The notes under the pieces were generated by a model that worked only from the letters and a program-made list of their open reading frames with translations, had not been told where the DNA came from and searched no databases. From positions 1 to 64,000 of the forward strand of contig NZ_ADGX01000040.1 of NCBI RefSeq assembly GCF_000177675.1: a stretch of DNA of 64,000 nt, given 5' to 3'. This document shows, piece after piece, positions 1 through 64,000 of the stretch. The position numbers and the translations under genes are program-made. Each line of letters starts with the position of its first letter. The stretch's first letter is position 1. This DNA is from Parafrankia sp. EUN1f. GTDB lineage: Bacteria > Actinomycetota > Actinomycetes > Frankiales > Frankiaceae.

Positions 1-1
1 T

Positions 2-328
2 TTGCTGGTCGCGCCGGTGTTGGCGGCGACGATTGGTGGCGGTATCGCGATGTCCCAGCCGGCGAGTGCCGCGGCGCGGCCGGATGCGCACAGGTTCCTG
101 AGTGCTGTGGTGCCGTGTGAGTCCGGTGGTAATCCGCGTGTGGTGAACTCGATTGGTGCTGGTGGGCTGTTCCAGTTCATGCCGGGCACGTGGCATGCGG
201 TGGGTGGTAAGGGTCTGCCGCAGAACGCGAGTGTGGCTGAGCAGTGGAAGCGTGCGCATATTCTGTATGCGCAGCAGGGTTCGAGTCCGTGGGTGAGCTC
301 GAAGCCGTGCTGGGGTCACAAGATCTGA
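2..328 (+). CDS. Secreted lysozyme-fold (transglycosylase/Rpf-like) protein, 5' end missing
   Basis: This is the C-terminal 108 codons of a secreted cell-wall protein; the true start lies left of the window. An Ala-rich hydrophobic stretch ending in PASAAA looks like a signal peptide and its cleavage region. It is followed by a small lysozyme-like domain containing CESGGNPRVVN, in which the Glu is the expected catalytic acid, then GAGGLFQFMPGTW and a final PCWG. Proteins of this family cleave or remodel peptidoglycan (Rpf and SLT-type transglycosylases). Only the domain fold is clear, so I do not assign a specific enzyme. The gene ends in TGA and is followed by a long repeat-rich spacer. Confidence 0.75.
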   Translation: MLVAPVLAATIGGGIAMSQPASAAARPDAHRFLSAVVPCESGGNPRVVNSIGAGGLFQFMPGTWHAVGGKGLPQNASVAEQWKRAHILYAQQGSSPWVSSKPCWGHKI

Positions 329-1105
329 GCTGATCGATCAATGCGCTGATCCCGTGTCGCGCGACCTTCGTAGGTTGGCTGTGGCTGGGTGAGGTGTGGA
401 TCAGGGTTGGGGCTACCGTCCCAGGCATGACGCCGGTGCGCCCGTGACGTCCACAAGACGTCCGGGCGTATCGGCGTTTCCGCGTCCACGCAGCCGACAG
501 GCGCCGCCCGCTCCCGCTCGGGGAGTCCGAAGACCTGAGGATTCTGGTCGTTCTGGAGCCCGTCGCAGGATCCCGGGCCTCGGGCGTCCGCTGCCGCCAC
601 TGCGTCCGAGCAAGAAGTGAGGATTATGGCTGTTGCAGCGACCGAAATCCCCACTTCTTGCGGATTGTCAATGTCCCGGCTGCCGCTATTGGTGTGAATT
701 GTTGGCGCTGTGTGGCGGCGCGGGATGCCCGGCGGGTCGCCGTGCGGCGGGTGGGTGTGGACTGCCCGGTCAATGTCGGTGGGCCCGGATCCGCTACTTC
801 TCGGGATTTTGCTACGCGCTCTCTGGGTGACGAGGATCCTCGGATCTTGCTCGACGGCGACGGCGACGGCGACAGCGGCCAGCGGCCAGTGGTCAGTGGC
901 CATCGGCATCGGCATCGGCGGTGGCGACAGCGGCGGCAGTGGCGGCAGCACGTGGTGCCCGGGTGCCCGAGACGGGTGGACGGGTGATCCGGGGCGAGGT
1001 AAAAGATCCGGGAAGCCTCATCCATTAGTTGCTATAAGCTAAACAATTGCCCCCGACGCCGCAAGGGGTGCAGAGCCGCCATCCGCCCCGGAGGTGATCC
1101 GTCCG
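329..1105. other. Repeat-rich spacer with no gene
   Basis: No convincing coding sequence in either direction. The spacer holds a partial palindromic repeat (about 528-562), a complete MITE-like element (608-852), CGGCGA and CATCGG simple repeats (about 853-940), and an AT-rich patch at 1021-1050 (TTAGTTGCTATAAGCTAA), which is the likely promoter or operator region of the following MFS gene. Confidence 0.6.
608..852. repeat. MITE-like dispersed repeat, copy A, with terminal inverted repeats
   Basis: The left end GAGCAAGAAGTGAGGAT (608-624) and right end ATCCTCGGATCTTGCTC (836-852) are imperfect 17-bp inverted repeats, with 14 of 17 positions pairing. The left end is itself half of a smaller palindrome closing at about 663 (ATCCCCACTTCTTGC). 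About 200 bp of the element is recognisably related to a second copy at 45054-45261. It has no coding capacity. It is either a non-autonomous mobile element or a structured intergenic repeat; I did not see a target-site duplication. Confidence 0.6.
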
Positions 1106-2725
1106 ATGGTCGAAGCCGAACTGACCAGGAACCGAAGGCTCGCCGTGCTCGGGATCTGTTCGATGAGCCTGCTCATCGTCGGGCTCGACAACACGATCGT
1201 GAACATCGCGCTGCCTTCGCTGCGGCGTGACTTCGACGCGTCCCCCGCCGGCCTGCAGTGGTCCATCGACAGCTACACCATCGTGCTGGCGAGCCTGCTC
1301 ATGCTCGCCGGCTCGATGGGGGACCGGCTGGGCCGCCGCCGGATCTTCCAGACCGGTCTCGCGCTGTTCACCCTCGGCTCCCTGCTGTGCAGCATCGCGC
1401 CCAGCCTGCACTGGCTGGTGGCGTTCCGGATGGTGCAGGCCGTCGGCGGCTCGATGCTCAACCCGGTGGCGATGTCGATCATCACGAACACGTTCACCGA
1501 CCCACGCGAGCGGGCGCGGGCCATCGGCGTCTGGGGGGCGGTGATCGGTATCAGTATGGCGCTCGGCCCGGTACTGGGCGGTGTCCTGGTCGAGTGGGTC
1601 GGCTGGCGTTCGATCTTCTGGATCAACATCCCGATCGGCCTGATCGCCCTGACCCTGGCCCAGCTGTACGTGCCGGAGTCACGCGCGGCGCGGCCACGGC
1701 GCCTGGACGCGGTCGGCCAGGTACTCGTGATCTTCATTCTCGCCGCGCTGACGTATTCACTCATCGCCGCGCCCGAGGCCGGCTGGACGTCCGCCAGGAC
1801 CCTCGGCCTGCTCGCCGGCGCCGGCGTCGCGGTGGCGCTGCTGGTGCGCTACGAGTCCCGCCGCGAGGAACCGCTGCTGGACGTCCGCCTGTTCCGCGTC
1901 GCGTCGTTCTCGGGGGCGACGCTGACCGCGGTGTGCGCGTTGGGGGCGCTCGGCGGCTCGCTGCTGCTCAACACCATCTACCTGCAGGACGTCCGCGGCT
2001 ACGAACCGCTGCATGCGGGCCTGGTGACGCTGCCGATGGCGGCGGGCATCATCATCGGCGCGCCGCTGTCGGGGCGGGCGGTCGCGCGGTTCGGTCCCAG
2101 GCCCTCGCTGCTCGCGGCGGGGGTCGGCCTCACGCTGGGCAGCCTCGCGATGGTCGGCTTCGACGCCGGCAGCTCGACCGGGCAGCTGCTGATCGCCTAC
2201 GTGGTGTTCGGGGCGGGCTTCGGGCTGGTGAACGCGCCGATCACGAACACCGCGGTCTCCGGCATGCCGGTCGAGCAGGCTGGAGTGGCCGCGGCGGTCG
2301 CCTCGACGAGCCGCCAGGTAGGCCAGTCGCTGGGCGTCGCACTGGTCGGGTCCGTCGCGGCGGTCACCGTCACGGCGGCGGCAGGTGGGGCTGGGGGCGG
2401 GGGCGTGTCGACGACCATGATCGATGCGATGAGCCCGGCCGGCCGGTGGGTCGTCGTCGCCGCCAGCGCGGCCACCCTGCTCCTGGGCCTGACGACCGCG
2501 CCTCGTCGCCGGCGCGTCGCCGGCGCGGTGGCGTCAGCAGTGTCAGCAGGGGCAGCAGGGTCAGCAGGGTCAGTGGGGTCAGCAGGGTCAGTGGGGTCCG
2601 CGGTGCCAGTGGCGTCACCCGGTGTTGCGAAGGCCGGCGGCGATGCCGTTGATGGTCAGCAGCAGGCCGCGGCGCAGGCGGGGATCCGCGTCGTCGCCGG
2701 CGGCCCGGGTGCGGGCCAGCAGTGA
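1106..2725 (+). CDS. MFS drug/metabolite exporter (DHA2-like, 14 TM type)
   Basis: Proton-coupled exporter of the major facilitator superfamily, acting in the cytoplasmic membrane. The start is set at ATG 1106 because an ideal Shine-Dalgarno (GGAGGTGAT, 1090-1098) sits just upstream and overlaps the alternative GTG at 1094. Visible family features are LDNTIVNIALPSLRRDF in the first helix, the loop motif GDRLGRRRIF, and the motif-C-like GPVLGG segment (ALGPVLGGVLVEWVGWR). At 539 residues with about 14 hydrophobic segments it fits the EmrB/QacA subfamily; the substrate is unknown. The last about 60 residues are a low-complexity Ala/Gly/Ser/Val tail (SAGSVGSAGSVG) that runs 111 bp into the convergent ppc gene, so the tail is probably a recent run-on and not transporter core. 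Confidence 0.85.
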   Translation: MVEAELTRNRRLAVLGICSMSLLIVGLDNTIVNIALPSLRRDFDASPAGLQWSIDSYTIVLASLLMLAGSMGDRLGRRRIFQTGLALFTLGSLLCSIAPSLHWLVAFRMVQAVGGSMLNPVAMSIITNTFTDPRERARAIGVWGAVIGISMALGPVLGGVLVEWVGWRSIFWINIPIGLIALTLAQLYVPESRAARPRRLDAVGQVLVIFILAALTYSLIAAPEAGWTSARTLGLLAGAGVAVALLVRYESRREEPLLDVRLFRVASFSGATLTAVCALGALGGSLLLNTIYLQDVRGYEPLHAGLVTLPMAAGIIIGAPLSGRAVARFGPRPSLLAAGVGLTLGSLAMVGFDAGSSTGQLLIAYVVFGAGFGLVNAPITNTAVSGMPVEQAGVAAAVASTSRQVGQSLGVALVGSVAAVTVTAAAGGAGGGGVSTTMIDAMSPAGRWVVVAASAATLLLGLTTAPRRRRVAGAVASAVSAGAAGSAGSVGSAGSVGSAVPVASPGVAKAGGDAVDGQQQAAAQAGIRVVAGGPGAGQQ

Positions 2726-5692
2726 TACCTGCAGGGCGTGCAGCGGGGCGAGATAGGCGTCCCGGACCTGCAGGGTGTGCCGCAGCACCGGTGCGGTTTC
2801 CAGCAGCTCCGACTGGCCGGTGACGCTCAGGACCTCGCGTACCGTGCGGTCGTACTCGGCCCGGATGACGTCGAGCAGGCCTGCCTGCGCGGGGTCCACC
2901 AGGGTGGACACGTAGCGGCGCGCGATCGTGAGGTCCGCCTTGGCCAGCGTCATCTGGACGTTGCCGAGGAAGGTGCGGAAGAAGTGCCAGGAGCGGTACA
3001 TCTCGGCCAGCTCGTCGCCGGCTCCGGCCGCGCGCGCAGCGGCCAGACCGGAGCCGACCCCGAACCAGCCGGGCAGCAGGATCCGTGACTGCGTCCAGCC
3101 GAACACCCAGGGGATGGCCCGCAGGTCGGCGAGCCCCCCGGTGCCACCGGGCCGCCGCGCCGGCCGGGAACCGATATTGAGGTTCCCCAGCTCGTCGACG
3201 GGCGTCGCGGCGAGGAAGAACGGCACCAGCGCCGGATCGGCCACCAGCGACCGGTAGGCGCCCTGCGCCGCGTCCGAGACGGCGGCCATCGTGTCGTCCC
3301 AGCCGGCGAGGACCTGATCGGGCTGCCGCGAGGTCCGGTGCAGCACCGAGGCCTCGACCACCGCGGCCAGGGCGATCTCCAGGTTCTGTCGGGCGAGGCT
3401 GGGCAGGATGTACTTGTCCGAGATCACCTCGCCCTGCTCGGTGACCTTGATCGGCCCGTCCAGGGTGCCGTACGGCTGGGCGAGGATCGCCTCCCCGGAG
3501 GGGCCACCGCCACGGCCGACCGAGCCGCCCCGGCCGTGGAACAGCCGCAGGACGACGCCGTGGGCCCGCGCGGTGTCCCGCAGCTCGCGCTGCGCCTTGT
3601 GGATCTCCCACTGGGACGCGGTGATGCCGGCGTCCTTGGACGAGTCCGAGTAGCCGAGCATGACCTCCTGCACGTCACCACGCGCCGCGACCAGCGAGCG
3701 GTAGGACGGATCGGCGAGCAGCCGCTCGAGCAGGCTGCCCGCCGCCCGCAGCTCGGTGACGGTCTCGAACAGCGGGACGAATCCGATGCGCGCCCACGCC
3801 CCGCCCGTGCCCGCCCCGGTGCCCGTGCCCGCCCCGGTGCCCGTGCCCGCCGCGGTGCCCGTGCCCGCCGCGGTGCCCGTGCCGGCCGCGGTGCCCGAGC
3901 CGGTTTCCGCTCCCGCGGAGCGGCCCGTGCCGACGAGCCCCGCCTCCCGTGCGAGGACGACGACCGCGAGGATGTCGTCGACGCCTCTGGTCATCGACAC
4001 GATGTAGCTCTCGATGACACCGTCGCCGTACAGGTCCAGCGCCCGGCGCACCGTGGTGAGCAGCTCGAAGGTCCGCGCGGCGCGTTCCGGCAGCGGCGGC
4101 GGGACCGCGCCGAGCAGCGGTCGGCGCCCCGCCAGCTCCGCCACCAGCAGCGCGAGCCGGGCCGGTCGGTCCAGGCTGGCGTAGGGGACGTCGAGCTCGC
4201 CGAGCTGGTCGTAGATCGCGCCGAGGGTCGCGTGATGGGCGTCGGCGTGCTCACGGATGTCGAGTGTCGCCAACGACAGCCCGGCGGCGTTCGCGGTCCG
4301 GATCGCGCGCAGCAGCGGCCCGTTCGCCACCAGCTCACCGTGGCTGGCGGCGAGGGAGGCCCGCATGAGCTCCAGCTCGTCCACCAGCTCGGTGATCCGC
4401 AGGTAGTCCTTGCCCGGCACATGCGGGGAGCCGGCGGCGAGCCTGGCCCGGGTGGCGGCCAGCCGGGCCAGGATGTAGCTGCATTTGAGCCGGTAGGGCT
4501 CCTCGGCGTTGAGCCGGATGAACCGGTCGTACACCTCGGGCAGCGCCGCCCGGTCCGCTGCCAGCGCGGCCCGCAGCCCGGCACCGATCTCCCCGACGAC
4601 CCGGGTGGACGCGGTCAGCTCACGGACCAGCCGGTCGAGCGCCGCGGTGAGCACCCTGATGCCGAACTCGTGCTGAAGGTTCAGTACCTCAAGGGTGACC
4701 GCCGGGGTGACGTTCGGGTTGCCGTCCCGGTCGCCGCCCGCCCACGAGCCGAACGTCAGCGGGCGGGCGGTGACCGGCAGTTCCACGCCGATCCGGGCCA
4801 GCGCCCGGTCCAGGTCCTCCAGCAGGTCCGGAAGGACCTCGGTGATGATCGACCCCAGGTAGTACGTGGCGGACCGGGCCTCATCCGCCGGCTTGGGCCG
4901 CTCGACCCGCAGCTCGTCGGTCTGCCACAGGACGTCCACCATCTCGGCGAGCCGCCGGGCCAGCCGCTCGTCGCCGGCGCCGGGGCGGCGCGGATCATCG
5001 GAGGCGTCGAGCAGATCCGCGATGCCGCGCAGGGTGTCCAGCACGGAGCGTCGGCTGGCCTCGGTGGGATGCGCTGTGAACACCGGCCGGAGCTCAAGGC
5101 GCCGCATCACCTCGGCGGGCAGACCCGGGTCCAGGCTGCCGTCGGCCACGGCGTCGGCGATCTGCTCGGTGAGCGCCTGCAGCCGCCCGCTCGACCGGTC
5201 GGAGATCTCCCGTGAGCGGTGCAGCTGCTCGGTGATGTTGGCCAGCTGGAAGTAGGCGCTGAACGCCCGGGCCAGCGGAATCGCCCTGGATGCGTCGACC
5301 TCGTCGAGCACCGCGGCGAGCTCGGCGCCGGCGTCCTCACCGCGGGCCAGCAGCCGGACCCGTTCGACCAGGTCAAGTAGCTCGGCGCCCTCGTGGCGGG
5401 TGAGCGCCTCACCGAGCAGCGTTCCCAGCCGGCGCACGTCGGCACGCACTGCCGCGTGGCGTGCGTCGGAGGAGACACCGCCGGAGAAACCACCCGGGTC
5501 CTGCGCCCGGCTCCGCGACGACGGCGACGAGGCCGGCGCCGTCGGCGCCGCCGGCGGCGGTGACGTCGGCGTTGGTGGCGGTGACGTCGGTTGTGACTTC
5601 GGTGGTGGTTGCGACTTTGGTCCCGCCTGCGCGCCGGCCGCGGGGCCGTCTGGTTCCGATGCGGGCGACGACGGGCCGGGGCGACTGGTCAA
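2615..5692 (-). CDS. ppc: Phosphoenolpyruvate carboxylase
   Basis: Carboxylates PEP with bicarbonate to oxaloacetate (anaplerosis, cytoplasm). Signature segments are in order: [10 protein letters not shown] with the catalytic His (about residue 205), [40 protein letters not shown] (about residue 720) and the conserved C-terminal LRNTG. At 1025 residues it is longer than the usual about 880-930. The excess is a Pro/Ser/Ala-rich N-terminus of about 75 residues and an internal Gly/Thr/Ala repeat (GTAAGT units, DNA about 3802-3905, 18-bp period). The TTG start at 5692 lacks a good ribosome site, so a shorter N-terminus is possible. The gene lies 10 bp after the M56 stop, suggesting co-transcription from the blaI side. 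Confidence 0.93.
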
Positions 5693-5702
5693 AGGACGTC
5701 TC

Positions 5703-7000
5703 TCAGAGGATCAGCAACAGGACCGGGGTGAGGAACACCCCCACCGCGGTGAGGTAGGCCGCGCCGGGCAGCCAGATCGGGACCGTCGGGGGGTCGAGCA
5801 GCCGGGAGATCCGGGCGACAACAGGTGTGTGCACGGGACTGCGCCGCTGGGCGCCGGGGCTTTCGCCGAGAAAGGTGGTCATCGTGGCGACGAGGCGGCC
5901 GGCCCCGCCGACGCCCAGCGCCGCCAGCGACTCGGGAGCGTTGCCCGGCGGCATGCCGGTCACCCCCAGCGTTCCGGCGGGCACCGCGGCACGGGTCACC
6001 CCGAGCCGGGCCAGTGCCCGCGCCAGCGTGCGCCCACTGGTCCGCTGCGCGGCGGCGTCATCCGCGAGCATCTCGACCAGCAGCGACACCGCGGCGGTGG
6101 CCTCGCGGGCGGGGCGCAGGAACGGGAAGGTGCGCTCCCAGGCCATGAAGGGCTGGATCACCAGGTCATGCCGGCCGGCGACGTGCGCCTCCTCGTGCGC
6201 GAGGACAGCGTCAAGCTCCTCCGGCGTCAGCGTCCGCAACAGCCCCTCGGAGACCACGACCCGCGCGTGCCGGCCGCCGGGAACGCAGTAGGCGACGGCG
6301 ACCGGATGGTCGAGAATGCGCAGCCAGGCGGCGCTGCGGGCCCGGTGCAGGCACAGGGTGCACCCCTCGCCGGGAAGCTCGGCACCGCCCCCTTCAGGCC
6401 CATCGGCCCTGCCAGGCCGCCCTCCGGCCCCGCGGGGGCGCCCATCGGCACTGCCAGGTCGCCTTCTGGACCTGCCGGGTCGGCCGGGTTGGCGTGGCCC
6501 GCGTTCGGGACGCCTGCGGGCGTCCCTGATCCCGCGGACTGGCCGTGGCCGGAGCTGCGGCCGTGGCCGTGGCCGTGGATGTGATCGTGGTTGTGGTCGC
6601 GGTGCCGGTGACCGGCTAGATCGACGAGGTGCCGGTGCCGATGACGTTCACGCAGCGTCGCCGCCGTCGACACGGCCAACACGCCGAACAGCCGGGCGGC
6701 CAGCGCGGCCGCGATCGCGAGACCGATGAGATTCATCCGGCCGAGCCCGACGAGTGGCTCGCCGGCCAGGAGATTGGCCGCGTGGTCGGCCATCGCGGCG
6801 GGGATGCCCTGCGACAACGGGGCCACAGTGAACGCCGCCGCGGCGAGCAGTGCGGACACCCCACCGGCCAGGCCGATCGCCTGCCACAGCACGATCGCGG
6901 CGCGCGGACAGCGGTGCGGCCAACGGGCGGCGGCCAGCAGGCGTGGGGCCGGCCATGCCAGCGCGCACGCGAACAGGGCGAGAAGGGCCGCGGTCGTCAT
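5703..7000 (-). pseudogene. M56 (BlaR1-like) membrane metallopeptidase, split by a frameshift
   Basis: The N-terminal part (ATG 7000 down to about 6400) encodes hydrophobic helices starting MTTAALLALFACALAW, then a His-rich stretch (HNHDHIHGHGHG) and PAG/PEG-type repeats. The C-terminal part is in another frame: RILDHPVAVAYCVPGGRHA runs into VVSEGLLRTLTPEEL and the zinc motif HEEAH (near 6195), ending in hydrophobic LTPVLLLIL. The zinc-domain frame is open upstream to at least 6480, so the two parts can be joined by one extra base in the repeat zone, for example in the C5 run near 6391. M56 peptidases work with BlaI repressors, and a blaI gene lies just upstream. It could be an inactivated gene, a sequencing indel, or two overlapping ORFs. 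The His-rich insertion is unusual. Confidence 0.7.
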
Positions 7001-7321
7001 GTCCAGCCTGACGCTACCGCTCTGCACCCGGACTGACTACGATTGCGCGCCGACCGCGAGCCCCATCTGACCGAATGCGCTGGTCATCGCAGTTTTGGGC
7101 CGCTGGCGGGTGACTTCGGTGACGTCCGGTAGTCCCCTGACAGTGGTCATGGCCAAAGGTCCCGTGCGGCGAAATGACCAGTGCGGGAGCGCGGGCGTGC
7201 GGGCCCGGGCCGGTCGTCGTGCGGTCACGACTGGTGGCCCGTGCCCGGGTCGTACCGCGTCAGGGCCGTTCCCGGCTGCCAGGGCCGTTCCCGGCTGGCT
7301 GTAGCTCCTGCCCCTGCTGCC

Positions 7322-7376
7322 GAGCAAGATCTGAGGATCGTGGTCGTCCGAACGACCAAAATCCTCAACTCTTCGC
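7322..7376. repeat. Palindromic intergenic repeat, hairpin form
   Basis: GAGCAAGATCTGAGGAT at 7322-7338 is mirrored by ATCCTCAACTCTTCGC at about 7361-7376, with an inner stem GGTCGT/ACGACC. This is a member of the dispersed family also seen at 608, 10974, 11044, 11139 and 45054. It lies beyond the 3' end of blaI (minus strand) and could act as a terminator there. Confidence 0.6.
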
Positions 7377-7440
7377 CTGCGGCCCGGCGGTCGCGGGGCG
7401 AGGGAGTGGGGAAGCGCCTGTGTCAGGCGCGCTGCTCGTG

Positions 7441-7962
7441 TCAGGCGCTCGAGGTCTCCGCGTCGAGGTCGACGTCGGTGCCGGCCTCGGCTCGCGCCGG
7501 GCCGCCGTCGGATCCGGCCGCCGCGGCCTTGGTGGACGCGTGTGCCTGCTCGCCGCTGCCGCCCGCGGCGCCGGGTGTGGTCTCGGCATCCGCCCCGGGC
7601 GTGCCGGCGGGGCCGGTCGGCTCCAGCGCGCGGCGCAGGATCTCGGCCTCCTCCGCGGAGACCGAGCCGACGAAGCGGACGAGCGCGGAGCCCCGGTCGT
7701 CGGCGGTGCCCAGAGCTTCCAGCATCGCCTCGGCGACCACCGTCTCCCGGCTGTCGGCCGCCGCGTAGCGGTGGGCGCGCGCGGCGCGCTGGCGGCGCAC
7801 GAAGCCCTTGCGCTCCAGACGCTCCAGCACTGTCAGCACGGTGGTGTAGGCGAGGTCGCGTTCGTGGTGCAGGCGGGCCGCGACATCACGTGCGGTCAGC
7901 CAGCCATCCGCGGACCACAGGACGTCCATGACCGACCGTTCCAGGTCACCCAGGCGAGCCAT
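7441..7962 (-). CDS. blaI: BlaI/MecI/CopY-family transcriptional repressor
   Basis: A 173-residue winged-helix repressor. The N-terminal domain is typical of the family: LGDLERSVMDVLW, then LTARDVAARL and AYTTVLTVLERLERKGFVRR for the recognition helix and wing. Family members dimerise on palindromes and are released when the partner M56 protease is activated. The C-terminal about 60 residues are an Ala/Gly-rich tail not seen in most homologues. The gene starts with ATG 8 bp from an imperfect copy of the operator (7970-7986), which implies autoregulation, and it diverges from cydAB across three perfect operator copies. The M56 gene follows on the same strand after a long gap that contains a hairpin repeat. 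Confidence 0.88.
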   Translation of the reverse strand: MARLGDLERSVMDVLWSADGWLTARDVAARLHHERDLAYTTVLTVLERLERKGFVRRQRAARAHRYAAADSRETVVAEAMLEALGTADDRGSALVRFVGSVSAEEAEILRRALEPTGPAGTPGADAETTPGAAGGSGEQAHASTKAAAAGSDGGPARAEAGTDVDLDAETSSA

Positions 7963-7969
7963 AGACCGA

Positions 7970-7986
7970 TCCTACGCCGCGTAGAA
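7970..7986. promoter_or_regulatory. Degenerate BlaI-type operator next to the blaI start
   Basis: TCCTACGCCGCGTAGAA matches the palindrome TTCTAC-N5-GTAGAA with one mismatch. It sits 8 bp upstream of the blaI ATG, so repressor binding here would block blaI transcription or its start. Confidence 0.6.
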
Positions 7987-8036
7987 CTTCCTGCCTGCAA
8001 GTTCGGCCAGGTCGCTCGATCTCACAACAAAAAATC

Positions 8037-8091
8037 TTCTACCGAACGTAGAATCTTCTACATCTCGTAGAATTTTCTACGGGACGTAGAA
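8037..8091. promoter_or_regulatory. Triple operator array TTCTAC-N5-GTAGAA upstream of cydA
   Basis: Three perfect 17-bp palindromes lie at 8037-8053, 8056-8072 and 8075-8091. The arms are identical in all three, while the 5-bp centres differ (CGAAC, ATCTC, GGGAC). The period is exactly 19 bp, so successive sites are offset by somewhat less than two helical turns. The array is 44-98 bp upstream of the cydA start, within the likely promoter. Conserved arms with free spacers argue for protein binding and not for a chance repeat. Confidence 0.8.
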
Positions 8092-8134
8092 GTACGCGAC
8101 GGGCTCGCTGCTACCCACGGTGTAGGAGGCCCCG

Positions 8135-9796
8135 ATGGTCCAAGCCGCCGCAGTTCTCACCGATGTCGCGGTGTTCTCCCACGTCGAGACGCTCTCGCTG
8201 GCTGCGGATGTGACCCGCGCGAGCGCACTGTCCACCGACCTGGCGCGCGCGCAGACCGCGATCTCGCTGGCGTTCCACATCTGTTTCGCGGTGTTCGGCG
8301 TCGGGATGCCGTGGCTCCTGTTGTTCGTCGAAGGCCGCTGGGTCCGCACCCGTGACCCGGTCTGGCTGGCGCTCACCCGCAAGTGGTCCAAGGCGTTCGC
8401 GGTGCTGTTCGCCGTCGGCGCAGTCTCCGGGACGGCACTGTCCTTCGAGTTCGGTCTGCTGTGGCCGGCCTTCATGGCCCGGTACGGCGGTGTGCTCGGA
8501 CTGTCGTTCACCCTGGAGGGCTTCGCGTTCTTCACCGAAGCGATCTTCATCGGCATGTACCTGTACGGCTGGAAGCGCCTCTCGCCGCGCGCCCACTGGA
8601 TGACGCTGTGGCCGATCGCCATCGCCGGGACGATGTCGACTCTCTTCATCATCACGGCCAACGCCTGGATGAACACCCCCGGTCACATCACAGAGGTCGA
8701 TGGCAAGGTCGTTTCGGCAGAGCCGTTCGCCCCGTTCCTGGCCGCGACCGCGCCGCATCAGCTCGTCCACATGCTGCTGGCTGCGCTGATGTGTACCGGC
8801 GGCATCGTCGCCGGGGTGTATGCCGTCGGCCTGCTGCGCGGCCGGCGCGACGCGTATCACCAGCGCGGACTGCGCGTCGGTCTGACCGTCCTGCTCGTCT
8901 GTGCCCCCCTGCAGCTGGTCGTCGGCGACATCGCGGCCCGGGTGGTCGGCGAGAAGCAGCCGATCAAGCTCGCCGCGATGGAGGGGATCGGCCACACCCA
9001 GACACACGCCCCATTGACCATCGGCGGGATCTACGACGAGGAGACCGGCGAGGTCCGGCACGGGATCGAGATCCCCAACCTGCTGTCGTTGATGGAGGGC
9101 TTCAGCGCCGATCACGAGATCACGGGCCTGTCGGCGGTGCCCCCGGAGGAACGGCCGGACGCGCGCCAGGTGCACCTGGCCTTCAACGTGATGGTCGGGC
9201 TCGGCTGTGCCCTGATCGCCTTCGCCGGCGCCACCGGCATCGCGGTCTGGCGCCGGCGCCGGCGCGGGGAACGGCCGCTGCTGCCCACCGGCAGACCGTG
9301 GCTGTGGGCGGCGGTCGCCTCGGGCCCGGCCTCCGTGGCGGCGATGATGGCCGGCTGGGAGGTGACCGAGGGCGGCCGTCAGCCCTGGATCGTCTACGGC
9401 CGGATGCGGGTGGACGAGGCTGTGACGACCACCGAGGGAATGCCGGTGATCTTCACCGGGACGGTCCTGCTCTACCTGGGCCTCGCGGTCGCGCTGGTGC
9501 TCATCCTGCGCCGGATGGCGACCGGCGGGCCGGTGCTCGGCGGCGCCATCGCCGAGACCACCACCACACCGGACATTCCGGATGCACGGCCCGCGCCGGC
9601 GGGCCAGCCCGCGCCGGCGCCGGAAGCCTCTGCCAGGCCGGACGCCTCAGCGTTGCCGGAACAGTCCGCGTTGCCGGGCGGCTCCGCGAGGTCGGAAGCC
9701 TCCGGATTCGACGCCCTGACAACCGAGCCGCCCGGCCGTCCCGGCGCGGGCCGTCCCGGCGCGGGCCGTGCCGGGCAGGAGGGGGACGCCCGATGA
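8135..9796 (+). CDS. cydA: Cytochrome bd ubiquinol/menaquinol oxidase subunit I
   Basis: Haem-bearing subunit of the high-affinity terminal oxidase, which oxidises quinol and reduces O2 in the membrane. The ATG start follows TAGGAGG (8121-8127). The N-terminal helix ARAQTAISLAFHICF carries the conserved His, HQLVHMLLAALM carries another haem ligand region, and the family signature GWEVTEGGRQPW is present near residue 410. The last about 75 residues are a Pro/Ala/Ser-rich tail (PAPAGQPAPAPEAS, then PGAGRPGAGR) not needed for the core. The TGA overlaps the cydB ATG (ATGA), so the two are translationally coupled. The upstream operators suggest control by the adjacent BlaI repressor. Confidence 0.93.
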   Translation: MVQAAAVLTDVAVFSHVETLSLAADVTRASALSTDLARAQTAISLAFHICFAVFGVGMPWLLLFVEGRWVRTRDPVWLALTRKWSKAFAVLFAVGAVSGTALSFEFGLLWPAFMARYGGVLGLSFTLEGFAFFTEAIFIGMYLYGWKRLSPRAHWMTLWPIAIAGTMSTLFIITANAWMNTPGHITEVDGKVVSAEPFAPFLAATAPHQLVHMLLAALMCTGGIVAGVYAVGLLRGRRDAYHQRGLRVGLTVLLVCAPLQLVVGDIAARVVGEKQPIKLAAMEGIGHTQTHAPLTIGGIYDEETGEVRHGIEIPNLLSLMEGFSADHEITGLSAVPPEERPDARQVHLAFNVMVGLGCALIAFAGATGIAVWRRRRRGERPLLPTGRPWLWAAVASGPASVAAMMAGWEVTEGGRQPWIVYGRMRVDEAVTTTEGMPVIFTGTVLLYLGLAVALVLILRRMATGGPVLGGAIAETTTTPDIPDARPAPAGQPAPAPEASARPDASALPEQSALPGGSARSEASGFDALTTEPPGRPGAGRPGAGRAGQEGDAR

Positions 9797-10800
9797 CCGC
9801 CGCGGACCTGCTCGCCATCGTGATGGTGCTCGGGCTCACCGCCTATGCCCTTACCGGCGGCGCCGACTTCGGAGGAGGGGTCTGGGACCTGTTCGCCCGC
9901 GGCCGTGATGCCGCGGACCAGCGCCGGCTCGTCTCCGCGGCGCTCGGCCCGATCTGGGAGGCGAACCACGTCTGGCTCATCTTCGTCGTGGTGATGATGT
10001 TCAGCGGTTTCCCGGCGGCGTTCGGTGTCGTCGGTTCGACCCTGGAGATCCCGCTGATCTGTGCGCTCGCCGGCATCGTGCTGCGCGGCGCGGCCTACGT
10101 GTACCGGGCGTACGGCTCAGGCGCCGCCGGGCCGGATCACTGGTGGGGTCACGTGTTCGCGGTCTCGTCGGCGATCACGCCGGTCGCCCTCGGGGTGGCT
10201 GGCGCCGCGCTCGCCACCGGTGACGTCGCCGAAGGCGCACCGCTCACCCCGGTGAAGAGCGCCTTCGGGATCCTCTGCGGTGTCTTCGCGCTCGCGGTGA
10301 CCGCCTTCCTGGCGGCGGTGTACCTGTGCCGCGACGCGGCCGCCAGCGCCGAGACGGCGCATCTGGTCCCGGGCTTCCGGCGGCGCGCGCTCGGCGGTGC
10401 GGTCGTGTCCGGGCTGCTTGCCGCCGCGCTGTTGCCTCTGCTGTGGTCCGAGGCGCCGGTGGTCGCGGATCGGTTCGTCGACCGTTCGATCCCGTTCGTC
10501 GTGATCTCCGCGATCGGTGGGGTGTCCTCGCTGGTGGCGCTGTGGCGGCACAGGTTCACGACGGCGCGTGTGACGGCGGGTCTCGCGGTCGCCGGCGTGC
10601 TGTGGGGCTGGGCCGCCGCGCAGTACCCGGATCTCGTGATGGGCCAGGCGACGGTCGACTCGGCCGCCGCCCCCTCGGCCAACATCGTGGCGATGCTGAT
10701 CGCGGTCTGCTGCGGGCTCGTCATCCTGGTGCCTTCACTGTGGATGCTGTTCCGCCTGTTCTCCAGCCCGGAGGTGTCCAGCCCCGAGGCCAGGTCCTGA
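9793..10800 (+). CDS. cydB: Cytochrome bd oxidase subunit II
   Basis: The 335-residue partner of CydA, an integral membrane subunit without haem ligands that stabilises the complex. Conserved features are TGGADFGGGVWDLF near the start, GPIWEANHVWLIF and FPAAFGVV. The start overlaps the cydA stop by 4 bp. No cydCD genes follow; instead there is a spacer full of tandem and palindromic repeats, so assembly factors must lie elsewhere. Confidence 0.93.
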   Translation: MTAADLLAIVMVLGLTAYALTGGADFGGGVWDLFARGRDAADQRRLVSAALGPIWEANHVWLIFVVVMMFSGFPAAFGVVGSTLEIPLICALAGIVLRGAAYVYRAYGSGAAGPDHWWGHVFAVSSAITPVALGVAGAALATGDVAEGAPLTPVKSAFGILCGVFALAVTAFLAAVYLCRDAAASAETAHLVPGFRRRALGGAVVSGLLAAALLPLLWSEAPVVADRFVDRSIPFVVISAIGGVSSLVALWRHRFTTARVTAGLAVAGVLWGWAAAQYPDLVMGQATVDSAAAPSANIVAMLIAVCCGLVILVPSLWMLFRLFSSPEVSSPEARS

Positions 10801-10850
10801 CGAGGGACCGGCCCGGGAAGCGGCCCTGCGTCGGCACGCTGCCGGCGCAG

Positions 10851-10928
10851 GGCCGCGCTGCGTCGGGGCCGCGCTGCGTCGGGGCCGCGCTGCGTCGGGG
10901 CCGCGCTGCGTCGGGGCCGCGCTGCGTC
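10851..10928. repeat. 16-bp tandem repeat, about five copies
   Basis: The unit GGGGCCGCGCTGCGTC is repeated almost without change, the first copy lacking two bases. It lies directly after cydB, outside coding sequence. The unit is not a multiple of three, consistent with a non-coding minisatellite. Confidence 0.85.
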
Positions 10929-11043
10929 AGGGGTGCGTACAGCGCCGCCGGGGCTGGGACTGTTTTTGCTGTCGAGCAAGAGTCGAGGATCTTGGCGCAG
11001 AGCCCGTGGCGGAATCCCGAGCTTCGGAAAGTCGTTGCCGGCA

Positions 11044-11200
11044 GGCAAGAGTTGAGGATCGTGGTCGTCGGGACGACCAAAATCCCATGATCTTCAAGCG
11101 GTGACCTCGGGTCGCACCTTGGGTAACCGTTGCGACCGGGCAAGAGTTGAGGATCGTGGTCGTTGGGACGACCGAAATCCCATGATCTTCGAGCGGTGAC
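11044..11200. repeat. Two 62-bp copies of the palindromic repeat in direct order
   Basis: Copies at 11044-11105 and 11139-11200 share GGCAAGAGTTGAGGATCG, an inner stem GGTCGT/ACGACC and the tail CCATGATCTTC. They differ at only three positions. Each can form a stable hairpin on either strand. Confidence 0.75.
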
Positions 11201-11295
11201 GATCTCGGCCGCGCCCGCCGGACCAGGGCAGGTGCGGACGGTGGTGGCGGCTCCCGGAGCGGGAGTCGTTTCGGCGGCGCGACTACCTTCGTCAG

Positions 11296-12210
11296 GTGAT
11301 GAGGGCCAGCTCCGGTAGCAGTCGAGCGGACGGTTCCGCCGTGCCCACAGGAGCCGCGCCGCCTCCGACGGCGATGACGACGACGAGCCTGCCGGCTCCG
11401 GCGTCGGCTCCGGCGTCGGAGCCGGCGCCGGCCCACCAGGGCAGTGCGGAGTCGCTCGGCCACCGGCTGCTGCGCAACGAGGTCCTCCTCGTTCTGGGCG
11501 TCTCGTTCGCATCCTCCGGCCTGTTCGCGCTGATCCGTTATGTCGGTGTGCTCACCGCGGAGAAGTCGGTGCGTTCACAGGTCGCGAGCCTGAACTCGTC
11601 GGCGGCGCCGGGTCGGCCCTGGCTTGATCTCGCGTTGCAGCTCGCGTCGATCGCCTCCGCGTTGGTGCCGGTGTTCCTCGTGTGCCATCTGCTTGGCCGG
11701 CACGGCGGCGGCGCCGCGGCCATCGGGCTCGATCGGCGTCGACCGTGGGGGGACGGCCTGCGCGGGGCGGCGCTGGCGGCGGTGGTGGGAGGGGTGGGGC
11801 TCGCCTTCTACCTGGCGGCGTGGCACAGCGGCGCGAACCTCACGGTCTCCCCGTCGAGCCTGCCGGACGTCTGGTGGCGGGTGCCGGTGCTGATCGCCTC
11901 CGCGGCCGAGAACGGGCTGGCCGAGGAGGTCGTGGTGGCCGGCTATCTGCTCGTCCGCCTGCGCGAGCTGGGCTGGCGCTCGAACTCCGCCCTGCTGGCG
12001 AGCGCGCTGCTGCGCGGCTCTTACCACCTCTACCAGGGGCTGGGCGGGTTCGCGGGCAATGTCGCGATGGGGCTGCTGTTCGGGCGGATCTTCCAGCGCA
12101 CCGGTCGGGTGCTACCCCTGGTGATTGCACACACACTCATCGACAGTGTTGCCTTCGTCGGATACGTGATTCTTGCCGGAAAGGTCTCGTGGATCCCCGT
12201 TCCGAGGTAG
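11296..12210 (+). CDS. CPBP-family intramembrane metalloprotease
   Basis: A 304-residue multi-pass membrane protein of the CAAX-protease/bacteriocin-processing (CPBP) family. The characteristic motifs are AEEVVVAGYLLVRL (the paired Glu of motif 1), RGSYHLYQG (His of motif 2) and LVIAHTLID (motif 3). In other bacteria these proteases process prenylated or bacteriocin-like substrates, or act as anti-sigma proteases; the substrate here is unknown. The N-terminal about 45 residues are Pro/Ala-rich. GTG 11296 and ATG 11299 are both usable starts. The gene stands alone. Confidence 0.82.
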   Translation: MMRASSGSSRADGSAVPTGAAPPPTAMTTTSLPAPASAPASEPAPAHQGSAESLGHRLLRNEVLLVLGVSFASSGLFALIRYVGVLTAEKSVRSQVASLNSSAAPGRPWLDLALQLASIASALVPVFLVCHLLGRHGGGAAAIGLDRRRPWGDGLRGAALAAVVGGVGLAFYLAAWHSGANLTVSPSSLPDVWWRVPVLIASAAENGLAEEVVVAGYLLVRLRELGWRSNSALLASALLRGSYHLYQGLGGFAGNVAMGLLFGRIFQRTGRVLPLVIAHTLIDSVAFVGYVILAGKVSWIPVPR

Positions 12211-12408
12211 CGTTCCGCGCTAAGGTAAACAAAAGACAAACAAAAGTTGTCTAGATCGCAACGTGCCTGCGGCTGCGTTGTGTGTTGTGCCTTGCCGGGT
12301 CCCTTCCGTGTCCAGGGGGCTGCCTGGCGGCAGATGCCCGGTGCCGATGCGTCCGGTGTCCAACTGATCGTCCCGGCGAGGGCGACTCACGACGGGGAGG
12401 GAGCCGGC

Positions 12409-13944
12409 ATGGGCTCGGTTCGGGAGATCGAACGCAAGTATTCGGTGGATCCGGGCTTCATGCTGCCCAAGCTGGCCCAGGTGCCCGGCGTCTCGACGGC
12501 GCGGACCCGCCGTGCGGTGACGCTGGAGGCCATCTACCACGACACCGAGGACCTGCGGCTGGCCCGCAACCGCATCACGCTGCGCCGGCGCACCGGCGGG
12601 CCCGATGCCGGCTGGCACCTGAAGCTTCCCGTCGCCCCCGGGGCGCGGGACGAGATCCAGCGCCCGCTCGGCGGTGACGGCGCCCCGGTGCCCGCCGACC
12701 TCGTTGATCTCGTCACGGCGTACCTGCGCGGAGCCGCGCTGCGTCCGGTCGCCCGCCTGGTGACGTTGCGGACGGCCCGGCGCCTGCGGGACGACGCGGG
12801 TGCGGATCTGGCCGAGGTTGTCGACGATCAGGTGTCCGCCACCATCCTGGGCTCGGCCGCGGGTGCGCAGAAGTGGCGCGAGATCGAGGTCGAGCTCGGT
12901 GCGGGCGATCCCGCCCTGCTGGACGAGGTGGAGCGGGTGCTGCTGGCCGCCGGGGCCGGCCGCTCGGCTTCCGCCTCGAAGCTGGCTCAGGTGCTCGGCC
13001 CGGCACTCGCCGAGGCGCCAGGCCCGGATGTGCCCGCCGCCGCGGCCAAGCTGCGCCGCCGCACCCCGGCTGGCACCGTGATCCGTGCGTATCTCATCGC
13101 CCAGGTCGAGACGCTGCTCGCCACCGACCCGCGGGTGCGGCTGGACGCCCCGGACGCCGTGCACCGGATGCGGGTCGCCTGCCGCCGGACCCGCAGCACG
13201 CTGCGGACGTTTGCGCCCTTCTTCCCCGCCGAGCTCGTCGCGCACCTGGACGGCGAGCTGCGCGACCTGGCCGGGGCGCTGTCCGGCGCACGTGACGCGG
13301 AGGTGCAGATCGCCTACTTCACCGAGCGGCTCGCCGAGCTGCCCGCCGAGCTGGTCCGTGGCGACGCGGCCGCGGTCGTCTCCGGCCATCTCGCCGCCGA
13401 CCAGAACGCGGCGCGGGAGGAGGCGCTCGCGATGTTGCGCAGTGCCCGCTATCTGCAGCTTCTCGAGGATCTGATCGCGCTCGTCAACGCGCCGCTGACC
13501 GGGTCCGCCCGTAAGCCCGCCGAGAAGATCCTGCCGGGTCTGCTGCATGACGCCGACCGCCGGCTGACCCGCAAGGTGGCCCGCGCCGGTGACCTGCCGA
13601 TCGGCCTTGAGCGCGACGAGCTGCTGCACTCGGCGCGCAAGCAGGCCAAGCGGCTGCGCTACGCGGCCGAGGCGGTCGGCCCGGTCTACGGCTCGTCCGC
13701 GGCGGCGTTCGCGCGGCTCGCCGAGTCGATGCAGGAACTGCTCGGAACACATCAGGACGCGACGATCGCCCGCGGCCTGCTGCGAGGCTGGGGGGTGCGT
13801 GCCCAGGAGGCCGGCGACCCGTCCGCCTTCACGCTGGGCGTGCTGCTCGGGCTGGAGGAGCACCGGGCCCGCACGGCCGAACGGGACTTCTTCGATCTGT
13901 GGCCGGCGGCCTCCGCCCGCCGCCACCGCCGCTGGTTCCGCTGA
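12409..13944 (+). CDS. CYTH-CHAD domain protein
   Basis: Predicted polyphosphate/phosphate-binding protein. The N-terminal CYTH (triphosphate tunnel) domain begins with REIERKYSVD, the diagnostic ExExK-like start, and contains TLRRRTGGPDAGWHLKLP. The C-terminal CHAD domain is helical with regularly spaced basic and His residues (HRMRVACRRTRSTLRTF and HSARKQAKRLRYAAEA). The ATG at 12409 with GGGGAGGG upstream is preferred over an earlier in-frame codon that would add 54 residues of atypical sequence. CHAD proteins localise to polyphosphate granules in several bacteria. 511 residues is normal for the two-domain form. Confidence 0.9.
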   Translation: MGSVREIERKYSVDPGFMLPKLAQVPGVSTARTRRAVTLEAIYHDTEDLRLARNRITLRRRTGGPDAGWHLKLPVAPGARDEIQRPLGGDGAPVPADLVDLVTAYLRGAALRPVARLVTLRTARRLRDDAGADLAEVVDDQVSATILGSAAGAQKWREIEVELGAGDPALLDEVERVLLAAGAGRSASASKLAQVLGPALAEAPGPDVPAAAAKLRRRTPAGTVIRAYLIAQVETLLATDPRVRLDAPDAVHRMRVACRRTRSTLRTFAPFFPAELVAHLDGELRDLAGALSGARDAEVQIAYFTERLAELPAELVRGDAAAVVSGHLAADQNAAREEALAMLRSARYLQLLEDLIALVNAPLTGSARKPAEKILPGLLHDADRRLTRKVARAGDLPIGLERDELLHSARKQAKRLRYAAEAVGPVYGSSAAAFARLAESMQELLGTHQDATIARGLLRGWGVRAQEAGDPSAFTLGVLLGLEEHRARTAERDFFDLWPAASARRHRRWFR

Positions 13945-14402
13945 CGCCCGTGCGACGTTCGCCCGTTCGGTGCTCGTCCGTGCGGTGCTCACCCGTGCGG
14001 CGTTCGTCTGTTCGGCGTTCGTCTGTGTGACGTTCGGCCCTCTGACGTTCGCCCGCGCCACGGCCGCTCCTGTGACGTCCGCGTCCCGGTAGGTTCTGGT
14101 CCGCGGTAGTTCGTGAGGGCCAGCTCGCGTGTGACTTTCGTCTCGTGGCGGCGCATCACGGGCGTGTGGCCGGCCACCTTGACGGGCGGACGTGGCGCGG
14201 GTCGGGCAGCATCGGGCCTGGAGACGTCTGGCGGGCGCGCGGCAGACGTCGGCAGGCGCCAGATGGTGTCGGTGGGCGTCCGGCGAGCGGTGGCTAGGTC
14301 CCCGCGTTCCGGCGGCCCGGAGCCACCGGAGCCTGGTCACGCCAGCGCGCAGTCCGGTGGGCGCCCCAGGGTCAGGCGCCGACGTTCACGAGGAGATGCC
14401 GA
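13945..14402. other. Spacer with degenerate 15-bp repeats
   Basis: No gene. From 13945 to about 14090 the sequence repeats a degenerate 15-bp unit related to GTGCGGCGTTCGTCC. Read on the minus strand it gives five-residue units such as RANVR, QTNAE and RTSTE, which look like decayed pentapeptide repeats, but there is no credible gene around them. Confidence 0.5.
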
Positions 14403-15452
14403 ATGACCGCTCATGAATCGCTGCCGACCGTCCGACTCGGCAGGACTGACATGTCCGTCACCCGGGTCGGGTTCGGCGCATGGGCCATCGGCGGGTCGGG
14501 CTGGGCGTTCGGGTGGGGGGCCCAGGACGACGCCGAGGCCGTCGAGGCGATCCGCGCCGCGGTGCGGTCCGGGGTGAACTGGATCGACACCGCCGCGGTC
14601 TACGGGCTCGGCCACTCCGAGGAGCTGGTCGCCCGCGCGCTGGCCGACATCCCCGCCGACGAGCGGCCCTACATCTTCACCAAATGCGGTCTGGTCTGGG
14701 ACGAGAGCGACTTCTCCCGGCCGCCGGAGCGGGTCGGTGCGCCCTCGTCGATCCGCGCGGAGGTCGAGGCCTCGCTGCGGCGGCTGCGGACCGAGCGTAT
14801 CGACCTCTACCAGCTGCACTGGCCGCCGCAGGACGGTACGTCGATCGCCGATGCGGTTGGCACTCTGCATGAGCTCCGCGCGGCCGGCAAGGTCCGCGCG
14901 GTGGGTGTGTCGAACCTCTCGGTGGGCCAGCTGGAGGAGGCGGCCACCGTGGGCGGTGTCGACGTCCTGCAGCCGCCGTTCTCGATGATCAACCGGCTGG
15001 CCGCGACGGATCTCCTGCCCTACTGTGCGATGCGGGACATCGGAGTGATCGTCTACAGCCCGATGCAGTCGGGGCTGCTCAGTGGCCGCTGGTCGCTGGA
15101 GCGCTCGCAGTCGCTCCCGGAGGATGACTGGCGCCATCGGTCCCCGGAGTTCGTGCGGCCCGCGCTTGATCGGAACCTGGCCCTGGTGGACGCGCTGCGC
15201 CCCATCGCGGACCGGAACGGGACGACGGTGGCCGCGGTGGCTGTGGCCTGGACGTTGTCCTTCGATGGGGTGACCGCCGCGATTGTCGGGGCCCGGCGTC
15301 CGGACCAGATCGAAGCCTGGCTGCCGGCCGGTGGCGAGGTGGTTCTCAGCGGCGGCGACCTGGATGAGATCGCCACCGCGATCGAGCGTCATGGCGCCGG
15401 AGAAGGCCCCGCGCGCCAGAGCCCCGCGTTGCCCGGCAGCGCACTCGTGTGA
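14403..15452 (+). CDS. Aldo/keto reductase
   Basis: NAD(P)H-dependent oxidoreductase with a TIM barrel. The catalytic Asp-Tyr pair is in WIDTAAVYGLGHSEE, the Lys in IFTKCGLVW, and the His in LYQLHWPPQDG. The cofactor-binding end is VGARRPDQIEAWL. The length of 349 residues is typical. The start has GAGGAGA upstream. It resembles the general-stress/YghZ-like class; the physiological substrate cannot be read from sequence. Monocistronic. Confidence 0.9.
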   Translation: MTAHESLPTVRLGRTDMSVTRVGFGAWAIGGSGWAFGWGAQDDAEAVEAIRAAVRSGVNWIDTAAVYGLGHSEELVARALADIPADERPYIFTKCGLVWDESDFSRPPERVGAPSSIRAEVEASLRRLRTERIDLYQLHWPPQDGTSIADAVGTLHELRAAGKVRAVGVSNLSVGQLEEAATVGGVDVLQPPFSMINRLAATDLLPYCAMRDIGVIVYSPMQSGLLSGRWSLERSQSLPEDDWRHRSPEFVRPALDRNLALVDALRPIADRNGTTVAAVAVAWTLSFDGVTAAIVGARRPDQIEAWLPAGGEVVLSGGDLDEIATAIERHGAGEGPARQSPALPGSALV

Positions 15453-15784
15453 GTTGGGAGTCCTTACTTCGGCGCTCGGTGAAGGGCTGCGAAGGCCTGC
15501 GAAGAGCTGTTCCGGTAGCTGCTCGACTTCGATCGAGTGCGCTGTGACACACCGCCACGGTGAAGTGGATGTTCGTAATGCCGAGCCGTGAAGTGGACTT
15601 CTTCTGCCGGAGGACTCCCGTCCGGGGCCGCGTACGTGTAGCGTCAGGCGTGGCCGGGGTTCGTCAGTTCGTGTCTCAACCGAGACACAGCGGAACAACG
15701 CGGCGGCGAATCCTATCGCCGAAGCGTTCCGGCCCGGGGCCCGCGCGGTGCGGGTCCTGACTGCACCAGCAGGGAGAACGGCAC
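15453..15784. other. Leader region of the cold-shock gene, no CDS
   Basis: A 332-bp spacer without a convincing ORF. Its last part (about 15690-15784) is probably the long 5' leader usual for cold-shock mRNAs and ends in GGGAGAACGGCAC before the GTG start. I see no other defined element. Confidence 0.4.
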
Positions 15785-15988
15785 GTGGCTCAGGGCACGG
15801 TGAAATGGTTCAACTCGGAGAAGGGCTTCGGCTTCATCTCCGTGGACGGCGGCGGGTCTGACGTCTTCGTCCACTACAGCGCAATCGTGATGGACGGCTA
15901 CAAGGCACTCGAGGAGGGCCAGCGGGTCGAGTTCCAGGTGACCCAGGGCCAGAAGGGCCCGCAGGCCGACGCCGTCCGCGTCGTCTGA
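15785..15988 (+). CDS. Cold-shock protein (CspA family)
   Basis: A 67-residue single OB-fold protein that binds single-stranded RNA and DNA. It carries both RNP motifs: KGFGFISV (RNP1) and VFVHYSAI (RNP2), after the classic start [13 protein letters not shown]. It starts with GTG following GGGAGA. A strong terminator follows directly, so it is a single-gene unit. Confidence 0.95.
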
Positions 15989-16015
15989 GCCACGAGTAGC
16001 AGTAGAACCAAGGTC

Positions 16016-16064
16016 GGTCAGCCCGCTCGTCGGATCACTCCGGTGAGCGGGCTGACCGCTTTTT
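16016..16064 (+). terminator. Rho-independent terminator of the cold-shock gene
   Basis: GGTCAGCCCGCTC (16016-16028) pairs perfectly with GAGCGGGCTGACC (16045-16057) around a 16-base loop, and five T residues follow at 16060-16064. It is the clearest intrinsic terminator in the window. Confidence 0.9.
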
Positions 16065-16641
16065 GGTGATGTCAGGGCGATGGCGTCGCTCTTGCCGGTG
16101 GCGTTCTGATCTGTCCGGGTGGCCCGCCTTGGGGCTTCCGCCGGCTGCGGCGGTCGTTCACCAGAAGGCGTACCGACCCGGTGTGATCCAGGTGCAGGAT
16201 CCGTCCTGATGTAGTTGCGGGATCTGGCGTCATCTCGTTGCCGGAATCGGTATGCCGTGGCGGGCAGACGAATAACGGATGTCATTCGTTCCCAGCTGGG
16301 TCGATCGATTCGCGGAGTAGTCGGCAAGCATCTCGCTGATTGGTCGGAACCGAAAAAGATGATGTCGGGAATACTTCCTGACGCAAATATCGCGTTCCGA
16401 GGTGCGGCCCGGTGCTGCTCCATGCTGGGTTGATGTCACGTTCCGTGACAGCCCCGTGTCCGGTGGTGCGTCGCGCCGACCGGGTGGTGGGAGCGCTGAA
16501 GCGTCGATCCTTCATGATTCATAGGATGTTCACAGGATCATGATTGGACCGGGCGCGTGCGCAATTCGCATCGCGCCAATCGCGTGCAGTGACGTTCAGT
16601 GCTGATCGCTACCGCCGGCGGACCGGTGGCCCGGACCGGTA
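16065..16641. other. Spacer with relatively low GC, no recognised gene
   Basis: Between about 16200 and 16570 the base composition is clearly less GC-rich than the neighbours. Short ORFs exist on both strands but none shows a family motif or a ribosome site. It may be decayed DNA. Confidence 0.4.
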
Positions 16642-16659
16642 GCCCCGCGCCGGCGGGGC
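16642..16659 (-). terminator. Hairpin just after asd
   Basis: GCCCCGC, loop GCCG, GCGGGGC forms a perfect 7-bp stem 10 bp beyond the asd stop. There is no T-tract, so it is a possible terminator or mRNA 3' end and not a certain one. Confidence 0.4.
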
Positions 16660-16668
16660 CGACCGACC

Positions 16669-17730
16669 TCAGCGGGCAGCGAGCAGTTCGGCGATCTGCA
16701 GCGTGTTGAGCGCGGCGCCCTTGCGTAGATTGTCCCCGCATACGAAAAGTGCGACCTCATGCGGATCATCCGGCGACTGACGGATACGCCCGACCCAGGT
16801 CGGGTCCGTGCCCACCACATCCGCCGGGGTGGGGAACTGGCCGGCGGCCGGATCGTCCAGGACGGCCACGCCCGGAGCCGACGTCAGGACCTCCCGCGCC
16901 TGCTCACCGGTGACCGGCTGGGTGAAGCGGGCGTGCACCGCCACGGCGTGCGTGGTCACGACGGGAACCCGCACACAGGTCGCCGACACCCGCAGCCCCG
17001 GCATGCCGAGGATCTTCCGCGACTCGTTGCGGATCTTCAGCTCCTCGGAGGACCAGCCGCCGTCCTTCAGCGACCCGGCCCAGGGCACCACGTTGAGCGC
17101 GAGCGGCGCCGGGAACGGGCCGAGGCCGTCCTCACCCACGGCCTTGCGCACGTCACCGGCCGCCTGCCCCAGCTCCCGGGTGCCGCCGACCAGCTGGAGC
17201 TGGTCGTACAGCGTGTCGATGCCGGACTGCCCGGCCCCGCTCGCGGCCTGGTAGGAGGTGGCGAAGAGGGACTCGAGGCCGAAGGCCCTGTGCAGCGCGC
17301 CGACGGCCACGATCATCGACAGGGTCGTGCAGTTCGGGTTCGAGATGATGCCGCGCGGGCGGTCCGCGACCGCGGCTGCGTTGACCTCCGGCACGACGAG
17401 GGGGACGTCCGCGTCCATCCGGAACGCGCCGGAGTTGTCGACGGCGACGGCTCCCCGCGCCGCGGCGACGGGAGCCCACTGTGCGGACACCTCGTCCGGC
17501 ACGTCGAAGACGGCGATGTCCACGCCGTCGAACACCTCCGGTGCCAACACCTGGACCGGCACGTCCTGGCCGCGTACCCGAAGCGTGCGCCCGGCCGAGC
17601 GGGCCGAGGCGACCAGCCGGATCTCACCCCAGACGTCCGGGCGCTCGGACAGCAGGCCGAGCATCACGCTGCCCACCGCCCCGGTCGCACCCACCACGGC
17701 CAGCGTGGGGCGCTGGGGGATGTCGCTCAT
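16669..17730 (-). CDS. asd: Aspartate-semialdehyde dehydrogenase
   Basis: Reduces aspartyl phosphate to aspartate semialdehyde, the second step to lysine, threonine, methionine and diaminopimelate. The Rossmann motif VGATGAVGSVML is at the N-terminus, the active-site Cys is in SNPNCTTLSM (about residue 133), and YQAASGAGQSG is the substrate-binding segment. 353 residues is standard. It lies 88 bp after lysC on the same strand, so both are probably one operon. The gap between them holds CTGCTG/GCCGCC simple repeats. Confidence 0.95.
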   Translation of the reverse strand: MSDIPQRPTLAVVGATGAVGSVMLGLLSERPDVWGEIRLVASARSAGRTLRVRGQDVPVQVLAPEVFDGVDIAVFDVPDEVSAQWAPVAAARGAVAVDNSGAFRMDADVPLVVPEVNAAAVADRPRGIISNPNCTTLSMIVAVGALHRAFGLESLFATSYQAASGAGQSGIDTLYDQLQLVGGTRELGQAAGDVRKAVGEDGLGPFPAPLALNVVPWAGSLKDGGWSSEELKIRNESRKILGMPGLRVSATCVRVPVVTTHAVAVHARFTQPVTGEQAREVLTSAPGVAVLDDPAAGQFPTPADVVGTDPTWVGRIRQSPDDPHEVALFVCGDNLRKGAALNTLQIAELLAAR

Positions 17731-17818
17731 TGCCTGCCTCCGCTTGTCCGTCCACTGCTGCTGCTGTCACCGCTGCCGTCGCTGCCGCCGCGGCGGCAGC
17801 TGCTGCCGCGAGGAGCGC

Positions 17819-19087
17819 TCATCGACCCGTTCCCGCGTACACGACGGCGCTCTCGTCCGGGTCGCCCAGCTCGAAGGCGCTGTGCACGGCGCGCACGGCG
17901 ACGGGCAGGTCCGTGTCCCGCACGACCACCGAGATCCTGATCTCGGACGTCGAGATGATCTCGACGTTGACCCCGGCGTCGGCGAGGGAGCCGAAGAAAC
18001 GAGCGGACACCCCCGGATGCGACTTCATCCCGGCGCCGATCAGCGACAGCTTGCCGATGTGGTCGTCGTAGAGGGTGCGCTCGAAGCCGATCTGGTTGTG
18101 CACCTTCTCCAGCGCCTCCAGCGCGGTCTTCCCGTCCGTCTTCGGCAGGGTGAACGAGATGTCCGTCCGGCCGGAGCCGGCGACCGAGCCGACCTGCACG
18201 ATCATGTCAAGGTTGACGTCGGCGTCGGCGACCGCGCGGAACACCGCCGCGGCCACGCCCGGCTTGTCCGGGCAGCCCACGACGGTCACCTTCGCCTCGC
18301 TCAGGTCGTGCGCGACGCCGCGGATGATGGCCTGTTCCACGAGCTGTGCCTCCGGAGTCTCGGTGACCCACGTGCCCGGCTTCGACGAGAACGAGGAGCG
18401 GACGTGCACGGGGACGCTGTATCGGCGGGCGTACTCGACGCACCGCAGCATGAGCACCTTCGCCCCGCACGCCGCCATCTCCAGCATCTCCTCGTAGGAG
18501 ATCCGCTCGATGCGGCGGGCATCGGGCACGATGCGCGGATCGGCGGTGAAGACGCCGTCCACGTCGGTGTAGATCTCGCAGGCGTCGGCGTTCAGCGCGG
18601 CGGCGAGCGCCACCGCGGTCGTGTCGGAGCCGCCGCGGCCCAGCGTGGTGATGTCCTTGGTGTCCTGACTGACGCCCTGGAAGCCGGCGACGATCGCGAT
18701 CGCGCCCTCGTCCAGCGCGGTGCGGATACGGCCCGGGGTCACGTCGATGATCCGGGCCTTGCCGTGCACCGAGTCGGTGATCACCCCGGCCTGGGAGCCG
18801 GTGAAGGAACGCGCCTCCGCGCCGAGCTTGGTGATCGCCATCGCCAGCAGCGCCATCGAGATCCGCTCACCGGCGGTGAGCAGCATGTCCAGTTCCCGGG
18901 CGGGCGGGACGGGGCTGACCTGCTCGGCGAGGTCGAGCAGATCGTCGGTGGTGTCACCCATCGCGCTGACCACGACCACCACGTCGTTACCGGCTCGGCG
19001 GGTCTCCACGATCCGCTCGGCGACCCGTTTGATGCGATCCGCGTCCGCGACCGAGGAACCGCCGAACTTCGCGACCAGGAGCGCCAT
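17819..19087 (-). CDS. lysC: Aspartate kinase
   Basis: Phosphorylates aspartate at the head of the aspartate pathway. The kinase domain starts [16 protein letters not shown] with the nucleotide-binding KFGGSS, and [12 protein letters not shown] is also typical. The C-terminal third contains two ACT domains ([17 protein letters not shown] and [14 protein letters not shown]) that normally bind lysine or threonine for feedback inhibition. 422 residues matches the actinobacterial alpha subunit. The ATG start is at 19087, and the divergent terD lies 223 bp away. Confidence 0.95.
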
Positions 19088-19310
19088 GCGTGCCAGATTA
19101 CCGAGGTCGGGGGCACTTCCGCCCGGTCGCGCTCCGTGACCTGGGCGGCTTGGACGTCCCGGGTGGCATCGGTGTCATCCGACCGACGGCCTGCCGGCTG
19201 TGTTCGTACTCCTGTGCAAGGGTGGCTTCGGAAGCGACCATGTTGGACCGATGGTCCTCGCTGCGGAGGATCGTCGCCGTTAGAAGCATTCCTCAGGAAG
19301 GACATTCGTC

Positions 19311-19895
19311 ATGGCGATCAGCCTTGCCAAGGGCGGCAACGTCAGCCTCACGAAGCAGGCCGCCGAGGCGGGAACCGGAGCGCTGACCGCGCTCACCGTC
19401 GGCCTCGGGTGGGACGCCCGGACGACGACCGGCACCGACTTCGACCTGGACGCATCCGCTATCGGTGTCAAGAGCGACGGCAAGGTGCTGTCCGACGGTC
19501 ACTTCGTCTTCTTCAACAACATGAAGAGCCCGGAGGGCGCCATCTCGCTCTCCGGTGACAACCTGACCGGCGCCGGCGAGGGCGACGATGAGTCGATCAA
19601 CATCGCCCTCGGCTTGGTCCCGCTGGAGATCGACAAGATCGTCGTGCCGGTGTCGATCTACGACGCGGTGAACCGGGCGCAGAACTTCGGCCAGGTGCGC
19701 AACGCCTACATCCGCGTGGTGGACCAGACCGGCACCGAGCTGGTCCGCTACGACCTCTCCGAGGACTACTCCACCGAGACCGTGGTGATCTTCGGTGAGG
19801 TGTACCGCAACGGCGCCGACTGGAAGTTCCGCGCGGTGGGCCAGGGGCACAACGACCTCAGCGGCCTCGCCCGCGACCACGGCGTGAACGTCTGA
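19311..19895 (+). CDS. terD: TerD-family calcium-binding stress protein
   Basis: A 194-residue TerD domain protein, beginning with the canonical AISLAKGGNVSL. The Ca2+-binding acidic residues are in TDFDLDASAIG and GAGEGDDESINI, and the conserved core FFNNMKSPEGAI is present. TerD proteins are linked to tellurite and general envelope stress resistance, and to differentiation in actinobacteria. An AGGAAGGA ribosome site precedes the ATG. No other ter genes are adjacent. Confidence 0.93.
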   Translation: MAISLAKGGNVSLTKQAAEAGTGALTALTVGLGWDARTTTGTDFDLDASAIGVKSDGKVLSDGHFVFFNNMKSPEGAISLSGDNLTGAGEGDDESINIALGLVPLEIDKIVVPVSIYDAVNRAQNFGQVRNAYIRVVDQTGTELVRYDLSEDYSTETVVIFGEVYRNGADWKFRAVGQGHNDLSGLARDHGVNV

Positions 19896-20031
19896 CCGAC
19901 GTCTCGCCAGGAGCTGACCGGCGAGGCCGGGCCTGACCGCGAGGCCGGGCCTCGCAGGTAGGGCCGGGCCGATCCGTGGCCGCGGGCGATCCGTGGGAGC
20001 GGCTGGGCCGGGCGACGGAGGTTGATGCGCG

Positions 20032-21147
20032 GTGTTGGCCTGGCAGGTGACCAGCCCGGGGCCCATGGCCTCGGGCCCGTTGCGGGCCGTGGAGCTTCCG
20101 GTGCCCGAACCGGGGCCCGGCCAGGTCCGGCTGAAAGTCGCCGCCTGCGGTGTCTGCCGGACGGATCTGCATCTCGCCGAGGGCGACCTCACTCCACGCC
20201 GCCCAGGCACGGTTCCGGGCCACGAGGTCGTCGGCTACGTCGACGCACTCGGGCCCGGGATCGAGCCCACCGGCGCACCGGAGACCCTCGCCGACGGGCC
20301 CACCTCCGCCACCTCCGCGGCTCCTGCCACCTCCGCCGCTTCCGCCACTTCCGCCGCGATCCAGCTCGGTGACCGGCTCGGCATCGCCTGGCTCGGCGGT
20401 ACCGACCAGACGTGTGCCTACTGTCGACGCGGGGCCGAGAACCTCTGCCCGGCGTCGATCTACACCGGCTGGGACGTCAACGGCGGCTATGCCCAGTACG
20501 CCGTCGTGAACGCCGCCTACGCCTACCACCTGCCGGCCGGCTACAGCGACGGCGAGCTGGCTCCGCTGCTGTGCGCGGGCATCGTCGGCTACCGGGCACT
20601 GTCACGTGCGGAACTACCGCCTGACGGGCGGCTGGGCATCTACGGGTTCGGTGCGTCCGCGCATCTCGCCGCCCAGGTTGCCATCGCCCAGGGCGCCCGC
20701 GTGCACGTCATGACGAGGTCCGAGCGGGCCCGTCAGCTTGCGCTCGACCTCGGCGCCGCCTCGGTGACCGGCGCCTACGACGCTCCCCCCGAGCCGCTCG
20801 ACGCGGCTGTCCTGTTCGCGCCGGTAGGTGATCTCGTGCCGGTCGCGCTGGAGGCGCTGGACCGCGGGGGCACCCTGTCGGTCGCGGGAATCCACCTCAC
20901 GGACATCCCGCGGCTGAACTACCAGCGGCATCTGTTCCAGGAACGGTCCGTGCGCAGCACGACCGCGAACACCCGGGCGGACGGCCACGAGTTCCTGGCC
21001 GTGGCCTCCCGCCACCACCTCGAGGTGACCGTAACCCCCTACCCGCTGGCCTCGGCCGCTCAGGCGCTCACCGATCTGGCCGGCGACCGGGTCGACGGCG
21101 CGGCAGTGCTCTTTCCCGACGCCGATGTGACCCCCGACGCTGGTTGA
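20032..21147 (+). CDS. Zinc-dependent alcohol dehydrogenase
   Basis: Medium-chain alcohol dehydrogenase. The catalytic-zinc residues are in [10 protein letters not shown] and PGHEVVGYV, and the cofactor domain has [16 protein letters not shown]. The structural-zinc loop reads [15 protein letters not shown]: the first of the usual four Cys is Asp, so structural zinc binding may be altered. Between PGHEVV and that loop there is an inserted Ser/Ala/Thr run ([18 protein letters not shown]). The GTG start at 20032 has GGAGGTT upstream. It resembles AdhA/AdhP-type enzymes; the substrate is unknown. Confidence 0.88.
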
Positions 21148-21299
21148 GAGTTTCCGTCGCCCGCATGAGTGGCGGCGGTATACGGGGTGCCGGATTGTGA
21201 TGCTTGCGTCGCTACGGTCGGATTGCGGCCCGCCGGCGTTCTGATGGCTCCCGAGTGGAGTATCTGGCGTGTTACGGGTTGTTTCCGGCTGTGGCTCCT

Positions 21300-23939
21300 A
21301 TGATCGGTTGTGTGCGCGTACGGCTACTGGGCCCGGTGGACGTCGTGGACGCGGCCGGGACGACGATCACCATCGGCAGCCCGACGCAGCGGCTGCTGCT
21401 GGCCGTGCTGGGCTCCCGGGTGGGCGATGCGGTGCCACAGGCCCGCCTGGTTGACGCGGTGTGGGGTGAGTGCCCTCCGCCGACCGCGGAGGCGACGCTG
21501 CGGTCCTACGTCTCGCGGCTGCGGCGGGTGCTCGGCGACGCCGTGGCGACCTGTCCCGGCGGCTGGTCTCTGCGGCTGGCGCCTGAGCAGGTCGACATCG
21601 TGGTCTTCGAACGGCTGCTGAGGCTTTCCCACGAGGTGCCCGAGGCCGCCGAGCAGCTCGTCCTGCTGGAGGACGCGCTCGCGCTCTGGCGCGGTCCGGC
21701 CTTCGGAGAACTGACCGACAATCCGACACTGCGGCCGGCGGCGGTCCGCCTGGCCGAGGCCCGGGCCGCCGCGCGGGAGTCGCGGGCGGCCCTGCTGCCG
21801 CGGCGCCCGGTGCTGTCGGCACCCTCCGGCTTCTCGGCCCCGTCCCCCTTTTCTGCGCCGTCCGCCTTCCCTGCACCCTCCGCGCGCTCGGCACCTTCCT
21901 CCGTCTCGGCGAAGGGCTCACCGACGCTGCTGGGCCGATCCCGGCACGGCCGCCCGCCCGCCGCCGCTCTGCTGGGGCGCGCCGCCGACCTGGCCGCGGT
22001 GAGCGACCTGATCGGCTCGGCCAGGATCGTCACGCTCTTCGGACCGGGCGGCGTCGGCAAGACACGGCTCGCGCTGCACCTCGCGGACAGCATCGCCGGC
22101 CAGTTCACGCACGGCGTCCGGCTGGTCGAGCTGGCCGGTGTGCGTGACCCGGCGGCGGTCGCCGCCACCGTCGCCGACGAGTTCGGCGTGGGCTGCTTCG
22201 GTGGATCCGGTGGATCCGGTGGATCGGTCGGGTCCGGTGCGGGCGGGATGGACGGCGAGGCCATGGCGGTCCTGGCAGGCGCCACCGGCCTGGAGGCATT
22301 GCTGATCCTCGACGGCTGTGAGCACGTCGGCGGGCCCGCCGCGGCCGTCGCGTCAGCTCTTGTCTCCGGTGGGCCCGGGGTACGGGTGCTCGCGACCAGC
22401 CGTGAGCCGCTCGGCCTGGATGGCGAGCACTGCTGGCCGGTGCGTCCGTTGCGGGTCGACGGGCCGGACGCCCCCGCTCTCGCGCTGTTCCGGGCGCGGG
22501 CCACGCCCGACGGTCCCGCGTCTGCGCCAGCCGAGCTTGCACCGGCCGAGCCTGTGCCAGCCGGCGCGGCGTCAGCCGGCGCGGCGTCAGCCGGGGTGGT
22601 GGCGGACAGTGCGGCGGCGGGCGACGCGGCGGTCGAGCGCATCGTCCGCAGGCTCGACGGGCTGCCCCTCGGAATCGAGATGGCGGCGGCGCGAAGCGGC
22701 GCGATGCCACTGGCCGAGCTCGCCGACAGCCTGGATGAGCATCTCGACTTTCGCCGGGGCACGCGTCGGGCAAGCACGGCGCGCCACGGCACCCTCACCG
22801 ACGTGGTGGCGTGGTCGGTGTCGATGCTGGACCGCCCGCACCGGGCGATGCTACGGATCATGGGTGCCTTTGCCGGCCCGGTCGTCGCCATGGACGTCGC
22901 CGCCCTGGCGGGGCTGCCGCAGGCAACCGGCCCGGACATGCTCGACGCGCTGGTCGCGCGTTCGCTGGTGGTCGCGGATCCGGCCCACAGCCCGACCCGA
23001 TATTCGTTACTGGAGACCATCCGCGACTACGCGCGGCGGGAGCTCGGGGCGGCCGACGACACGCTGTCCGCGGCGCACGCGCGGTACGTCCTCGGCCAGC
23101 TGCGCGTCGCGGACGGGCTGCTCCGTACCCCGCGTGAGGCCCAGGGGCAACGCCGGTTGGCCGACCTGCTCATCGAGTCGAGGGCGGCGCGGGCCTGGGC
23201 GCTGGCGAACGATCCGCCGCTCGCGGTCGAGATCGCCGCGGCGGTGCACGTCTACGCGATGAGCCGGCTGCGGATCGAGCCGTTGTCCGCCGCGGTCGAG
23301 CTCATCCGGGCGTTCGGCCTGCACCCGCCGGCCGGGGTGGAGCCCCACCGGTTGGCGGATCTGGTCTCGGACCTGTCGGTGGCCCTGCCGCCCGGGGTGT
23401 CCGCCGGTGCGCTGTCGATCGCCCTGGCGACCGCGGCGGCCTGGTACGTCAGCGCCGGTGACCTGGAGATGGCCGGAGCCTGCGCGCAACGCGGCCGCCT
23501 GGTCGCCGGTGACGCGCCCGAGCGCAGGTTCTCGCTCGAGCTGCTCGGCGACCTCGCGTTCTACCGCGGTCGGATCGGCGAGGCCGTCGACCACGGCTGG
23601 GAGCTGGTCGCCGCGGCCAGGTCCTGCGGCGACCGGCATGCCGAGGTGGCTGGGCTGCGCAACGTCATGCTCGCCCATGCCCACGCGGGCAACCTGGAAG
23701 CCGGGCGGGTCGTGCGGACCCAGACGCCGCCGGGACCGCTGGCCCCGTCCGACATCGGCTGGCTGGCCTACGGCGAGGCCGAGCTCGTCGTCGGCCGCGA
23801 CCCGGACCGGTGCCTGCTGCTCCTGGACCGCGCGGTCAGCCTCGCCGACTCGGTCGACAACTGTTACCTGGGCGGCGTGGCGCGGTTCTCGGCGCTGTCG
23901 GTCCGGGCCCGGCGGAGCCACCCCCGCCCCCGACCGTGA
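21300..23939 (+). CDS. Large BTAD/AfsR-type regulator with NB-ARC-like ATPase
   Basis: ATP-binding transcriptional regulator. Residues about 1-95 are an OmpR-type winged helix (VRVRLLGPVDVVD to LRSYVSRLRRVLGD), followed by only the first part of a bacterial transcriptional activation domain. A linker of six-residue repeats (SAPSGF, SAPSPF, SAPSAF; 18-bp DNA period) leads to the ATPase: Walker A GPGGVGKTRL, Walker B LLILDGCEH, and TSREPLGL. A helical repeat region follows. The ATG at 21300 fits better than the earlier TTG, since the domain starts directly after it. The protein stops abruptly at ARRSHPRPRP where homologues usually continue, so the C-terminus may be truncated. The target genes are unknown. 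Confidence 0.82.
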   Translation: MIGCVRVRLLGPVDVVDAAGTTITIGSPTQRLLLAVLGSRVGDAVPQARLVDAVWGECPPPTAEATLRSYVSRLRRVLGDAVATCPGGWSLRLAPEQVDIVVFERLLRLSHEVPEAAEQLVLLEDALALWRGPAFGELTDNPTLRPAAVRLAEARAAARESRAALLPRRPVLSAPSGFSAPSPFSAPSAFPAPSARSAPSSVSAKGSPTLLGRSRHGRPPAAALLGRAADLAAVSDLIGSARIVTLFGPGGVGKTRLALHLADSIAGQFTHGVRLVELAGVRDPAAVAATVADEFGVGCFGGSGGSGGSVGSGAGGMDGEAMAVLAGATGLEALLILDGCEHVGGPAAAVASALVSGGPGVRVLATSREPLGLDGEHCWPVRPLRVDGPDAPALALFRARATPDGPASAPAELAPAEPVPAGAASAGAASAGVVADSAAAGDAAVERIVRRLDGLPLGIEMAAARSGAMPLAELADSLDEHLDFRRGTRRASTARHGTLTDVVAWSVSMLDRPHRAMLRIMGAFAGPVVAMDVAALAGLPQATGPDMLDALVARSLVVADPAHSPTRYSLLETIRDYARRELGAADDTLSAAHARYVLGQLRVADGLLRTPREAQGQRRLADLLIESRAARAWALANDPPLAVEIAAAVHVYAMSRLRIEPLSAAVELIRAFGLHPPAGVEPHRLADLVSDLSVALPPGVSAGALSIALATAAAWYVSAGDLEMAGACAQRGRLVAGDAPERRFSLELLGDLAFYRGRIGEAVDHGWELVAAARSCGDRHAEVAGLRNVMLAHAHAGNLEAGRVVRTQTPPGPLAPSDIGWLAYGEAELVVGRDPDRCLLLLDRAVSLADSVDNCYLGGVARFSALSVRARRSHPRPRP

Positions 23940-24020
23940 CCTCGCCCCCGACGCCCCCGACGCCCCCGACGCGGCTGACGCGGTTCACTCCGTCTGGCTG
24001 GAGGCGGAATCAGCCGCGCC

Positions 24021-24473
24021 TCAGCGTGGGCGGGCGGCCAGCAGCCGCAGGGCGACCGTGCCCGCGACGGTCAGGCAGGCGGCCGTCGCGACCTCCCGGG
24101 GCAACCGGTGCCGGGCCTCGTTCTGGATGGCCTCGTGGAACCGGTCGAAGCGGGCCGGCCAGGGGCTGGTCCCGACGAAGTAGCGGCCGATCTTGTCGGT
24201 GTCGGGTAGGCAGGCACCGATCATTCCGGCCAGCACCCCGACGCGCCGGTCCGCGGGGGCGGCGGCGGTGAGCAGGGCCATCGCGGCGAGGCCCGCCACG
24301 CCGTCCTTGCGCGCGATCGGCAGCCACTCGGCTTCGGTGTTGGGCCCGGTGCCCCAGTGCGGCATCGCGTCCATGGCCAGATGCGACAGAAAGCCCAGCG
24401 CCAGAGCCGGCCCCGGCCTCGACGCGGCCATGCCGACGAACGCCCCGGCACCGACATGGGAACTGATGATCAT
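24021..24473 (-). CDS. Small membrane protein with His/Asp motif (YdjM/DUF457-like, tentative)
   Basis: A 150-residue protein that I cannot assign to a characterised family. It has alternating hydrophobic segments and a conserved-looking motif SHLAMDAMPHW, plus LPDTDKIGR and FDRFHEAIQNE. The His/Asp spacing resembles membrane-bound metal-dependent hydrolases of the YdjM/DUF457 type, but this is only a resemblance. The ATG 24473 was chosen because GGAGAAGG lies at the right distance upstream; a longer ORF to 24611 has no such site. It is convergent with the BTAD gene. Confidence 0.55.
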   Translation of the reverse strand: MIISSHVGAGAFVGMAASRPGPALALGFLSHLAMDAMPHWGTGPNTEAEWLPIARKDGVAGLAAMALLTAAAPADRRVGVLAGMIGACLPDTDKIGRYFVGTSPWPARFDRFHEAIQNEARHRLPREVATAACLTVAGTVALRLLAARPR

Positions 24474-25081
24474 TGAGCCTTCTCCGTCGTCGACGCGGAC
24501 CTGCGGCATCCCTGACCATGCACCTTGAGATGGAAAAGCCTCATTGCGGGCAGCTCCTCCTCGGTGGATCGAGAGACGGTTACCGGCCTGGATTCCCCGG
24601 CATGGTTCCACCTTGTCCGCAGGTCGACGCGATGCCGCACCGGGGTCCGGTGTTCCGCGGGGCCACAGTCCCGGCCGGCATCCATTTGTGTGGTGTTGTC
24701 ATTGAATTGTGGTGACAGCAAGGTGTCGACGAGAAAGGTGTGCCCGAGGGACTCCGGACAGTCCGCATGCCGCGTACCATCTGCATGCATAGTGCAGTGT
24801 TTCGGTGTCGGAGTTCGCAGATTCGGCCGGCGCCGGGCCGAAGCTGGCGACGGCCTGTGATGCGTCGACCGTAAACGGCTGATCGTCCGGGCCGATGGTA
24901 GGGCGGGGGTTGGAAGGTGAGGCGTGGGCCGTCCGTCGCGGGCGCGGGTTCACTGGCACCCGCACGTGCAACAGCAGAGGTACGTGCACTGGCCTCTGCA
25001 CCCCATTCTACGGTCCGGGGTGTCGGGCACCGCGCGACCGTGCGGCCTGGCCGGGGCGTACCGCCCGGGCGTCCGTCCCGC
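24474..25081. other. Spacer, no recognised gene
   Basis: 608 bp with several short overlapping ORFs but no family motif. It should hold the promoter of the minus-strand gene ending at 24021 and that of the plus-strand gene starting at 25082. I see no clear operator or repeat. Confidence 0.35.
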
Positions 25082-25669
25082 ATGCACGTGAACACGAGCG
25101 CAACCGGTGCGCCGGAGGGCCCCGAGATGCCGGCCGGGGCGATCATCTCCGTCGTCTGGCGCCTCGAAGGTGCCGGTCGGGTGGTCGGCGGGCTCCTGCC
25201 ACGCGGGCATCCCGACGGCGGCGTGCTCGGCAAACGGTTCGTGTGCGGCGAGCAGGTCTGGGCCGCCGAGATGCATCCCTGGGAGCAGGAGATCTCCGCG
25301 GAGGCCAGCCTCGTCGAACCCGGCCCGCCGGCCAGCCCGGCGCGCATAGTCGTGCACGGGCCCGGCGGGGACATCACCGGCTACCTGGACCAGCCCGACC
25401 TGCCATCGGGGCGGCTGGCACGGTTCACGACCGGGCTGCGCCGCGACGCTCGGCGGGTGCGGGTGCGGGTGGGCGGCCGGGTGTGGTGGGTCCGGGCGAC
25501 GCACATGTTCGGTGTGCGGGTGACGCGGGACTCCGACGTTCTGGTCTACACCACCCACGGTAGGCACGCCGAGTTCGGTGCGGGCGCCGACCAGCTGGAT
25601 GTCAGCGTCGTCCTGCTGACCCTCGCCTCCATCCCCAGCTCGGCCTACGCGCCGATCCTGGGCTTCTGA
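25082..25669 (+). CDS. Hypothetical protein
   Basis: A 195-residue soluble protein of unknown function. It reads like real coding sequence, with a mixed alpha/beta composition: GAIISVVWRLEGAGRVVGG, ARIVVHGPGGDITGYLDQ, and a C-terminus ending in AYAPILGF. There is no signal peptide or membrane helix. ATG 25082 is preferred over earlier in-frame codons, which would add an Arg/Pro-rich stretch; ATG 25127 is an alternative. It is convergent with recR. Confidence 0.6.
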   Translation: MHVNTSATGAPEGPEMPAGAIISVVWRLEGAGRVVGGLLPRGHPDGGVLGKRFVCGEQVWAAEMHPWEQEISAEASLVEPGPPASPARIVVHGPGGDITGYLDQPDLPSGRLARFTTGLRRDARRVRVRVGGRVWWVRATHMFGVRVTRDSDVLVYTTHGRHAEFGAGADQLDVSVVLLTLASIPSSAYAPILGF

Positions 25670-25769
25670 CGTCCGCCGGCGGCCAGGCACCAGAGATCAG
25701 GCACCCGGCCCCAAACGCCCGGCCGCCCCAAACGCCCGGCCGCGCCGAGCGGTCACGCGCGCCGGGCGG

Positions 25770-26369
25770 TCAGGCGTTGACGATCCGCCGGCCCTCGAAG
25801 GCACGGCCGAGGGTGACCTCGTCGGCCCATTCGAGGTCGCCGCCCATCGGCAGCCCGCTCGCCAGCCGGGTGACCGTGAGGCCCATCGGCGCGATCTGGC
25901 GCGCCAGATAGGACGCCGTCACCTCACCCTCGGTGTTCGGATCCGTCGCAAGGATGATCTCGGTGACCACACCGTCCGCCAGCCGGGCGATCAGCTCCCG
26001 GATGTGCAGATCATCCGGGCCGACCCCGCCGATCGGGTTGATCGCGCCGCCCAGAACGTGGTACCTGCCGCGGAACTCGCGGGTCCGCTCGATCGCGACG
26101 ACGTCCTTCGACTCCTCGACGACGCAGATGGACGTCTGGTCGCGGCGCGGGTCCACACAGATCCGGCACAGCTCCGACTGGGCCACGTTGAAACAGGTCC
26201 GGCAGAACTGGACCTTCTCCTTGAGCTCGGTCAGCGCGCTCACCAGCCGACGGACGTCCGCCGGGTCGGCGGCGAGCAGGTGGAACGCGATGCGCTGCGC
26301 GCTCTTCGGCCCGATACCGGGAAGCTGGCCCAGCTCGTCGATCACGTCCTGGACAACGCCTTCGTACAT
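25770..26369 (-). CDS. recR: Recombination protein RecR
   Basis: Component of the RecFOR pathway that loads RecA on gapped DNA. It has the helix-hairpin-helix [17 protein letters not shown], the four-Cys zinc finger [16 protein letters not shown], a Toprim domain ([16 protein letters not shown]) and the C-terminal [17 protein letters not shown]. The start at ATG 26369 ([14 protein letters not shown]) gives 199 residues, the family norm. It begins 13 bp after ybaB, so recR, ybaB and dnaX form an operon. Confidence 0.95.
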
Positions 26370-26382
26370 GGCGGCGACAGAC

Positions 26383-26829
26383 TCAGCCGAGGCCGGGGAT
26401 GCCCAGGCCGCCCAGCGCGCCCCCACCCGGCAGCGCACCGGGTGCCGGGGCACCGCCACCGAGACCGGCCGCCCCGCCCAGCCCGCCGAGACCGCTCAGC
26501 GCCCCGCCGAGGCCACCGGTGGCCGCGTTCATCTTCTCCGCGGCGAGCCGGTGCGCGTTGGTCGTCGCGTCCCGCACGGCGGCGAGGACGAGATCCGCGA
26601 GGGTCTCGGGGTCGTCCGGATCCATCGCCGCGGGCTTGATCACAAGATCGACGAGCTCGCCGCCACCGTTCACGGTCGCGATGACGAGCTCACCGCCGGC
26701 CGAGCCCTCGACCCGGGTCTCGGCCAGCTCCTGCTGGGCAGCGAACAGAGCGGCCTGCATCCGCTGTGCCTGCTCGAGGATCTGCCCCAGGTTGGCGCCA
26801 CTCCCGGCGGGGATCTGTGGGTTCGACAT
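26383..26829 (-). CDS. ybaB: YbaB/EbfC nucleoid-associated protein
   Basis: A 148-residue DNA-binding nucleoid protein. The core [22 protein letters not shown] with the beta segment [20 protein letters not shown] is typical. The last about 40 residues are Gly/Leu/Ala repeats ([15 protein letters not shown]), longer than in most homologues. It lies between dnaX and recR, as in most bacteria. The ATG start is at 26829. Confidence 0.92.
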
Positions 26830-26890
26830 GACCGTGAGCCTACGTGCCGGGCGATGCCGATCCGACGCCAGCCGCCGCCGGATCGCCCGG

Positions 26891-29740
26891 TCAACCCGAC
26901 TGGTCGATGACCGTCGCGCCGAGGCTTGTGCGCAGCAGGGCCACCGCGGCCTCCTCGCTGCTCCTGGCATCCCCCGGATGGGTGGGTACGTCCTCGTCGT
27001 CGAGGGACGCATCGTCCACCCCGGAGATGTCGCCGACAGCCGCCGGCCCCGCGGTGGCCACCGAGGAGCCAGGCGATCGACCGGCCGCGGCGTGCCCGGC
27101 GCGGGCGGTCATCATCGCGGCGCGTGCCGCGGCAGCCCCGCTCTGAGGCCGGCCGCCGCCGGTCGCGGGTGGGACGGCACCACCCGGCTGAGCCGGATCC
27201 TGCCGCGGAACCGATCCGGCCGGTGGCGACGCGAGCGCTGTGCCAGGGCCGGATCCGGGTCCGGGTGTGGTGCCGGGTCCGAATGTGGTGCCTGGGCCGG
27301 GCGCCATGCCAGGGCCGCCGGGTGCGCGGCCGTGACCGGCTACGACGCCGTGGCCGGGTGCGGTGCCGGGGCGCACGGCGGGCGGGGGCCCACCCGAACC
27401 GTTGCCGGCGAACGGATCGGCCGGCGGGTACGCGCCGAACGCTCCGGGAGGCCCGGCCGTCGCGGACCCGGGTACGGCCGCCCCGGCGCCGCCAGGTCCG
27501 ACGCCACTGGACATCTGCGGCGACGTGCTGACGGACATCTGCGGCGACGTGCTGACGGCAGGGGGCGCTGTGGCGACGGCTGACGCGACCGCCGCCACCG
27601 GCGACCCGAAGGAGCCGCCGGCCGGCGTGGCAGGTGCCCCGGGGGCCGACCAACCGTCGCTCGAAGGCCCGCCTGCACCCGGAACGCCCGGAACGCCCTG
27701 CCTCTGCTCAGGGCCGCTGTCGTGGGGGACGCCCGGGCCGCCGGGCATGCCTGGCCCCGCTGTGCCGTTGACGGCCCCGCTGCCCGGGTGCGCCTCGGCG
27801 CCACCATAGGCCGCGGACGCGACCCGCGGACCAGACCCGCCAGACCCGCCGGAGACGCCGGAGCCGGCATACGGACCTGGACCGGCGGGGGCGGGAGACC
27901 CGCCATACGCGCCCGGTGGCACCGGGCTGAACCCGGCCGGGGGCGCGCCGCCGCTACCGGGCTGCCCGGCTCCGCCCGACCCGCCGGTGCCCCGAGGAGC
28001 CTGGGGGCGACCACCCGACGGGCCGGGACCACCGCCTCCGATGGTGACCCGCCACGTTCCACCGAACCGGTCGGTGAGCGCGGAGGCCAGGATCTCGGCG
28101 TTGTTCCCCTGACCGAACATCTTCCCCATCGCCGGCGCGGAGAACGAGAGCACGACCTCGTCCCCGCGGACCTCGACGACCGAGGCGTAGTCCTTCAGGA
28201 TCGCGTGGGTCCGGCGGCTGCGGCGGCCGGCGAATGCGAGCACCTCATCCCAGACGGCGGTCAGCCCCGCGGCATCAAGGCCGCCGGAGCCGGCGCCCGG
28301 AGACGACGCCGTCGCTGCCGGGTACGCGGGCGCGGGCGCTGCCGGGTACGCGGGCGCGGGCGCAGCCGGGTACGCGGGGCCTGCTGGAGCCGCGGCCGTG
28401 GGCGCGGGCGCGGGTGGGTAGGCGGGTGCCGGCCCTGAGGCCGGAGGCCCGGTGACCGCACCCGCGGGACCCTCGGCGGTGGCTACTGCTGCTGGCGCGG
28501 GCGGGCCGGCGTGCGGCGGTGCCTCCATGTGGGCGTTCGCGGCGGTGGCCGCCGGGCCCGCGAGCGGAGCCGCTCCGAGCGCCGGCGCCGGCCGGCGTTC
28601 CAGCCGCTCGAGCCGGACGGCGAGCGCGGCCGGGTCCGCGGAGGCGCTGGGGAGAAGGGCGCGCGCGAGGATCAGTTCCAGCAGCAGCCGGGGGCTCGCC
28701 GTCCCGCGCATCTCGACCAGGCCGGAATGCAGGACGTCCGCCGTGCGGGAGAGCTCCGCCGGCCCGATGCGGCCGGCCTGGGCCCGCATCCGGTCGACCT
28801 GGTCGCTGGAGAACGACTCCAGCAGGCCGCGCTCCACCGCGTCGGGCACCGCGGCGACCACGATGAGATCACGGAGCCGGTCGAGCAGGTCGGTCGCGAA
28901 GCGGCGCGGGTCGTGGCCGGACGAGACCACACGATCGACCACGGTGAACAGTGCCGCGCCGTTGCGCCCGGCGAGGGCGTCCACGGTCTCGTCGAGCAGG
29001 ATTCCGTCCGTCATGCCCAGCAGCGCCACCGCGCGCTCGTAGCTGAGCCCGCCCTCCCCGGCACCGGCGAGGAGCTGGTCGAGGACGGAGAGCGAGTCCC
29101 GGACGGAGCCGGCACCCGCGCGCACCACCAGCGGGAACACCGCCGGGTCGACGACGACCCCCTCCTGCTCGCAGATCGACTCCAGATGCCCGCGGAGGAC
29201 ACCAGGAGGCACAAGCCGGAAGGCGTAGTGGTGCGTCCGGGACCGGATGGTGGCGATCACCTTGTCCGGCTCGGTGGTGGCGAAGACGAACTTCAGGTAC
29301 GGAGGCGGCTCCTCGACCACCTTCAGCAGCGCGTTGAACGCCGCCGCCGTGACCATGTGCGCCTCGTCGACGACGAACACCTTGAACCGGGCGGACGCAG
29401 GGGCGAAGAACGCGCGTTCACGCAGGTCACGAGCATCATCGACAAGACCGTGCGAGGCGGCGTCGATCTCCGTGACGTCCATCGACGAGCCGGTACGGAT
29501 GGAGACGCACTGGTCGCAGACCCCGCAGGGCTCCGGTGTCGGGCCCTTCTCACAGTTCAGCGAGGCGGCCAGGATCCGGGCCGACGACGTCTTCCCGCAC
29601 CCGCGGGGGCCGCTGAACAGGTAGGCGTGGTGTAGCCGCCCACTGCGCAACGCGTGACCAAGCGCGTCGGTGACGTGCTCCTGGCCCACCACCTGGCCGA
29701 ACGTCGCAGGGCGGTACCTGTTGTACAGCGCAGTGCTCAC
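26891..29740 (-). CDS. dnaX: DNA polymerase III tau/gamma subunit
   Basis: Clamp-loader ATPase of the replisome. It has Walker A SGPRGCGKTSSARIL, a Cys4 zinc site (CEKGPTPEPCGVCDQC), Walker B VFVVDEAHMV, ATTEPDKVIATIRSR and the sensor segment SVRDSLSVLDQLL. The GTG at 29740 starts the classic STALYNRYRPATF and has GGAG upstream; earlier codons would fall inside the SRP RNA gene. The protein is 949 residues. After the ATPase there is a Pro/Ala linker with eight-residue AYPAAPAP repeats (24-bp period, DNA about 28318-28380), a folded tau-like block ending LTDRFGGTWRVTIGGGG, then a very long Gly/Pro-rich tail. Confidence 0.94.
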   Translation of the reverse strand: MSTALYNRYRPATFGQVVGQEHVTDALGHALRSGRLHHAYLFSGPRGCGKTSSARILAASLNCEKGPTPEPCGVCDQCVSIRTGSSMDVTEIDAASHGLVDDARDLRERAFFAPASARFKVFVVDEAHMVTAAAFNALLKVVEEPPPYLKFVFATTEPDKVIATIRSRTHHYAFRLVPPGVLRGHLESICEQEGVVVDPAVFPLVVRAGAGSVRDSLSVLDQLLAGAGEGGLSYERAVALLGMTDGILLDETVDALAGRNGAALFTVVDRVVSSGHDPRRFATDLLDRLRDLIVVAAVPDAVERGLLESFSSDQVDRMRAQAGRIGPAELSRTADVLHSGLVEMRGTASPRLLLELILARALLPSASADPAALAVRLERLERRPAPALGAAPLAGPAATAANAHMEAPPHAGPPAPAAVATAEGPAGAVTGPPASGPAPAYPPAPAPTAAAPAGPAYPAAPAPAYPAAPAPAYPAATASSPGAGSGGLDAAGLTAVWDEVLAFAGRRSRRTHAILKDYASVVEVRGDEVVLSFSAPAMGKMFGQGNNAEILASALTDRFGGTWRVTIGGGGPGPSGGRPQAPRGTGGSGGAGQPGSGGAPPAGFSPVPPGAYGGSPAPAGPGPYAGSGVSGGSGGSGPRVASAAYGGAEAHPGSGAVNGTAGPGMPGGPGVPHDSGPEQRQGVPGVPGAGGPSSDGWSAPGAPATPAGGSFGSPVAAVASAVATAPPAVSTSPQMSVSTSPQMSSGVGPGGAGAAVPGSATAGPPGAFGAYPPADPFAGNGSGGPPPAVRPGTAPGHGVVAGHGRAPGGPGMAPGPGTTFGPGTTPGPGSGPGTALASPPAGSVPRQDPAQPGGAVPPATGGGRPQSGAAAARAAMMTARAGHAAAGRSPGSSVATAGPAAVGDISGVDDASLDDEDVPTHPGDARSSEEAAVALLRTSLGATVIDQSG

Positions 29741-29782
29741 TCGTGTGCTCCGGATGCTCGCGATGCTCGCCCGAACGAGGAG

Positions 29783-29869
29783 GACCCCTCGCACACCCGC
29801 CAGAGCCCGCTTACCCTTGCTGCCTTCCGGCCCTGGGGGGGTTCACGGGGTAACGCCGCACGAGGGGTC
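29783..29869 (-). ncRNA. ffs: Signal recognition particle RNA, small bacterial type
   Basis: On the minus strand GACCCCTCG at the 5' end pairs with CGAGGGGTC at the 3' end, and between them lies the conserved apical loop CCAGGGCCGGAAGGCAGC followed by AAGGGTAAGCGGGC. This is the 4.5S-like RNA that binds Ffh. Its place directly upstream of dnaX is common in actinobacteria. The ends are judged from pairing and may be off by a few bases. Confidence 0.92.
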
Positions 29870-29988
29870 TGCTGTGCAGTCTAGCCGTCTCCCAGCGATC
29901 ATGAGCGTGCGGGTCCGGTGGCCGGCTGTGAGCCCGTTCGCGCCCCCCGGCGCCCCACTACGCCCCGCCGTCAGATAGGCTCCCCCAC

Positions 29989-30073
29989 GGAGGATTCGCC
30001 TAGTGGCCTAGGGCGCACGCTTGGAAAGCGTGTTGGGGGCAACCCCTCGAGAGTTCGAATCTCTCATCCTCCG
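29989..30073 (+). tRNA. tRNA-Ser (anticodon GGA)
   Basis: The acceptor arms GGAGGAT (29989-29995) and ATCCTCC (30066-30072) pair, followed by discriminator G. The anticodon stem-loop is CACGCTTGGAAAGCGTG with anticodon GGA. A long variable arm (GGGGGCAACCCC) identifies class II tRNA-Ser, and the T-arm is GAGAGTTCGAATCTCTC. CCA is not encoded. Confidence 0.96.
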
Positions 30074-30222
30074 CAACGATCGTCCCGCCCTATCAGGGCA
30101 AGTGCCGCAGGCCGGTCCATCCCGGAAACCGACCCGCGATCCTGCGGTCTCAGTTCTGGTCTCGTTCGTCCTGCGCTGCGGGCTTCACCGACGGGGACGG
30201 CTCCCACAAGCTGCCGGCCGAC

Positions 30223-30477
30223 CTAGTCCGCTGTGTCGCGCAACATCGGGTCGGTCATGTGCTGGCAGCGACGCCGCATGTCCGAGGACCAGCCCATGAT
30301 CCCCATGACGATCCGGTCGGGCACCCCCAGCAGGAGAAGCCTGGTGGCTGCGATGTGCCGGGCGTCGTGCAGCCGCGCGTCACGCAGTCCGACGGACCGC
30401 AGCAGCGCCTTCCACTCGTGGTGGTTCGGTGTCCGGGTTCAGCAGGTGGCCCGTCTCGTCGGTGAACAACCCGCCCT
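30223..30477 (-). pseudogene. Remnant of a tyrosine recombinase (phage/ICE-type integrase)
   Basis: The minus strand reads HEWKALLRSVGLRDARLHD followed by ARHIAATRLLLLGVPDRIV and MGIMGWSSDMRRRCQHM, ending at a TAG (30223-30225). This is the C-terminal catalytic domain of a site-specific recombinase: the HxxR box (HDARH) is intact, and QHM stands where the H/W and Tyr region should follow. Just upstream, GLFTDETGHLLNPDTE is in a different frame, and a stop closes the HEW frame, so the gene is broken. Most of the N-terminus is absent. Its place 150 bp beyond a tRNA gene is typical of integrated elements. Confidence 0.75.
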
Positions 30478-30620
30478 CCCTCCTGCCACAGCGATCCAGC
30501 CAACGCCCATTCGGTGTTCTGACCTATACGGCTGGGTCTGTGACGGTTCGTGGTCGGCCGGTTAGGCTTGCCAGCCATAGCTCGGGATCGGGAGGCGGGC
30601 GTGTCGGGTTCTTACGGCCG

Positions 30621-31814
30621 ATGATCATTGACCGAGAGCAGGTCGCGGCGGCGCTGCCCGACTACACGGTGGGCGTCCAGCTTGGGCGCGGGGGGTTCGG
30701 GCTGGTACTGGCCGGCGAGCATCGAAAGATGGGCCGACCGGTCGCAATCAAGGTGATGGCGGCGGACAACGGCGAGGGCGTGACCGTGGCCGGGTTCACC
30801 GACGAGGCACGGGTGCTCGCCCGCCTGAACCATCCGCACGTGGTGCAGGTCTACGACTACCGTGAGACCGGCGGGCTGTGCCTGGTTGTAATGGAACTGC
30901 TCGCCGGCGGAACACTGGGCAAGCGCCGCGCGAATCTCACTCCCCAGCAGGGGTGCGCGGTCGGCTTGGCGGTGGCCACCGCGCTTACCCACGCCCACAC
31001 CCGCCGGGTGCTGCACCGCGACATCAAAGCCGGCAACGTTCTGTTCGCCGCCGATAGCACCCCCAAGGTCAGCGACTTCGGCATTGCCAAGATGTTCGAA
31101 CGTTCTGCCGTGACCGTCAGTGGGATGGCAGGCACTCCGATGTACATGGCGCCGGAGCAGATCGAAAGGGGGCGGATCGGCCCGGCCACCGACCTCTATG
31201 CACTCGGCGTCATGCTTTACCAGCTCCTCACCGGCAGGCACCTCTTCAATCCTCGCCAGGACAGGCAGGCCCTGTGGCACCAGCACCTCAACGACCCGCC
31301 GCCTCCGCTGGTCGGTGTGCCTGACCCGCTCGCCGCCGTCGTCCTGCGTGCACTGGCCAAACGTTCCGCCGACCGCCAGCCCGACGCCCACACCTTTGCC
31401 ATCGATCTCGCCCACGCTGCCACGCGTTCCTACGGACCTGGCTGGATCAGCGCCACTGACCTGCCTCTCCACCTGTCTGATGATGTCCGCCACGCTCTCC
31501 AGACGGCCTCACCACAGCTAGCCCCACCAGCGACCGAGGCTGGGACAAGCTCCCCCGTGTCTGCACTCGTGGACGGCGCCACAGAACTGGCACCGACGGC
31601 CGCCCCACGAACAGCCCCGCCACCCCTCGCCGGGAACGAGAGCACCTCCCGGCGGCCCTCCAGACGGCGCCTGCTGGCCGCCGGCGCCACAGCCCTCACT
31701 GTCACAGCTGTCACACCATTCCGTTACGCACCCTCCTCAACTCCGGCCCGCCAGCTATCTGGTCCCATCCGGCCTCCCTCGGCGAATTGCCGATTGGGCA
31801 GGGCGAGAATGTGA
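30621..31814 (+). CDS. Ser/Thr protein kinase (PknB type), frame lost before its WD40 part
   Basis: Eukaryotic-type kinase with all key motifs: glycine loop LGRGGFGLVLAGEH, VAIKVM Lys, HRDIKAGN catalytic loop, DFGIAK, and GTPMYMAPEQ activation segment, then DLYALGVMLYQLLTGRH. The start is ATG 30621 (MIIDREQVAAALPDY). After the kinase come a Pro/Ala linker and a hydrophobic stretch LLAAGATALTVTAVTPF that would anchor the protein in the membrane. The frame then ends in GPIRPPSANCRLGRARM, whereas the WD40 repeats continue in another frame. In relatives the kinase and beta-propeller are one protein, so this is probably a frameshifted gene. The kinase itself looks intact. Confidence 0.85.
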   Translation: MIIDREQVAAALPDYTVGVQLGRGGFGLVLAGEHRKMGRPVAIKVMAADNGEGVTVAGFTDEARVLARLNHPHVVQVYDYRETGGLCLVVMELLAGGTLGKRRANLTPQQGCAVGLAVATALTHAHTRRVLHRDIKAGNVLFAADSTPKVSDFGIAKMFERSAVTVSGMAGTPMYMAPEQIERGRIGPATDLYALGVMLYQLLTGRHLFNPRQDRQALWHQHLNDPPPPLVGVPDPLAAVVLRALAKRSADRQPDAHTFAIDLAHAATRSYGPGWISATDLPLHLSDDVRHALQTASPQLAPPATEAGTSSPVSALVDGATELAPTAAPRTAPPPLAGNESTSRRPSRRRLLAAGATALTVTAVTPFRYAPSSTPARQLSGPIRPPSANCRLGRARM

Positions 31815-32323
31815 ACTCGGTGGCCTTCTCCCCAATCGGTCGCATTCTGGCTATCAGCTCCAGCCCTCCCGGTGAGAGCGGCGTGGTGTGGTTGTGGGAT
31901 GTGTCCGATCCGGCCCGGCCGGCCCAGCTGGGACAGCCACTGACCAGCCGGGACGGCGGAGTCGGGGCGGTGGCGTTCTCCCCGGACAGGCGCACCCTCG
32001 CACTTGGCCTCGGCGTCGACAGCGCGGTGCAGTTGTGGGATGTGTCCGATCCGGCCCGGCCTGCCCAGATGGGCAACCTGCCGACCGACGATTATGGATC
32101 GGTGTTCGATATGGCGTTCTCGCCAGACGGACACATCCTGGCCACTAGCAATTATGAGCAAGATTCGGTGCGGTTGTGGGATGTGTCCGATCCGGCCCGG
32201 CCAGCCCCGCTGGGTCATCCATCGACGAATGTGAAGAGGAGTTGGGCCTCACTGGCATTCTCGCCAGACGGACACATCCTGGCTATCGGCAGCCAAGCAG
32301 TGTGGCTGTGGGCAGGGGGATGA
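31721..32323 (+). pseudogene. WD40 repeat part of the kinase gene, out of frame and truncated
   Basis: Four WD40-like repeats, each with NSVAFSP- or DMAFSPDGHILA-type strands and ending WLWDVSDPARPA. DNA around TTGTGGGATGTGTCCGATCC recurs nearly identically at about 31893, 32035 and 32176, so the repeats arose by recent duplication. The frame is open from about 31721 (LNSGPPAIWSHPASLGE) and is offset from the kinase frame; one added base between 31720 and 31780 would join them. It stops at 32323 after four repeats where a propeller normally needs seven. It probably served as a sensor or scaffold outside the membrane. Confidence 0.75.
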
Positions 32324-32401
32324 CCGTCCAGCTCGCCCTCATCGCCCAGTGCATCGAGCCGGCGTCCGGGTGCCGGCTCGATACGCGGTTGCCGGGTGAG
32401 G

Positions 32402-33112
32402 TCAGCTGACGGAGCGGGCAGGTGCGGGTGTCGAGACCACCGGCGGGGTGGTCGCCGGATCTGTGGCACCGTCGAGGGCGGGCAGGCCGCGGCGCAGGAT
32501 CGTGATGGCGCAGGCGGCGAACCCGACGAGCAGGATCACGTTCGCGATGGTCCCGACGACCCCGCCACCGCCGCCGGCGAAGTTGACCGGCTCGTAGACG
32601 ACGAACAGCGCCGCTGCCCAGCGCGGCACGGCCCGTGACCGCCACAGCGCGATGCCGAGGCACATCATCGACACCAGGCCACCGACCAGGCTTAGCAGGA
32701 CGAACGCCTGGAACTGCGCCGAGCCGCTCAGGTGGTGCATCAGCGTGGCGCCGGCAGCGTGGTCGGTCTCGGCGGCCGCGGCGCGTACATCATCGGTGCT
32801 GATCAGGCCGATCCAGGCGCTGCCGGAGATGATCCCGAGCCAGCCCGCGACGGCGGAGAGCCGGGGCGAGCGTGCGAAGGCCAGTAGCGCCGTGAGTGCC
32901 GTGGAGGCCCCGAGCAGGACGACGAAGATCTCGGCGACGAGCGCCGCGTCGACCCTGTCGGAGTGGGCGGCGAACGTCTCGACGGCCGCGAGGTCATCGC
33001 CCTGCCCGGTCGTGGGGAGGAGCGCCGTCGACAGCACGGCGCTCACGCCCACGACGACCAGACAGGTGGCGGCGAGCAGCCTGCCGATCGGTGAGGTGGA
33101 CCTGGTGGACAT
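32402..33112 (-). CDS. Integral membrane protein, DUF4386-like (tentative)
   Basis: A 236-residue protein with about six or seven hydrophobic helices: LLAATCLVVVGVSAVLSTA, LVAEIFVVLLGASTALTAL, AFVLLSLVGGLVSMMCLG and VVGTIANVILLVGF. Length and pattern resemble DUF4386-type membrane proteins of unknown function. ATG 33112 is supported by AAAGGAG upstream; the ORF extension to 33487 is Arg/Pro-rich and unlikely. It lies downstream of the lipoprotein gene on the same strand, separated by 256 bp. Confidence 0.6.
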   Translation of the reverse strand: MSTRSTSPIGRLLAATCLVVVGVSAVLSTALLPTTGQGDDLAAVETFAAHSDRVDAALVAEIFVVLLGASTALTALLAFARSPRLSAVAGWLGIISGSAWIGLISTDDVRAAAAETDHAAGATLMHHLSGSAQFQAFVLLSLVGGLVSMMCLGIALWRSRAVPRWAAALFVVYEPVNFAGGGGGVVGTIANVILLVGFAACAITILRRGLPALDGATDPATTPPVVSTPAPARSVS

Positions 33113-33368
33113 GGCAGGGGCTCCTTTCTCTGGGAGCTGAGGTGGGTCTCGGCGGAAGCTGAGATGGTCGCGGCGCGGCGAGCGGCGTGACCGGGCGACG
33201 AGAGGCAAGGGGGTCTCGGCGGCGGCCGTGTGGCCATGGCCGCCGCCTGGAGCCGCCTGGTGCCGACGGGTGGGAAGGGCTCTGGGCACATCCGAGTCCG
33301 CGCGGACCACCAGGCGGCCGGTTGCGCGAGGGATCAGCCGGCGTCCGGGGGCCGTTGCCGGCTGCGGC

Positions 33369-34187
33369 TCATCCGACCTCGAAGCCGGCAGCGACGACGC
33401 CGCTGAACTGCGGCGGTGTGCCGACGGGCGCGGTGACGACGTAGCGGCCAGCGCTGAGCGTGGCCAGCGCGTACGCCGGCGCGGCACCCGTCGGCTGGGC
33501 CACCGCGACGATGTCGGCGATGTCCTCGACGTTGACCTTGCCGGCCTGCACGTCGGCGGCGGTGGCGGTCTGCCCGTCCCGGACCTTGCCGAGCAGCAGG
33601 ATGAAGCCGGCCTTCGCCGGGTCGGTGCCCGTGTTGGCGAACCTAATCGCGACCGGGCCGGCAGGCAGCGTCGCCGGCACGCCGGACAGGGCGCCCCCGT
33701 CGCTGTTCGTCACGTCGAGGGTGGGGTAGTCGCAGGAGTCGTGCGCCCAGGCGTTGACGGCGGTGAGCGCGGCCTGGAGCGAGGCGTCGTCGGTGGAGAC
33801 CGGCTTTCCTTCCGTCGCGTCCCGCACGGCCGTGGCCAGCGTGTCGACCTTGCTCGTCAGGTCTGCCGGAACACCGGCGCGCAACGCGGTGATGCGGGGT
33901 TGCAGCGGTGTCGCCCAGGCGGCCAGTTCGGCTGCTGACGCCGGCGGCCCGTCCGGATCGATCCCGGGGATGTTGACCCAGTCGCTGGCCAGCGCGGCGT
34001 CGCAGGCCGTCCGGGTGGCGTCGGCCGTGGCCGTGGCCGTGGCGGTGGCCGACGGCGTGCCCGCGGCGGCGGGCGAGTCGGAAGAGCCGGAGCAGGCGGG
34101 GAGCAGGACGAGGGCGCCGATGCTGACGGCACCGACGACGACGGTCCATCGGCGGGTGGCCAGGCCGGTGATGCTGTGAGTCTTCAT
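33369..34187 (-). CDS. Secreted lipoprotein of unknown function
   Basis: A 272-residue protein with a signal peptide (VVGAVSIGALVLLPACSGSS) whose lipobox LPAC marks it as a lipoprotein attached outside the membrane. A Thr/Ala run (TATATATADATR) follows. The C-terminal half is beta-rich (LPAGPVAIRFANTGTDPAKA and LSAGRYVVTAPVGTPPQF), resembling cupredoxin- or DUF-type extracellular domains, but no metal ligands are clear. ATG 34187 has AGGAGA upstream. It diverges from a two-component system across a spacer with 11-bp repeats, so the two may be functionally linked. Confidence 0.7.
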   Translation of the reverse strand: MKTHSITGLATRRWTVVVGAVSIGALVLLPACSGSSDSPAAAGTPSATATATATADATRTACDAALASDWVNIPGIDPDGPPASAAELAAWATPLQPRITALRAGVPADLTSKVDTLATAVRDATEGKPVSTDDASLQAALTAVNAWAHDSCDYPTLDVTNSDGGALSGVPATLPAGPVAIRFANTGTDPAKAGFILLLGKVRDGQTATAADVQAGKVNVEDIADIVAVAQPTGAAPAYALATLSAGRYVVTAPVGTPPQFSGVVAAGFEVG

Positions 34188-34198
34188 CGTTGTCTCCT

Positions 34199-34235
34199 GA
34201 TCGGACCCTGATCGGACCCTGGTCGGACCGGTCCG
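34199..34235. promoter_or_regulatory. Three 11-bp direct repeats and a palindrome between lipoprotein and histidine kinase
   Basis: GATCGGACCCT (34199-34209), GATCGGACCCT (34210-34220) and GGTCGGACCGG (34221-34231) follow each other at one helical turn. The last runs into the perfect palindrome CGGACCGGTCCG (34224-34235). It lies 12 bp upstream of the lipoprotein start and is a candidate operator for the adjacent NarL-type regulator. Confidence 0.5.
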
Positions 34236-34414
34236 GCTGACCGGTCGTGGCGGCAGGGCGATCATTCGGGCGGTTCGTTCCCGCCGGCACCGGTGCGCTG
34301 TCCCGCGATGACCGGGAGGATTTCCCGGCACGAACGGGAACCGCCGTGCCCCACACTGGTCCGACCGGATGCGATCACACGGTTGCACCGAGACAAAAGG
34401 CACGGGGAGCTGGC

Positions 34415-36616
34415 GTGGATGTGACTGGTGGGGACCCGCCGCGGTCATTGCAGCCACGGGCACGGTGGCGCTGGCTCGCGCATGCCCTCGCCCTGACCGT
34501 GCTGGCGCTGGTCGCGGTCGGCGTGCTGCTCGTCGTCGCCACCCCGAGCGGGGTCACCACGCCGAGCGGGGACTCGGCGAGCAGACACGGCTGGAGCCAG
34601 CTCATGCTCGCGGTCCCGTTCCTGGTCGCAGGATGGCTGCTGGCCGCGCGGCGGCCGGAGGTGCCGTTCGGCTGGCTGGCGCTCACCGCCGCTTTGACCC
34701 ACGCCGGTGCCGCGGCCGGCACTGGCTGGGCGATGTACGCGGTGTACGGCGGGCACGACCTGCCAGGCGTGGTAACCACGGGGATCCTCAGCGGCGCGTT
34801 CGAGGCCACGGCGCCGGTCATGATGGCGACTACCTGGGCGACCTTTCCCTACGGCCGGTTTCCACGCGGGCGAATCGGCTGGCTCGCCGCTGTCAGCATC
34901 GGGCTGTGCGCCGTGGGCTGGCTGTCCGGGCCGCTGTGGGATTTCAAGCTCGCCGACCCGCCGCCGAAGTACGCCGACGTCACCAACCCGATCGGTGTTC
35001 CCTTCCCCGGCTGGCTGCCGGTGCTCCTGTTCTCGTCGGGACTGCTGCTCGGGTCGGTTGTCATGGTGGTGCGCTGGCTGCGGGCCGAGGGCGAGCTACG
35101 CCGGGTGCTGCGCTGGCTCGCCGTCGTCAACGCCGTTGCCATCGTGTCGACGCCGCTCGTCGTGGCGCTGCCCGCCGGCGAGATGATCGCCAACGTCGGC
35201 ACCGTCGTCGAGCTGGTCGTCGTCGTCGCCGTGGTGCTCGCGAACCGGGTGTACGCCATCGAGGTCGTGCTCAACCGCACGCTGGTCTACGTCCTGCTGA
35301 CCGCGTTCGTGGCCGCGGTGTATGCGGCCGGCGTGGCCGTGCTCGCCGCGTTCGGGCAGGCGGTCGGCGGCCCCTGGTCGGTGGCGGCCGCTCTGGGCGC
35401 CGCCTTCAGCCTGGCTCCAGCCCATTCGCGGGTGCAGCGGATCGTCAACCGCTTCCTCTATGGAGAGCGGGATGAGCCGCACACGGTGGCGACCCGGGTC
35501 GCGGCCCGGCTGGAAACCGCCGGAAGCGTCGAGGCGCTGCTGCCGAGCCTGGTGGAGGCGCTCGCCAGAACCCTGCGACTGCCGCGCGCGACCGTGGAAC
35601 TGCGCGGCGACGACGGGTCGGTTCAGGCCGTCACCTACGCGGACACCGGCGACGCGGGAAACGAGACCGACCGTTCTGCAGGTGCGGCCACCGCTCGTTT
35701 CCCGCTTGTGCACCAGGGCGAGGAGATCGGGGCGCTGGTGGTGGGCCTGCGCTCGGGGCAGGGCACCCTCGGTGTGCGGGAAAGCCGGCTGCTGACCGAC
35801 ATCGCCCGCCAGGTCGCCGTCGCGGCGAGCAACGTGCGGCTCACCGAGGCGCTGATGCGCTCCCGGGAACGAATTGTCAGCGCCGCCGAGGAGGAACGCC
35901 GCCGGCTGCGCCACGACCTGCACGACGGTCTCGGGCCGGTCCTCACCGCCGCCGCGACGAAGCTGGATGCCGCCCGCAACATCGCGGGCCGGGATCTGCC
36001 GCGGGCGACGAGCCTGCTCGCCGACGTGCGCCGCGACCTCACGTCCGCGCTCGCCGACCTGCGCCGACTGGTCTACGCGCTGCGCCCGCCCGCCCTCGAC
36101 GAGCTCGGCCTGCTGGCGGCGCTGCGCGAGACGCTGCGCGGCGCCGCGCTGCCGGTGACGCTGACCGCCCCGGACACGCTGCCGCCGCTGCCCCCGGCGG
36201 TGGAGGTCGCCGCCTACCGCATCGTGACCGAGGCTGTCACCAACGTCGCCCGGCATGCGGGCGCCACCCGCTGTGACGTGACGATCGACTGCGCCGAGGC
36301 GCTGACCATCGAGATCCGCGACGACGGCCAAGCCCGCCGTTCCGAGGGGCGCACGGCCAGCACGGCCTCCTGGACTCCCGGGGTCGGGCTGACCTCGATG
36401 CGGGAACGGGCGACAGCGCTCGGGGGAACCTGGAGCGGCGGGCCCACCGCCGCCGGTGGCCGGGTCGTGGTCGAGCTGCCACGGACGTTGGCCGGCAGTG
36501 GCGTCCCGCGGCTGCCGAACACGCCTGACCGCCCGTCCGCCCAACACGATGGGAACGCCAATGACGCGAATGTCGAGGACACGGTGAACACCCAGCTGGC
36601 CGGGAGCACGGGATGA
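34415..36616 (+). CDS. NarL-type sensor histidine kinase, multi-pass membrane
   Basis: A 733-residue sensor. It has about nine N-terminal hydrophobic helices (HALALTVLALVAVGVLLVVA to AFVAAVYAAGVAVLAAFG), a GAF-like middle (TVELRGDDGSVQAVTYAD), a HisKA_3 dimerisation segment with the phospho-His in RRRLRHDLHDGLGPVLTAAA, and a HATPase domain (TEAVTNVARHAGA, GVGLTSMRERATALGG). It autophosphorylates and passes the phosphate to the adjacent regulator. GTG 34415 with GGGGAG upstream is preferred; the longer ORF reading has no ribosome site. The stop overlaps the regulator start by 4 bp (ATGA). Confidence 0.9.
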   Translation: MDVTGGDPPRSLQPRARWRWLAHALALTVLALVAVGVLLVVATPSGVTTPSGDSASRHGWSQLMLAVPFLVAGWLLAARRPEVPFGWLALTAALTHAGAAAGTGWAMYAVYGGHDLPGVVTTGILSGAFEATAPVMMATTWATFPYGRFPRGRIGWLAAVSIGLCAVGWLSGPLWDFKLADPPPKYADVTNPIGVPFPGWLPVLLFSSGLLLGSVVMVVRWLRAEGELRRVLRWLAVVNAVAIVSTPLVVALPAGEMIANVGTVVELVVVVAVVLANRVYAIEVVLNRTLVYVLLTAFVAAVYAAGVAVLAAFGQAVGGPWSVAAALGAAFSLAPAHSRVQRIVNRFLYGERDEPHTVATRVAARLETAGSVEALLPSLVEALARTLRLPRATVELRGDDGSVQAVTYADTGDAGNETDRSAGAATARFPLVHQGEEIGALVVGLRSGQGTLGVRESRLLTDIARQVAVAASNVRLTEALMRSRERIVSAAEEERRRLRHDLHDGLGPVLTAAATKLDAARNIAGRDLPRATSLLADVRRDLTSALADLRRLVYALRPPALDELGLLAALRETLRGAALPVTLTAPDTLPPLPPAVEVAAYRIVTEAVTNVARHAGATRCDVTIDCAEALTIEIRDDGQARRSEGRTASTASWTPGVGLTSMRERATALGGTWSGGPTAAGGRVVVELPRTLAGSGVPRLPNTPDRPSAQHDGNANDANVEDTVNTQLAGSTG

Positions 36617-37335
36617 CGCGGACGAACGGCGGCGCTGATCGTCTCGATCCGGAAGCGGCCGCCACCGGCGCTGACTGCGCCGACGGCGCGGCGGCGGGCA
36701 TCCGGGTGGTCATCGTCGACGACCACCGCATCGTGCTCGACGGTCTGGTCGTGCTCCTCGACTCGATGGACGGAGTCACCGTCGTGGGTGACGCCACCTC
36801 CGGTGAGCAAGCGATCGGGCTGGTCGAGGGGCTGCGCCCGGACGTCGTGCTCATGGACATCGAGATGCCGGGGATCGGCGGCGTCGAGGCGACCAGGCGG
36901 ATCACCACCGCCTACCCGCAGGTCGCCGTGGTGATGCTGACGATGTACGGGGAGGACGAGTTCGTCTTCGCCGCGCTGCGCGCCGGCGCCCGCGGCTACC
37001 TGCTCAAGGGCGCCCAGCAGGAGGACGTCGTACGCACGGTCCGCGCCGCCGCCCGCGGCGACGCCGTGTTCGGCCCGGACGTGGCGCACCGCGTCCTGCG
37101 CGCCTTCACCGACCCACGACCCGCGACGAAGCCGTTCCCAGAGCTGACCGACCGCGAGCGCGACGTGCTCGGCCTGCTCGCCAACGGGTGGCCGAACGGC
37201 CGCATCGCCCGCCACCTCGGCCTCACCCCGAAGACGGTGGCCAACAACGTCTCCAACATCCTCACCAAGCTCCACGCGACTGACCGCGCCGCAGCCATCC
37301 TCGCGGCCCGCCGCGCCGGCCTCGGTGACCCCTGA
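36613..37335 (+). CDS. NarL/FixJ-family response regulator
   Basis: A 240-residue regulator. The receiver domain has the acidic pair in VIVDDHRIVLDG, phospho-Asp in VVLMDIEMPG, Thr in VVMLTMYG and Lys in GYLLKGA. The C-terminal LuxR helix-turn-helix is LTDRERDVLGLLANGWPN to GLTPKTVANNVSNILTKL. About 30 extra residues precede the receiver. It is translationally coupled to the histidine kinase. Its targets probably include the divergent lipoprotein gene. Confidence 0.93.
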   Translation: MTRTNGGADRLDPEAAATGADCADGAAAGIRVVIVDDHRIVLDGLVVLLDSMDGVTVVGDATSGEQAIGLVEGLRPDVVLMDIEMPGIGGVEATRRITTAYPQVAVVMLTMYGEDEFVFAALRAGARGYLLKGAQQEDVVRTVRAAARGDAVFGPDVAHRVLRAFTDPRPATKPFPELTDRERDVLGLLANGWPNGRIARHLGLTPKTVANNVSNILTKLHATDRAAAILAARRAGLGDP

Positions 37336-37739
37336 CCGCACCCCCAGAACAAACGCTGAGATCCGTCTGCGGTGCCATGAGCTGGCCGTTCTGCGTCGCC
37401 AGGCTGCCTGGCCGCGTTGCTCGCGGGGCTCACCGCCATAGCGTCAAACGTCGGCATCGCGGTGGCCGTGCTCGGGGTCTGTTTCTCGCTGGAACCCTCG
37501 ATCGCCACTCACCCGAGGCCCGAGCTCGACGGCATCGACCACCGCACCGGCCGGGCCGATGCGGTGGTAACAACTCGGCGTGCTCGCCTTGGCGACGTTG
37601 AAACCTGCTGGTCAGAGGCCTTTTCCGCCGTGACTGGACAGGTCGGCATTGACCGATCCGGCAATAGCCGCTCCGAACCCAGGGGCAACAGACCACACCC
37701 GGGATATTTCGAGGCCTGGGAAACTGGCGGGAGTGTTTC
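37336..37739. other. Spacer with no recognised gene
   Basis: 404 bp after the response regulator. A short hydrophobic ORF fragment (GLTAIASNVGIAVAVLGVCF, about 37426) could be the remains of a membrane protein, but there is no start or family match. GC content falls towards the DUF2690 gene. Confidence 0.35.
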
Positions 37740-38198
37740 TCAGCAATGCACTCCAGGGATCCCGGCCCCACCGACGTACCAGCGCCCGTTACTGATAGTG
37801 TCCTTGTATCCAATTGTCGTGGATACGCCGACACCGCAGACGACGGGCCTTGGCGTGGTGCTGCAGGCCGTACTGCCTACTGCGACATTACATCCGTAGG
37901 TATTCTGCCAGTTGTCGTACTGCGCATGGGCTGCTTCTCCGGGCGAGAGGGTGTCGTTCAGCTCGAGATAGGCCCACTCCGTGTTGCAGCTCGAACTGTA
38001 CTTGACGGACAGCGTGCCGAGATTGCCCGACTGCGTTGGGTAGCTTCGAGACCAGGATGTTGATGAACCGATGACGATCGCATCGGACTGGTCACACGGC
38101 GCCGCGGCGGCCGGGGTCGCGGTTGCAACCGCGCCCAAGGTCCCCATACCGACCGCCGTCGCGGCGGCCGCTCCTACATTGAAAAAGTTTACACGCAC
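37740..38198 (-). CDS. Secreted DUF2690-type protein
   Basis: A 152-residue exported protein. It has a signal peptide ending in ATATPAAAA, then PCDQSDAIVIGSS, LGTLSVKYSSSCNTEWAYLE and paired Cys residues (CNVAVGSTACSTT, PVVCGVG). The segment LSVKYSSSCNTEWA is the hallmark of DUF2690, an extracellular domain of unknown role found mostly in actinobacteria. GTG 38198 overlaps the end of the upstream ORF by about 10 bp. Codon use is clearly less GC-biased than neighbours, suggesting acquisition from outside. Confidence 0.7.
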   Translation of the reverse strand: MRVNFFNVGAAAATAVGMGTLGAVATATPAAAAPCDQSDAIVIGSSTSWSRSYPTQSGNLGTLSVKYSSSCNTEWAYLELNDTLSPGEAAHAQYDNWQNTYGCNVAVGSTACSTTPRPVVCGVGVSTTIGYKDTISNGRWYVGGAGIPGVHC

Positions 38199-38605
38199 GT
38201 CTTCGACCCATCCTTCGTTTCGACGCAGGTAGGCCTGTCGCAAGGAAAGGCGCCCACGAGGACCTGGCTGTCGGACGACTCGTGAAACAACGTTTTGCGT
38301 ACCACTGGCACGCGCGCATCTGTCGAATCCACTGGACGGCCGACGGCCGACGAACCCCTGCCTGGAAAGAACACTGAGGACTTTAGCGTCCCATCAAGAT
38401 CGAGGCGAACGATCGGCCGAAAATCGCCACTCAACGAGTTCCGGGCCCGGATGGTTATCCGGTCACATTCTGTGCCTTCGGAATGGCGGCCGTCCGCGAC
38501 GGCCTCCGGCAGCAGCGGCTTCGCACCTTCCTGTGCGGCACCTGTGTGAACTGCGGATTCGTTGCAGTAGTCCTGGTGTGCCGTCTGGGCGGCGCCGTCG
38601 GCCAA
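38189..38605 (-). CDS. Hypothetical ORF overlapping the DUF2690 gene
   Basis: 138 codons from a TTG start, with no recognised family. The sequence (GDFRPIVRLDLDGTLKSSVF to FPCDRPTCVETKDGSKTCV) reads like a folded protein with Cys at the end. It ends in TAA within the start region of the DUF2690 gene, giving an 10-bp overlap of the kind seen in coupled genes. The frame is open a little upstream (RDAAVRRALADG) but has no good start, so the 5' end may be degraded. Composition matches the DUF2690 gene. Confidence 0.35.
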   Translation of the reverse strand: MADGAAQTAHQDYCNESAVHTGAAQEGAKPLLPEAVADGRHSEGTECDRITIRARNSLSGDFRPIVRLDLDGTLKSSVFFPGRGSSAVGRPVDSTDARVPVVRKTLFHESSDSQVLVGAFPCDRPTCVETKDGSKTCV

Positions 38606-38943
38606 CGCACGTCGAACGGCGGCATCTCGCTGCCGCCGTCACCACCTGTTATGGCCGGTGGCCCTTTCGCTACAGGAGCCGCCTACGTGGACCCCGGGCA
38701 TGTGAGGCAGATCTCACCCTTGTCGTGGGGTAGAAGACTCCCCGGGTGGACGACCGGTCAGTCGATCAGTCGCCGAGGTTCGTCGACGAGCTGACATTCG
38801 GGCTGAGCGTCACGATCCGCTCGCCGACTCGGGGCGCCGCCCGGCTGACGTCGAGCAGCGTGCGTCCAAGGGCCGTCTGGGTCGTGCCGACCCCGGTCGG
38901 GGTACGGCCCAGGTCCGCCGGCACCTCGAAGGCGCAGGAAGGG
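38606..38943. other. Spacer, no recognised gene
   Basis: 338 bp between the DUF2690 locus and the sugar-acid operon. It should contain the terminator of the SMP-30 gene and the promoter of the minus-strand ORFs. I see no motif that I can defend. Confidence 0.3.
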
Positions 38944-39846
38944 TCACCCCAGGAACGGCAGGACCGGCTGGCCGCGGACTCCGACGGCGGCGGCGAAGAC
39001 CGCGCCCGCGGCCGGGTGGCGCGTGAGGTCGGTGTGGCGCTGGGAGGTGGTGATGTACAGGGTGTCGAGGCGGTCGCCGCCGAAGGTGCAGGCCGTCACC
39101 CGGGGCACCGGGAGCGCGACGATCCCGTCGAGGCGGCCGGCGGGGGAGTAACGGTGGACCGCGCCGCCGCCCCACAGCGCCACCCACAGGTAGCCGTCGG
39201 CGTCCACGGTGAGCCCGTCCGGCACACCCGAGCCGTCGGGAACGGTGAGCAGGGCTCGACGGCCGTGCAGCCCCCGCTCCGTGTCGTAGTCGAAGACGTC
39301 CACCCGCGACGTCGGGGAGTCGACGTAGTAGGCCTGTGAACCGTCCGGGCTCCAGGCCAGACCGTTCGAGATGGTCACATCGGTCAGCACGACGCTGACG
39401 GTGCCGTCGGGCGAGAGCCGGTAGAGCGAGCCGGCGCCGGTCGTCTCGGCGTAGGCCATTGACCCGCAGTAGAAGCGGCCGTCCGGGTCGCAGCCGCCCT
39501 CGTTCATCCGGACCTCGGTGCCGGCGTCCCACAGATCCCCGAGGTACCGGCGGGTGCCGGAGATCAGCCCGGTCGGGTCGTCCGGGCCGGCGGGGTCGAC
39601 CAGCATGAAGCCCCGTTCCAGCGCGACCACCGTCCCGCCGGTGCGCCGTGGCCGCAGGGCCGCCGCCACCGCGCCGACATGGTCACGGCGGACGGCGCCG
39701 GTCGCCGGGTCGACGGCGAGGACGTCGCCGGCGAGCAGGTCGACGCAGCGCAGCCCGCCCCAGTCCGATCTCCAGTCCTGGTTCCAGACCGGGCCTTCGC
39801 CGTGGAAGGCCACCGGGTCGGTGATCTGCTCACTGTCGATGCTCAT
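38944..39846 (-). CDS. SMP-30/gluconolactonase family sugar lactonase
   Basis: Calcium- or zinc-dependent beta-propeller lactonase that opens sugar lactones to sugar acids. The metal ligands are in FHGEGPVWN (Glu), MNEGGCDPDGRFYCGSM (Asn), TISNGLAWSPDG (Asn) and GVPDGLTVDADGYLWVA (Asp). The length of 300 residues is normal. It starts 3 bp after the stop of the aldehyde dehydrogenase and is the last gene of a five-gene minus-strand operon for oxidative sugar breakdown, where it would act after the Zn-dependent sugar dehydrogenase. Confidence 0.9.
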   Translation of the reverse strand: MSIDSEQITDPVAFHGEGPVWNQDWRSDWGGLRCVDLLAGDVLAVDPATGAVRRDHVGAVAAALRPRRTGGTVVALERGFMLVDPAGPDDPTGLISGTRRYLGDLWDAGTEVRMNEGGCDPDGRFYCGSMAYAETTGAGSLYRLSPDGTVSVVLTDVTISNGLAWSPDGSQAYYVDSPTSRVDVFDYDTERGLHGRRALLTVPDGSGVPDGLTVDADGYLWVALWGGGAVHRYSPAGRLDGIVALPVPRVTACTFGGDRLDTLYITTSQRHTDLTRHPAAGAVFAAAVGVRGQPVLPFLG

Positions 39847-39849
39847 CGG

Positions 39850-41391
39850 TCAGACACCGTAGCGGTGGCGGGGGATCCCCCACGGGTTGTCATCGCGCAG
39901 CGGCTCGGGCAGCAGGCGCGCGGGCAGCGACTGGTAGGTGACGGGACGCAGGAACCGGGTGATGGACGTCGTCCCGACCGAGGTGTGCAGGGAGGTGGTC
40001 GCCGGGTAGGGGCCGCCGTGGGTCATGGCCGGGCTGACCGACACGCCGGTCGGCCAGCCGTTCCACAGCACCCGCCCGACCCGTTCCCGCAGCTCGGCGA
40101 GCAGGTCGGCGGCGAGGACGTCGTCGGTGTCCTCACCGTGCACGGTGGCGGTGAGCTGCCCGCCGAGGGCGCGGGCCGCCGTGAGCAGGTCGGCCGGGTC
40201 GTCGTAGGTGACGAGCAGGGATGTCGGGCCGAAGCATTCGACGGCCAGCACGCCCGGATCGCGCAGCCAGTCGGCGATGCCCGTGGCCAGCAGCGTCGGC
40301 GTCACCCCGTCCGCGGCCGCGCCGTCTGCTGTTACTCCTCCTGGCGTCACGCCGTCCGCTGTCGCCCCGGCCGGCGTCACTGCGCCGGCTGTCGGTCCGC
40401 CGGCTGTCGGTCCGGTTGTCGGCTCGGTTCCGGCGACGAGCACCCGCACCGCGGGATGGTCCGCGAGCATGCCGAGGGTGTGCCGGTAACCGGCCGCGAT
40501 CCGCTCCCCCAGCAGCGGGGTGGCCGGCCGTCCGGTGACCAGCTTGACCAGGTCCGCTTCGGCGGCGCCGGCCGGGACGAACAGCAGTCCCGGCTTGGTG
40601 CAGAACTGGCCGGTGCCCAGGGTGAAGGACTCGACGTACCCGGCCCAGATCTCCGGCCCGCGCGCCGCGGCGGCGGCCTCGGTCACGAAGACCGGGTTGA
40701 CGCTACCCATCTCGGCGTAGAAGGGGATCGGCTCGTCGCGGGTGGCAGCGAGGTCGAACAGCAACCGGCCGGCGTGCTCGGAGCCGGTGAAGGCACCGGC
40801 CCGCACCCGCGGGTCGACCAGGGCGGCCCGGGCCTGCTCGTCGCCTTCGAACAGTGCCATCGTCCCCGTGGGTGCGCCGGCGGCAGCCAGCGCGTCGACG
40901 ACGACGGCGGCGGTGCGGCGGGACAGCTCCGGGTGGCCGGGATGGGCCTTGAGCAGCACCGGGCAGCCGGCGGCGAGCGCGGCGGCGGTGTCGCCGCCCG
41001 CGACGCTGAACGCGAAGGGAAAGTTCGAGGCGGCGAAGACGAGCACCGGCCCGACCGGGATCAGCATCCGGCGCAGGTCGGGGCGCGGACCGGTGGGCCA
41101 GGCCGGGTCCGGCGCGTCGAGCGTCACCTGCAGGTAGCCGCCGTCGTCGAGGAGCTCGGCGAACAGCCGCAGCTGGAACGTCGTCCGGACCAGCTCGCCG
41201 CGCAGGCGTGGTTCGGGGAGCCGTGTCTCGCGCATCGCGACCGGGATCAACGTCTCGGCCGCCGCGTCCAGGGCGTCGGCCACGGCGCGCAGCATCGTGG
41301 CGCGTGTGGCCGGCGCGAGCGCGCCGAACGGTCGGGCCGCCGCCGCGGCGGCGGCGAGCAGTCCTTCGATGTCGGTCGTGACGGTGCTCAA
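39850..41391 (-). CDS. Aldehyde dehydrogenase, ketoglutarate-semialdehyde type
   Basis: NAD(P)-dependent aldehyde dehydrogenase of the 2,5-dioxovalerate (alpha-ketoglutarate semialdehyde) class, the last step of non-phosphorylating pentose and sugar-acid routes to 2-oxoglutarate. Key segments: FAASNFPFAFSVAGGDTAA, LLKAHPGHPELSRR, GAFTGSEHAGR, EMGSVNPVFV (catalytic Glu) and GQFCTKPG (nucleophile Cys). At 513 residues it contains an inserted Thr/Ala/Gly/Val repeat (TPAGATADGVTPGGVTADG, DNA about 40310-40425), absent from most homologues. It lies between the lactonase and the dehydrogenase in the operon. Confidence 0.85.
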   Translation of the reverse strand: MSTVTTDIEGLLAAAAAAARPFGALAPATRATMLRAVADALDAAAETLIPVAMRETRLPEPRLRGELVRTTFQLRLFAELLDDGGYLQVTLDAPDPAWPTGPRPDLRRMLIPVGPVLVFAASNFPFAFSVAGGDTAAALAAGCPVLLKAHPGHPELSRRTAAVVVDALAAAGAPTGTMALFEGDEQARAALVDPRVRAGAFTGSEHAGRLLFDLAATRDEPIPFYAEMGSVNPVFVTEAAAAARGPEIWAGYVESFTLGTGQFCTKPGLLFVPAGAAEADLVKLVTGRPATPLLGERIAAGYRHTLGMLADHPAVRVLVAGTEPTTGPTAGGPTAGAVTPAGATADGVTPGGVTADGAAADGVTPTLLATGIADWLRDPGVLAVECFGPTSLLVTYDDPADLLTAARALGGQLTATVHGEDTDDVLAADLLAELRERVGRVLWNGWPTGVSVSPAMTHGGPYPATTSLHTSVGTTSITRFLRPVTYQSLPARLLPEPLRDDNPWGIPRHRYGV

Positions 41392-41482
41392 GACCTTCCT
41401 TCCGTCCTTCCGTTCACGGTGCGGTGCGGTGCGGTGCCGCCGCGATCGGCCGCGGCTGCTTCCTCACATGTGCCACAGGTCT

Positions 41483-42561
41483 TCACGGGCGCAGCAGGAT
41501 CTTGACGGCGGCGCTGGCGGCGTCGTCGAGCAGGCGGAACGCCGCGCCGACGTCGTCGAGCGGCAGCTCGTGCGTGACGAGTGCCGCCGGGTCGAGATGG
41601 CCGGCGGCGAACGCGCGCACCGCGTGGCTCCAGGCCCGCGACGGCGCCCCGAACACGGTGTGCACGGTGAGCTGGGGGAGCACGAGATCGAGGGCGCGCA
41701 GCGGGTGGTCGCCGTCGGCGGCGAGACCGGCGAGCACCACCCGCCCGCCGCGGCGGGCCAGCCCGCAGGCCAGCGCCGCGCTGCCGGGGGCGCCGGCGGC
41801 CTCGACCACCACGTCGAAGTGCCGTGCCCACGGGGTGGCGGCGGCCTCGTCCGGTGTGATCAGCGTCGTGGCGCCGCACCGGGCGGCGAGCTCGCCGCGG
41901 CTCGCGCGGGGATCAACGGCGACCAGTTCGGCCGGGCCGCCCGCGGCCAGCAGCTGGGTGGCCAGCAGGCCGAGAGTGCCGGCGCCGACCACCGCGACCC
42001 GTTCCCCGGAACGGCACCGGCGCGCAGGCACATCGCCGCGGCGCACGCGGCCGGCTCCAGACCGGCGGCGGCACGCAGGTCGGCATCGGGCGGGAGGACG
42101 TGCAGGAGATGGCTCGGCACGACCAGGTGGTCGGACCACGCGCCCGGGCAGGTGAAACCGGTCTCGTCGTAGGGGGCGGCGCACAGGTTGGTGTCGCCGC
42201 CGCGGCAGGCGTTGCAGATCCGGCAGGAGCGGAAGCCCTCGGCCACCACCCGCCGACCCACGAGCGCGGCGTCCCCCGCCGGGCCCACAGCAGGGCTGAC
42301 CGCCGGGCCCGTAGCAGGGCTGACCGCCGGGTCTACCGCAGGGCCGACCGCCGTCACCGTGCCGGACCACTCGTGCCCCGGGATGACCGGGTACCGCACG
42401 AACCCGGCTGGCCGGGTACCGCGCAGCACCTCCCGGTCGGAGCCGCAGATACCCGCCCAGGCGACCTGGACCAGTACCTCGCCCGGCCCGAGGGCAACCG
42501 GCTCGGCCGGACGTGTCGCCAGCTGCCCCGGTGCGTCGATCCACACCGCGCGGCCGGTCAT
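41483..42561 (-). pseudogene. Zn-dependent sugar/alcohol dehydrogenase with a one-base frameshift
   Basis: Medium-chain dehydrogenase, probably oxidising the sugar to its lactone. The first frame (ATG 42561) has AGICGSDREVL and IPGHEWSGTV for catalytic zinc and the structural-zinc Cys in CRICNACRGGDTNLC. The cofactor domain continues in another frame: VAVVGAGTLGLLATQLLAAGG to the end at 41483. The switch is at the C4 run 42004-42007; one extra C there joins MCLRAGAV to GERVAVVGAG without a gap. It may be a true lesion or a sequencing error. There is also an eight-residue repeat insertion (AVSPATGP units, 24-bp period, 42283-42357). Confidence 0.8.
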
Positions 42562-42563
42562 CG

Positions 42564-43730
42564 TCAGCCGCCGCGGCGCGACGGCTGGGAGCCGCGCAGC
42601 TCCCAGCCGTCGGCGTACAGGTCGAAGTGGGCGCCGCGGGAGGGATGGGCGGCGATCACGTCGACGTCCAGCGTGACGCCGAGGCCGGGCTCGGTCGGCA
42701 GGGCGAAGTAGCCGTCCACCACCGGAGGCAGGCCCGGGGCGGCGAGCTTGACCTCCTCGTCCGCGAAGTCGTTGAAATGCTCCTGGATCATGAAGTTGGG
42801 GGTGCAGGCGGCCAGGTGCAGGTTGGCGGCGGTGAGGACCGGGCCGCCGACGTTGTGCGGGGCGACCAGCGTGAAGTGGGTCTCCGCGGTCGCCGCGAGC
42901 TTGCGGGTCTCGCCGATTCCGCCGAGGTGGCCGATGTCAGGCTGGATGATGTCTGCCGCGCCGAGATCGAACAGCTCCCGGTACTCGGTGCGGTCATGGA
43001 TGCGCTCCCCGGTCGCGACCGGGGCGTCGATCCCGGCGGCGGCCTTGGCCAGCGCCTTCAGGTTCTCCGGCGGCACCGGTTCCTCGACCCAGCCCGGCTC
43101 GAACTCGGCCAGCGAGGCGGCGATCCGGATGGCCTCGTGCGGCGCGAACCGGCCGTGCATCTCCACCAGGATCTCCACATCGGGCCCCACGGCGTCGCGC
43201 ACCGCCTCGACCAGGGAGATGGAGTGGCGGCGCTCGGCCCGGCCCAGCTCCCAGCGGCCGGCGCCGAACGGGTCGAGCTTGAGTGCCCGGTAGCCGCGGT
43301 CGACGACCGCCCGCGCGGCGGCGTGGAACTCCTCGGGTGTGCGCTCGACCGTGTACCAGCCGTTGGCGTAGGCCTTGATCCGATCGCGGACCTTGCCGCC
43401 GAGCAGCCGCCAGACCGGCTGCCCCAGGGCCTTGCCCACGATGTCCCAGCAGGCCATCTCCACGCAGGCGATACCGGACATGACGATCTCACCGGCCCGG
43501 CCGTAGTCGCCGCGCTTCATCCGGTCCACCAGGGACTCGATGTCGAACGGGTCCGAACCGAGCACATGGTTGCGCGCCGCCTCGGCCAGGTAGCCCAGCA
43601 GCGCCTGGGTGTGGCCGAGCATGCGGGTCTCACCCACGCCGACCAGCCCGTCGTCGGTGAACACCTGGACGTAGGTCAGGTCCCGCCACGGCGTCCCGTA
43701 CACGTGTGTCCGTACGTCCACGATCTTCAT
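42564..43730 (-). CDS. Enolase-superfamily sugar-acid dehydratase (mandelate racemase/MLE group)
   Basis: A 388-residue TIM-barrel enzyme expected to dehydrate an aldonic acid to its 2-keto-3-deoxy form, resembling galactonate dehydratase-type members. The capping domain starts MKIVDVRTHVYGTPWRDL. The Mg2+ ligand region is in ILVEMHGRFAPHEA, WVEEPVPPEN and TGERIHDRTE, with acid/base residues in ALKLDPFG and VAPHNVGGPVL. The ATG 43730 overlaps the stop of the U32-like gene by 4 bp, and its stop is 2 bp from the dehydrogenase start, so it is firmly in the operon. The actual sugar acid cannot be told from sequence. Confidence 0.85.
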   Translation of the reverse strand: MKIVDVRTHVYGTPWRDLTYVQVFTDDGLVGVGETRMLGHTQALLGYLAEAARNHVLGSDPFDIESLVDRMKRGDYGRAGEIVMSGIACVEMACWDIVGKALGQPVWRLLGGKVRDRIKAYANGWYTVERTPEEFHAAARAVVDRGYRALKLDPFGAGRWELGRAERRHSISLVEAVRDAVGPDVEILVEMHGRFAPHEAIRIAASLAEFEPGWVEEPVPPENLKALAKAAAGIDAPVATGERIHDRTEYRELFDLGAADIIQPDIGHLGGIGETRKLAATAETHFTLVAPHNVGGPVLTAANLHLAACTPNFMIQEHFNDFADEEVKLAAPGLPPVVDGYFALPTEPGLGVTLDVDVIAAHPSRGAHFDLYADGWELRGSQPSRRGG

Positions 43731-44758
43731 CGAAGTGCTCCCTCGACAGCGGCGACGGCGGGGACAGCCGCGACGGCGACGGCGGGGACGGCGGGGACGG
43801 CGGGGACGGCGGGGACGGCGGGGACGGCGGGGACGGCGGGGACGGCGAGCCCGGCCGGTCGCGGCCCGGACCCGACGGCGTCCGGGTAGTAGCGGCGCAG
43901 CAGCTCCAGGCCGATCTCGGCCCGCCGGACCCGCTCCCGCCCCAGCGCCACGGCGGTGGCGGTCAGGTGGGTGCCGCTGGGATAGATGTTCGGCGCGTTG
44001 CGCAGCCCGAACTTCAGGTACACGGGCGCGGCGACCCGGACGATCTCGGCGATCTCGAAGTGACGGATGAAGCCGCCGAGGTCGTCGGGAGCCTCGACGT
44101 AGAGGTCGATGGGCAGGTCCACAGCCGCCCGGACCGCCGCGAGCTGCGCCAGCGACAGGTCGGTCGGCACGTTGTAGGTGCCGGCTCCGAGCTGCTCCAC
44201 CAGACGGATCGACGCCGGGTTGGCGCAGCCCATCTGCACGCTCACCTTGAAGATCAGTTCCGGCGGCAGCTCGCCGGCCGCCCGCATCCGGCCCGCGACC
44301 GACAGCACCCCGACGTCGGTGACCAGAACGCTGCGGATCCCGGCCTCGGCACTGCGGCGGATGTCCTCCAGCACGTGCACGAGCTGTTCCGTCCCGCGCG
44401 CCTGCGCGGCCAGGCCGGCACTGCCGGGAGCCAGTGCGGCGGCCCCGGTGTCCCACCCGGCGAGCGGCCGGGCGAACAGGCTGACCTCGACTCCCGCGGA
44501 CGACCCGGCGGCCGCCATCGCCGCCAGCTCCCCGCCGGTCAGCAGCATCCCGCCGCTGCCCTGCGAGACCCGGTGGACGGCGACACCGCGGCGGTCCGCC
44601 TCGGCCAGCACGGCCGCCACCGCCTCCGGCCCCTCCACACTCGGGATCTCCACCCGGTACTGGGCCCCGTCGGGGAACCGCTTCCCGCTGGATGGGAGAT
44701 CGGACGGATCAGCGCCCGGAAGCCCGAGCGAGCGGAGGAACTCACGCGTCTGCTGCAC
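43727..44758 (-). CDS. U32 peptidase-like TIM-barrel protein
   Basis: A 343-residue protein that I relate to the U32 family from SVLVTDVGVLSVAGRM, IFKVSVQMGCANPASIRLVE, GTYNVPTDLSLAQL and YLKFGLRNAPNIYPSGTHL. The N-terminus (SSGKRFPDGAQYRVEIPSVE) is typical of a subgroup found in sugar-catabolic clusters, so a role on a sugar acid is more likely than proteolysis, though this is inference. The C-terminus carries seven perfect VPA units (DNA 43780-43848, 9-bp tandem repeat), which reach almost to the next gene. It is the first gene of the operon, downstream of a perfect LacI-type palindrome. Confidence 0.6.
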   Translation of the reverse strand: MQQTREFLRSLGLPGADPSDLPSSGKRFPDGAQYRVEIPSVEGPEAVAAVLAEADRRGVAVHRVSQGSGGMLLTGGELAAMAAAGSSAGVEVSLFARPLAGWDTGAAALAPGSAGLAAQARGTEQLVHVLEDIRRSAEAGIRSVLVTDVGVLSVAGRMRAAGELPPELIFKVSVQMGCANPASIRLVEQLGAGTYNVPTDLSLAQLAAVRAAVDLPIDLYVEAPDDLGGFIRHFEIAEIVRVAAPVYLKFGLRNAPNIYPSGTHLTATAVALGRERVRRAEIGLELLRRYYPDAVGSGPRPAGLAVPAVPAVPAVPAVPAVPAVPAVAVAAVPAVAAVEGALR

Positions 44759-44860
44759 CTGCGCCTGCCGTTCTGTGCATGGCCGGACTGGCCGGCGACC
44801 GGAGGTGATCTGGATGCGGGTACGTGGCCGCCCGAGCGGGCGACAACGGCTACGAAGGAA

Positions 44861-44876
44861 ATGTTAGCGCTAACAT
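44861..44876. promoter_or_regulatory. Perfect palindromic LacI-family operator
   Basis: ATGTTAGCGCTAACAT is a perfect 16-bp palindrome with the central CG typical of LacI/GalR operators. It lies 103 bp upstream of the U32-like start, between the sugar-acid operon and the divergent lacI-type gene at 45519, which is its likely regulator. Confidence 0.8.
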
Positions 44877-45053
44877 TCGCCCGGTCAAGCTCGGGACGAA
44901 CGGGCGGAGAGACCCTTTGTGTTGGATCGATTACCGCATGCGGTTGTGGGGTCGGTGTCGGCGTGTGGCGGTCAGGACGCCGGAGGCCCTCCCCGAGCTT
45001 CGGCTTCGCGCGGCTGCCGGGGTGCCGGGGGTGCCGGGGTTGCCGCTGCTTCC

Positions 45054-45261
45054 GAGCAAAATGTGAGGATGTTGGCTGATGCAGCATCCGAAATCCTCGC
45101 TTCTTGCTGATCGTCAAGTGACTTCACGCCCTGTTTATGCCGATTGGGGCGAATTGCGCTGGCGCTGTGCGGTGGCGCGGGATCCCCGATGGGTCACCGT
45201 GCGGCGGCTGGACACGGATCTTCAGGTCGATGCCGGGGGCCGGATCCGCCACGTCTGTCAG
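45054..45261. repeat. Dispersed repeat, copy B
   Basis: The left end GAGCAAAATGTGAGGAT (45054-45070) pairs with ATCCTCGCTTCTTGC (about 45093-45107). Beyond the hairpin, GGCGCTGTG.GG.GGCGCGGGAT and CCGTGCGGCGG match copy A (608-852) at the same spacing, and similarity continues to GGATCCGC. The right terminal repeat of copy A is not evident here. Confidence 0.6.
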
Positions 45262-45518
45262 GCGAGCGGCCACGAGCAGGCCGCGGAGGGCACGGAATCA
45301 CCCGGCCACGGCCTGATCATCCGACCGACCGGGCCGACCGGGCCGACCGGCCCGCGCCTGTTGAACGCCGACGCGATGTGCCCGGCGCTGACGTCCGACA
45401 GCAGGGCGGGGCGGGCCGGATATAACGAAGTGACCGGACGGTACCCGGCGAGGGTCGCCGAGGGCACCGGCCCGCCCGGCCAGGCGGCACGACAGCGGCT
45501 CACCAGGAGCGACGAAGG

Positions 45519-46784
45519 TTGGCCACAGTGGACGGACCGGCATCGGACCGGGACGGAGACCCGGCACCGGACCGGGACGGAGACCCGGCATCGGACCGGG
45601 GCAGCGACTTGGCACCGGACCGGGACGGTGACGTGGTACCGGACCAGAAAGGCGACCCGGCAACGGGAACGGTCATCGGCGCGTCCGGTCGGCCGCCGGC
45701 GCTGACCGACGTGGCCCGCCTCGTCGGGGTCTCCCACCAGACCGTGTCCCGGGTCGTCAACAATCATCCGGGGGTCCGGCCACGGACCCGGGAACGGGTC
45801 CTCGCGGGCATGCGGGAGCTCGGCTACCGGCCGAACCCGGCCGCCCGCGCGCTCGCCACCGGCCGCACCCGCACCCTCGGCGTGCTGGCGCCGGCCGGCA
45901 CGCTGTACGGGCCGACGTCGACGCTGTACGCCGTCGAGCAGGCGGCGCGGGAGGCTGACTACCAGGTCACGGTGGTCAGCCTGCACTCCCTCGATCCGGA
46001 GGCCGTCCGGCAGGCCGTCGGGCGCCTGCTGGCCGGTGGCATCGACGGGGTTGTGGCGGTCGCGCCGCTCCTCGACACCGCCGACACCGCCGGCGTGGCC
46101 GACACCACCGGCGCGGCCGACACCGCCCGCGTGATCGATACCGCGAGCGTGACCGGTGCGACCGGTGCGACCGACGCGCTGGCCGCGGTCGCGGCGCGCC
46201 TGCCGCTCGTCGCCGTCGAAGGGCGGCCCGACGGGGGCATCGCCACCGTCTCGGTGGACCAGGAGCACGGTGCCCGCATCGCCACCGAGCACCTGCTCGC
46301 GGCCGGCCATCGCACCGTCTGGCATGTGGCCGGACCGCCTGACTGGTACGAGGGCGCCGGCCGGATCGCCGGCTGGCGTGCCGCGCTCGAATCGGCCGGT
46401 GCGGACGTCCATCCACCGCTGGCCGGTGACTGGACCGCCCGCGCCGGCTTCGCCGCCGGCTGCCGGCTCGCCCGCGAGCCCGACCTGACCGCCGTCTTCG
46501 TCGCCAACGACCAGATGGCCCTCGGTGTGCTCCGTGCCCTGCGCGAAGGCGGCCGGCGGGTGCCCGAGGACGTCAGCGTCGTCGGGTTCGACGACATCCC
46601 CGAAGCCGAGTTCTTCTCGCCGCCGCTGACCACGGTGCGCCAGGACTTCGCCGAGGTCGGCCGTCAGAGCCTGCGTTCCCTGCTGGAGCAGGTCGAGACG
46701 GGTGCGCCCGGCGGGACCCATGTGGTGATCCCGCCGGAGCTGGTCCTGCGCCGCAGCACGGCGCCCCCACCCGCACTCAGCTGA
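45519..46784 (+). CDS. LacI-family transcriptional regulator of the sugar-acid operon
   Basis: A 421-residue repressor. The helix-turn-helix is LTDVARLVGVSHQTVSRVVN with the hinge GYRPNPAARALATG, followed by a periplasmic-binding-type effector domain (TVSVDQEHGARIATEHLL, VFVANDQMALGVLRAL, VSVVGFDDIPEAEFF). Before the DNA-binding domain are about 50 residues made of eight-residue repeats (PASDRDGD, PAPDRDGD; 24-bp DNA period, 45531-45650), and a Thr/Ala/Asp repeat (DTADTAGVADTTGAADTAR) interrupts the effector domain. TTG 45519 has AGGAG upstream; GTG 45528 is an alternative. It diverges from the U32-like operon across the operator at 44861. Confidence 0.88.
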   Translation: MATVDGPASDRDGDPAPDRDGDPASDRGSDLAPDRDGDVVPDQKGDPATGTVIGASGRPPALTDVARLVGVSHQTVSRVVNNHPGVRPRTRERVLAGMRELGYRPNPAARALATGRTRTLGVLAPAGTLYGPTSTLYAVEQAAREADYQVTVVSLHSLDPEAVRQAVGRLLAGGIDGVVAVAPLLDTADTAGVADTTGAADTARVIDTASVTGATGATDALAAVAARLPLVAVEGRPDGGIATVSVDQEHGARIATEHLLAAGHRTVWHVAGPPDWYEGAGRIAGWRAALESAGADVHPPLAGDWTARAGFAAGCRLAREPDLTAVFVANDQMALGVLRALREGGRRVPEDVSVVGFDDIPEAEFFSPPLTTVRQDFAEVGRQSLRSLLEQVETGAPGGTHVVIPPELVLRRSTAPPPALS

Positions 46785-46803
46785 CGCCCGCACTCAGCTG
46801 ACG
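46770..46803. repeat. 17-bp tandem duplication across the lacI stop codon
   Basis: CCCGCACTCAGCTGACG occurs twice without change (46770-46786 and 46787-46803). The first copy contains the TGA stop of the LacI-type gene. Because 17 is not a multiple of three it shifts the downstream frame. Confidence 0.85.
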
Positions 46804-47081
46804 TCCGCGTCGCCGCGGGGCTCCTGTACACCGAGGGCGCGGTCGAGACCGCGGCCGATCGGCGCGACCGGCGCCGCACCCTCGTCCACCTGACCGCGGC
46901 GACGCTGGAGCGCGCCCAGGTCCGCCCGTCAGCCGAGATCGACGCCGCCGTGGCCGCGGCGATCGACAGCGCCGACCCGGCTGACGTCGAGCGGGTGAAG
47001 GCGGCGCTGCAGGCGCTGGCCGACCTTCTCGCACCCCGGGCCCGGGAGGAGGAAGGGCCGGCCGCGCCGATCACAGAATGA
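46785..47081 (+). pseudogene. Remnant of a MarR-like regulator
   Basis: In the same frame as, and directly after, the lacI stop, the DNA reads VRVAAGLLYTEGAVETAADR, then RDRRRTLVHLTAATLERAQ and a helical end (VERVKAALQALADLLAP) to a TGA at 47079-47081. ADRRDRRRTLVHLTAA is the wing region of MarR-type regulators. There is no start codon and no N-terminal helix-turn-helix, so this is the 3' half of a lost gene. It overlaps the end of the convergent P450 gene by 11 bp. Confidence 0.5.
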
Positions 47082-48258
47082 TCGGCAGCTTCTCGTAGCC
47101 GCGAACGGTGCTGGTGTGCAGGCGGACCGTGTTTTCGTGGTCGATGTCCCAGGCCGGGAAGCGGCGCAGGGTCTCCTCCAGGGCGATGCGCCCCTCCATG
47201 CGGGCGAGGGAGGCACCGAGGCAGAAGTGGACTCCGCGGCCGAAGGAGAGGTGCCTGTCGAACGTGCGTCGGATGTCGTAGCGGTCCGGGTCGTCGTACT
47301 TGCGGTCGTCCCGCCCGGCGGAGCCGGTGAGCAGCAGAACCTTCGACATCGCGGGGATCTCGGTGCCGTGCAGCTCGACGTCGCGGGTGGCGACGCGGCC
47401 CTGGACGGGGGACGGCGCCTCGTGGCGCAGGGTCTCCTCGACGGCGCCTGGCAGCAGTGCCGGGTCGGCGGCCAGGTCGGCCCGTTGGTCGGGGTGGGCG
47501 GCCAGCAGCACGCAGGCCCAGCCGAGCAGGCGGGCGACGGTCTCGGTGCCCGCCGAGACGAGCAGCGCGGTGAAGTCCGTGGCCTCGCGCAGGCTCAGGC
47601 GGCGGGTGCCGCCCTCGGTCGCGATCTCCGCCTGGATGAGCGCGGTCATCATGTCGTCGCGGGGGCTCCTGGCCCGCTCCTCGAGCTGGGCGGTCAGGTA
47701 CCCGTGGAACCGGGCGGTGGCCGCCATGGCGGTCTCGTTGAACATGCCCTTTTCCGGGTCCAGGTAGAACGTCCCGTCGATCATCTTTCGGACGTCCTCC
47801 CGGTCGGCGGGGTCGACGCCGATGAGCTGGGAGATGACCAGCGAGGGGAGCTGGGCGGCGAAGTCCTGGACGTAGTCGAACCCGCCGCCGCCGATCTGCG
47901 GGTCGAGAAGCTCGGCGCACAGGTCGCGGATGACGCCTTCGAGACCGCCGACCCGGCGCGGGGTGAAGGCCCGGGAGACCAGCACGCGCAGGGTGGTGTG
48001 CGCAGGCGGGTCCATGAAGATCATCTGCCCGGTGTCCCAGGGCTCCGGCTTCATGAGTTCGAGGACGGTGCCGTACTTGGAGCTGTACGTCGCGGGATCG
48101 AGGTGGGCCGCGTCGACGTCGGCGAAGCGGGAGAGAGCGTAGAAGTCGAACTTCTCGTTGCGATAGACCGGCGTCTCGTCGCGCATCCGCTTCCACCGCG
48201 GGTGCGGATCGACGTCGATCTCCTTGTCGAACGGGTCCCAGTACAGATCGTCCGTCAT
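47071..48258 (-). CDS. Cytochrome P450
   Basis: A 395-residue soluble bacterial P450 monooxygenase. It has the I-helix oxygen-binding segment LLVSAGTETVARLLGWA, the ExxR motif EETLR, and the haem loop FGRGVHFCLGASLARME with the Cys ligand. The start ATG 48258 has AGAGGAC upstream. It needs a ferredoxin and reductase; none is adjacent. It lies 61 bp downstream of a LacI-type gene on the same strand and may be co-transcribed and repressed with it. The substrate is unknown; the surroundings suggest a plant glycoside or terpenoid, which is inference. Confidence 0.93.
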   Translation of the reverse strand: MTDDLYWDPFDKEIDVDPHPRWKRMRDETPVYRNEKFDFYALSRFADVDAAHLDPATYSSKYGTVLELMKPEPWDTGQMIFMDPPAHTTLRVLVSRAFTPRRVGGLEGVIRDLCAELLDPQIGGGGFDYVQDFAAQLPSLVISQLIGVDPADREDVRKMIDGTFYLDPEKGMFNETAMAATARFHGYLTAQLEERARSPRDDMMTALIQAEIATEGGTRRLSLREATDFTALLVSAGTETVARLLGWACVLLAAHPDQRADLAADPALLPGAVEETLRHEAPSPVQGRVATRDVELHGTEIPAMSKVLLLTGSAGRDDRKYDDPDRYDIRRTFDRHLSFGRGVHFCLGASLARMEGRIALEETLRRFPAWDIDHENTVRLHTSTVRGYEKLPIIL

Positions 48259-48319
48259 GTCGATAAGTCCTCTCGTCGTAAGCGCCGGATGAAGTGCGGA
48301 CTTTTCCGGGGAAAGATCC

Positions 48320-49387
48320 TCACCCGGACTCCCTGACAATCAGGTGTGGTCGCAGGGCGGCCTCCAGACCCGGATCCAGGTCCATTCCGTCGAGGAGCCG
48401 TCGGATCGAGGAGGCGACCACCCGCGCTATCGCCGGGACGTCGAAGGTGGCGGTGGTGATCGCGGGCCGCAGCGCGGCACCCAGCGGATGGTCGCCCGAA
48501 CCGACCACTGCGACGTCCTGGGGAACCCGGAGGCCGGCCTCGCGCAGCTTGTCGATGAGCAGGATGGCGAACGGGTCGCTGTTGGTGTAGACCGCGTCCG
48601 GCCGGTGCGCCGGGTCGCGCCACCGGTCCACCACCGGCGCGATGCTGTCCGAGGAGAGCTCGCAGTCCACCCGTTCGACGGGCACGTTGTCGGCCGCCGC
48701 GACCTCCACGACGGCCTCGTAACGCTGCGTGGGCAGCTCCGCCAGCGGCCCGGTGGGCACCAGGCAGGCGAGGCGCCGAGCGCCCCGCGCGAGCAGGTGC
48801 CGGGTCGCGAGACGGGCCACCGCGGCGGGATCGAGCGGCACGGTGGGGGCGTAGGCCACCCGCGGGGCACCCGTGAGCAGGACCGCCTGCACACCCGCCC
48901 GCCGCAGCAGTTCCACCGCGGTCGGGGTACCGCGCGACACGTTGACGTACACGGCGGCAGGACGAAGCTCGGCCCAGGCCTGAGCCCCCTGCACCCCGCT
49001 GGTGGTGCGGTCGCCGTGCATCAGCAGAACCAGGTCGCGAGTGGCCAGCTCCCGGTCGAGGTTCTCGAGGAACCTGTCCTCACCGGGCACGGCCGGGAAC
49101 CGTGACATGGGTACCAGGACGATGTTGCTGCGCCCGGCGCGCAAAGCCCGTGCGGACGCGTTCGGGGCGTACTGCAGCTCCCGCGCCGCGGCCAGGACCC
49201 GCTGCCGGGTTCCCTCGCTGACCGGGTGGTCAGTGCCGTTGAGGACATGGGAGACCGTCGCCCGCGACACGCCGGCGCGGCGCGCCACGTCGTTGCTGGT
49301 GGGCCGGGCCGGCCCCGGCGCCTCGGCCGGCGCGTGAGGCACGGTCGGGCCCGGCGGCTTCTCGCCCCGTCGACCATCGACCGGCAT
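48320..49387 (-). CDS. LacI-family transcriptional regulator
   Basis: A 355-residue repressor. The helix-turn-helix is TSNDVARRAGVSRATVSHVL with hinge YAPNASARALRAG, then a sugar-binding-type domain (PAAVARLATRHLLARGARR, DAVYTNSDPFAILLIDKL, VAVVGSGDHPLGAAL). ATG 49387 (MPVDGRRGEK) is preferred to the longer reading. Two TTACACGTGTAA operators lie in the spacer between it and the divergent oxidoreductase, so it most likely controls itself, the downstream P450 gene and the oxidoreductase. Confidence 0.9.
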   Translation of the reverse strand: MPVDGRRGEKPPGPTVPHAPAEAPGPARPTSNDVARRAGVSRATVSHVLNGTDHPVSEGTRQRVLAAARELQYAPNASARALRAGRSNIVLVPMSRFPAVPGEDRFLENLDRELATRDLVLLMHGDRTTSGVQGAQAWAELRPAAVYVNVSRGTPTAVELLRRAGVQAVLLTGAPRVAYAPTVPLDPAAVARLATRHLLARGARRLACLVPTGPLAELPTQRYEAVVEVAAADNVPVERVDCELSSDSIAPVVDRWRDPAHRPDAVYTNSDPFAILLIDKLREAGLRVPQDVAVVGSGDHPLGAALRPAITTATFDVPAIARVVASSIRRLLDGMDLDPGLEAALRPHLIVRESG

Positions 49388-49440
49388 CTCTCGGTCACCC
49401 GCCCTCTGCTCGCGGCCCAGCCGCCTCGGCCGCGTGATCA

Positions 49441-49487
49441 AGTTACACGTGTAACTTGGTGTGCAGTGCCAATGTTACACGTGTAAC
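49441..49487. promoter_or_regulatory. Twin LacI-type operators, TTACACGTGTAA
   Basis: AGTTACACGTGTAACT (49441-49456) and GTTACACGTGTAAC (49474-49487) are both perfect palindromes with a central CG. Their centres are 32 bp apart, three helical turns, so two dimers could bind on one face of DNA. They are 54-100 bp upstream of the lacI-type start and about 106-152 bp upstream of the oxidoreductase. Confidence 0.85.
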
Positions 49488-49592
49488 CTCTGGACGCAAG
49501 CGGTGTGTGGTGCCGCCGGACGGCCCAGCTTTCCGGGCGGCGGGAACCGCGACGGCGCCCGGCCGCGGCGCCCTTCTACGAATGGGGTAAAC

Positions 49593-50618
49593 ATGGCGTT
49601 ACGCTGGGGCATTGCGGGGACCGGAGCGATTGCCCGGGGATTCGCCGACGCGCTGGGTCGCCTTCCGGGAGCCGAACTGGTGGCGGTCGGTTCTCGCGGC
49701 CGGGCGACCGCCGACGAGTTCGGCGAGAAATACGGCATCACCCCGCACCGCAGGTACGGCTCATACGAGAGCCTGGCCGCCGACGACGATATCGACATCG
49801 TCTATGTCGCCTCCCCCCACTCGCACCACCACGAACACACCCTGCTTTTCCTGGAATCCGGCCACGGCGTGCTGTGCGAGAAGCCGTTCGCGCTGAACGC
49901 CGGCCAGGCCGCCGAGATGGTGGCCACCGCGAGAGCGCGGGGCAGGTTCCTGATGGAGGCGATGTGGAGCCGATTCCTGCCCGCCTACGTCAGGCTGCGC
50001 GAGCTGGTGACTGCCGGAGAGATCGGCACCGTGCTCTCGGTCGAGGGCGACTTCGGATTCCGGCTGCCGATGGACCCCACCCACCGGCTGTTCGACCCCA
50101 CGCTGGGCGGCGGCGCGCTGCTGGACCTCGGCGTCTACCCGGTGTCACTGGCCAGCATGCTGCTCGGCGAGCCGAGCCGGGTGGCGGCGTTCGGGCAACT
50201 CGGCGAGACCGGCGTCGATGAGCACCTGGCCGTCGTGACCTCCTACGACAGTGGCGCGTTCGCCGTCGCCAAGGCGTCTCTGCGGGCCAACCTGGCCTGT
50301 GCCGGCCGGGTCACCGGCACCGCCGGAAGCATGGAGCTGCCGGCCTTCATGCACTGCCCCGACGAGCTCGTCGTGCAACGGGCGGGCACGACCGAGCGCC
50401 TGCACCTGCCCGCCGCCCGGGACGGCGATGGCGGTGACGGCGCGGCCGAGACGGCCGGGGGCGGCCTGCACCACCAGGCCCGTCACGTGCACGAACGGCT
50501 GTCATCCGGGCATCTCGACAGCGACGTCATGCCCCTGGACGAAACCGTCGCGATCATGCGGACCCTCGACGCCGCCCGGGCCCAGCTGGGCGTCCGCTAC
50601 CCCGCCGACAACGCCTGA
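49593..50618 (+). CDS. Gfo/Idh/MocA-family oxidoreductase
   Basis: A 341-residue NAD(P)-dependent sugar or cyclitol dehydrogenase. The Rossmann fold starts LRWGIAGTGAIARGFADAL; IVYVASPHSHHHEHTLLFLE and VLCEKPFALNAGQAAEM contain the EKP motif with the catalytic Lys; GGGALLDLGVYPVSLA carries the Asp/Tyr region. The ATG at 49593 follows GGGGTAAAC. It diverges from the LacI-type gene and shares its operators. Relatives oxidise inositols, glucosides or dihydrodiols; the position next to a beta-glucosidase makes a glycoside substrate plausible. Confidence 0.88.
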   Translation: MALRWGIAGTGAIARGFADALGRLPGAELVAVGSRGRATADEFGEKYGITPHRRYGSYESLAADDDIDIVYVASPHSHHHEHTLLFLESGHGVLCEKPFALNAGQAAEMVATARARGRFLMEAMWSRFLPAYVRLRELVTAGEIGTVLSVEGDFGFRLPMDPTHRLFDPTLGGGALLDLGVYPVSLASMLLGEPSRVAAFGQLGETGVDEHLAVVTSYDSGAFAVAKASLRANLACAGRVTGTAGSMELPAFMHCPDELVVQRAGTTERLHLPAARDGDGGDGAAETAGGGLHHQARHVHERLSSGHLDSDVMPLDETVAIMRTLDAARAQLGVRYPADNA

Positions 50619-50701
50619 CGTGACGCCTGTCCGCTGGCCGCGGCGACCTCCTCGTCGATCACCTGCACCGGCACGGCACGCCGCGCTGCGGGGCACGGGA
50701 C

Positions 50702-52465
50702 TCAGGCCACCGACTGTTCGTGGCAGTACGAGCGATACGTCGTCGAGGACTGGAGCAGCGAGGCGTGGGTGCCGGCGTCGGTGACCCGCCCGCGTTCCAT
50801 CAGCACGATCTGGTCGCAGTTGCGGATGGTGGCGATCCGATGCGCGATGATCAGTGACGTCCTCCCGGACAACAGCCGATCCAGAGCGTCGAGAACGGCG
50901 CGTTCACTACTGGCGTCGAGCGCGCTGGTCGCCTCGTCGAGCACGACGATGGGGGGATCCTTCAGCATCACCCGGGCGATGGCGAGGCGTTGGCGCTGCC
51001 CGCCCGAGAGCATGACGCCGCGTTCGCCGAGCTCGGTGTGAATCCCGTCCTCCCAGGTGCGGACGAACTCCCACGCGTTGGCGGCCTCGAGCGCCGCCTC
51101 GATGTCCTGGTCGGTGGCGGTCGGCTGGGCGAGCCGCAGGTTGCGCGCCAGCGAACCGCTGATCAGGACCGATTCCTGGAAGACCACGCCCACCGCGGCG
51201 CGCACCGAGGCCTGGGCGACCTCACGGATGTTCTGGCCGTCGATGGTCACGCGGCCCTCGGCGGGGTCGAACAGCCGGAGCAGCAGCTGGGCGACGGTGG
51301 ACTTGCCGGCGCCGGAGGAGCCGACGAGCGCGACGCTGTGCCCCGGGGCGATCGTCAGGTCGAAGCCGTCGAGGACCAGGTGTGACTGGCGCCCCGGGTA
51401 GGCGAACGAGACCTGCTCGAAGGCGATGCCGCCCCGGGTGACGGCCAGCGCGGGGGCTCTCGGGAGGTCGCTCACCGCAGGTCGTTCCTCGAACAGTCTC
51501 GCGGCCCGTTCGCCGGCGGCGAGACCGGCCAGCACCTCGGGCAGGCTGGTCATGACGACGGTCAGCGAGCTCGATCCGCGCAGCCAGAAGCCCCAGACGG
51601 CGACGACGTCGCCGATGGAGAGCGTCCCGGAGGCGGCCCGCCACGCGCCGGCGAACAGGAGCAGGAACGGCGCGACGAACGAGAGGTGGAAGCCGAGCGG
51701 GTCGGCGTAGCGGTGCTGGAGCCGCGCGAGGGCCTCGGACCCGGCCCGTACCCGGTCGGTGCCGCCGCGCACCTGGCGCAGGGCGTCCTCCTCCGCGTTG
51801 AACGCCTTGAGGAGCGTGTTCACGCCGAGCATCTCGGCGAGCGTCCCGGAGGTGCGGCCGAGCTCGTCGCGGATGTCGCGGCTGTGGCGGCGAAGCCGCG
51901 GGAGCACCAGGAGCGTCCACCCGACGGCTACCGCGAGCAGGGCCAGCGCCATCAGGGCCATCCAGGCGTCGACCCAGGCGATGAGGCCCACCGAGATGAG
52001 CAGGACCGCCAACGCCCACCACACCGTCAGGCCCTGCCAGACCGTCACCTCGAGGCGTTCGATGTCCTGGTTGATCGCGGCGGCGACGTCGCCGACCCGC
52101 GAACGGTGGAAGAAGTCCATCGACAGCTGCTGGACGTGCTCGTACAGGGCCCGTCGCAGGTTGTTCGCCCATCGCGTCGCGCCGCGCCGGCACCAGGTGT
52201 GGGCGAGGCAGGCCGCCACGAGGAAGGTCGCGGAAATGGCGGCCGCGGCGACGACGGGGCCCTGCCAGCCGTCGTGCAGGAACCGGCGCGGGTCCTGCTG
52301 GATGCGGTCGAGCACGACTCGGAACACCGCGGGCGTGAGACTCTGCGCGACCGCGTCGACGAGGATGAGCGCGTAACCGCCGATGAGCAGCGTCCGCCCG
52401 TCGCCGGCGTGGCGCAGCAGTGTGCGCAGGGCGTGCGTGCCGTGCCCCGAGGACTTATGCGCCAT
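50702..52465 (-). CDS. ABC exporter, fused permease and ATPase
   Basis: A 587-residue half-transporter that should act as a dimer in the membrane. It has six helices in the N-terminal half (LLIGGYALILVDAVAQSL to GDVVAVWGFWLRG), then the ATPase: Walker A GSSGAGKST, Q-loop VVFQESVLISG, signature LSGGQRQRLAIARVML, Walker B IVVLDEATSALD and H-loop IIAHRIATI. It exports lipids, peptides or metabolites; the cargo is unknown. It begins 21 bp after the dioxygenase gene, so the two form an operon and the cargo may be the hydroxylated product. Confidence 0.9.
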   Translation of the reverse strand: MAHKSSGHGTHALRTLLRHAGDGRTLLIGGYALILVDAVAQSLTPAVFRVVLDRIQQDPRRFLHDGWQGPVVAAAAISATFLVAACLAHTWCRRGATRWANNLRRALYEHVQQLSMDFFHRSRVGDVAAAINQDIERLEVTVWQGLTVWWALAVLLISVGLIAWVDAWMALMALALLAVAVGWTLLVLPRLRRHSRDIRDELGRTSGTLAEMLGVNTLLKAFNAEEDALRQVRGGTDRVRAGSEALARLQHRYADPLGFHLSFVAPFLLLFAGAWRAASGTLSIGDVVAVWGFWLRGSSSLTVVMTSLPEVLAGLAAGERAARLFEERPAVSDLPRAPALAVTRGGIAFEQVSFAYPGRQSHLVLDGFDLTIAPGHSVALVGSSGAGKSTVAQLLLRLFDPAEGRVTIDGQNIREVAQASVRAAVGVVFQESVLISGSLARNLRLAQPTATDQDIEAALEAANAWEFVRTWEDGIHTELGERGVMLSGGQRQRLAIARVMLKDPPIVVLDEATSALDASSERAVLDALDRLLSGRTSLIIAHRIATIRNCDQIVLMERGRVTDAGTHASLLQSSTTYRSYCHEQSVA

Positions 52466-52486
52466 GAATACGCCTGTTGCCCACCG

Positions 52487-53752
52487 TCATGTACGGCTCG
52501 TCTCGTCGAGGAGGATCCGGGAGATCCGTTCGCGTAGTGCCGCCAGGGCCTGGCCGCCTCCGCCTCCGCCTCCGTCACCGTCACCGTCACCGTCACCGGC
52601 GCCGGCGGCGTCGTCCGCGCGCGGAGCGAGGGAGAGCCCGGTGTAGATGACGCGGCGTTCCTCGACGAGGGGTGGAGTCGACTCGTGGAGGGTGCAGGTC
52701 AGGTGCACCGTGACGTCGCCCGGCTCGGTCGGTACGGCGACGACGGGCAGGTAGGGCCGGGACTTGGCGATCTCCACCGGCATCAGGACGCGATGGGACC
52801 CGGCGATGACGCGGAGCTGGCCGTTCGCCTCGCCGCTGCCGGTGACCGCGATCCCGGTGACCATGTTCGAGCAGTTGTAAGCGTGGCGGCCGAAGTGGCA
52901 GTCGCGATGAAAGCTCACGTCGGAGGCCCCGACCGTGACGCCGATCGGCTTGATGAGGGCTTCGGGACCACGACCGTTCACCGGCGGTGGCCCAAGGAGA
53001 TCGTCGCCGGCCAGAACGCCGCGTAGCTGCTCCCAGCGTTCGCCCCGCAGGATGGCCGAGGTCGCCGGGGAGCGGGCGAGGAACTCCTGTAACCGCACGC
53101 AGCGGCGGCTGCCGTCCGCCAGGGTCGCCCACCAGGAACGCCCGTCACCCTCACGGTAGTCGGGCAGCGCCCGGTCGATGTCGGAGCTGACCTCGTTCAT
53201 GTCCGCCGGGTCCAGCCAGCCCCGCAGGTGAAGGTAGCCGGCCTCGCGCAGGAAATGGGCGACGTCCGCCGGATCGTCGGCCGGGGTGAAGACGCGACCG
53301 AGGTCGAGCGGAGCCCGATGGCGATCGATGAAGTCGATCGTGTCGTCCACGACCGGCCAGCCTTCGAGCAGTGTCAGCCAGAGCGAGTCCCACACGGAGA
53401 TGTCCGCGATCGACCCGCCACGGTGGCGCAGCTCGCGTGCGGTCAGCATCGCGTTGAAGGAGCGCTGGTTCTGCGCCCAGTCGGAGAACTCGGTCTCGTC
53501 GAAGGTCACGACCAGAGCACCGCTGACGGTGCCTCGGGAGACGACCAGGGTCGCACCGTCGCTCGAGAAGGACCAGGAGGAGTCGCCGATCTCGATGGAG
53601 AGCGGGGGCGCCTGCAACGAGGCGATTCCCCGTGCCACGAGAGGACCATGGCGCGAGACGAGGCCCGGGAAATCCCGCGCGAGAAAACTCTCCATGTCGA
53701 CGTGGCGCAGGTCGGCATCGCGGCGTGTACGGCGATCCAGGCGGATGGGCAT
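52487..53752 (-). CDS. Phytanoyl-CoA dioxygenase (PhyH)-like protein with extra N-terminal domain
   Basis: Probable Fe(II)/2-oxoglutarate oxygenase. The iron site is His-x-Asp in SFHRDCHFGRHAYNCSN, with the second His in TCTLHESTPPLVEERR and the Arg that binds oxoglutarate just after. Residues about 1-170 form a separate domain (APPLSIEIGDSSWSFSSDG, SGALVVTFDETEFSDW) that looks like an SCP2-type lipid-binding fold; this is tentative. ATG 53752 has GGGAG upstream. The end is a Gly/Asp repeat (GAGDGDGDGDGGGGGG). It is co-transcribed with the ABC exporter; a direct-repeat site shared with the beta-glucosidase operon lies 276 bp upstream. Confidence 0.75.
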   Translation of the reverse strand: MPIRLDRRTRRDADLRHVDMESFLARDFPGLVSRHGPLVARGIASLQAPPLSIEIGDSSWSFSSDGATLVVSRGTVSGALVVTFDETEFSDWAQNQRSFNAMLTARELRHRGGSIADISVWDSLWLTLLEGWPVVDDTIDFIDRHRAPLDLGRVFTPADDPADVAHFLREAGYLHLRGWLDPADMNEVSSDIDRALPDYREGDGRSWWATLADGSRRCVRLQEFLARSPATSAILRGERWEQLRGVLAGDDLLGPPPVNGRGPEALIKPIGVTVGASDVSFHRDCHFGRHAYNCSNMVTGIAVTGSGEANGQLRVIAGSHRVLMPVEIAKSRPYLPVVAVPTEPGDVTVHLTCTLHESTPPLVEERRVIYTGLSLAPRADDAAGAGDGDGDGDGGGGGGGQALAALRERISRILLDETSRT

Positions 53753-54140
53753 GACGATTCTCCCGTCGGAATGCGCCACCGGCGAGCATTTTGTTGATCT
53801 TCTGCGCTCAGGCTGCTTTGTTCGGGCCGGTCCGTGTCGTGAAAAGCCCGGACGCAGGGAAGGACGCTCGACACACGAGGTCGTCAGGAAACGGCCGGCG
53901 GCAACCCGAAATCCGCATCCACTGCTCATCAGCGCGGCCCGGTGGCACGGCTCGACAATCGACATGTCTGTGGGACTGAACCGTGGCCTGTGCACCCGCC
54001 GCGAACACGCAGAAGCCTAACGCAGAGGAACTAGTGCGCGCAAGTGCTTAGCTGGCCCGGCCTTGCCTCCGGTCGTGGCGGAGTGGGTCCAGGACAGGGC
54101 GGTGATCCGCTGCCGGGTGCTCGATCCGCGCGCCCTGGGA
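53753..54140. other. Spacer upstream of the PhyH-ABC operon
   Basis: 388 bp without a supported gene. It holds the shared direct-repeat site (54028-54047) and should include the promoter and a long leader for the PhyH gene. Confidence 0.45.
54028..54047. promoter_or_regulatory. Shared direct-repeat site, copy 1 (PhyH-ABC operon)
   Basis: GAACTAGTGCGCGCAAGTGC. AGTGC occurs twice at a 10-bp interval, one helical turn. The only other copy in the window (56941-56960) differs at two positions, and these change both half-repeats in the same way (AGTGC to AGTAC), as expected for a protein site. Confidence 0.5.
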
Positions 54141-55358
54141 TCAGCGGACGACGCCGTCCGCGCAGAGGCGCTCCTGGGGGACGTCGAAGGCGCTGCCTGC
54201 CGGGTTGACCTGGACGAAGGCGTGGCATTCAGGCGGACGACCGGCGTTGTCGCGCAGGTCGACGGGTGCGATGAGGCCACCGGCGTCGTAGTCGGGGACG
54301 GCCCGCAGGGCCTTGATGAAGCCGGCGCGGGTGGGGCAGGGGCCGGCCAGTTCGAGCCCGCGCAGGAACATGTCGGCCGAGATGTAGGTGAACATCGCGA
54401 ACTGCTGATCCGGGTTCAGGGCCTCCGGTGCATAGCGGGCCATCGCCCCGCGGTATCGCTCGATGGCCGGCCCGCCGGATTCGAAGGGGCGGAAGAAGAC
54501 CGGGATCGAGACTCCGGCGAGTGCCGGGCCGGAGGTGGCCAGGAGGCCGCGGTCGTAGCCGGACAGCGCGACGCTGACATTGAGATGCAGGCCGGTTCTG
54601 CGCGCCGCCTCGACGATGGTGGCGAAGTCGCTCGGCGCGGTGACGCCGAGCAGCGCGTCGGCACCGGAGGCGGCGATCTCGCGGGCCACCCGGTCGGGGC
54701 TGTCAGCGGAGGCGGAGTAGGGGATGACCGCGACGGTGGCGAGGCCCAGGGCCTGCAGGCTCTGTGAGTAGGTGGCCACGGCATCGGAGCTGAGGGTCGA
54801 CTGACCCGAGGTCACCAGCGCGACCTTCCTGCCGCGGCTGTCCCGGATGTACCGGCTGATGATCTCGGGTGAGGATGAGTACATGTACGAGAACATGTTC
54901 GGGTGCGCGGCCCAGGCCGTCTCGGCCGCGAGGCCGGTGACCGGAACCCCCGCATCGGTCAGGTAGTCCAGCGAGCCGCCGGTGACAGCGCTGCTCATCA
55001 CCAGGCCGAACACGGAACTGTCGCGGATGAGACTCCTGATGACCTTCGTGTTGACCGTGGTCGTACTTTCGTCGTCGCGCTGCTGGAAGGCGATCCGCCG
55101 GCCGTGGACACCGCCTTCGGCGTTGGCCAGGCCGATTCTCGCCTCGAAACCGGAACGAGCGGAGGAGAACGCGCCGCTGGCCCCTCCGGAGTCGGAGTAC
55201 ACGAACCCGAGCGTGATCCGGTCGGGTGTCACTCCGGGCGAGTCGCACGGGGCGGCTGTTTTGGCGGAGTTTCCCGGTGACGAACAGCCGGTGGCGGCGA
55301 GGAGGATCGCGGCCGCCGCCACTGCCGCCGGCCATCTCGCCAACGTGCGTAAATGCAT
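54141..55358 (-). CDS. Substrate-binding lipoprotein (LivJ-type periplasmic-binding fold)
   Basis: A 405-residue extracellular binding protein. Its signal peptide ends in the lipobox LAATGC (residue about 25). The mature part starts TPDRITLGFVYSDSGGASGA and includes FEARIGLANAEGGVHGRR, KVALVTSGQSTLSSDAV and a C-terminal FTYISADMFLRGLELAG, characteristic of type 1 (Leu/Ile/Val or amide-binding) receptors. No permease or ATPase genes are adjacent. It starts 21 bp after the beta-glucosidase gene, so it may capture a glycoside or its product. The role is inferred only from this linkage. Confidence 0.82.
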   Translation of the reverse strand: MHLRTLARWPAAVAAAAILLAATGCSSPGNSAKTAAPCDSPGVTPDRITLGFVYSDSGGASGAFSSARSGFEARIGLANAEGGVHGRRIAFQQRDDESTTTVNTKVIRSLIRDSSVFGLVMSSAVTGGSLDYLTDAGVPVTGLAAETAWAAHPNMFSYMYSSSPEIISRYIRDSRGRKVALVTSGQSTLSSDAVATYSQSLQALGLATVAVIPYSASADSPDRVAREIAASGADALLGVTAPSDFATIVEAARRTGLHLNVSVALSGYDRGLLATSGPALAGVSIPVFFRPFESGGPAIERYRGAMARYAPEALNPDQQFAMFTYISADMFLRGLELAGPCPTRAGFIKALRAVPDYDAGGLIAPVDLRDNAGRPPECHAFVQVNPAGSAFDVPQERLCADGVVR

Positions 55359-55379
55359 GCGGATTCCTTCGGCGGTTCT

Positions 55380-56603
55380 TCAGACGAGTCCGCGGGCGCG
55401 GGCGATTCTGCCGAGCCACTGGGCGGAGGGCTTGACGGTGCGGGTGAAGGTGGTGCGGTCGACGGCGACGAGCCCGAAGGTCATCTGATAGCCGGACGTC
55501 CACTCGAAGTTGTCGAGCAGCGTCCAGTGCAGGTAGCCGCGGACGTCGACTCCGTCGGCGATGGCGCCGGCCAGCCCCTCGAGGGCGGCGGTGGTGTAGG
55601 CGATCCGGGCGTCGTCGTCATCGGTGGCCATACCGTTCTCGGTGACCAGGACGGGCACGCCGGTGTGCTGTGCGGCGAGGCGGACGGTGTGCCCCAGCGC
55701 CTCGGGGTAGACCTCCCATCCGGTCTGGGTGGTGGGGGCCCCGGTGGGAACGGGCAGGACGCCGTCGGGGCCGATGCGTTCGCGGGTGTAGGTCTGGACG
55801 CCGATGAAGTCGTCGTCGCGGGAGACGTCGAGCCAGTCGAGGAGAGCGGCCTGGCGCACGGCCTGCCAGCGTTGTTCGCCGCCGTCGGCCGGCTGGAGGT
55901 CGATGAGGGCCAGCGTCCAGCCGACGGCGGGATTGCCGGGCCCGGACCTGATGGCCTCCACGGCCTTGCGGTGGGCCTCCGCCATCACCTCGACGCTCGG
56001 TGCCGGCCATGCCGCGCTCGGCCCTTCCTGCCCGGACGCCGGGTTCTCGTCGGTTCTCGACAGGCCCAGGTACTCGTCGCGGGACGCGGCCGGGATGACG
56101 CCGAGATGCACCATCAGGGAGATGGCGTTCGGCTCGTTGAACGTGCACACCCACGGCACCAGGTCGCCGATGTGCTCGGTCACCCGGGCCGCGTACCGGG
56201 CGAACCGGTCCGCCGCCGTGGGGTTCGTCCACCCGCCCGCGTCGGCGAACCACCGGGGGGTCGAGAAGTGGTTGTAGGTCACGACCGGGGTGACCCCGTG
56301 CTCGAGGCAGGTGCCGACCATCCGTCGGTAGTGGTCGAGGGCGGCACGGGAGAAACAGCCCTCCTCGGGTTCGATCCGCGCCCACTCGACCCCGAACCGG
56401 TAGGCGTTCAGGCCCAGAGCGGCCAGGGTGGCGATGTCCTCCGGGTACCGGTGGTAGTGGTCGCAGGCGTCGCCCGACGGCTCGGCGAACCTCGAGTTCT
56501 TCGCCCGTTCGCTGCGCCACATGTCGGAGTTGATGTTCCCGCCCTCCACCTGGTGCGGTGCGGTCGCCGCACCCCAGAGGAAGTTCTCGGGGAATGCACT
56601 CAT
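55380..56603 (-). CDS. GH1 beta-glucosidase
   Basis: A 407-residue family 1 glycoside hydrolase that removes beta-linked glucose or related sugars. It starts FPENFLWGAATAPHQVEG, has the acid/base Glu in VCTFNEPNAIS (about residue 160) and the nucleophile Glu in PVLVTENGMA (about residue 320), plus GYLHWTLLDNFEWTSGY. There is no signal peptide, so it acts inside the cell. It is somewhat shorter than the usual 440-460 residues. It heads an operon with the binding lipoprotein. The start ATG is at 56603. Confidence 0.93.
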   Translation of the reverse strand: MSAFPENFLWGAATAPHQVEGGNINSDMWRSERAKNSRFAEPSGDACDHYHRYPEDIATLAALGLNAYRFGVEWARIEPEEGCFSRAALDHYRRMVGTCLEHGVTPVVTYNHFSTPRWFADAGGWTNPTAADRFARYAARVTEHIGDLVPWVCTFNEPNAISLMVHLGVIPAASRDEYLGLSRTDENPASGQEGPSAAWPAPSVEVMAEAHRKAVEAIRSGPGNPAVGWTLALIDLQPADGGEQRWQAVRQAALLDWLDVSRDDDFIGVQTYTRERIGPDGVLPVPTGAPTTQTGWEVYPEALGHTVRLAAQHTGVPVLVTENGMATDDDDARIAYTTAALEGLAGAIADGVDVRGYLHWTLLDNFEWTSGYQMTFGLVAVDRTTFTRTVKPSAQWLGRIARARGLV

Positions 56604-56643
56604 GGATGTCGGACCTTCCGGGTCGGGGGACGTGATGTCTGCT

Positions 56644-56766
56644 CTAGCCCGTGCACGGCAGCACGGGTAGTCCGCGCATCCCCACGGCGAACCTCAGGTA
56701 GCCCCGGCGCCGCGACAGGACCTGCGCCAGCGAGAGGTCGGTCGGCACGTGTCCTCCGCGCGGGAG
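56644..56766 (-). pseudogene. Fragment of a second U32-like gene
   Basis: The minus strand reads GGHVPTDLSLAQVLSRRRGYLRF... to CTG and a TAG stop. VPTDLSLAQ matches the U32-like protein at 43727 exactly; the corresponding DNA has 28 of 29 identical bases (CTGCGCCAGCGA.AGGTCGGT...). The following YLRF segment resembles its YLKFGLRNAP segment, with the residues in between deleted. It is a decayed paralogue just upstream of the beta-glucosidase. Confidence 0.5.
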
Positions 56767-56888
56767 AGTCGGTTGGCGCAGCGATCCCGCGGAGCCGACG
56801 GGCCGAGGCTTCGCGGAGCGGGCGGCGATCGTGCGGGCCACGGCGATCCGGCCGATGCCGTCGCACGATCGAAGATCTGTTCGAGGTG

Positions 56889-56924
56889 GTCGAGCTTCGC
56901 TAGCGCCCGCTAGCGAAGCTCGAC
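56889..56924. repeat. Perfect 16-bp inverted repeat with 4-bp loop
   Basis: GTCGAGCTTCGCTAGC (56889-56904), loop GCCC, then its exact complement GCTAGCGAAGCTCGAC (56909-56924). It lies 83 bp beyond the ROK stop and 17 bp from the shared direct-repeat site. There is no T-tract on either strand. It may end ROK transcription or be a regulatory structure. Confidence 0.75.
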
Positions 56925-56940
56925 GTAAAGTAGCAAGCAT

Positions 56941-56960
56941 GAACTAGTACGCGCAAGTAC
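56941..56960. promoter_or_regulatory. Shared direct-repeat site, copy 2 (beta-glucosidase operon)
   Basis: GAACTAGTACGCGCAAGTAC, with AGTAC repeated at a 10-bp interval. It lies 338 bp upstream of the GH1 start. See copy 1 at 54028-54047. Confidence 0.5.
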
Positions 56961-57006
56961 GTCCGCTCGCCCGCCGGCCGGCGACTCGGGTTGGCAGAGC
57001 TTTCCC

Positions 57007-58338
57007 TCACGGGCCCGGCGCGTGCGTGGACCCGTGAGCGCTGATCCACCTCGCCGGGTCCGCGATGACCGCGGCAAGCCGCTGATAGCCGGCGCCGGTG
57101 GCGGCGGGGGCGGGGAACTGCGGGTACACGCGGGTCTCCGGGGCAGACCACCGCGCTGCCAGCACCCTGCGCCGCAGGGTGTCGCCCAGCGTGGGCTGGA
57201 GCAGCCGGGCGATCCGCCCGAGGTGGCCGCCGAGGACGACGGTCGAGACATCCAGGATGTTGACCGTGCTGGCGAGGGCGACCCCGAGGGCCCAGGCGGC
57301 GGCGTTCACGGCCTCGACGGCGCGCGGCTCGCCCGCGTCCACGAGCTCGGCGAGGTGCTCTGCCGTGGCGGTGCGGTCGAGTCCGGCGGCGGTGGCGAGG
57401 GCGTGGGATCCGGCGTACCGCTCGAGGCAGCCGGTGGATCCGCAGCCGCAGGGTGGGCCGTTCGGGTCCACACAGACGTGGCCGATCTCGCCGGCCCAGC
57501 CATGCCGGCCGGCGATGACCTCGCCGCCGCGCACGGCGGCGCCGCCGATGCCGATCCCACCCGAAAGGTAGAGGAAGTCGGACAGATCCGAGGGTTGGCC
57601 CGGCGCGAGCTGGGCCACCGTCACCGCGGCGAGATCGGCCTCGTTCCCGACTGCCAACGGTAGCGGTGCGACCGCGAGCGCGGGTACGAGCGCGAAGGCG
57701 GGTGCGAGCGACGGTGCGAGTGCGAAGTCGGGTGCGAGCGCGAGGTCGGCGAGCAGCTCCGCGGGGCGAACGTGCGTCCAGCCGAGGTTGGGTGCGTGCA
57801 GGAGCAGGCCGCTGCTCTGGTCGACGATGCCGGGCAGGGCGAGGCCGGCGCCGGCGAGACGGACGCCGGACGGCAGGTCGTCGAGCACCGCGCGGGCGGC
57901 CCTGCCGAGGCGGGCCAGGACCGCCGCGGGGTCGCTGCCGGCGAAGGTGCCGGTCTCGACCCGCTCCGCGAGGGTTTCACCGCGCAGGTTGATCACTCGG
58001 GCGGCGAGGATGCCGACATCGACCTGCAGGCCCAGGGCGGCGATCCGCGCACCGGGGACCAGCGGTGTCATCGGCCGGCCGCGGCGCGGGGAGTCCGGCC
58101 GGCCGGACTCGTCCAGGATCGCGGCGCCCAGCAGTTCGTCGACCAGGCGGGACGCGGTGGCCCGGGTCATCGACGTCGCGGCCGCGACGTCCGCTCGGGA
58201 CATCGGGGTGGTGGCCGCGTGCACGGTGCGGGCGACCAGCGCCAGGTTGTTCTCCCGCAGTGTCGACTGACGTGCGCCGGCGGACGAGGTGACCGTGGCG
58301 GGCAGGCCGCGCGGCGTTGCTGGGAGGTCGGGGCGCAC
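57007..58338 (-). CDS. xylR: ROK-family repressor, probable xylose regulator
   Basis: A 443-residue regulator. The N-terminal helix-turn-helix ([39 protein letters not shown]) is followed by a ROK sugar-binding domain: [27 protein letters not shown] and the zinc signature [22 protein letters not shown] repeat-like insertion ([23 protein letters not shown] about 57665-57745) sits before [12 protein letters not shown]. It starts with GTG 58338 and diverges from xylA over 77 bp that contain the palindrome TTTC-GCG-GAAA. This arrangement is classic for XylR controlling xylAB. Confidence 0.88.
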
Positions 58339-58363
58339 GCGTTGACGCTACCGTCCTCCCCGG

Positions 58364-58385
58364 TTTAGTTTCGCGGAAATACAAA
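58364..58385. promoter_or_regulatory. Putative XylR operator between xylR and xylA
   Basis: TTTAGTTTCGCGGAAATACA contains the inverted repeat TTTC-GCG-GAAA (58369-58379) in an AT-rich setting that stands out from its surroundings. It lies 26 bp upstream of the xylR GTG and 30-50 bp upstream of the chosen xylA ATG, so it can control both genes. Confidence 0.55.
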
Positions 58386-58415
58386 ATGCTGGGTGCGCGA
58401 AGGGTGGGATGCGGG

Positions 58416-59594
58416 ATGGTGCGGCAACCGACGAGCCAGGACAGGTTCTCGTTCGGGCTGTGGACGGTGGGCTGGCCCGGGGCGGATCCGTTCGGCGCCG
58501 CGACCCGCCCCGTGCTGGACCCCTGGGAGTACGCCGGCCGGCTGGCCGAGCTCGGGGCGTGGGGGATCACCTTCCACGACAACGACGTGTTCCCGTTCGG
58601 CGCCGACGAGGCGACCCGCGATCAGCGGGTCGGCCGGCTCCGCGACGCGGCGGACGCCGCCGGGCTGGTGATCGAGATGGTCACCACCAACACGTTCACC
58701 CACCCGGTCTTCAAAGACGGCGCCCTGACCTCCAACGACCGGTCGGTGCGCCGGTTCGCGCTGCGCAAGGTCCTGCGCGCCGTGGAGATCGCCGCGCAGC
58801 TGGGCGCGAGCACGTTCGTGATGTGGGGCGGCCGCGAGGGCGGCGAGTACGACGGGTCGAAGGACGTCTACGCGGCCATGGAGCGCTACCGGGAGGGCAT
58901 CGACACCGTCGCCGGCCACATCAGGTCCCAGGGCCACGACCTGCGGATCGCCCTGGAACCGAAGCCGAACGAGCCCCGCGGCGACATCTTCCTGCCGACC
59001 GTCGGGCATGCGCTGGCGCTCATCGCGGAGCTTGAGCACGGCGACATCGTGGGGCTCAACCCGGAGACCGGCCATGAACAGATGGCGAACCTGAACTACA
59101 CCCACGCGCTCGGCCAGGCGCTGTGGAGCGGGAAGCTGTTCCACCTCGACCTCAACGGCCAGCGCGGCCTGAAGTACGACCAGGACCTGGTCTTCGGGCA
59201 CGGTGACCTGCTCTCGGCCTTCTTCACGGTCGACCTGATCGAGAACGGCTTCCCCGGGTACCCCGACGGCCCGCGCTACACCGGGCCCCGCCACTTCGAC
59301 TACAAGCCGTCGCGGACGGAGCACCTGGCCGGCGTCTGGGAGTCGGCGCGGGCGTGCATGACGACCTACCTGCTGCTGGCCGAGAAGGCGCGGCGTTTCC
59401 GCGCGGACCCCCGGGTGCGGGAGGCGATGGCCTACGCCGGCGTTCTCGAACTCGCCGAGCCGACCCTGGCGCCCGGTGAGACCGCCGCCGACCTGTTGGC
59501 CGACGAGGACGGATTCGACCCCGACAAGGCCGCCGAACGCGACTTCGGCTTCGTCCGCCTCCAGCAGCTCGCCGTCGAGCACCTGCTCGGCTGA
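58416..59594 (+). CDS. xylA: Xylose isomerase
   Basis: Converts D-xylose to D-xylulose (and glucose to fructose) with two divalent metal ions. It has the catalytic His and Asp in [26 protein letters not shown], metal ligands in [14 protein letters not shown] and [29 protein letters not shown], and [10 protein letters not shown]. 392 residues matches the actinobacterial class I enzyme. ATG 58416 ([15 protein letters not shown] follows) is chosen; ATG 58386 in the same frame would add ten residues. xylB follows after 16 bp. Confidence 0.96.
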
Positions 59595-59610
59595 CGGCTG
59601 GCAGGAGACG

Positions 59611-61146
59611 ATGATGCTGGTCGCGGGCGTCGATTCGTCGACCCAGTCGTGCAAGGTCGTCATCCGCGAGGCCGAGTCGGGCAGGTTCGTCCGCGCCGGC
59701 AGCGCGCCGCATCCCGACGGCACCGAACTCGACCCCGAGCACTGGTGGACGGCGCTGCGCATCGCGGTCGACCGGGCCGGCGGGCTGGACGACGTCGCCG
59801 CGATCTCGGTCGCCGGCCAGCAGCACGGCATGATCTGCCTGAACAAGGCGGGCGACGTCATCCGGCCGGCGCTGCTGTGGAACGACACCCGTTCGGCCCG
59901 GGCGGCCCGTGACCTCGTCGCCGACCTCGGCGGCGGCGACCCCGCTGCGGGCGCCGCCGCCTGGGCCGGCGCGGTGGGCTCGGTTCCGGTCGCTTCGTTC
60001 ACCGTGACCAAGCTGCGCTGGCTCGCCGACCACGAGCCGGACTCTGCCGCCCGCATCGCCGCGATCGCCCTGCCCCACGACTGGCTCACCTGGCGCCTGT
60101 CCGGTGCACGCTCGCTCGACACGCTGCGCACCGACCGCTCCGACGCCTCCGGCACCGGCTACTACGACGCCATCGGCACTGCCGCCGACGCCGCCGGTGC
60201 CGCTGACACCTTCGGTGGTGCCGCTGACGCCTCCGGCGGCCGTCCGGTCTCGGCCGGCGGCTACCGTCGCGACCTGCTCGCGCTCGCGCTGCGGCGGACA
60301 TCCGGCGAAGCGGCGCGGATTCGCCTTCCCGAGGTCGCGGCGCCCGGCGAGGCGGTGGGCCGCGGCGACCCCGGCGCCGGGCTCGGGCATCTGCTGCTGG
60401 GCCCCGGCTGCGGCGACAACGCGGGCGCGGCCCTGGGCCTGGGCCTGCGGCCGGGTGAGTGCCTGCTGTCGCTCGGCACCTCGGGCGTGGTCGCGGCGGT
60501 GTCGCGGGTCGGCACCCGGGACGCCTCCGGCGCGGTGGCCGGTTTCGCCGACGCCACCGGCCACCATCTCCCGCTGGCCTGCACTCTCAACGCCAGCCGC
60601 GTCCTCGACGTGACCCGCCGGCTCCTCGACGTCGACCGCGACACGTTCGACGCCCTCGCCCTGCGCGCCGAGCCGGGTGCGGGCGGGCTGGTGCTGGTGC
60701 CCTACCTCGAAGGGGAACGCACCCCGAACCTGCCCACCGCCACCGGCTCGCTCCACGGCCTCTCCCTCGCCTCGACAACCCGGGAGAACCTCGCCCGCGC
60801 GTCCGTCGAGGGCCTGCTGTGCCTGATGGCCGAGTGCGTCGACGTCCTGCGGGCGCGGAGTGTCGACGTGGGGCGGGTGACGATGGTCGGTGGCGGCGCG
60901 CGCTCGCGGGCGGTCCGCACGCTGGCGCCCGAGGTTCTCGGCGTCCCCGTCGCCACCCCGGCGCCCGGTGAGTACGTCGCGGACGGCGCCGCCCGCCAGG
61001 CCGCCGCGGTGCTGCTCGGCTGTCAGCCGGCCTGGCCGGCGGTGGACGCCGCCACCCACACCGCATCGCCGCGTCCCGAGGTCAGGGAGAGGTACCGCGC
61101 GGCGGCGGCCCTGGCCGCCGCCGACGCGACTGCCGGCGCTGTCTGA
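59611..61146 (+). CDS. xylB: Xylulokinase
   Basis: FGGY-family kinase that phosphorylates D-xylulose to xylulose 5-phosphate for the pentose phosphate pathway. It has the ATP-fold start [47 protein letters not shown], the second-domain motif [25 protein letters not shown] and [13 protein letters not shown]. 511 residues; a Gly/Ala/Asp loop ([20 protein letters not shown]) is longer than usual. ATG 59611 has CAGGAGA upstream. It forms an operon with xylA and ends 3 bp from the convergent GH78 gene. Confidence 0.94.
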
Positions 61147-61149
61147 ACG

Positions 61150-63636
61150 TCAGGGCTGGAGGACGGCGGCCAGGTCGTCCTCGATGGCTGCCGCCTTGTC
61201 AGGGAAGTAGCCCAGCAGCGTGCGCAGGTTCGGCAGGGAGGGTTCGGTACCGGTGTCCGCGTCGCCGAACTGCGGCAGGTGCCCCCGCAGGACGGCGCGC
61301 ACCGCGGCCCAGGTGGCCGTGTCACGGAAGATGACGCTCAGCGGCGTGTCGAGGGTGTAGTCGGGGAGACTCTGATCGGCGGCCGGGACGTCGTACTCCC
61401 AGTGGTGGTCGCCCGCGCCCACCTGTGCCGTCAGCCCGTCCGGATGGTGGGGGAGGACGACCTCGGCGACGGCGCCCGCGGGAACGGTGACCTCGACGGC
61501 AAGGCAGACGGCCGGGTCGTGCCGCCAGTGGACGCGGACGCGCCCGAGCGGGGTGTCGTGGGTGACGGTGGCGTGGGTGAGCCCGCCGCCGGGCTGGGGG
61601 GCGATCCGGATGCGGCGGTAGCCGGGCTCGGCCGGCTCAAGACCGCCGACGACGCGGTGCAGCCAGTCGGCGATCGCGCCGAGGGCGTAGTGGTTGAGCG
61701 AGGTCATACCGGTGTCGTTCAGCGAGCCGTCGGGCCTGATGGCGTCCCACCGTTCCCAGATCGTCGTCGCGCCCTGGGTCACCGGGTAGAGGAACGACGG
61801 GCATTCGGTCTGCAGGAGCAGCCGGTAGGCGGTGTCGAGCTGGCCGGTGCGGCTCAGGGCGTGCGCGACGAGCGGCGTGCCGGCGAAGCCGGTGGTGATG
61901 CGGTGCCCGGCCTTGGCGACGAGCTCGGTGAGGCGCCTTCCGGCCCGCGTCAGCTGCGCCGGTTCGAGGAGGTCGAAGCAGACGGCCAGCGCGTAGGCGG
62001 TGACGGTGTCGGCGGCGAGGAGCCCGGCGGGCGTGACCCATTCGTCGCGGAACGCCGCGCGCACTCGCCGGTGCAGTGCCTCGTACCGGGTGGCATCCTC
62101 GGTGTGGCCCAGTACCCGGGCGGTGCGCGCCAGCTCGCCGGTGGTCCTGCACAGGTAGGCGGTGGCGACGTAGTAGGCGTCGGTCTTTCCGCCGGCAGGG
62201 TTCTTCGCCGGAGCGTCGGGGTCCAGCCAGTCGCCGAACTGGAAGCCGCTGTTCCACAGCCCCCGTTCGTCGAGCATCGCCTCGACACCGTCCATGAACG
62301 CCGTCATGGACGGGTACTGGCGGGCAAGAACCGCCGGGTCTCCGTACTCCTGGTAGAGCGCCCACGGCAGGCTCACCGCGACATCCGCCCACAGTGCGGT
62401 CGGCGTGGTGATCGGCATGGTGAGCACGTCCGGGACGACGAGCGGCACGTGGCCCTTCTCGGCCTGTTCGGCGGCGAGGTCGGCCAGCCAGGAGCCCAGC
62501 AGGGCGCGCACGTCGTAGAGGAAGGCGGCGGTGGGGGCGAAGGCGTTCAGGTCACCGGTCCAGCCGAGGCGCTCGTCGCGCTGCGGGCAGTCGCTCGGCA
62601 CGCCGACGATGTTGCCGCGCAGTGACCAGACGACGTTGCGGTGCAGCTGGTTGACGAGCTCGTTCGACGTCTCGAACCAGCCGGTGCGGCGCACGTCGCT
62701 GTGGACGACGACGGCCACCAGCGCGTCGGCGGTGAGCTCGCCCGGCCAGCCGTCCACGTCCACATAACGGAAGCCGTGGAAGGTGAACCGCGGCTCCCAC
62801 GTCTCCCCGGCGGGGTCACCGTTCAGGGTGTAGCGGTCGGTCGCCAGCGCGGTCCGGTTGGTGCGGAAGTCGGCCTCGCCGTCGATGAGCGTCTCGGCGT
62901 GGCGCAGGATGACCGTCGTGCCGGCGTCACCGCGGACGGTGAGACGGACCCAGCCCGTCAGGTTCTGCCCGAAGTCGACGACCGTCCGCCCGGCGGGCGT
63001 CGTCAGGATCTCCACCGGCGTCAGCTCCTCGATCCGCCGGATCGGCGGAGCCTCGCCGGCGACGAGGGTGTCGAGCCCGCGGTCGACGATCTCGACGGCG
63101 GACCAGGCGGCGTCGTCGAAGCCGGGCTCGCACCAGCCCGCCGGGTGCAGCCGGGCGTCACAGGTCTCGCCGTCGTAGAGGCTGTCGGCGAGGATCGCGC
63201 CGGTACCGACACGCCAGGAGGCGTCGCTGCCGATCACCTCGACGTGGTCGCCGTAGTCGAGTTCGAGCTGCAGGAAGGCCGCGGGCCGGTCGGCCCACAC
63301 CGCCCGCTGCTCTTTCTCCCAGGTCAGCCGCCCCACCGCCCAGCCTTCGCCGAGAATCGCGCCGATCGTGTTCGCCCCCGGGACCAGCAGGTCGGTGACC
63401 TCATGCCTGCTGACGACGAGTCGGTGCGTGTAGGACGTCCAGCCGGGGGCGAGGACCTCGTCACCGACGCGGCTGCCGTTCAGGTGCGCCTCGATCAGGC
63501 CGAGGGCGGTGACATGCAGGGTCGCTGACCGCAGTCCACCGCCGACGGTGAAGTCCCGCCGCAGGTACGGCGCGGGCCGGCCGTCGGCCGAGGTGCCCGC
63601 CTGCGCGATGAAGCTGGCCTTCCAGGGCGATGCCAT
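61150..63636 (-). CDS. GH78 alpha-L-rhamnosidase
   Basis: An 828-residue multidomain glycoside hydrolase that removes terminal alpha-L-rhamnose from plant glycosides and pectin side chains. The N-terminal beta domains (YLRRDFTVGGGLRSATLHV, LNGSRVGDEVLAPGWTSY) are followed by the (alpha/alpha)6 barrel with the catalytic region VPSDCPQRDERLGWTGDLNA and the second acidic residue region QGATTIWERWDAI. There is no signal peptide, so it is probably intracellular. ATG 63636 (MASPWKASFIAQ) has GGAAGG upstream and is preferred over GTG 63648. It lies 107 bp after the GH43 gene on the same strand. Confidence 0.93.
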   Translation of the reverse strand: MASPWKASFIAQAGTSADGRPAPYLRRDFTVGGGLRSATLHVTALGLIEAHLNGSRVGDEVLAPGWTSYTHRLVVSRHEVTDLLVPGANTIGAILGEGWAVGRLTWEKEQRAVWADRPAAFLQLELDYGDHVEVIGSDASWRVGTGAILADSLYDGETCDARLHPAGWCEPGFDDAAWSAVEIVDRGLDTLVAGEAPPIRRIEELTPVEILTTPAGRTVVDFGQNLTGWVRLTVRGDAGTTVILRHAETLIDGEADFRTNRTALATDRYTLNGDPAGETWEPRFTFHGFRYVDVDGWPGELTADALVAVVVHSDVRRTGWFETSNELVNQLHRNVVWSLRGNIVGVPSDCPQRDERLGWTGDLNAFAPTAAFLYDVRALLGSWLADLAAEQAEKGHVPLVVPDVLTMPITTPTALWADVAVSLPWALYQEYGDPAVLARQYPSMTAFMDGVEAMLDERGLWNSGFQFGDWLDPDAPAKNPAGGKTDAYYVATAYLCRTTGELARTARVLGHTEDATRYEALHRRVRAAFRDEWVTPAGLLAADTVTAYALAVCFDLLEPAQLTRAGRRLTELVAKAGHRITTGFAGTPLVAHALSRTGQLDTAYRLLLQTECPSFLYPVTQGATTIWERWDAIRPDGSLNDTGMTSLNHYALGAIADWLHRVVGGLEPAEPGYRRIRIAPQPGGGLTHATVTHDTPLGRVRVHWRHDPAVCLAVEVTVPAGAVAEVVLPHHPDGLTAQVGAGDHHWEYDVPAADQSLPDYTLDTPLSVIFRDTATWAAVRAVLRGHLPQFGDADTGTEPSLPNLRTLLGYFPDKAAAIEDDLAAVLQP

Positions 63637-63743
63637 CGAACCTTCCACTTCAACCTGGGTGCGTGGGTCTGATCCGCGCGAGCGGTCTGGGTCTGTGGGC
63701 TGTGCCGCCGCGGCGCGATGGCGGCCGCGGCCCGATGGCCGCG

Positions 63744-64000
63744 TCAGCTCGCTGCGGCTGGCAGGTAGGTGAAACGGGTCAGCGTGGCGTCGGTGCCCAA
63801 CGCCTCGACACCGATGACCCGTCCGGTGAAGCCGCCGGCGACCTCGGTGGACAGGTACCGGCCGTCGACGGCGGTGAGGACCTCGAAGACGCCGTCCCGG
63901 ACCTGGCCGAACTCCAGCAGGTCGGGGCCATGGCTGAGCCCCGGGCCTTCGGGGTGCGCGACGGCGCGGACGGCCAGGGGATGCTCGGCCGCGATCTCGT
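63744..64000 (-). CDS. GH43-type beta-xylosidase/arabinofuranosidase, 3' end only
   Basis: The gene continues past the right edge; 85 codons are visible, ending at TGA (63744-63746). The protein ends YLSTEVAGGFTGRVIGVEAL and LTRFTYLPAAAS. STEVAGGFTGRVIG is the signature of the C-terminal beta-sandwich domain of family 43 glycosidases, which act on xylan and arabinan. It has no start in the window. It is in line with the rhamnosidase gene and close to xylAB, so it would supply xylose or arabinose. Confidence 0.75.
   Translation of the reverse strand, partial: EIAAEHPLAVRAVAHPEGPGLSHGPDLLEFGQVRDGVFEVLTAVDGRYLSTEVAGGFTGRVIGVEALGTDATLTRFTYLPAAAS

Follow-up and report, generated by a model that had tools for sequence, protein, structure and literature searches.

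In Frankia and other Actinobacteria, a BlaI-type regulator paired with a sensorless M56 metalloprotease is the probable controller of cytochrome bd oxidase and of a wider set of oxidase, haem and copper genes

Mycobacteria, in which cytochrome bd oxidase contributes to drug tolerance, have a BlaI-M56 pair related to the one described here. M. tuberculosis BlaI is reported to bind to the promoters of cytochrome bd and ATP synthase (PMC5473688, citing Sala 2009), and Rv1303 is an M. tuberculosis BlaI target supported by EMSA (PMC12565901). The mycobacterial BlaR protein is without a penicillin sensor (PMC5473688). The cyanobacterial PetRP pair senses copper and replaces a copper electron carrier with one that contains haem (PMC7896320, PMC13421787). 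In the literature that we searched, which consisted of papers available without a subscription, we found no report of BlaI control of cydAB outside the mycobacteria. Given that M. tuberculosis BlaI binding and PetRP have already been reported, the findings presented here extend existing knowledge. What appears to be new in the literature searched is a conserved module of Frankia and other Actinobacteria in which blaI-M56 and cydAB are divergent and associated with tandem operators; a BlaI regulon of haem, copper and oxidase-assembly genes in these organisms likewise appears to be new there.

The window, by which we mean the whole 64,000-nucleotide stretch of DNA that was analyzed, carries blaI on the reverse strand (7441-7962) and, divergent from it across a spacer of 172 bp, the forward-strand genes cydA (8135-9796; Pfam Cyt_bd_oxida_I, 8.2e-134) and cydB (9793-10800; Pfam Cyt_bd_oxida_II, 9.6e-59), which encode subunits I and II of cytochrome bd oxidase. 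The blaI product is a BlaI/MecI/CopY-family repressor (Pfam Penicillinase_R, 5.8e-24). It scores 85.1 bits against the winged-helix domain PF03965, for which the curated cut-off is 22.6, and its best match in the PDB is M. tuberculosis BlaI (2g9w, E 2.3e-26); against the CopY model it reaches 35.5 bits, far under the cut-off of 121.95 bits. The gene for an M56/M48-type membrane metalloprotease, a BlaR partner without a penicillin-binding sensor, lies at 5703-7000 on the reverse strand, and 3' of it lies the phosphoenolpyruvate carboxylase gene, ppc (2615-5692, reverse strand; Pfam PEPcase; start codon uncertain). Divergence of the blaI-M56 pair from cydAB is seen in four Frankia genera. It had been suggested in a preliminary description of this DNA that ppc belongs to the same unit as the M56 gene; such a shared unit is possible, and the suggestion is weakly borne out, with the gene order of two Frankia genera in its favor and the other genera, together with the lack of any operator upstream of ppc in the loci compared, against it. 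In several intergenic places (7311-7375, 11047-11085 and 11142-11180) the window also carries a short interspersed repeat that contains a dyad of the GTCGTCCGAACGAC type.

Within the spacer we observed three perfect copies of the palindrome TTCTAC-N5-GTAGAA with a period of exactly 19 bp, at 8037-8053 (copy 1, on the cydA side; TTCTACCGAACGTAGAA), 8056-8072 (copy 2; TTCTACATCTCGTAGAA) and 8075-8091 (copy 3; TTCTACGGGACGTAGAA), and on the blaI side a fourth copy with one mismatch (7970-7986; TCCTACGCCGCGTAGAA), none of the four being assigned to a strand. These agree exactly with the three perfect palindromes and the near-perfect copy at the blaI start that the preliminary description had placed here. 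The copies had also been said to fill the spacer; they occupy both gene starts and do not quite fill it, since the perfect trio hugs cydA, 43 bp upstream of its ATG, the fourth copy hugs blaI, with 7 bp between its end and the blaI ATG, and a 50-bp gap separates the two. Copy 4 is probably the site of blaI autoregulation. Judged by sequence, dyad operators are present both at the regulator's own promoter and at the promoter of its target, as in the BlaI/MecI family.

The number of perfect copies expected in the window by chance is 1.6e-4 from base composition and 3.2e-5 from a first-order Markov model. A scan of the whole 9.35-Mb genome, a check that had been proposed at the outset, found eight perfect copies, compared with 0.023 (base composition) or 0.005 (first-order Markov) expected. 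Sites with two or fewer mismatches number 134 in the genome scan and 166 for the reversed control, and imperfect sites are therefore uninformative outside promoters. The proposed comparison of related blaI-cydA spacers revealed the motif to be present, not absent, with palindromes at the blaI and cydA starts kept in orthologous spacers of several Frankia genera. Copies 1 and 2 are kept in six congeners, and the number of cydA-side copies is three in the window and in G004 and two in four other congeners (G001, G002, G003 and G005), which have one 19-bp unit fewer at copy 3. Among the six congeners, the cydA-side copies have constant arms and differing centers, as had been claimed for the whole array; the claim does not extend to the blaI-side copy, all 17 bp of which are constant, center included. 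A near-identical copy lies just 5' of blaI in most of the Frankiaceae genomes that hold this gene. Chance or a neutral short tandem repeat might be suspected, since the 19-bp unit is duplicated and genomes differ in its number by whole units. However, the arms are kept while the centers diverge, the palindrome recurs singly at unlinked genes, and eight copies stand in the genome where fewer than 0.03 are expected. We give this explanation next to no credence, and conservation across genomes effectively refutes it.

Across 29 Frankiaceae genomes we found 102 perfect palindromes, compared with 3 for the reversed control. Fetched loci, covering most places of these copies, hold 81 perfect sites, 74 of which lie at the starts of a few recurring genes (within about -60 to +450 bp around the gene start, mostly less than 100 bp), a proportion that is partly circular within the family because some regulon genes were recognized by adjoining a site. 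The recurrence of the same list across genera is independent of this proximity-based picking. Grouped by common neighboring genes and identified by Pfam, the regulon genes are cydA, including a second cydAB with a tandem pair of sites; hemE-hemG (URO-D and HemG-like oxidase); copC with a CopD/CtaG fusion, copD/ctaG (CopC and CopD/CtaG); the gene for a TlpA-like lipoprotein (TlpA-like); a flavin monooxygenase gene; ctaE (COX3); a divergent SCO1/PCuAC pair (SCO1 and PCuAC); and the gene for a small membrane protein with no Pfam match. In genus g6, where remote cydAB genes were located by fetching motif sites, cydAB lies away from blaI, and all five fetched cydAB loci are still preceded by sites: four by a tandem pair 18-19 bp apart, and one by a perfect site with a weaker site 23 bp off.

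In seven of the fetched Frankiaceae loci (L079:2668-3084, L068, L076, L087, L238, L241 and L247) a palindrome stands where the small membrane protein starts, and in genus g6 this protein adjoins copC and copD; it may be a new copper or oxidase assembly factor. A single site lies upstream of an Rrf2-family regulator gene, possibly NO-sensing, at L095:3137-3568. One perfect site (L254, G006:C140) comes from a Frankiaceae assembly and lies in strikingly AT-rich DNA that is possibly foreign or contaminating. Three single-mismatch sites (L039, L040 and L256) were rejected as operators; they lie inside coding sequence and were taken as chance.

The motif is rare across a class-wide sample of 118 genomes. 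Matches picked without reference to BlaI were followed up in five genomes that are neither Frankia nor Arthrobacter-like; the motif lies between blaI and a divergent cydA in three of them, at a blaI-M56 pair in one, and without a recognized neighbor in one. An M56 partner is present in all 80 of the named actinobacterial blaI loci. These loci were chosen by similarity to the query, so the 34 of 80 with cydA within the fetched flank of about 7 kb, 31 of them with perfect sites, are not a census, and the 46 with no cydA nearby count against a general link. The layout of blaI/M56, operators and cydAB occurs in Arthrobacter, Pseudarthrobacter, Sinomonas, Microbacterium, Herbiconiux, Agrococcus, Glaciihabitans, Catenulispora, Frankia and others. 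Since most of the CydA proteins at these loci are only about 28% identical to that of the window, the link between blaI and cydAB spans two CydA types.

Two genomes, labeled by gene similarity as Arthrobacter-like (G025) and Mycobacterium-like (G026), provide further targets. In the former, sites lie upstream of hmp (flavohaemoglobin), hemQ and an ABC-ABC-ctaA unit, and another lies upstream of a His-phosphatase gene that has a TlpA-like gene after it. In the latter, the variant TACTAC-N5-GTCGTA is found at cydA and near an atpI/Rv1303-like gene, and a variant palindrome is found at blaI too. Of the M. tuberculosis-type targets, cydA and atpI-like sites occur in G026 and ABC-ctaA in G025; in the window genome, cydA is among the perfect sites, and atpI and ctaA are not. 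In Mycobacterium-like and Streptosporangiaceae-like genomes the degenerate pattern TWCKAC-N5-GTMGWA shows no excess over the control, and targets in these are therefore identified by position only.

The palindromes might instead belong to another regulator of respiration, such as Rex, Crp or a redox regulator, with the adjacency of blaI being incidental. Their TAC/GTA arms resemble MecI/BlaI/CopY boxes and not the Rex or Crp consensus, which counts against this. PMC5355995 and PMC7739888 lend the idea some support, describing control of aerobic metabolism genes by Rex in Streptomyces and of M. smegmatis cydAB by Crp, respectively. Yet nearly all orthologues have a copy where blaI starts, the blaI genes of Streptosporangiaceae and mycobacteria likewise have clade-specific variants of the palindrome at their starts, and the scan with the motif alone leads back to blaI-M56 pairs, and so we regard another regulator as very unlikely. 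At Streptosporangiaceae blaI genes (L136-L138, L142, L146 and similar loci) the palindromes are double, with CTCTAC-N5-GTAGTA and TACTAC-N5-GTAG overlapping 15 bp apart, at about 6952 and 6967 of the loci, and no cydAB is nearby. A Microbispora-like genome (L234:5939-8000, G039) has a second BlaI-M56 pair beside two perfect palindromes 18 bp apart, which precede the gene for a membrane-anchored protein.

The M56 proteins of congeners contain HEEAH and several hydrophobic segments, as expected of an HExxH membrane protease. In Pfam, an intact congener protein scores 41.3 bits against M48 (cut-off 20.3) and 20.2 bits against M56, under the cut-off of 31. The window copy is not an intact gene: its frame is split in two near 6395, where a run rich in G differs in length by one base, a difference that from the sequence could be either a sequencing error or a real loss, and the gene is intact in congeners such as the sister genome G004. 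A conserved CxxC metal site was considered for the M56 proteins and dropped, as it is not kept across all orthologues. By analogy with BlaR1 and PetP, the M56 protein is likely to be the trigger for BlaI removal.

A BlaI/BlaR system of the classical kind, sensing beta-lactams and controlling cydAB as well, would suit the family names, and in M. tuberculosis BlaI regulates blaC and beta-lactam exposure raises blaI-blaR and cydAB (PMC5473688). However, the M56 proteins, of 330-433 aa, stop after the last hydrophobic segment, Pfam sees the protease alone in the intact congener copy with no penicillin-binding sensor domain, and the mycobacterial BlaR shares this lack (PMC5473688). Moreover, no beta-lactamase gene was recognized beside the fetched sites. 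A beta-lactam sensor role for the M56 protein is rejected on the absence of the domain, and a beta-lactam system as a whole strikes us as highly improbable. Likewise, the cell-envelope or protease signal put forward in the preliminary description is not established, given the missing penicillin sensor, a regulon of oxidase, haem and copper genes, and the broken M56 frame.

Sequence and conservation point to a candidate -10 element of blaI, TAGGAT (7969-7974, reverse strand), that overlaps operator copy 4 and lies 6 nt from the ATG, so that the blaI start may be leaderless. They likewise point to a candidate -10 element of cydA, TAGAAT (8049-8054, forward strand), that overlaps the right arm of copy 1; another candidate for cydA is at 8068-8073. 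A consensus scan of the spacer promoters found no sigma-70 consensus pair. Since the operators overlap candidate -10 elements, we favor repression, and the overlap would fit repression by blocking of RNA polymerase; PetR, a related regulator, both represses and activates, which counts against assuming repression alone.

We propose that BlaI, encoded next to the palindromes, uses them as its operators. BlaI dimers bound to the three tandem copies would block the cydAB promoter, BlaI on the fourth copy would limit blaI transcription, and BlaI at single copies elsewhere would act on genes involved in making haem, handling copper and assembling oxidases, the presence of such copies suggesting that BlaI is a regulator of terminal-oxidase supply. 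The membrane metalloprotease next door, once triggered by its putative signal, would remove BlaI. The sequence itself shows the operators and how they are conserved, as well as the regulon and the arrangement of the genes, and from these we infer BlaI binding and repression rather than activation. Altogether, BlaI very probably controls cydAB and a wider oxidase, haem and copper regulon. That the palindromes are BlaI operators with cydAB as a target, as originally proposed, is strongly supported by conservation, by relocation of the sites with cydAB and by the reported binding of the orthologous M. tuberculosis BlaI to cyd and atp promoters.

In a more specific version of this explanation, the pair is PetRP-like and its M56 protease responds to copper or to haem-copper oxidase failure, selecting copper-free cytochrome bd or aa3 and adjusting haem and copper supply. 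PetR belongs to the BlaI family, and PetP is a BlaR-type protease that needs copper to degrade PetR (PMC7896320, PMC13421787); by sequence, the present system also combines a BlaI-family regulator and a BlaR-type protease with electron-transfer genes as targets. These targets include copC, copD/ctaG, SCO1, PCuAC, ctaE, ctaA, haem genes and a copper-free oxidase, and the Frankia M56 loops are His-rich, often with a CxLCEH motif. Among Frankiaceae M56 proteins, however, that motif is absent in L117 and altered in L119 and L120, it is also absent in L122, and copper-triggered loss of a cydAB repressor would raise bd oxidase, not lower it. With hmp and a gene for an Rrf2-type regulator also at these sites, NO could just as well be the signal, a link made possible by L095 and the flavohaemoglobin site in G025. 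We thus hold the copper or oxidase-status switch only tentatively. Its extension across Actinobacteria seems to us rather unlikely; here BlaI and a sensorless M56 protease would form a switch dedicated to sensing the supply of copper or the failure of terminal oxidases. Through proteolysis this switch would set the balance between copper-free cytochrome bd and haem-copper oxidase, along with the delivery of haem and copper, and control of beta-lactam resistance would be a side branch in other lineages.

Control of cydAB and its companion genes by BlaI would reassign a regulator family named for antibiotic resistance to core respiration in a large bacterial phylum. The outcome is a precise operator, a list of targets, and natural experiments by which the signal can be tested, namely the moved cydAB genes and the unrelated types of CydA.

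The staphylococcal BlaI-BlaR1 and MecI-MecR1 systems share with this locus the repressor family, the divergent operator layout and autoregulation. They differ in that BlaR1 and MecR1 have an extracellular penicillin-binding sensor of their own and control beta-lactam resistance. CopY, a copper-responsive BlaI-family repressor, is similar in its family fold and its TAC/GTA-type box; unlike the regulator proposed here, it senses the metal itself with no protease, and the window BlaI falls far short of the CopY model. PetR-PetP is similar in joining a BlaI-family regulator to a BlaR-type protease and in the choice of a copper or haem electron-transfer protein, and differs in acting on plastocyanin and cytochrome c6, through four genes, and in that its copper response has been demonstrated. 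M. tuberculosis BlaI-BlaR (Rv1846c-Rv1845c) provides the closest BlaI structure, 2g9w, and has an M56 partner without a penicillin sensor, with BlaI binding at the cytochrome bd and ATP synthase promoters reported in PMC5473688 and PMC12565901. In contrast to M. tuberculosis, Frankia and Micrococcaceae have a divergent arrangement of blaI-M56 and cydAB in which tandem operators are spaced by about 19-24 bp, their operator arms read TTCTAC/GTAGAA where a mycobacterial-type genome has TACGAC/GTAGTA or TACTAC/GTCGTA, and haem and copper genes are prominent among their targets.
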